From a virus, in IMG/VR virus record IMGVR_UViG_3300005841_000093, positions 1 through 20,137 of that record: a stretch of DNA of 20,137 nucleotides; one strand, given 5' to 3'. Both the position numbers and the translations under genes were made by a program. This document shows, in pieces, positions 1 to 20,137 of the stretch. A model generated the notes under the pieces. That model was given only the letters and a program-made list of their open reading frames with translations, was not told the DNA's origin and made no database searches. Every line of letters starts with the position of its first letter. Within the stretch, counting starts at the first letter, position 1.

Positions 1-1692
1 ACCATCGGACTTATCGGCCCGGCACCGCTCGCCGACGCGGTGGCGTATCCGCTCGACACTCCGGTGTTCCTGAACTCGAACGACAACAAGAAGGCAAAGA
101 AGCTGGGCGATGCTGGCTATCTCGCTGACGCCGTTCGCGCGATCAACGATCAGCTTGGCGAGACGCAGTTCGCCGCACGCATCGTCGTGGTTCGCACCAT
201 GCAGGGCATCGACTCCGATCCTGCCATCGCTCTGCAGAAGACGATCTCTTACATTGCTGGCGACAGCATCGCTGGCACCGGCATGTGGGCGTTCCTCAAG
301 TCGGCGTCGAAGCTGGGCTTCACTCCTCGCATTCTGATCGCGCCGGGCTACACCTCGCAGATGGCCAACGGCGTCGGCGAGATCACGCGCACCGCACCGG
401 GATCGGACTACGTGCAGGACCATCTCTACCCGGTGACGTTCGAGGGTGGCGGTCCCAACGTGGTGACCGCGACTGGCCACGCTTACGGCATGAGCAACGG
501 CACGCTTGGTCCGGTCACGCTCGAACTGCCGGGCGCGTGGTACGAAGAGGTGCCCACGATCACCGCTCCTCCTCCGGGCTTCAACTGCACTGATGCAGAA
601 GTTGCTCAGACCGGCATGGGCTATACCGTCGGCGAACAGTTGATCATGGACAACGACGTCGTGCTCACTGTCGCGGCGATTGACGAAGTCGGCGGCTCCG
701 GCGCGATCACTCAGGTTGATATTCTCAATACCGGCTTCGTCGTCGGCACTGAGATTCCTCCGGGTGTCGCCACGCACAAGGCGAGCACTGGCGCTGGCAC
801 TGGTGCCACGTTCACGATGACATGGACTGTCGTGGGCACCGTCGCTGAGTATGAGGCGGAGATCGTGACTGGCGCGAATCCAATCGTCGCTGGCGCTACT
901 CCGATCTGCAATCAGTTGCTTGGCCACATGATCGTCGAGTCCGCAGGCTCTTCGATGCAGAACGACTTCGACTGGCGTGAGACGATGCAATCGCATCGCC
1001 TGATCGCACTGTCGGGTGGTTGCCGTGTGATGGACCCGGTGACGAGCTACATCATGATCAGGCCGCTCGCACCTCGCATGGCGGGCATCATGGTGCGGCG
1101 TGACCACGAGACCGGCGCACCGTTCCACTCTGCCGCCAACCAAGCGGTGCAGGGGATCGTGTCGCCGAACCGCGACATCGGCTTCAATCTGACCGACAGC
1201 GCGAACGAAGCGCAGGAGTTGCTCGCCGCGAACATCGGCGTGCTGGTGCGTGGTGAGATCGGCGATGACTTCGCGATTGCAAGCGGCGGCTTCGTTCTGA
1301 TCTCCACCGACAACGTCGGCGAAGACCCGATCTGGATGATGTACAATGTCATGCGTGGCAGAGACTACATCCACTTGGGCATGTTGAAGACGCTGCGTTA
1401 CTTCCTTGGTCGCTACAACATCATCGGTCACACGGTGCAGGCGATCCTGAACACGATGCAGTTCTTCCTTCGCGACCTTCACGCCGACAATCACATTCTC
1501 GGCTACAAGGTCAACTTCAAGACGGAGGGTAACTCGGCTGAGCAAATCAGGATGGGTCACCTCACCGTCGGCTTCAAAGCTGAGGAGCCGCCGGTCCTGA
1601 AGCACCTGACCATCGAGTCTTCGCGCTATCGCGAAGCCATCGATGAGATGGTCGCTGATCTCGCTCAGCAGCTTAACCTCGCGACCTCGTAA
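1..1692 (+). CDS. Contractile tail sheath protein, 5' end outside window
   Basis: Subunit of the contractile sheath that surrounds the tail tube and drives injection. The frame is open from base 1. Its first residues read TIGLIGPAPLADAVAYPLDT, the usual sheath N-terminus (IGLIG.AP.ADA..PL.TPV), so the GTG at position 40 is an internal codon and the true start lies upstream. The C-terminal part (about 900-1692) fits the conserved sheath domain, including DRPLAP-like 'IRPLAPRMAGIM' and a basic, aromatic 'LRYFLGRYNIIGHTV' stretch. About 547-890 is a Thr/Gly/Val-rich insert that looks like a separate beta domain (GMGYTVGEQL, later TGAGTGATFTMTW). The gene is followed by a 98-base gap and the tail tube gene, the usual FI-FII order in P2-type tails. 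The family call is strong; the role of the insert is unknown. Confidence 0.93.
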   Translation, partial: TIGLIGPAPLADAVAYPLDTPVFLNSNDNKKAKKLGDAGYLADAVRAINDQLGETQFAARIVVVRTMQGIDSDPAIALQKTISYIAGDSIAGTGMWAFLKSASKLGFTPRILIAPGYTSQMANGVGEITRTAPGSDYVQDHLYPVTFEGGGPNVVTATGHAYGMSNGTLGPVTLELPGAWYEEVPTITAPPPGFNCTDAEVAQTGMGYTVGEQLIMDNDVVLTVAAIDEVGGSGAITQVDILNTGFVVGTEIPPGVATHKASTGAGTGATFTMTWTVVGTVAEYEAEIVTGANPIVAGATPICNQLLGHMIVESAGSSMQNDFDWRETMQSHRLIALSGGCRVMDPVTSYIMIRPLAPRMAGIMVRRDHETGAPFHSAANQAVQGIVSPNRDIGFNLTDSANEAQELLAANIGVLVRGEIGDDFAIASGGFVLISTDNVGEDPIWMMYNVMRGRDYIHLGMLKTLRYFLGRYNIIGHTVQAILNTMQFFLRDLHADNHILGYKVNFKTEGNSAEQIRMGHLTVGFKAEEPPVLKHLTIESSRYREAIDEMVADLAQQLNLATS

Positions 1693-1790
1693 CCCGGAGC
1701 TTGGCGGACAGCACGAACTGACGTGCTTCAAACTGTAGCGGCGACTGTAAGCGCCGGTCCTTCAAGACCAACTGAAGAAGGGATTTCAAC

Positions 1791-2381
1791 ATGGCGAACC
1801 AAACCATCTACGTGATGGAGAGTGCGAACCTGATTTGCGGCGATGCCGTCGGCACTGGCGCAAGCACGATGCCGGGCATCTCCACCCATCTCGTGCTGCA
1901 AGAGTTGAAGCTGCCGACGTGGGAAGAGAACTACGTCGATCACACGCCAGCCGGTGCGCCGGTCGGCATCGAGATTCCGACGCACATCAACAAGCTCGAA
2001 GCGACGTTCAACCTCGCAGGTTGGGACCCGCTCGTGATGTCGTTTCTCGGACAGGAGGATGTGCAGTACCACCGCTTCACCGCTTACGGCTTGATCCGTG
2101 ATCGGCGCACGTCGGCGGCGCTGCAGGCTGTTGCCGTGATCGAGGGTCGTCTCGGTCGCGTCAATCCGACCGCGTTCTCGAAGGGCACGCTGATGCACCA
2201 CGAGTATTCGATCAAGAACATCGTGCACTACGAACTGAACATGATGGTCAGTGAAGGCGGCTTCCAGCAAATCTTCTGGTGGGACTTCTTCACCACGTCG
2301 CTCGGCATCGGCGACAACATGCTCACCGACGATATGGTGCGCCTGCTTGCGATCCCGGCCAACCCGGTTAGCAACGCCTGA
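1791..2381 (+). CDS. Contractile tail tube protein (P2 FII-like)
   Basis: Main subunit of the inner tail tube, 196 aa. It resembles the P2 FII family: an N-terminal 'ANLICGDA' segment, then 'LVLQELKLPTWEE', a central 'IEIPTHINKLEATFNLAGWDP' that matches the usual M.kLe..f.l.G.d, and 'TLMHHEYSIKNIVHYELNM', where tube proteins of this family have a k.ei....YY.l trait. It lies directly after the sheath and has the typical length of about 170-200 aa. The ATG is preceded by GAAGGG about eight bases upstream. Its TGA shares one base with the next ATG (TGATG), so translation is probably coupled. The 98 bases before it hold only a duplicated ACTGTA-GCG motif and a small GGTC/GACC dyad, with no clear promoter. 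Confidence 0.9.
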   Translation: MANQTIYVMESANLICGDAVGTGASTMPGISTHLVLQELKLPTWEENYVDHTPAGAPVGIEIPTHINKLEATFNLAGWDPLVMSFLGQEDVQYHRFTAYGLIRDRRTSAALQAVAVIEGRLGRVNPTAFSKGTLMHHEYSIKNIVHYELNMMVSEGGFQQIFWWDFFTTSLGIGDNMLTDDMVRLLAIPANPVSNA

Positions 2382-2542
2382 TGACGGTCAAGGAATTGAT
2401 CGAAGAGCTTCAGCGCCACGACGAGAAGAAGCGCGTCGTGGTCGCTGATCGCGATGGTGCAGGTGGGCACGAGGACATCGAGTTCGTCGATCAGCGGATA
2501 GATCGCGGCGAGAACGTCATCACCATCTGGATACACCATTGA
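2381..2542 (+). CDS. Small conserved phage protein, 53 aa, unknown
   Basis: Reading frame of 53 codons starting on the ATG that overlaps the tail tube stop by one base. The product begins MTVKELIEELQRHDEKKRVV and ends in VITIWIHH. The layout, an amphipathic helix 'VKELIEELQ' followed by a short beta strand 'RVVVADRDG' and a Gly/Asp loop, is typical of a small family often seen in phages (form 'TV.ELI..L..LDP...V......G.....I'). I recognise that form only from memory and know no function. High GC at third codon positions and tight coupling to the tube gene support it being translated. A location between tube and chaperone suggests a tail-assembly accessory role, but this is positional inference only. 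Confidence 0.7.
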   Translation: MTVKELIEELQRHDEKKRVVVADRDGAGGHEDIEFVDQRIDRGENVITIWIHH

Positions 2543-2558
2543 CGCCACGGCGATCTTC

Positions 2559-2580
2559 CTGCCGGATGCGCTACCGGCAG
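2559..2580 (+). other. GC-rich stem-loop before the tail chaperone gene
   Basis: CTGCCGG and CCGGCAG form a perfect 7-bp stem around an 8-base loop. The hairpin ends just before the GGAGAGG ribosome binding site of the gene at 2594. There is no T-tract, so it is not a standard intrinsic terminator. It may adjust message stability or relative translation of tube and chaperone. The function is inferred from position only. Confidence 0.4.
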
Positions 2581-2593
2581 GGAGAGGATTCGC

Positions 2594-3016
2594 ATGGCCA
2601 TCGCGACTGATAAACTGGGCGGTCGCACCGTCCATCTGTTCATTCCGTTCGAGTACAACGGCAAGAGGGTGGACAGCATCACCTTCAGCGCCTTCAAGTT
2701 CGGGCATCTGTTGCTCTGGCAGGATCGCCGCTGGCAAAGCATGGTCGAGCTAATGACTGAGCTTGCCGGTGTCGATGAGGCTGTGCTGCGCGAGCTTCGA
2801 TATCCGGATGCGGATCGCGTGATGGAAGCCTTCATGTCCAACATCCCGCAGGAAATACGCAACGACATCGTGCAGGGCAACGTGCCGCTGAAGCGACCGC
2901 TGGAAGACATGATCGTGCGGGAGGTTGAAGTGCCAGCCGACGAAGAGACGCCGCAGGGGCCGGGCGAGCCGCTGCCCAGTGACGTCGGCTTTGATCTCGG
3001 CGACGACGAACCGTAA
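2594..3016 (+). CDS. Tail assembly chaperone (P2 gpE-like position)
   Basis: A 140-aa protein between tail tube and tape measure, the standard position of the tail assembly chaperone that holds the tape measure before tube polymerisation. The N-terminal half has two short strands ('HLFIPFEYNGKRVDSITFSA'), then helices with Trp and Leu ('LLLWQDRRWQSMVELMTELAG'), like gpE/TAC proteins where a beta start is followed by 'D...l...........laG'. The C-terminal about 35 residues are acidic and Pro/Gly-rich (PADEETPQGPGEPLPSD) and probably disordered. The start has GGAGAGG eight bases upstream. P2-like phages usually make a longer form by a -1 frameshift. I see no slippery heptamer or second frame here, and the tape measure starts only 13 bases after the stop. 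Confidence 0.72.
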   Translation: MAIATDKLGGRTVHLFIPFEYNGKRVDSITFSAFKFGHLLLWQDRRWQSMVELMTELAGVDEAVLRELRYPDADRVMEAFMSNIPQEIRNDIVQGNVPLKRPLEDMIVREVEVPADEETPQGPGEPLPSDVGFDLGDDEP

Positions 3017-3029
3017 GGGGATTCCCTGA

Positions 3030-6000
3030 ATGGCCGACGAGAACAAGAAGACACTGATCATCAGTGCTGAGGACGACACTGAGCAAGCCATCAATCAGGC
3101 GAAGGCGAACTTCGCCAGCCTTCATAAGGAGGTTCAGGCTCAGTACCACCAGAACTCCAGAGGCGTTACTGTTCTGGTCAAGGACTTGGAGAAGCTCGCG
3201 AAGGCCCATGGCACCACCATGGAAGAGGAGATCAAGCACTTCGACGAGACCGCAAAGGCCTTGAGCAAGGCGCAGAAGGCGGCGCTTGCAGCCGGTAAAG
3301 CTATTGCAGAAACTGGCGGCAAGGGCGGCGCTGCCATTGGCCCAATCGCAACGATGGCTGGTGAAGCCGCTGGCGCACTGGCTGCGATGGCTGTGAAGGG
3401 TCTGAGCGTTGCCGCTGCGCTGGAGACGATGCGTCGCGGCTACATGGCGTTCGCAGAATTCGACACCGGGCTGCGTCGTCTGCAGAACTCTATCGGCGGC
3501 ACGCGCTCCGAGATCGAATCCTTCGGCGAGATGTTCGACGAAGTCGCCATGAAGACCGGCGACAACGTCAACGTCGTGAGCGCAGCATTCAGGAATTTCC
3601 TCGACAAGAGTCATCTCCCGCCCGATCAAGCGAAGAAGATGTTTCCGGACATCGCGGTCTACGCCAAGGGCGCGAACGCAGACCTCATGAAGATGGCTGA
3701 TGTCGCTGGCGATGCCATGCGCATCATGTCGATCCCGGCAAGCGACTACAAGAAGGTACTGGAGTCCATCGTTCACACCGGCGACAAATTCCAAATCGAT
3801 TGGAATGTGATGGGCGCGAATGGTGCACGCATCATGGAGTCGATGGCTGCGGCGGGCTATCACGGTGCCAAGGGCTTCGGCGAGATGGCGACCTACGTCG
3901 GCGTTGCCAACAAGGCGACGAGCAATACGCAGGAGTCGATCAGGATCATCTCCAACCTGATGGAGAAGGCGATGCGCGGCGATAAGGGATTCGCCGACGC
4001 CATCAACATGCCGGTCGAAGAGATGCTCCGCAATCTGGAGAAGGCCAAGTCGGAAGGCAGTCCGATGGCTTGGATCATGAACCAGTTCGCGAAGTCCACC
4101 AAGCAGCACGAGATATTGGCGGCGGCTGGCTCCAAGGACTCGCGCGTCGTTCGCCAATTCCAGCGCGACCTCTTGGAGCTTGGCGGCGAGATCGACAAGA
4201 CGAACTCCGCGATGGGTGGCCTCGCCAAGTCGGAGAATATGCTGGACAGTCCCGATGTTGCCGTTGCCCGATTGACCAATTCAATCGGAGCGCTGGTGAA
4301 GGAGATCGGCCATCTGCTTGACGCGTTCGGTGTCACATGGGTCATCCAGAGGTTCGCCGACATTCTCGGCGGCATCGCGAAGACTGCGGAGCGTTTGATC
4401 TCGCTATTCGAGTCGCTGAAGCGATTTGAATTGCCGCCGTGGTGGCCGAAGACGAAGGAGGAGATGGCGCGTAGCGCGAGCGATATCGGAATCGGCATAC
4501 TGAAGCATGCTCCACTTCCCGGCGCTGCCCTCGCTGGCAAAGGAGTCGAGAAACTTCGCGAGCACTACTATCCCCAAGAGAAAGCAGGTGTGCCGCTATC
4601 GACGGAGCCGGTGACGCCTTACGAGAACATGCCGTTGACGCCCGGCACTCCTCACGGCATCGAACAGAATTACAGCGTCGGCCAGCGACCGGGCGGCGCG
4701 GTGCGAGAGAAGATCAACTATGTGCCGGGTCGCGGCGGCACCAGCGGCTCGACGGAGTTCAGCGCTCAACGTCGTCGCGATCCGAACATTCAGAACGCGT
4801 CGTTCACCGGAGAAGACAACGCAACGAAGATCGCAAAGGCAATCGCGAAGGAGCAAGGCGGCGGTTATGGAAGCAGTATGGATGCGAAGTATCTGTCGGC
4901 CTCTTATCATCCGGGCGGTGGCGGCGGCGCGGGTGGTGGCGGATTCGGTTCGTCTGGTCTCAATACTGGTGTCTATGATCAGGCTGGTCCGACGGGCGGA
5001 GGTGGCACGGGATACGGCGGCGGCACAGACCTCGCACGACCTTACGATGAAGGCCAACGAGGTCGAACGGGAAACGGTCGCACTGATGACAGCCAAGCGC
5101 CGGATTCTACGCAGGCTCCGACTACGACGACAACCGGCCAGCCGATAGGCGGTGCTACGGCATCGGGAGCATCGGGAGACTTCAAAGGGAAGCGCGTCAA
5201 CGCAGACGTGATGAAGACGCGCATTCAACAAGCCAATGCCGAATGGATGAAGGACCCCAAGAATCAGCAGAAGATATTCCGAACGCTTCAGGCTGAAGGC
5301 GGCATGAAGAACATCGGTGCCAACTTGGAGCAGATGTCGAACTACGCAGCGTCCAGACACAAGACCCTGCAACAGGTCGTGGAAGCTCACGGCCAGAGAC
5401 AGTTCTATGGTCCGCTTCGTCGCTTCCACCGTGATCCCGGTTCAGGTCCATTGAAGCCGCATGAACGTGATGCTTACTACGGCGCGTGGACCGACGAGAA
5501 GCAGAAGGCGTGGGACAAGGCCAGCAAGGACGTGTTCTCTGGCGGGTCCAACAGAATCAATTACGCCACCGATCAAGGAATGGAAGGCGACCCGAACTTT
5601 AACGCGAAGACGATGACCCAGTACGGCGGCAACATGTTTGGTGTTCAGCCGGGCACTGGAGGGTGGGTTAATGCACAGCGAGGCAAACCACAGGTCGAAC
5701 CGCAAGCTGCGCAAGTAGCGGGCGGCATCCAGACTCCTCCGGGCTTGCCAGCACAGCCGGGCACGTCGGCAACGGTGCTGCCGCCAGAGCTTCAGGGCAA
5801 GCCGACTGAGACAGCGGCGGCTGGTATCGATCCCGATGCGAAGGCGCGGCTGACGACGGTCGGCAACTATCGCAACCGCGATCCGAACCGCACCGCACTG
5901 GTCGCGGCTGCTGCAGAGGCATCGAAGAACCTGCCGAAGGGCTGGCGCGTCGAAGCCTACTCCGGCGAACGCAACAAGGGTCCGCACTCCGGTCGAGCGG

Positions 6001-6686
6001 CGACCGACTTCCGCCTGATCGATCCTGAAGGCAACTCGATGCCGAACTATCAGGACCCGAAGTATTTCAAGCAGTACGAACAGTTCGCGCAGGACACCCA
6101 CACCGCGCTGCAGAAGTCGCGGCCTGATCTCGCTGCGCGTCATCGCTTCGGCGGATACTTCTCCGGCGCTCTGGGCAAAGACCCGCGCACCGGCAAGGAT
6201 CGCGTCTATGGCGCGATGGATACGATGCATCAGGACTTGGCCGGTCCCGGCAGGATGGCGGCTGGCTCGTGGGAAGGCGGCGTCAATGCTGATTGGCGTC
6301 GTCGATGGGGCATTGGCGGTGGCCAGAGCGTCGGCATTGCCCAGCGTCAGCGCGAGGTGCAAGAGGCGCGAGCGCGGTCGGCAGAGCAAGAGAAGAAGGC
6401 CGTCGCTGAAGCTGAGAAGCCGAAGACTCGCTCGTTCGTTCCGGATGCCGACAACAATCGGAAGATGGAGGATCACCGCGACGAGGTGAAGGCACTGAAG
6501 GGCGAAGGCGACAAACCGAAGACGCGACCGTCGGATGATCTCCTCATGACCCAGCGCGACGTCAACGTGAACCTCAAGGTCAACGACGCCAGCATGCAAT
6601 TCGCTCGCGCGTCGATGGAGCGTCAGGCTGACGTCGAGATGCGCAAGGCGCGGCAGAATTCTCACGGCGATATCGGAGTTGCATAA
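3030..6686 (+). CDS. Tail tape measure protein with two C-terminal peptidoglycan-hydrolase-like domains
   Basis: Sets tail length and is expelled into the host envelope; 1218 aa. Residues 1-90 are charged helix. About 95-130 is an Ala/Gly hydrophobic stretch ('MAGEAAGALAAMAVKGLSVAAALETM'). About 130-500 is the helical tape-measure core (FAEFDTGLRRLQNSIGGTRSEIE, then a long 'MKMADVAGDAMRIM' region typical of minor tail proteins). About 540-715 is a low-complexity linker with Gly runs near 630-670. About 720-886 resembles SleB-like or glycosidase wall hydrolases of phage tails ('FRTLQAEGG', 'FYGPLRR', 'TDQGMEGDPNF'). About 931-1100 resembles an M15/VanY-type peptidase: H986 and D993 seven residues apart (PHSGRAATDF), then H1067-Q-D1069 (MHQDL). 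The final 100 residues are charged helix. It overlaps the next gene by one base (TAATG). Confidence 0.9.
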   Translation: MADENKKTLIISAEDDTEQAINQAKANFASLHKEVQAQYHQNSRGVTVLVKDLEKLAKAHGTTMEEEIKHFDETAKALSKAQKAALAAGKAIAETGGKGGAAIGPIATMAGEAAGALAAMAVKGLSVAAALETMRRGYMAFAEFDTGLRRLQNSIGGTRSEIESFGEMFDEVAMKTGDNVNVVSAAFRNFLDKSHLPPDQAKKMFPDIAVYAKGANADLMKMADVAGDAMRIMSIPASDYKKVLESIVHTGDKFQIDWNVMGANGARIMESMAAAGYHGAKGFGEMATYVGVANKATSNTQESIRIISNLMEKAMRGDKGFADAINMPVEEMLRNLEKAKSEGSPMAWIMNQFAKSTKQHEILAAAGSKDSRVVRQFQRDLLELGGEIDKTNSAMGGLAKSENMLDSPDVAVARLTNSIGALVKEIGHLLDAFGVTWVIQRFADILGGIAKTAERLISLFESLKRFELPPWWPKTKEEMARSASDIGIGILKHAPLPGAALAGKGVEKLREHYYPQEKAGVPLSTEPVTPYENMPLTPGTPHGIEQNYSVGQRPGGAVREKINYVPGRGGTSGSTEFSAQRRRDPNIQNASFTGEDNATKIAKAIAKEQGGGYGSSMDAKYLSASYHPGGGGGAGGGGFGSSGLNTGVYDQAGPTGGGGTGYGGGTDLARPYDEGQRGRTGNGRTDDSQAPDSTQAPTTTTTGQPIGGATASGASGDFKGKRVNADVMKTRIQQANAEWMKDPKNQQKIFRTLQAEGGMKNIGANLEQMSNYAASRHKTLQQVVEAHGQRQFYGPLRRFHRDPGSGPLKPHERDAYYGAWTDEKQKAWDKASKDVFSGGSNRINYATDQGMEGDPNFNAKTMTQYGGNMFGVQPGTGGWVNAQRGKPQVEPQAAQVAGGIQTPPGLPAQPGTSATVLPPELQGKPTETAAAGIDPDAKARLTTVGNYRNRDPNRTALVAAAAEASKNLPKGWRVEAYSGERNKGPHSGRAATDFRLIDPEGNSMPNYQDPKYFKQYEQFAQDTHTALQKSRPDLAARHRFGGYFSGALGKDPRTGKDRVYGAMDTMHQDLAGPGRMAAGSWEGGVNADWRRRWGIGGGQSVGIAQRQREVQEARARSAEQEKKAVAEAEKPKTRSFVPDADNNRKMEDHRDEVKALKGEGDKPKTRPSDDLLMTQRDVNVNLKVNDASMQFARASMERQADVEMRKARQNSHGDIGVA

Positions 6687-7306
6687 TGGCGAACCCAGTT
6701 CTCTTCCAGTGGGGACCGATTCAGTTTCAGGTGTTTCCGCTGAGCGTGAATGACTACGCGCACCACACGGCTTCAGAATGGGCCAAGAAGGAGATTGCCG
6801 GAGCCGCTCTCTATCGAGAGTGGGTCGGCGAGGGTGAGGAGATGATCACGGTGAAGGGCCGCGTCTTTCCGCACTGGTTCGCTCGCCAGATGCGGCGCTC
6901 TGTCGATCCATCAACTGGCAGGCGTCGCGACATTCGCCAGCCAGTCTACGACTCGTCGGGCGCGTCCATCGATCCTGAGACAGCGATGCTGAGAGAACAG
7001 ACCGGCGGCTTCCCATCCGCTGGCGGCTTGATGCATCTCGACGTGCTCGACAACATGCGCAGGCTTGGTCAGGCTCACATCCTGATCCGTGGTGACGGTT
7101 GGCACTTCGGCTGGTACGTCATCGAGAACCTGAACCGTGCGCACAGCCACATCCATCGCGACGGCATCGGTCAGCAGATCGACTTCGAGGCGCAGTTTCA
7201 GCGCGTGCCGATCCCGAACGATCCGGCGATGGGCATCATTCAGATTTATGATTCGGGTGCTGCCGGAAACAGCGCCAGCAACAGCGATGGGATGACATCG
7301 GCATGA
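6686..7306 (+). CDS. Tail protein gpU (P2-like)
   Basis: A 206-aa protein of the P2 gpU family, which acts at the tail terminus or in tail completion. The N-terminal part is diagnostic: 'LFQWGPIQFQVFPLSVNDYAHHTASEWAKKEI' followed by 'GRVFPHW', matching the family's form of a short beta start, a hydrophilic helix and 'g.iyP.f.gg'. The 'LDVLDNMRRLGQAHILIRGDGWHFGWYVIENL' stretch matches the family's 'l..L..l...g.p..Lv.g.G...G.w.v..v'. At about 206 aa it is longer than P2 gpU (about 159 aa); the extra is a central loop (residues 75-110, SVDPSTGRRRDIRQP) and a Gly/Ser/Asn-rich tail. It follows the tape measure and overlaps gpX by four bases, preserving the P2 order U-X-D. Confidence 0.85.
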   Translation: MANPVLFQWGPIQFQVFPLSVNDYAHHTASEWAKKEIAGAALYREWVGEGEEMITVKGRVFPHWFARQMRRSVDPSTGRRRDIRQPVYDSSGASIDPETAMLREQTGGFPSAGGLMHLDVLDNMRRLGQAHILIRGDGWHFGWYVIENLNRAHSHIHRDGIGQQIDFEAQFQRVPIPNDPAMGIIQIYDSGAAGNSASNSDGMTSA

Positions 7307-7614
7307 CCGTTACCAGTTACGACGTCGTCACCGTCGGGTCGGACTACATCACCGCCGACATCATCCTGTGGCGCAGGTATCGCAACCGCGCATCGAAGAT
7401 GATCGAGCTAATGCTCGACCACAATCCGCACCTCGCCAAGGTGCATCGCTACTCGCCATTTCTCCCGGTGGGCACGCAGGTGCGCATCCCGATTGACTAT
7501 GAAGCGATGAGCGGATCGCCGCAGCCGAAGAACAGCATCGTGCTGTGGGGCACAACGCCTGAAGGTCACATGACGCAGGGCACGACGCCGTTCGCTACAG
7601 GTGAGCCAGAGTAA
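7303..7614 (+). CDS. Tail protein X (gpX-like, LysM)
   Basis: A 103-aa protein that matches the P2 gpX family, a small LysM-like tail protein at the baseplate/hub side. The strand-helix-helix-strand layout is visible: a Thr/Val-rich start, 'YITADIILWRRYRNRASKMIELMLDHNPHLA' (helix then the N-P-x-L LysM signature), and 'FLPVGTQVRIPID' (P.Gt.V.iP). The C-terminal about 35 residues are an extension with no recognised domain. The start ATG overlaps the gpU stop (ATGA), and its stop shares one base with the gpD-like start, so the three are probably translated as one block. A lysozyme-like function is not implied; LysM here is structural. Confidence 0.85.
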   Translation: MTVTSYDVVTVGSDYITADIILWRRYRNRASKMIELMLDHNPHLAKVHRYSPFLPVGTQVRIPIDYEAMSGSPQPKNSIVLWGTTPEGHMTQGTTPFATGEPE

Positions 7615-9167
7615 TGGTCGAGCATCAAGGTCCGCGCCGTCACGCCGCGTGCAAGATCATCGTGCACGGCATGCAGGACGTGACTGAGAGACTCAATCCG
7701 TACCTGATCTCCGTGCAGGTGATCGACAGCGTCGAAGGCGGTCACAGCCAAGCGCACATCGAGGTCGATGATCGCAACTGCGAGCTTGCGATTCCGCCGG
7801 ATGGCGTGCCGCTGACGGTGATGCTGGGCTGGTCCGGCGAAGGTCCGCGCGTGATCGACTTCGGTCGCGGTGCCAACTCGATGCAGGACGATCCCGCGAT
7901 CACGGCTGAACTCATTCAGAAGGAGATGCGGTGGGGCGGACCGGGACTCGAAGTCGTGTTCGCTGGCTGGGTGTCGGAGGTGGAGAGCGGCTTCGGCAGG
8001 AAGGGCGGCGGTCGCAGGCTGTGGATCAGCGGGACCGGCGGCAATACCAAGGGAAAGGCGAAGGAGCAACAGAACGTCACAGTCGGCGAAGGCAAGAAGG
8101 ATGACTCGCAACAGGCTGGCGAGGGCAAGCACAAGCTCGAAGAGATCGCTGGCAAGGTGTTCGGCAACGCCGGTCTGCAGTTCAAGCTATCGCCCGGCAT
8201 GAAGGCGCTGAAGCGCGACTTCTGGCAGGCGGCGAACGAGAGCGCACAGAACTTCGGCGAGCGCATCGCGCGTGAGACCGGCGGCATCTTCTCGATCAAC
8301 AACGGGATCGCGACGCTGGTCGGCAAGGGCGAGGGCGTCAATGCTGATGGCGACGTGATGTTCGGCATCGAAGCGGTGTGGGGCGTCAACCTGATCGGCT
8401 GGCGCATCAAGCCGTTCTCCGGTCGTCCTCAATACGGCGGCGGCGCTGCGCGGTTCTTCGACTTCAACGCAGCGAACTGGGAGAAGGCGGAGGGCAAGAT
8501 CGGCGGCACCGGACCGTTCGGCGATGCCAAGTCCATCGCGCAGACCGTCGGCGCTGTGATCGGCAAGATCGAGGGCGGGCAGAACGTCGGCGGCATGAAG
8601 GGCGACAGCGAGTCGAAGCGCGGCCAAGGCTGGGTGCTTCTCAATGGCGAGCCGCGTGCGCACGCGCACTGCAATCTCACGCTCACTGGTGCTCGACCGG
8701 GTGTCAACGGCACCTACTACGTCTCGGAAGCTGAGCACAACTACACGCGAGGCGTCGGCTACACCACGCGCTGCAACGTGCAGCACTTCCAGCCGGTGCA
8801 AGGCGATTATAATTGGCACAGGAAGACGCCGGAGGAAGAAGCCGCCAACAAGAAGGCTGAGGAAGACGCGAAGGCGGCGAAGGCGAAGGCCGATCAGGGG
8901 AGCGAGGATGAGAAGTACATCGCCTCGCGTGCAGAGAACGATATGATTCCCGGTCGAGCGCCGGGTGATAAATACTGGGGCTACTGGAATAACAACGATC
9001 CAAGCGAGCGCGACATCCGCGCAGCGAAGGCGTGGTACGAGAAGCGCAAGATCGATCCGCCGCAGCAGTGGAAGGATCAGTTCGCAAAGTTGGGTGATGC
9101 AGCGCCGCCACCAGCAGCCGCAGAACCGCCAGCATCATTTGAAGATCGATGGGGTGGCTTACAATAG
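7614..9167 (+). CDS. Baseplate hub / gpD-like late protein with C-terminal extension
   Basis: A 517-aa protein of the P2 gpD family (phage hub, gp27-like fold, at the tail tip). Family traits are 'NPYLISVQVIDSVEGGHSQAHIEVDD' near residues 23-48, 'TVMLGW' near 64, the 'GWVSEVES' turn near 120, and a middle segment 'FWQAANESAQNFGERIARETGGIFSINNG' near 203-231, the usual 'q.nEsd..fl.rla...g' motif. Residues 360-400 read 'GVNGTYYVSEAEHNYTRGVGYTT', which matches the family end 'y.v..v.H.f...GY.T..'. P2 gpD is about 387 aa. Here a tail of about 115 residues follows, first Lys/Ala/Glu-rich (EEEAANKKAEEDAKAAKAKA) and then 'KYWGYWNNNDPSERDI'. The function of that tail is unknown. It starts one base into the gpX stop. 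Confidence 0.87.
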   Translation: MVEHQGPRRHAACKIIVHGMQDVTERLNPYLISVQVIDSVEGGHSQAHIEVDDRNCELAIPPDGVPLTVMLGWSGEGPRVIDFGRGANSMQDDPAITAELIQKEMRWGGPGLEVVFAGWVSEVESGFGRKGGGRRLWISGTGGNTKGKAKEQQNVTVGEGKKDDSQQAGEGKHKLEEIAGKVFGNAGLQFKLSPGMKALKRDFWQAANESAQNFGERIARETGGIFSINNGIATLVGKGEGVNADGDVMFGIEAVWGVNLIGWRIKPFSGRPQYGGGAARFFDFNAANWEKAEGKIGGTGPFGDAKSIAQTVGAVIGKIEGGQNVGGMKGDSESKRGQGWVLLNGEPRAHAHCNLTLTGARPGVNGTYYVSEAEHNYTRGVGYTTRCNVQHFQPVQGDYNWHRKTPEEEAANKKAEEDAKAAKAKADQGSEDEKYIASRAENDMIPGRAPGDKYWGYWNNNDPSERDIRAAKAWYEKRKIDPPQQWKDQFAKLGDAAPPPAAAEPPASFEDRWGGLQ

Positions 9168-9176
9168 GAGTCAGCA

Positions 9177-10136
9177 ATGACGACGATCACTCTGAGTTCA
9201 GGACACGGAGCCAAGGTACAAGGTGCCGTAGGAATATTGAACGAAGTTGAGGAAGCTCGCCGCGTCGTCGATGCGCTCGCCATCGAACTGGAAGAGCGCG
9301 GCATCGAGGTGCACACCTATCACGATAACACTTCGGACTCGCAGTCAGAGAATTTGTCGGCCATCTGCGACTGGCACAACTCGATTGAGTGCGATCTCGC
9401 GATCTCGATCCACTTCAATGCCTACGAGCCCTGCGAGCAAGGTCGTGGAGTCGAGATGCTCTACGTCACGCAGCACGCGCTCGCGTCGGAGATGTCTGCC
9501 GCTGTCGCGTCGTGTGGCCTGATCAATCGCGGTGCGAAGAAGCGGACCGATTTGAAATTTCTCAACTCAACTGAAGCTCCGGCGATACTGGCGGAAATCT
9601 GCTTCGTTGATTCCGAGACCGACTGTGAAGTGTACGAGGAGAGATTTGAGGACATCATCAAAGCGCTGGCCGATGAACTCGGCGGCGAGGAGACCGATCT
9701 CGAACCGATCCCGCCTGATGATGCATCCTTCCACGCCATCGGCACGTGCAGCCAATTCGGTGGACCCGACGACACCGGAGTCGCGGAGGACGAAGGGCTC
9801 GCATTTATATTTGACGTGCAGGACGCTCCGCATCTCTTCCTGCCTGAAGGAACGCCCGGCACCGAGGGCATGGGACTCGCGCGGAAATTAAATCCGTTCG
9901 TCCACTATGTCGCTTGTCGCTGGGACTACGACCGGACTCCCAAAGAAACATTACTGGAGAACGTCGCGCTCGTTCGTGCGCTGAAGACCGGCGTCGAGTT
10001 GACCGCATTCCCGGCTGACTGGGGACCGCACGAGGAGAAGACGGGACGCGCCGCCGATCTCTCACCGGGCCTTATGGCGGACCTTGGGATCGAGACCGAC
10101 GACGAGGTCGAGGTGATCTATCCGTTCAAGGGATAG
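9177..10136 (+). CDS. Endolysin: N-acetylmuramoyl-L-alanine amidase fused to a DPBB-like domain
   Basis: Cleaves the amide between MurNAc and L-Ala in peptidoglycan; 319 aa. Residues 1-170 are an Amidase_3 domain: the zinc histidine in 'LSSGHG' (H10), Glu in 'NEVEEARRVV' (E23), 'SIHFNA' with the second His, and 'ILAEICFVDSETD' with the catalytic Glu. The 'HDNTSDSQSENLSAI' stretch is a family trait. Residues 195-319 look like an RlpA-type double-psi beta barrel: 'GTCSQFGGPDDTGVAEDEGLAF', then 'TAFPADWGPHEEKTGRAADLSPGLM' and 'LGIETDDEVEVIYP' (compare VRINDRGPF...R.IDLS). Whether this barrel is catalytic or binds the wall is not clear. The AGGAG six bases before the ATG fits. No signal peptide is seen, so release would need a holin. 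Confidence 0.92.
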   Translation: MTTITLSSGHGAKVQGAVGILNEVEEARRVVDALAIELEERGIEVHTYHDNTSDSQSENLSAICDWHNSIECDLAISIHFNAYEPCEQGRGVEMLYVTQHALASEMSAAVASCGLINRGAKKRTDLKFLNSTEAPAILAEICFVDSETDCEVYEERFEDIIKALADELGGEETDLEPIPPDDASFHAIGTCSQFGGPDDTGVAEDEGLAFIFDVQDAPHLFLPEGTPGTEGMGLARKLNPFVHYVACRWDYDRTPKETLLENVALVRALKTGVELTAFPADWGPHEEKTGRAADLSPGLMADLGIETDDEVEVIYPFKG

Positions 10137-10137
10137 C

Positions 10138-10350
10138 TTACTTGCGCTTGTCGTTCTTCTCGTCTCGCTCCGGATGCTGGCCGGTCGGTGAAGCCTGCTT
10201 GGCTTGCGCCGATGCGTCAGACACCAACTGCGAGACCTTCGCCTTCACGTTCTCGACGGCCTGAGAGATTGCTTCCGGGCTGTCTTTGACCTGAACGATC
10301 CGGTCGAGCAACTGGTTAATCTGTTGCACGCTGTCGTGAGATACAGTCAT
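10138..10350 (-). CDS. Small charged helical protein, 70 aa, unknown
   Basis: A lone leftward gene inside a rightward block. Its TAA lies one base after the endolysin stop, so the two genes converge with no space for a separate terminator. Two adjacent ATGs occur (10353 and 10350). AAGGAG sits at normal distance from the second and only three bases from the first, so 10350 is preferred. The product MTVSHDSVQQINQLL... is a helix with a heptad-like pattern (residues 5-52: INQLLDRIVQVKDS, AISQAVENVKAKVSQLV) followed by a highly charged tail (HPERDEKNDKRK). There is no domain I recognise and no membrane segment. It may be an accessory gene expressed separately from the late operon. Confidence 0.62.
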   Translation of the reverse strand: MTVSHDSVQQINQLLDRIVQVKDSPEAISQAVENVKAKVSQLVSDASAQAKQASPTGQHPERDEKNDKRK

Positions 10351-10427
10351 CATTCGCTCCTTGGGTTGAATGGGTAGCGGATGGAAACGTCGCGCGTTGA
10401 AACATGTTCCTTCAGAGGAGGACTGCC

Positions 10428-10598
10428 ATGACTCTCGGTCTCGCCTATTGGATTCTGATGCTGGTCTGGTTCGTGTTCGGATTGCTCGTGCACTTCGGCA
10501 TGGCTGGAGGATACGGCGTGGTCGGCGGCACCTTGCTGCTGTTCGTGCTGTTCGTGCTTCTCGGCTGGCAGGTGTTCGGCGCACCGCTGCGCAGGTGA
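10428..10598 (+). CDS. Small two-helix membrane protein, holin-like
   Basis: A 56-aa protein with two hydrophobic segments, residues about 2-25 (LGLAYWILMLVWFVFGLLVHFGM) and about 32-52 (GGTLLLFVLFVLLGWQVFG), joined by a short Gly-rich turn. GAGGAGG sits 6-7 bases before this ATG, which is better than the upstream in-frame ATG at 10404. I recall the form 'LGLAYWVLML.W.VFG' from phages of this group, but not a proven function. A holin or pinholin role is suggested by size, topology and nearness to the endolysin. It is not shown. Confidence 0.72.
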   Translation: MTLGLAYWILMLVWFVFGLLVHFGMAGGYGVVGGTLLLFVLFVLLGWQVFGAPLRR

Positions 10599-10603
10599 TC
10601 GCC

Positions 10604-10708
10604 ATGTGCTGGATCGCGTTCGCGGCGGGAATATTTGTCGGAGCGAATGTTGGTGTTATGACGTTCGCCATCGCTCGAATTGGTGGGCGTGATTTGAAGG
10701 ACGGCTGA
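10604..10708 (+). CDS. Very small single-span membrane peptide, 34 aa
   Basis: A 34-codon frame: 'MCWIAFAAGIFVGANVGVMTF' is a hydrophobic span, followed by a charged end (ARIGGRDLKDG). The Cys near the start (position 2) is not in a lipobox, so no lipoprotein claim is made. Its TGA overlaps the next ATG (TGATG), and it starts five bases after the previous stop, which supports translation as part of the block 10428-11013. A GTGAT stretch precedes the ATG; the ribosome binding site is weak. It may be a lysis accessory or membrane-anchor peptide. Confidence 0.5.
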   Translation: MCWIAFAAGIFVGANVGVMTFAIARIGGRDLKDG

Positions 10709-11013
10709 TGAAGCTCACCGATCTCGATCCGCACTTCGTCAAGCGCAGCGACCGCTTCGAGTACGACTACACCGACGACATCACGAAGGCCGAAGGCCTC
10801 TCGATGAAGTGCCCGGCATGTCACTGGGCGTTCACCCGGCATCGCGGCGGCGACGTCCACACCATCACGCTGTGGAAGCCGGAGGGCTCATGGTCGTTCG
10901 TCGGCCACGACTATCGCGACCTGTCGGCGATGTCCGGGCGGATCGTCTGCGAGATCACGACCGGGTGCCGGTCCCGGTTCCACATCAAGGCTGGCCGGGT
11001 CGATTTCTGCTGA
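10708..11013 (+). CDS. Cys-rich DUF6527-like protein
   Basis: A 101-aa protein that begins MKLTDLDPHFVKRSDRFEYD and contains 'MKCPACHWAF' (Cys35 and Cys38) plus later Cys pairs ('IVCEITTGCRSRFHI' and a terminal Cys), so a zinc-binding knuckle is likely. The pattern 'L.P.Fv......i...a.....CP.C', then 'W.f.G....l...s........C..HF.i..G....C', matches what I recall of the DUF6527 family, common in phages, with unknown role. The last 29 bases overlap the end of the leftward gene that terminates at 10985. The function is unknown; possible links to envelope or head assembly are not supported by the sequence. Confidence 0.75.
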   Translation: MKLTDLDPHFVKRSDRFEYDYTDDITKAEGLSMKCPACHWAFTRHRGGDVHTITLWKPEGSWSFVGHDYRDLSAMSGRIVCEITTGCRSRFHIKAGRVDFC

Positions 11014-11019
11014 ACCGGG
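10973..11019. other. Inverted repeat at a convergent gene junction
   Basis: CCCGGTTC (10973-10980) and GAACCGGG (11012-11019) form an 8-bp perfect inverted repeat with 31 bases between. It spans the overlap of two convergent genes (stops at 11013 and 10985). A bidirectional terminator is possible, but the loop is long and no T-tract flanks it, so this is weak. Confidence 0.25.
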
Positions 11020-11287
11020 CGGCGATGGACCGGGCCGCTTCGATGGCCTTCGCCGCCTTGGCGTCAGCGTCCCTGATCAGTTCGTCGAGACTGGGAAGGG
11101 GGGTTGTAGCCTCTTCGGGCAAGGCCACTGGACGGGCTCCTAATAGCTTCCTGACGCGCCATGCCCGTTTCCGCCCGGCGCTGACCCGGCTGCGGTGGCA
11201 TTTGGGGCAGGTCGCCCGGCGAATATCTCTCCCGGTGGGCGACCAATGCCTGCCGCAGGCCTCGCAGATCAGGCGCATCCGAACCAT
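10985..11287 (-). CDS. Zinc-ribbon, basic helical protein, 100 aa
   Basis: Last gene of the leftward operon. It starts MVRMRLICEACGRHW and has a four-Cys zinc ribbon (CEAC ... CPKC, about 19 residues between pairs), then a basic stretch (RVSAGRKRAWRVRKLLGAR) and a predicted helix (LDELIRDADAKAAKAIEAARSIAARF). It is probably a nucleic-acid or protein-binding adaptor. The start is uncertain: GTG 11290, ATG 11287 and ATG 11278 are in frame; all lie close to the preceding stop and none has a strong ribosome binding site. The frame continues much further upstream, but that part overlaps the previous gene and has an out-of-frame look. Its 3' end overlaps the convergent rightward gene by 29 bases. 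Confidence 0.65.
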   Translation of the reverse strand: MVRMRLICEACGRHWSPTGRDIRRATCPKCHRSRVSAGRKRAWRVRKLLGARPVALPEEATTPLPSLDELIRDADAKAAKAIEAARSIAARFSRNRPGQP

Positions 11288-11304
11288 CACGCTATTCCGT
11301 AAGT

Positions 11305-11697
11305 CTATGGCGTGGCTTGCGTCTTCATCGGTCCCACGAGGATCGTTGGCGGCGCTGGGATCGGCAACCGCAGGCTCTTCCACATGTGCAAGCAGAACGG
11401 GTGGAAGTTGACGTGCTCCGACTTCGGCGGATGATACTGCACCACCAGTTCGTCCTCGCTCCAGAAGATGTCCTTCACGAAGCACATCTCATCCCACGTC
11501 GGCGCTCGCGTCTCAGTCGAGACCGACACGTGCTCCCATCCGTTCGCCTTGTCATTGCCGCTCGACACCACGAGCAACAGCGTGCCGGTCGGCGTGAGCA
11601 ACCTGAACATCCCCATCATTCCGTAGGTGTCGTCGCTGGCGTATTCACCGCGACGCACCCTGTTCGCCTGCAGCGTGAGCGGAACGTATTTCCTCAC
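11305..11697 (-). CDS. DUF7694-like conserved phage protein
   Basis: A 130-aa protein. The C-terminal part has an easily recalled pattern: 'GWEHVSVSTETRAPTWDEMCFVKDIFWSEDE', then 'VVQYHPPKSEHVNFHPFCLHMWKS'. I know it as a conserved phage/prophage family (DUF7694 in my recollection) in which these Trp, His and Pro residues are the conserved core. No mechanism is known to me. The start is a GTG (11697) that overlaps the preceding gene's TGA by four bases (GTGA), with GGAGGG about nine bases upstream. It belongs to the leftward early operon. Confidence 0.8.
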   Translation of the reverse strand: MRKYVPLTLQANRVRRGEYASDDTYGMMGMFRLLTPTGTLLLVVSSGNDKANGWEHVSVSTETRAPTWDEMCFVKDIFWSEDELVVQYHPPKSEHVNFHPFCLHMWKSLRLPIPAPPTILVGPMKTQATP

Positions 11698-12047
11698 TGC
11701 ACCGGCCCTCCGCCGAGTCCCGGCAGCAACGTCGCCTTCTTCTGATCCGTGTCGCGCTGCGCCGTGAGTTGCTTCAGTTGTTCCGTGAATAGCTTGATGA
11801 TGTCATCGCGGCTCGCACCGTTCGAGACGTAGTGGCACTGGGCATCCTTGTCGCCGAACGGAAACACCATCAGCACGAAGCCGTTGATGCGCTTCACGCT
11901 CATCTCTGCGCCGAGAACCTTCTCGCCGTTGAGAATTCTATCGAGCGACAGCGCCAGCGCCTGCAGCGCCTGCGGTGAGAGCTTCTCGATTCCAGTCAGC
12001 ACCTGTTGCGCTGCCTGCTGTTCTTCGTCGTTAATCTGATCGCTCAT
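11694..12047 (-). CDS. Unknown early protein, 117 aa
   Basis: It starts MSDQINDEEQQAAQQVLTGI, a helical, Gln/Glu-rich N-terminus, then 'LSPQALQALALSLDRILNGEKV'. A central beta-like 'KRINGFVLMVFPFGDKDAQCHYVSNGA' follows, and a helix 'RDDIIKLFTEQLKQLTAQRD'. The middle 'gf.lmvFpfg....C.YvSng.r.d.i..l.eql' pattern is one I associate with small phage proteins of unknown role. The ATG has GAGGAGG at good distance and overlaps the previous stop by four bases. No catalytic motif is seen. Confidence 0.7.
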   Translation of the reverse strand: MSDQINDEEQQAAQQVLTGIEKLSPQALQALALSLDRILNGEKVLGAEMSVKRINGFVLMVFPFGDKDAQCHYVSNGASRDDIIKLFTEQLKQLTAQRDTDQKKATLLPGLGGGPVQ

Positions 12048-12337
12048 TCCACTTCCTCCTCATCGAATTGCTTGACCGGCTTCGGCCTCTCTGCACGCGT
12101 GACGACCAGCGAGTTGGCGACGCTGTCCGTCTTCACCTCGAACCACTTCTTCTTGTGGAAGGCGTAGCCGTAGATGTAGCTGCGCACGTCATCCATCGGA
12201 TACTCGCGGCTGCACGAGATCGTCCCCTGCTGTCCCATCTTCAGCTTGCGCAGCACGTCAGTCGTGTGCTTCGCCATCGCCGTCAGCCGCTCCTTCTCCG
12301 TCTGCGATATCCGTGGCTGCTTGACTCCGTTCGTCAT
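12044..12337 (-). CDS. Unknown early protein, 97 aa
   Basis: The chosen start (12337) has GGGGAG five bases upstream; longer in-frame upstream codons lie over the neighbouring gene and look out-of-frame. The product begins MTNGVKQPRISQTEKERLTA, helical and charged, and ends with an acidic tail (EEEVE). A beta-rich middle (GTISCSREYPMDDVRSYIYGYAFHKKKWFEVK) suggests a small folded domain. No family is recognised. The 5' end overlaps the next upstream gene by 80 bases in another frame, which is long for this operon. Confidence 0.62.
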   Translation of the reverse strand: MTNGVKQPRISQTEKERLTAMAKHTTDVLRKLKMGQQGTISCSREYPMDDVRSYIYGYAFHKKKWFEVKTDSVANSLVVTRAERPKPVKQFDEEEVE

Positions 12338-12500
12338 GTCTCTCCCCTTCTTTGATTGCCTCATCAACCGCTCGCTGCAGTTCTTCGCTGGGCGGCTTCT
12401 TGCCGTACTCGGTTTCATTCCACCAGCGCACACGCAGCGCCATCGGCAGTTTGAACCACTTCTCCGACATCTCCTCGCTGAGTCTCATCGGCAGCGCCAT
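12258..12500 (-). CDS. Unknown acidic early protein, 80 aa
   Basis: It starts MALPMRLSEEMSEKWFKLPM with GAGGTGG at good distance. The N-terminal half is well ordered: 'WFKLPMALRVRWWNETEYGKKPPSEELQRAVDEAI', with several Trp. The end is Asp/Ala/Glu/Gly-rich (ATDIADGEGAADGDGEAHD) and likely disordered. That tail is exactly the part that overlaps the downstream gene (12258-12337), so it may carry little constraint in this frame. The first part also overlaps the gene that ends at 12485 by 16 bases. No function is recognised. Confidence 0.6.
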   Translation of the reverse strand: MALPMRLSEEMSEKWFKLPMALRVRWWNETEYGKKPPSEELQRAVDEAIKEGERHDERSQAATDIADGEGAADGDGEAHD

Positions 12501-12967
12501 GACTTGCCACCTCGTGTGATCACCTTGCGCTTGCCGTGACGCGTGCAGACGTTGCTCTCTGCGTGAGCGATGCGCGTGCGCTTCACTCGCTTGCTGTACT
12601 TCGGCTCCGTGCCAGTCTCATCGAGCGCGTCCTCCGGCAGAGCAACGAGCTTCGGCACAGCGGGCGCAGGATCAGGGCGGATCGTTTCCGTCTTCACTGG
12701 CACCGGCTCTGCCATCGCGACCACTGGCCGAACGAGATCGATCTCTCGCACGCGGTCCTGCTTCTTCAGCGGCTCGACCGGCACGGCATCGAAGCGCTCT
12801 GCGATGGTCGGCTTCTCGACGATGATCCGCTCAGCGCCGGGCAAGCGCTGGATCGCAATCATCAGCATCGCGAGACCGCCTGCGATCCCGAACGCAATCG
12901 GCACAGCGCGAGGCACTCTCGCCACGCCGATGATCCGCTCAACTCTGATGTCGGTTATACTGCGCAC
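12485..12967 (-). CDS. Single-span membrane protein with C-terminal Cys motif
   Basis: 160 aa from a GTG start (12967) that has GGAGGT at ideal distance. Residues about 20-42 (AVPIAFGIAGGLAMLMIAIQRL) form one membrane helix. The middle (about 50-115) is Pro/Val/Glu-rich and probably extended, like a periplasmic or cytoplasmic spacer. The end 'NVCTRHGKRKVITRGGKSWRCR' is a compact Cys-His-basic motif (VC.rHG.rkv...g.sWRC). I recall this end from many Rhizobiales phage proteins of unknown role. It is encoded in the early operon rather than the lysis module, so a spanin role is not favoured. Confidence 0.72.
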   Translation of the reverse strand: MRSITDIRVERIIGVARVPRAVPIAFGIAGGLAMLMIAIQRLPGAERIIVEKPTIAERFDAVPVEPLKKQDRVREIDLVRPVVAMAEPVPVKTETIRPDPAPAVPKLVALPEDALDETGTEPKYSKRVKRTRIAHAESNVCTRHGKRKVITRGGKSWRCR

Positions 12968-13164
12968 CGCGTGTACCTCCGTGTCGTCGTTTGATTCACG
13001 ACATCGATCACGTCGATGTAGGCAACATCAGGACGTTCGATGGCGGCATCCAAATCCATCTCCATCGTGTCGAAGTCCTCGTACTGGAGACGCATCACCA
13101 CGTCGCCGTACTTCGCGCCCTTGTATTCCCAGTTGGCGTAGAGCTTGAGTTCGTATGTCGTCAT
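12955..13164 (-). CDS. Unknown early protein, 69 aa
   Basis: Product MTTYELKLYANWEYKGAKYG... alternates beta strands ('YELKLYANWEYKGAKYGDVVMRLQYEDF') and then acidic helix ('DTMEMDLDAAIERPDVAYID') and strand ('VIDVVNQTTTRRYT'). It is tightly packed, overlapping the upstream gene by four bases (ATGA) and the downstream GTG start by 13. Third-position GC is high. No family is recognised. Confidence 0.65.
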   Translation of the reverse strand: MTTYELKLYANWEYKGAKYGDVVMRLQYEDFDTMEMDLDAAIERPDVAYIDVIDVVNQTTTRRYTRCAV

Positions 13165-13361
13165 GTGCTGGCCTTCTGGTTGATGACGGAGCGGGCGAGA
13201 TCGAACGCGTCGGGATGTCCCGCCAATATCTCCAGCAGCACCGCTTCCAGCGCCTCGATGCGGTCAGCGGCTTCGTCGCAGAGTTTGAACATGCCAAGGC
13301 TGTAGTGTCGGTGAAATGCATCAGAGCCTTCGCGGCGCAGGCGCTCGATAAGGTCGCTCAT
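13161..13361 (-). CDS. Unknown helical early protein, 66 aa
   Basis: The start 13361 (MSDLIERLRREGSDAFHRHY) has GGAGGT at ideal spacing; the longer upstream frame is rejected because it lies wholly over the neighbour. The product is almost fully helical: 'LIERLRREG', then 'CDEAADRIEALEAVLLEILAG' and 'AFDLARSVINQ'. The 'L.ehLR.......l..EAAdrIe.Le' pattern is widespread in small phage proteins. The function is unknown. It overlaps both neighbours by four bases. Confidence 0.7.
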   Translation of the reverse strand: MSDLIERLRREGSDAFHRHYSLGMFKLCDEAADRIEALEAVLLEILAGHPDAFDLARSVINQKAST

Positions 13362-13600
13362 CGCTTCACCTCCAATCCGGCGGCGATGAGCCACGCGACC
13401 CACGCCAAGCTGAGTGCAGTCTTCGCCGCTTCTTCGTTGGTCTCGATGCCGGATGCTCTGCCGCCCTTCGGCTGGATCGTATTGAGCGACCATATCCAGC
13501 GATCAGCATCGGTGCTGCTGTGCTCGATGTAGCCGACGCGCACGCTGCCAGAGTGTGCAGCGTGCAGCGTCTTCGATGCGTTGGCTTTGAACGTCAGCAT
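13358..13600 (-). CDS. Unknown early protein, 80 aa
   Basis: Start at 13600 (MLTFKANASKTLHAAHSGSV); the ATG shares one base with the stop of the preceding gene. A beta-like first half ('VRVGYIEHSSTDADRWIWSLNTIQPKG') is followed by a helix ('NEEAAKTALSLAWVAWLIAAGLEVKR'). The pattern 'W.WsLn.i......G.....eeAK.al...W..wl.aAGL' is one I associate with conserved phage proteins, with no assigned role. A GAAGAAG stretch (minus strand) precedes the start. Confidence 0.68.
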   Translation of the reverse strand: MLTFKANASKTLHAAHSGSVRVGYIEHSSTDADRWIWSLNTIQPKGGRASGIETNEEAAKTALSLAWVAWLIAAGLEVKR

Positions 13601-13911
13601 CAGCGATGCTTCTTCCCGATCAGTGCGCCGAACGCCGCCTGACCTTCGGCGCTCGCAGCCCACGCGTCGCTCTCTTCCCTGCTTGCATCGAAGTCGCCGT
13701 TGACCACGCGCTGACGAAGCGTGACGATCCCGGCATGGTGCGGATGATCCGGGTTGAAGTGAATCTCGAACTGGAGATCGCTGCACAACTGCATCTCCGG
13801 CATCGCCAGCGGTGACAGGAAGTCGTGGTAGTAGCCGGTCGCCGCCTTGTCGGCCATCGCGTCGAGCCCGACGTCGCGCAGTGCCTGCGCCAACATGTCC
13901 TTCGTGTGCAT
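13600..13911 (-). CDS. Unknown early protein, 103 aa
   Basis: Start at 13911 (MHTKDMLAQALRDVGLDAMA), with AAGGAG about nine bases upstream; earlier in-frame codons lie over the neighbour. An N-terminal helix is followed by 'KAATGYYHDFLSPLAMPEMQL', a His-rich strand segment 'FEIHFNPDHPHHAGIVTLRQRV', then 'NGDFDASREESDAWAASAEGQAAF'. The 'nGdFDa..EEsdaWa.S.eGq.a' end is a phrase I recall from small phage proteins. The His cluster could bind metal, but no catalytic signature is clear. Confidence 0.7.
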   Translation of the reverse strand: MHTKDMLAQALRDVGLDAMADKAATGYYHDFLSPLAMPEMQLCSDLQFEIHFNPDHPHHAGIVTLRQRVVNGDFDASREESDAWAASAEGQAAFGALIGKKHR

Positions 13912-14171
13912 CACCGCTTCTCCTTCCACTTGCATGCGAGCTTCACTGAGCGCGGATCGTCTAGCCGACCGGCGGTCGTGAGGGCGACACGCAGCTTGCA
14001 CTTCTCGCACTCGATGACGTAGCTGCCGATCCGCTTCGCCGGATACGGCAGCGTGACCAGACACGCGATCACGGCACCCTGCGACATGTCCACGTCGATG
14101 CCGTTCGGAAAGTCCGGGTTCGGCTTGACCTTCGGCCACCGCTCCATATCGATCCACGTGACCTTGTGCAT
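13911..14171 (-). CDS. Conserved zinc-ribbon-like small phage protein
   Basis: 86 aa. Two adjacent ATGs occur (14174, 14171); GGAGG is five bases before the second, so it is preferred. The middle and end carry a strong family pattern: 'LPYPAKRIGSYVIECEKCKLRVALTTAGRLDDPRSVKLACKW', that is, LPYPA.R.G...i.C..C...va.TtAGR.dDPRS...pC. The Cys pair (CEKC) with a later Cys suggests metal binding. It is frequent in alphaproteobacterial phages by my recollection; the role is unknown. It overlaps the preceding gene's TGA. Confidence 0.78.
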   Translation of the reverse strand: MHKVTWIDMERWPKVKPNPDFPNGIDVDMSQGAVIACLVTLPYPAKRIGSYVIECEKCKLRVALTTAGRLDDPRSVKLACKWKEKR

Positions 14172-14374
14172 CATTCCTCCACGACGCTCGTCGGCTTGCC
14201 CATCATCGTGATGTTGATCGAGCCAGCCTTGAGTTGCTCGATCATGTTGTCGGCGAGCGCGTTCGCCTTGCGCGTATCGCTGGCCACGAAGATCAGTCGC
14301 ACCTCGCGACCAACCACCTCGACACGCGCCTGCGTGCCGAAGTTCGGGTTGGTGAACTGGCGATCAGTTGCCAT
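14171..14374 (-). CDS. Unknown small conserved protein, 67 aa
   Basis: Start at 14374 (MATDRQFTNPNFGTQARVEV). The product is beta-alpha: 'ARVEVVGREVRLIFVASD', then a helix 'RKANALADNMIEQLKAGS' and 'INITMMGKPTSVVEE'. The 'v.l.fva.d..kA..la..li.qL..G..nit.mGkPT' layout is that of a small conserved phage family without assigned function. It overlaps the preceding gene by 11 bases, and its stop overlaps the next start. The ribosome binding site is weak (AGCGGTG), so it probably depends on coupling. Confidence 0.68.
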   Translation of the reverse strand: MATDRQFTNPNFGTQARVEVVGREVRLIFVASDTRKANALADNMIEQLKAGSINITMMGKPTSVVEE

Positions 14375-14780
14375 CACCGCTGACCATCTTCGTGAACTCT
14401 GCGCACTTCGCAGCGATGTCCTTCGCGAGATCGTTCGCCGCTTGCACCTGCAGACGCGTGCGCTCGCCGCGATCACGCACCTGCTTCGCAGCTTCGGCAA
14501 TCGTCGCAAGGCTCTTGTCCATCTCAGCCATCGACTTCTCAAGCTCCGGTGCCAATTCCTTCACCATCGCCTTGAGGCTCTCGACTTCCTTCGCCGCAGC
14601 TTCAGCGGTCGCCATCACAGCGTCAGCCGACAGGCGACCGATGTCCGGCGTATTGTCCGGCACCTGATCGAGCGGCGTGCGCTCCGGGCGGCGAACGCTC
14701 CGCGCCACCTCACCCAGTTCATCGTCGAGCGCCTGCAGGTTAACGCGAGGGCGGCGAGACATTGGAAGCGGTTCGTTCAT
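14364..14780 (-). CDS. Coiled-coil protein, 138 aa
   Basis: It starts MNEPLPMSRRPRVNLQALDD. The first 50 residues are Pro/Arg-rich. Residues about 52-130 form a long helix with heptad spacing ('ADAVMATAEAAAKEVESLKAMVKELAPELEKSMAEMDKSLATIAEAAKQVRD', then 'LQVQAANDLAKDIAAKCAEF'). This suggests an oligomeric coiled coil, such as a structural adaptor or DNA-bound partner. AAGGA lies upstream of the ATG, which shares a base with the preceding TGA. No catalytic motif is seen. Confidence 0.68.
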   Translation of the reverse strand: MNEPLPMSRRPRVNLQALDDELGEVARSVRRPERTPLDQVPDNTPDIGRLSADAVMATAEAAAKEVESLKAMVKELAPELEKSMAEMDKSLATIAEAAKQVRDRGERTRLQVQAANDLAKDIAAKCAEFTKMVSGDGN

Positions 14781-15103
14781 CAGTCTATTCCTTTGGTTAA
14801 GAGATATCGTTTGTAGTAGGTGATGCAGAGATCAAACGGATTCTCCACGCCTTGCGCCTTCCACCACTCAAGCTCATTGCCGTGCGCGTGCTGCGCCATG
14901 TGATGGTTGTGCTTCAGCGGCAAGGCCCAGCGGTCATCGGGCTTCATGCCGATGCCGCCAGCCTTGCCGTAAACGAATGACGTGGCCCGCAGGTGCGCCG
15001 CATCGCAGGGCGGAGCCTGCTTGCAGCATGCGCACCGTTGCTTGCGGAGCCACGCCAGATAGCCGGGATCACGAAGCGGCGGTTGCCGCTGACGCAGTGT
15101 CAC
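14780..15103 (-). CDS. HNH-type nuclease-like protein (DUF968/Ref-like)
   Basis: 107 aa, probable DNA nuclease of the recombination module. The zinc and HNH features are in order: C24..C27 (RCACC), C33, 'CDAAHLRA' with H37, then 'GGIGMKPDDRWALPLKHNHHMAQH' with H65, H67/H68 and H72, and 'NELEWWKAQGVENP'. The pattern 'C..C......aaHlr......g..KPdD...vPLc..HH..qH....e..ww' is that of the DUF968/Ref-type HNH family, often next to phage recombination genes. The start is a GTG (15103) that overlaps the recT stop by four bases (GTGA). The 'RDPGYLAWLRKQ' start is usual for the family, so no later start is needed. Confidence 0.82.
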   Translation of the reverse strand: MTLRQRQPPLRDPGYLAWLRKQRCACCKQAPPCDAAHLRATSFVYGKAGGIGMKPDDRWALPLKHNHHMAQHAHGNELEWWKAQGVENPFDLCITYYKRYLLTKGID

Positions 15104-15326
15104 CGTTTGGTGCCTTTGCCTTTGCCCTTGGGCTGCGGGCCGCTTGTGATGCGGTCTGGCGGGAAGGTGCCTTCCTCCGCTTCTTCTTCGCTCCGGGCTG
15201 GTGATCCGGCAGGCCTGTCGCCCAGCGCCTGATCTGCATCGACACCGCCAGCGCTTCCGCCTTGGTGAACAGCGTCGTCTCCTCGATCACCAACTGCGTC
15301 TTGCCTTCCTTCATCTCCAGTCGCAT
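15069..15326 (-). CDS. 85-aa protein nested in the 3' end of recT
   Basis: A separate frame that overlaps the last 227 bases of recT and the first 35 of the HNH gene. The ATG at 15326 has AAGGAGGT at ideal distance, the best ribosome binding site near this junction. An upstream ATG (15353) also has AGAGGTGA, giving 94 aa. An in-frame TGA two codons before 15353 shows it is not an extension of another gene. The product begins MRLEMKEGKTQLVIEETTLF, then a helix 'TKAEALAVSMQIRRWATG' and a basic, Ala/Lys-rich tail (GAKKKRRKAPSRQTASQAAR). In about 15326-15175 the third-position GC is high here and low in the recT frame. The C-terminal 30 residues look less natural. The function is unknown. Confidence 0.6.
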   Translation of the reverse strand: MRLEMKEGKTQLVIEETTLFTKAEALAVSMQIRRWATGLPDHQPGAKKKRRKAPSRQTASQAARSPRAKAKAPNGDTASAATAAS

Positions 15327-16137
15327 TGCGACCTCCTTCACTTCCGTCTTCATTCGTCACCTCTTGTTCGCCGGGATTGGCGTCTTCCTCGATGATCGTG
15401 CTCAACGCAACCTCGCGAGCGATGTGCTCCGCGTCGAAGCCACGATCCTGCGCGTGAGCCTTCTTGGCGTCACGCAACCTCTGCTGCAACGCGCCGACCT
15501 GCGGCGTCACATCCTTGATCTTCGATCCGTCTTCCAGTTCGTCGGGCGTGTACACGCCAAGCATCACCTCAGACGCATGCAGGCGGCACCATTGCCTGAT
15601 GGAGGAGTAGGCCAACTGGACTTCGGGCTGAGAGTCCCAGAGCGGCGAGCCCTTGATGTTGCCGTACTCATTGCGGCCACGCGCATCACGGAGCTTCGCC
15701 AGCGTCTCGCTGGTGTAGCTGTGCGGCGAGTCCTCGCCCCTGAACGTGCCCCACACCCGGCAGCGGCGCTCATCGCCTTCGCCCAGTATCTCGTAACGCA
15801 GCCGCGTCTTCAGCGGAGCGCGTGCGGTGATGACCGCGTGCACAAGCTGCGCCTCGAACGCGATGCGCTCCTCGCCCTTGTTCACCACCTGATAGGACTT
15901 CTCCGCCACGGCGAACGGGTCCATCTGCCAGCGCAGCGCACGCGAACAGATCGCGAGACAGCCGCCGGGATTGCCGCGCAGATACTTCGGCACCGCAGAG
16001 CCGGAGACCGCCATCAGCTTGGCGAACTCCATCACCTCGCCCATGTTCTGCAGCGCGACGCCGCCGACATCCATGTTCACCGCGATGGGTGCAGCGATTG
16101 CGCGATCAACGCGCCGTTCGATTTCAGTCACGTCCAT
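15100..16137 (-). CDS. RecT-like single-strand annealing protein
   Basis: 345 aa, likely annealase of the phage recombination pathway, paired with the RecE-like exonuclease two genes upstream. The start is 16137 (MDVTEIERRVDR), with AAGGAC upstream; a longer frame from 16167 lies over the neighbour. The core (about 40-235) has the RecT look: 'NPGGCLAICSRALRWQMDPFAVAEKSYQVVNKGEERIAFEAQLVHAVITA', then 'LRYEILGEGDERRCRVWGTF' and 'SQPEVQLAYSSIRQWCRLHASEVMLGVYTPDE'. After about residue 265 the sequence becomes Gly/Asp/Glu-rich with unusual codon use (GSEGGRNATGDEGRQDAVGD), and a second gene is read there in another frame. The C-terminal 75 residues may therefore be a tolerated tail. Confidence 0.87.
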   Translation of the reverse strand: MDVTEIERRVDRAIAAPIAVNMDVGGVALQNMGEVMEFAKLMAVSGSAVPKYLRGNPGGCLAICSRALRWQMDPFAVAEKSYQVVNKGEERIAFEAQLVHAVITARAPLKTRLRYEILGEGDERRCRVWGTFRGEDSPHSYTSETLAKLRDARGRNEYGNIKGSPLWDSQPEVQLAYSSIRQWCRLHASEVMLGVYTPDELEDGSKIKDVTPQVGALQQRLRDAKKAHAQDRGFDAEHIAREVALSTIIEEDANPGEQEVTNEDGSEGGRNATGDEGRQDAVGDRGDDAVHQGGSAGGVDADQALGDRPAGSPARSEEEAEEGTFPPDRITSGPQPKGKGKGTKR

Positions 16138-16339
16138 GATCTTTGTCCTTCTCGACGACGCGCACATAGGCGAAGTCTTGCAGTGCTTGAATGAGCGACG
16201 GCACGCCGCTCAGCGGGATCGCAATATCGCAGATCGGAATCTCGTTGCGGTCGAACGCGACGAGGTGCGGTCCGCACTTCGGATCGGAGCACGCGGCCAT
16301 GTAGAAGCCGTGTGCCTTCACTCCATCAGGAAGTCTCAT
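16124..16339 (-). CDS. Conserved 71-aa protein between exonuclease and RecT
   Basis: It starts MRLPDGVKAHGFYMAACSDP and continues 'CGPHLVAFDRNEIPICDIAI'. The pattern 'vkAHGfy...C....CgpHlv.fD....pic.i.i.......li..lq' is conserved among phages as I remember it, and could be a small Cys/His metal-binding fold, possibly HNH-derived, but no nuclease signature is intact. The ATG has GAGGAGA upstream and overlaps the exonuclease stop by four bases; its end overlaps the recT start by 14. Co-translation with both recombination genes is likely. Confidence 0.72.
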   Translation of the reverse strand: MRLPDGVKAHGFYMAACSDPKCGPHLVAFDRNEIPICDIAIPLSGVPSLIQALQDFAYVRVVEKDKDHGRD

Positions 16340-17271
16340 GTGGTCTCCTCGATCTTCAGCCTCGCTTCGATGCGCTCGCGCTCAGCGTGAGACAGCGGCA
16401 GTGGGCGGTCTTCGTTCTCGCCCGGACCCGGCCAGTGCTTCAGCGTCATGCTCGCTGCGATCCGCTTCATCGCGATGCGGTTCATGCGCCTGCCCAACTC
16501 AAGGTCCTTGTCGTCGAGCGGCACGTGGCGTGCGCAGTGCGGCGCACTGGTCTCGACGAACAGCAGATTGAACGATGCGAACGGAAGGCCAAGGGCTTCG
16601 CAGACTTCCCAGATCAGTGCGCCCTGCTGATGATATCCGAATTCACGGATCGTGTATTGCAGCGCGTGGGACGTCACGTCGCGCGTGGTCTTGAGATCGA
16701 CGAAGTCGGGACCGCTCACCGGGATCACGTCGGGCCGCACCTTGATCCAGAGACCAGTCGCCTTGTCCTTGACGAAGCCGGAGCACTCGACGTGCCCGCT
16801 CAGCAAGCCATCCTGCACCAGCGGCTGCGACGCGACCGATGCCGCCATTCCCTTGATCGCGGTGAACTCATCCGGCTTGACGATGACGCGACCAGCGTCC
16901 TCCGCCCTCGCATTCCAGTCCTTGCACCAGTTCGCGCCGTTGTGCCACGGCTTCTCCTCGCCGGTCTTCGTGTCGCGATATGTCTCCGGCTGAGCGATGA
17001 ACTTCATCTTGAAGCCGTCCTCGCCAAGGAAGAGATGGTGCGCCGCAGCGCCAAGGATCATCTGCCGCGTCGCTTCCCGTGGCTGATAATTCGGTGCCTC
17101 GCACCACTCAGCGTACATGTGCGCTTCGCTCTTGCTCCAGCACGTGCGCAGGTTCGACGACGACACCGCCGGTCCGTCGCACATGCCGGGTGAGTGATAG
17201 CGCTCGATGGGAATCCCGCTGTACCAGCCGGGCGTGCTGATCGGCTTGCCCGACCACTTCGTAACTTTCAT
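16336..17271 (-). CDS. RecE/exonuclease VIII-like PD-(D/E)XK exonuclease
   Basis: 311 aa; probably resects double-stranded DNA to load the RecT-like protein, giving the phage a RecE/RecT pair. Order of motifs: 'GIPIERYHSPGMCDGPAVSSSNLRTC' near 20-44 (substrate entry helix typical of DUF3799-like enzymes), H78/H79 in 'LGAAAHHLFLGE', E162 in 'HVECSG', D181 in 'VRPDVI', D192 and K194 in 'VDLKTT', and 'YHQQGALI' with Q215/Q216. These match the H-E-D-DxK-YxQ set of the YqaJ/RecE nuclease fold, so the active site looks complete. It is the first gene of the leftward operon, with AAGGAG eight bases before the ATG and a promoter-like site about 60 bases upstream. Confidence 0.88.
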   Translation of the reverse strand: MKVTKWSGKPISTPGWYSGIPIERYHSPGMCDGPAVSSSNLRTCWSKSEAHMYAEWCEAPNYQPREATRQMILGAAAHHLFLGEDGFKMKFIAQPETYRDTKTGEEKPWHNGANWCKDWNARAEDAGRVIVKPDEFTAIKGMAASVASQPLVQDGLLSGHVECSGFVKDKATGLWIKVRPDVIPVSGPDFVDLKTTRDVTSHALQYTIREFGYHQQGALIWEVCEALGLPFASFNLLFVETSAPHCARHVPLDDKDLELGRRMNRIAMKRIAASMTLKHWPGPGENEDRPLPLSHAERERIEARLKIEETT

Positions 17272-17313
17272 CTGGGTTGCTCCTTCAGGGAATCGCGAAG
17301 ATAGTTGGGAGCC

Positions 17314-17329
17314 TTGCTGAAATCAACAA
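17314..17329. promoter_or_regulatory. Operator-like 16-bp dyad
   Basis: TTGCTGA-AA-TCAACAA has seven-base arms with six of seven pairs complementary. It sits at the leftward start site and over a rightward -35-like TTGCTG, so a bound repressor could control both. The adjacent Cro/YdaS-like gene is the natural candidate ligand. Only one such dyad was seen. Confidence 0.45.
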
Positions 17330-17342
17330 CTCATTGTATGGG
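17314..17342 (+). promoter_or_regulatory. Rightward promoter (weak candidate)
   Basis: TTGCTG, 17 bases, TATGGG. Both hexamers match consensus at only three positions, but spacing is ideal. Transcription would start near 17349, leaving a leader of about 74 bases if the repressor gene starts at 17423. Confidence 0.28.
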
Positions 17343-17360
17343 CTCAAGGGGATATGGTAA
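17333..17360 (-). promoter_or_regulatory. Leftward early promoter (putative)
   Basis: On the minus strand TTACCA (17360-17355), 16 bases, then TACAAT (17338-17333). The -10 is a good sigma70 match (5/6) and the -35 is partial (4/6). Transcription would start near 17326, about 55 bases before the exonuclease ATG, driving the whole leftward operon. It overlaps the operator-like dyad, which suggests repression. Confidence 0.5.
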
Positions 17361-17422
17361 CGAAGAAGGACAGGACCGTGCGAGAACATGTCGCCGCGAA
17401 GAAACTATTACGTGGAGAGATA

Positions 17423-17650
17423 ATGCGCCGAGAGAGTCCGCGCGACGCGAAGCGGGATCACGTGATGAAGCTGATCTTCTCGGAGCCCGGCTTCGCCACC
17501 GTGGTCGCTCGACACCTCGACGTCACGCACCAGAACGTCTCTGCATGGAATCGGGTGCCGCCTCACCACGTGATGAAGCTGGCACCGCTGATCAAGATGA
17601 CACCGGAAGAGATCAGGCCCGACATCTTCGGACCGAAGAAGCGCAGATGA
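17423..17650 (+). CDS. Cro/YdaS-like transcription regulator
   Basis: First gene of the rightward regulatory operon, 75 aa from this start. The helix-turn-helix is 'GFATVVARHLDVTHQNVSAWNRVPPHHVMKLAPLIKMTPEEIRPDIFGP', the classical Cro/YdaS layout (A..lgvt.q.vs.W..VP...v......tg.....lRPDif). It probably binds the dyad at 17314-17329 to set the direction of transcription. The start is chosen because GGAG lies five bases before ATG 17423. An in-frame ATG at 17354 would add 23 residues, but it lies inside the leftward -35, has a poor ribosome binding site, and is followed by codons unusual here (cta, tta, ata). No CI-type repressor is seen in the window. Confidence 0.78.
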   Translation: MRRESPRDAKRDHVMKLIFSEPGFATVVARHLDVTHQNVSAWNRVPPHHVMKLAPLIKMTPEEIRPDIFGPKKRR

Positions 17651-17663
17651 GCAAGGGGCAACG

Positions 17664-18146
17664 ATGCTCTGGAATGAAGAGACGGACCGGATGCTTGTTA
17701 GCCTTTGGGATGAGGGTGGATCGCTCTCGTTCGTTGCCGACAAGATGCGCGAGGCCGGTTACGATGTGTCGCGCAACGCCATAGCCGGGCGGAAGCACAG
17801 GCTGGCGGAGAAGCAGTCGCCATTCAGAAGAGCACCGAACACTCAATCACGAGTGACGAGACCGATGCCGAAGCGATTGCGTCGGGCATCAAGGGGCAGG
17901 GCGACGACCGTGAAGAAGACGATGGATCAACTACGCGAGGAGATGCAGGCCAACGAGGGCGTTGAGTACATGCTCAACGATCACGGCTGCAAAGCTATTC
18001 TGGACAAGCCACGACGCGGAGAGTGGCTGTTGCAAGTGTGCTGCGGAAAGCCGCGCACTGCATTCGGCGGGAGTATGTCGCCCTACTGTGCGTACCATCT
18101 CCGGATTTACACCAACCCACCACAGCAAAGGAAAGCCAATGGCTAA
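17664..18146 (+). CDS. GcrA-like cell cycle regulator
   Basis: 160 aa. In Caulobacter, GcrA binds sigma70 and boosts promoters carrying methylated GANTC. Here the N-terminal DNA-binding part is well preserved: 'MLWNEETDRMLVSLWDEGGSLSFVADKMREAGYDVSRNAIAGRKHRLAE', matching W....ie.L..LW.eG.S...IA..lg...vtRNAviGk.hRlgL (RNAIAG at about 38-43). A basic linker follows (PMPKRLRRASRGRATTVKK). The C-terminal part 'GCKAILDKP', 'LQVCCGKP' and 'MSPYCAYHLRIY' keeps the GCrwPig..., FCg...., pYC..H GcrA signature. A phage copy could redirect host transcription or read methylation set by the MT-A70 enzyme two genes on. The start follows an AAGGGG-type site; the 3' end overlaps the next gene by eight bases. 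Confidence 0.82.
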   Translation: MLWNEETDRMLVSLWDEGGSLSFVADKMREAGYDVSRNAIAGRKHRLAEKQSPFRRAPNTQSRVTRPMPKRLRRASRGRATTVKKTMDQLREEMQANEGVEYMLNDHGCKAILDKPRRGEWLLQVCCGKPRTAFGGSMSPYCAYHLRIYTNPPQQRKANG

Positions 18147-18609
18147 ATCTGCGAAGACGGCAGAGATCGAGATCAGCGATAAGGTCGCGACCAAGTTCGT
18201 CAGTGATATCTTCGAGCGTCTCGATGTCGTCGATGAAGCTCGCAATGCTCATCGCGTTATCGTGCACCGTGAGCGCGAGGCGATGAACGGCATCTACGAG
18301 TCGCTTGCCGCACGCGGCGTGCCGCAGAAGTCCTCGCGTATCCACATCAAGATCGCCCTCGCCCTGAAGAAGATCGAGGGATGGATCGCTGATCTGGAGA
18401 TGCACGAGCGCAAGATCGCCGAGAAGCTGACGAAGGCGGCTGGCGACAAGCGGCAGCTATCGTTGTTCGGCGATGTGCCGAAGCCGACGCTGGTGAAGTC
18501 GGACAAGCCAGAGCCGAAGCCGAAGCGAGCGAAGAAGGCGAAGGAAGTGCAGACCGATCTCGTCGAACAGGCCGAACAGCAACAGCAAGAGACCGCGCCG
18601 ATACACTGA
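18139..18609 (+). CDS. Basic helical protein, 156 aa, distantly GapR-like in layout
   Basis: Start 18139 (MAKSAKTAEIEISDKVATKF) with AAAGGAAAG upstream. Residues 20-95 are helix-rich with charged heptads ('RNAHRVIVHREREAMNGIYESLAARGVPQKSSRIHIKIALALKKIEGWIADLEMHERKIAEKL'). 'QLSLFGDVPKP' is followed by a Lys/Pro-rich tail (EPKPKRAKKAKE) and a Gln run (EQQQQE). The 'e....y..l...G.p.k.....i......k....' pattern and 'QLsLFgd' remind me of small alphaproteobacterial phage proteins related in layout to GapR (DUF2312), but the GapR core motif is not matched, so this is only a suggestion. It may bind DNA or bridge proteins. A perfect hairpin follows its stop by three bases. Confidence 0.68.
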   Translation: MAKSAKTAEIEISDKVATKFVSDIFERLDVVDEARNAHRVIVHREREAMNGIYESLAARGVPQKSSRIHIKIALALKKIEGWIADLEMHERKIAEKLTKAAGDKRQLSLFGDVPKPTLVKSDKPEPKPKRAKKAKEVQTDLVEQAEQQQQETAPIH

Positions 18610-18612
18610 GGC

Positions 18613-18636
18613 CAACTGGCCCACAAGGGCCAGTTG
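18613..18636 (+). terminator. Perfect hairpin after the 18609 stop
   Basis: CAACTGGCCC, a four-base loop ACAA, and GGGCCAGTTG form a perfect 10-bp stem. It starts three bases after a TGA and ends about 20 bases before the methyltransferase ATG. There is no T-tract, so it may be a weak or factor-aided terminator, an RNA processing site, or a structure that protects the upstream message. Confidence 0.55.
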
Positions 18637-18656
18637 AAGTGGGGAGCAACCTGCCA

Positions 18657-19274
18657 ATGTTGTTTGACGATCCCGCGACGCGGGCAAAGCGCAAGAAGAA
18701 ACTGCGAGCGAAGCGCGAGCGCGAACTCGCGAAGAAGATCAAGAAGCTGCCTTCAGAGAAGTACGGCGTGATCTACGCTGATCCTGAGTGGCGCTGGGAG
18801 CCGTGGTCGCGCGTGACCGGGATGGATCGTGCCGCCGACAATCACTATCCGACATCACCGATTGAGAACATCAAGGCCCGCGACGTGCCGTCGATCATGG
18901 CACCGGACTGCATGCTCTTCCTGTGGGCGACACCTCCGATGCTCGATCAGGCCATCGAGGTGCTGAAGCACTGGGGCTTCGGCTACATCACCAACGCGGT
19001 GTGGGTGAAGCCATCCATCGGCACCGGCTACTGGTTCAGGTTCAGGCACGAGCACCTGTTGCTGGGCAAGCGTGGCGACGTGCCGTGTCCCGCTCCCGGT
19101 GAGCAATGGGAGTCCGTGATCGAGCAACCGCGCAGCAAGCACAGCGAGAAGCCGGTCGAGGTCTATGAGATCATCGAGAGTTACTTCCCGAACCTGCCGA
19201 AGATCGAACTGAACGCACGCCGCCGCCGCGATGGCTGGACATCATGGGGACCAGACTTGCCGGAGGAGGAGTGA
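18657..19274 (+). CDS. MT-A70 family adenine-N6 methyltransferase
   Basis: 205 aa from this ATG; a GTG at 18639 is in frame and adds six residues. It transfers a methyl group from SAM to adenine, in DNA for phage members. 'YGVIYADPEWRWEPWSRVTGMDRAADNHYPTSPIENI' holds the catalytic site: the usual DPPW is here DPEW (D42-W45), and GMDRAADNHYP is a strong subfamily sign. The 'LFLWATPPMLDQAIEVLKHWGFGYITNAVWVKPSIGTGYWFR' and 'HEHLLLGKRGDVPCP' stretches fit the fold, and 'EKPVEVYEIIESYFPNLPKIELNARRRRDGWTSWG' is the conserved end. The first 30 residues are basic (KRKKKLRAKRERELAKKIKK), possibly for DNA contact. GGGGAG lies 10 bases upstream. Its stop overlaps the next ATG by one base. Confidence 0.92.
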   Translation: MLFDDPATRAKRKKKLRAKRERELAKKIKKLPSEKYGVIYADPEWRWEPWSRVTGMDRAADNHYPTSPIENIKARDVPSIMAPDCMLFLWATPPMLDQAIEVLKHWGFGYITNAVWVKPSIGTGYWFRFRHEHLLLGKRGDVPCPAPGEQWESVIEQPRSKHSEKPVEVYEIIESYFPNLPKIELNARRRRDGWTSWGPDLPEEE

Positions 19275-20137
19275 TGGCAGTGAAGTGGAAGAACCCGAAG
19301 AACGCAGCGAAGGAGGCGGAGAAGAAGTACGAGACGCTGAACAATCTGCTTCTGCAGTACGGACTCAACAACATCACGAAGGAAGTGTTCTGGGGGCAGA
19401 TGAATCAGCACGGCTACACGCAAGCCGATATCGATACATGGTGTGAAATCTACTACGCGAGAGAACAGGAGAAGGAAGATGCAAAGCAAGAAGCCAAGCG
19501 ACAGCAAGAAGGGCGGTATGGGTCCGCGCGAGCAACAGCTTCGCGAGATGCGCGAGGCCCGCGTCGAGAAGAACAAGGCGCTGATCGACAAGCAGGGCAA
19601 GGTCGCGAAGGTCGTGGCCAAGGTCGTCAAGAAGATGGCGAAGCGCAGCGGTCGTGGCCGGTAGGTGAAATCTGGTTCACGCTGACGCCGGAGATGATCG
19701 ACTACGTTGACCGCATCGCGGAGAAGCGAAGGAAGATCGCGGCGGATGTCGGAGCGGACAACGAAGGTCGCTCGCCAGAGAATATCTGGCGGCACAAGCG
19801 CGACGGCTATCGTGCAGAGGCGGCGGCGCGGCTGTTCTTTGGGACGAGCGTGCCGTGGTCAATCAATCAGTCAGTCACCGACGGCTCGCAACGGATCGAC
19901 TTCTCCGACTTCATCGATGTAAAGCATCGGCCAAAGTCGGATCGTGAGCTACTGATCCGCCCGGAGAAGAACTTCCGTCGCGAGAATGCTTATCTGCTTG
20001 TATGCGGCGAGAAGCATCCGCACTATCGGATCGTCGGCTGGTGCTGGGGGCACGAGGCGGCGACGGAGGATCGGCTCGGAAGTCCTGATCCAAGACGACC
20101 GCCAGCGTGGCTCGTCAAGGAGCGCGACCCGATCATG
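19274..20137 (+). CDS. Open frame to window end: small N-terminal part, recoded middle, C-terminal nuclease-like part
   Basis: A stop-free frame of 288 codons from the ATG that shares a base with the methyltransferase TGA. Part one (to about 19480) starts MAVKWKNPKNAAKEAEKKYE, looks natural and is helical. Part two (about 19480-19664) reads as Arg/Gly/Gln low complexity with A-rich third positions, while another frame there has the coding signal. Part three (from about 19665) reads GEIWFTLTPEMIDYVDRIAE, later 'FSDFIDVKHRPKSDRELLIRP' and 'YLLVCGEKHPHYRIVGWCWGHEA'. That part resembles a phage family I recall whose N-terminus is 'lTpeEm..aa..g..R' and whose Asp...D-x-K pattern suggests a PD-(D/E)XK-like fold (tentative). 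No ATG, GTG or TTG exists between about 19400 and 19694, so the start of part three is unclear. Confidence 0.6.
   Translation, partial: MAVKWKNPKNAAKEAEKKYETLNNLLLQYGLNNITKEVFWGQMNQHGYTQADIDTWCEIYYAREQEKEDAKQEAKRQQEGRYGSARATASRDARGPRREEQGADRQAGQGREGRGQGRQEDGEAQRSWPVGEIWFTLTPEMIDYVDRIAEKRRKIAADVGADNEGRSPENIWRHKRDGYRAEAAARLFFGTSVPWSINQSVTDGSQRIDFSDFIDVKHRPKSDRELLIRPEKNFRRENAYLLVCGEKHPHYRIVGWCWGHEAATEDRLGSPDPRRPPAWLVKERDPIM
19479..19664 (+). CDS. 61-aa basic protein nested in the frame from 19274
   Basis: An ATG with GGAGAAGGAAG directly upstream, ending at TAG 19664. The product begins MQSKKPSDSKKGGMGPREQQ, then a helix 'LREMREARVEKNKALIDKQGKVAKVVAKVVKKMAKRSGRGR': very basic, likely nucleic-acid binding. 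Nearly all codons end in G or C here (gag, cgc, atg, aag, gtc), unlike the overlapping frame, so this frame is the one under coding constraint. A longer in-frame ATG at 19443 adds 12 residues but has a weaker site. It may also be the upstream half of a -1 frameshift product, because the next coding segment lies in the -1 frame. Confidence 0.62.
   Translation: MQSKKPSDSKKGGMGPREQQLREMREARVEKNKALIDKQGKVAKVVAKVVKKMAKRSGRGR

Follow-up and report, generated by a model that had tools for sequence, protein, structure and literature searches.

We found a locus in which two proteins appear to be encoded by the same phage DNA in different reading frames. The window, by which we mean the whole stretch of DNA that was analysed, is a phage fragment of 20137 bases that makes up an entire IMG/VR record. 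One protein would run from the ATG at 19274 through a domain A, a linker and a domain C. The other, B, would be the product of a complete gene nested in the linker-coding DNA. We suggest, at a probability of about 0.83, that the locus encodes these two proteins and that the fusion arose from a three-gene operon when A lost its stop codons. Sequence comparison suggests that both proteins are made and that the change went from separate genes to a fused one.

Layout and coding signal of the locus

The plus strand of the window carries tail sheath, tape measure and endolysin genes, and the minus strand carries RecT-like and exonuclease VIII-like genes. Near the endolysin gene, two overlapping plus-strand ORFs (10370-10708) encode a product of 112 aa and a membrane-like product of 64 aa (10404-10598). 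They had no match in Pfam and are possibly a small lysis gene. At the right end, a plus-strand run of genes for a YdaS-like regulator, a GcrA-family protein and an MT-A70 methyltransferase leads into the A-B-C locus (Table 1). The second of these is a phage-borne GcrA-family cell-cycle regulator (17664-18146, Pfam E 2e-12). A GcrA-like gene also lies upstream of the locus in most relatives, and a methyltransferase accompanies it in some. Relatives have a RuvC-like gene downstream of the locus, with the parts in the same order as in the window.

Table 1. Features at the right end of the window.
Feature	Position	Strand	Description
MT-A70 family DNA methyltransferase	18639..19274	+	directly upstream of the outer ORF, same direction
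Shine-Dalgarno-like sequence of the outer ORF	19262..19271	+	GGAGGAGGAG
Outer ORF (fused A-linker-C)	19274..20137	+	288 codons, runs to the contig end
Domain A	19274..19478	+	short helical domain, YETLNNLLLQYG..ITKEVFWGQMNQHGYTQADIDTWC
Shine-Dalgarno-like sequence of gene B	19467..19476	+	AGGAGAAGGA, within the A coding sequence
Gene B	19479..19664	+	ATG to TAG, 61 aa, +1 frame relative to the outer ORF, fully nested
B read in the outer frame	19479..19663	+	charged linker of the fused protein, pLDDT about 31
Outer-frame GTA codon	19661..19663	+	overlaps the B stop
Domain C	19661..20137	+	phrog_18407-like, probable PD-(D/E)XK-type fold; conserved E, D and DFIDVK motif

The ATG of the outer ORF overlaps the TGA of the methyltransferase gene (TGATG). 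The last in-frame stop before this ATG is the TGA at 19166-19168. As a preliminary description of this DNA had stated, the frame has no further stop up to 20137. The 3' end of the ORF is missing, by about 15 residues when compared with L002, L013 and L016. The outer-frame start codons are ATG 19274, GTG 19280, GTG 19385 and ATG 19400, and the next is only ATG 19694. The start-free gap that had been described is therefore exact.

The coding signal switches frame twice within this open frame. In A, the GC content at third positions is 0.76 in the outer frame and 0.50 in the B frame. In the overlap the values are 0.40 and 0.87, and in C they are 0.74 and 0.62. Substitutions give the same picture. 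In all five pairs of relatives compared, most changes in A and in C are at outer position 3, whereas most of those in the overlap are at B position 3, which is outer position 1. This agreement of two measures bears out the frame switches of the preliminary description. Of the two proteins encoded in the overlap, B is accordingly the more tightly constrained. Residue conservation in the outer frame does not clearly exceed that in the third frame there, and the linker sequence as such is therefore under weak constraint. In terms of selection on both frames, B is clearly constrained, and the outer frame is constrained at least against stops.

Gene B lies wholly inside the outer ORF, in another frame of the same strand, as the inner member of a nested pair does. 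It has the ribosome binding site, ATG and TAG that had been attributed to it. Its anti-Shine-Dalgarno duplex has an energy of -7.4 kcal/mol, a value reached by 3.2% of random positions. Most lineages have such a sequence at B, although it is weak in L013 and L002. The B protein is basic, with a GPREQQLREMREAR core and an SGRGR end. B is short and matched no family in Pfam or PHROGs, and these features would fit a chance ORF within an outer protein that alone is real. However, B-like genes occur without A or C (L024-L027), and the GPRE..LR..RE core is invariant. Together with the Shine-Dalgarno sequences in most lineages and the overlap changes at B third positions, these points make a chance ORF very improbable.

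Between 19479-19661 of the window and L009:3992-4168, the B-region DNA is nearly identical. In the same pair, the codon positions of A show differences of 16-43%, and the two C regions diverge strongly. The near-identity of the B DNA reflects either strong constraint or a recent exchange.

Domain A is a separate small gene in some relatives, and in L036, L050 and L051 it has no adjoining B or C. AF2 predicted helices at residues 8-30, 36-45 and 50-82 of A, with moderate confidence. The model of the whole window protein, built from six sequences, was poor (pLDDT 46.7), and the linker was predicted to be disordered. In L036, a 3.4-kb insertion (L036:4200-7500) parts A from B. It includes a long CT-rich low-complexity block of the GCCTGCC type and probably carries minus-strand genes.

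An open frame through B in ten lineages

Relatives were gathered by scans with C, which found L002, and then with B, A and alignments. In ten distinct lineages of uncultured phages from IMG/VR, A and C lie in one ORF that passes through the whole of B, in the same frames. These lineages are the window, L002, L009, L010, L012, L013, L015, L016, L021 and L022, and they form six divergent groups. Their B genes span 57-80 codons. The outer frame is open throughout and into C, and B invariably contains stops in the third frame. Among the first six compared, the outer proteins are 36-50% identical to that of the window and the B proteins 42-92% identical to the window B. Searches of INPHARED phages with the window C, B and the relatives' fused proteins gave only weak, chance-level matches, and GTDB genome contigs gave no useful match.

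The alignment of homologues of the three segments, which had been proposed as a check, thus placed them in one polypeptide frame in all ten lineages. B was nested within it, and this favors the option of a long protein with an overprinted gene, one of four that the preliminary description had set out unranked. Another option had been a pair of compensating indels. Sequencing or assembly errors near 19480 and 19664 would then make three ordinary genes seem fused, and the odd look of the window is all that points this way. Ten lineages from separate assemblies have the same three-part layout and frame relations, and identical sequences occur in separate metagenome records (L005/L006, L007/L008). 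Assembly indels are thereby ruled out.

An open frame may also arise by chance. The outer frame closes only where a B codon ending in T stands before a codon starting with AA, AG or GA. Of 66-codon stretches taken from other genes on the same contigs, 16% were open in this relative frame, and one open frame by itself therefore says little. L020 has the same frame open, yet without a fused A, and openness can therefore be incidental.

The codons of B are more telling. In the ten fused lineages, T-ending codons that would close the frame number 0/266, compared with 38/410 in safe contexts (Fisher p 3e-9). Counting only the six divergent groups, the figures are 0/162 and 22/246 (p 1e-5). In four B genes from loci that lack the fusion, avoidance was not significant (4/81 versus 11/132, p 0.26), and control genes had a mild bias (13.1% versus 17.8%). 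We also estimated the probability of an open frame in each lineage. Resampling B from codon usage gave 0.001-0.05, and permuting each B gene's own codons gave 0.03-1.0, which is moderate only. Because the lineages are related, these per-lineage probabilities are not simply multiplied.

Domain C and its junction with B

The C domain of the window matches phrog_18407 (E 4e-5), with residues 25-134 of C aligned to positions 28-132 of the 162 in the profile, which is most of the family length. The C domains of L009, L012, L033, L054, L063 and L065 match the same family, with a best E of 1e-48. L015 has a C that is remotely related (hhalign probability 77, E 2e-5). In L054, L055, L061, L063 and others, C stands alone and starts at the homologous position, and the Synechococcus phages S-CBS2 and S-CBS4 have stand-alone copies. 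C therefore belongs to phrog_18407 by profile match. However, members of this family seen outside the A-B-C locus stand alone, whereas here C is the C-terminal part of a fusion.

Two relatives have unusual C copies. In L021, a second, stand-alone C with its own ATG (L021:819-1355) directly follows the fused A-B-C gene. In L023 (L023:1704-2429, a contig shared with L055), C comes before B and has a C-terminal, zinc-finger-like CxC..WFCxxH tail. This tail resembles a separate small gene that lies upstream of A in other relatives, and it enters B by about 50 nt in the same relative frame.

An AF2 model of the C of L016, a relative's domain and not that of the window, has a pLDDT of 90.9 and an alpha-beta core. 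Its top structural matches are Hjc, Eco15I, NhoI, I-Ssp6803I, DpnI and PvuII, with Z of 6.3-7.5 over ~92-128 residues. Nearly all rows of the match list (Z 5.5-7.5) are PD-(D/E)XK enzymes, the superfamily to which we take Hjc resolvase, PvuII, DpnI and NhoI to belong. Because the structural Z values are below 8, the support for this fold is moderate. C has an invariant E55 and D81 (L016 numbering), and DFIDVK in the window clade. It thus resembles these nucleases in its predicted fold and in its D..(E/D)-V-K pattern, with both the acidic residue and the (E/D)xK motif. Unlike them, it had no match by sequence to the solved structures of the PDB. The best Foldseek E against the PDB was 0.4, and A, B and C all lacked matches in Pfam. 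In other fused members EVR or QVR replaces DVK, which makes catalysis doubtful there.

We conclude that C is probably a PD-(D/E)XK-type, nuclease-like domain, and the fold supports the earlier label of "nuclease-like". The neighbors of the locus are a methyltransferase and, in relatives, a RuvC-like resolvase. The fused protein is likely to act in DNA cleavage or processing during phage replication or recombination. A is perhaps an interaction domain, and B may be a small basic partner of the fused protein.

The first strand of the L016 C model is at EIWIT, right behind the B stop. A start of C at the homologous internal ATG, position 19694 in the window, would thus take away strand 1 and cut into helix 1. 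At the junction itself, GTG overlaps the TGA of B (GTGA) in L010, L012, L022 and L049, and L020 has ATGA. The Shine-Dalgarno sequence there is fair to good in L012, L049 and L020. In seven of the ten fused lineages (the window, L002, L009, L013, L015, L016 and L021), there is no start codon at the junction. The codon is GTA, ATA or CTA, and no consistent start lies nearby. The special start for C raised in the preliminary description finds no backing in the window, where the codon is GTA and the Shine-Dalgarno strength equals background. Ordinary GTG or ATG codons are kept in the five lineages named above. We regard a special start as unlikely.

Four-nucleotide start/stop overlaps are a known signal of translational coupling (PMC10666635). 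C might accordingly be made as a separate protein by termination-reinitiation at the B stop, on an NTG or NTA that overlaps this stop, with the open outer frame incidental or the source of a minor product. The GTGA and ATGA overlaps, and the Shine-Dalgarno sequences of three of these lineages, fit this explanation. However, the window and six other lineages have GTA, ATA or CTA at this site, with a Shine-Dalgarno sequence no better than background. Moreover, B in the fused lineages avoids exactly those codons that close the outer frame. We therefore consider reinitiation improbable as the explanation of the locus, though it is the best of the alternatives.

C lies in the -1 frame of B, and a -1 frameshift from B into C had also been proposed. 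Such a programmed event where B ends would yield a B-C fusion. In L022, B ends in A AAA AAG TGA (L022:4145-4159), where a classic in-phase -1 slippery heptamer immediately precedes the stop. L022 is thus the one lineage in which frameshifting could yield a B-C product. However, an in-phase slippery heptamer is absent from the other nine fused lineages, and a frameshift would need no openness of the outer frame through B. As a general explanation, frameshifting is highly unlikely.

The window and L009 have similar A and B, but an abrupt change at the B stop sets their C domains apart. The C tree separates the two, with the caveat that the L009 C is a long branch. This suggests that C modules may have been exchanged at the junction behind B.

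Stages in relatives and a proposed origin

Some relatives have the same parts in other arrangements, and this evolutionary series, which is absent from the preliminary description, is our main result. In L033, A, B and C are separate and do not overlap, and C has its own ATG. In L049, the stop of A lies 53 nt inside B, and C has its own ATG next to the B stop. A and C are in a common frame there, with three stops between them. In L018, the stop of A lies 68 nt inside B, and a gene D follows instead of C. We considered this next gene as a relative of C, but the hhalign probability was 0.1. Gene D is also found after C in L010. L018 therefore represents a partial A-B overlap and not a stage with C. 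In L010, L012 and L022, the genes are fused and the GTG at the C start is retained.

We propose that fusion of A to C took place in steps. The ancestral operon would have had three genes, A, B and C, with B ending at or on the start codon of C. A would then have lost stop codons, so that it extended first into part of B and later across the whole gene. With A and C in a common frame, translation would have continued into C, and B, read out of frame, would have become a linker. C would subsequently have lost its own start codon. Within the DNA that encodes the linker, B would still have a ribosome binding site and an ATG of its own and be translated from them. A, B and C each exist by themselves, so the simplest and probable reading is that the fused state is derived. 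However, fused and unfused members are mixed in a weakly supported tree of the A domain, so the order of gain and loss is not firm. More tentatively, we suggest a bridging fusion, in which an intact, functional gene is read out of frame as an interdomain linker. It may have formed stepwise, perhaps repeatedly, with C modules swapped behind B. We put this broader reading at somewhat under even odds.

Nested phage genes are well known, and Rz1 within Rz is the classic example. The A-B-C locus resembles lambda Rz/Rz1 in that a longer phage gene wholly contains a small one in a different frame and each has its own start. However, the spanins are two lysis membrane proteins, whereas the outer gene of the A-B-C locus goes on to encode a third folded domain, one that is independent elsewhere. 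Two-component spanins also exist as overlapped or separated genes (PMC6139136). A survey of them found no family that mixes embedded with other architectures, and named stop loss as a possible route to embedding (PMC6139136). In contrast, the same families at the A-B-C locus occur as separate genes, as overlapped genes and in embedded form. A 3' extension after loss of a stop codon is a recognised origin of unidirectional overlaps (PMC3887535, PMC2542354). The same mutation is proposed here, and L018 and L049 look like ordinary examples. Unlike those overlaps, the extension of A crosses all of the second gene and joins the third in frame.

In open-licence papers, we found no described case of a fusion across a retained gene. 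Although nested overlapping genes are already known, a staged bridging fusion across a complete gene would be new. It also carries a warning for annotation, because gene callers that forbid long overlaps would lose either B or the fused protein. Gene fusion usually deletes the intervening sequence, and a new linker needs a source. In the A-B-C locus, the intervening gene is retained and would double as the linker. Because relatives show stages, the embedding route, which had only been proposed for spanins (PMC6139136), becomes testable on real sequences.
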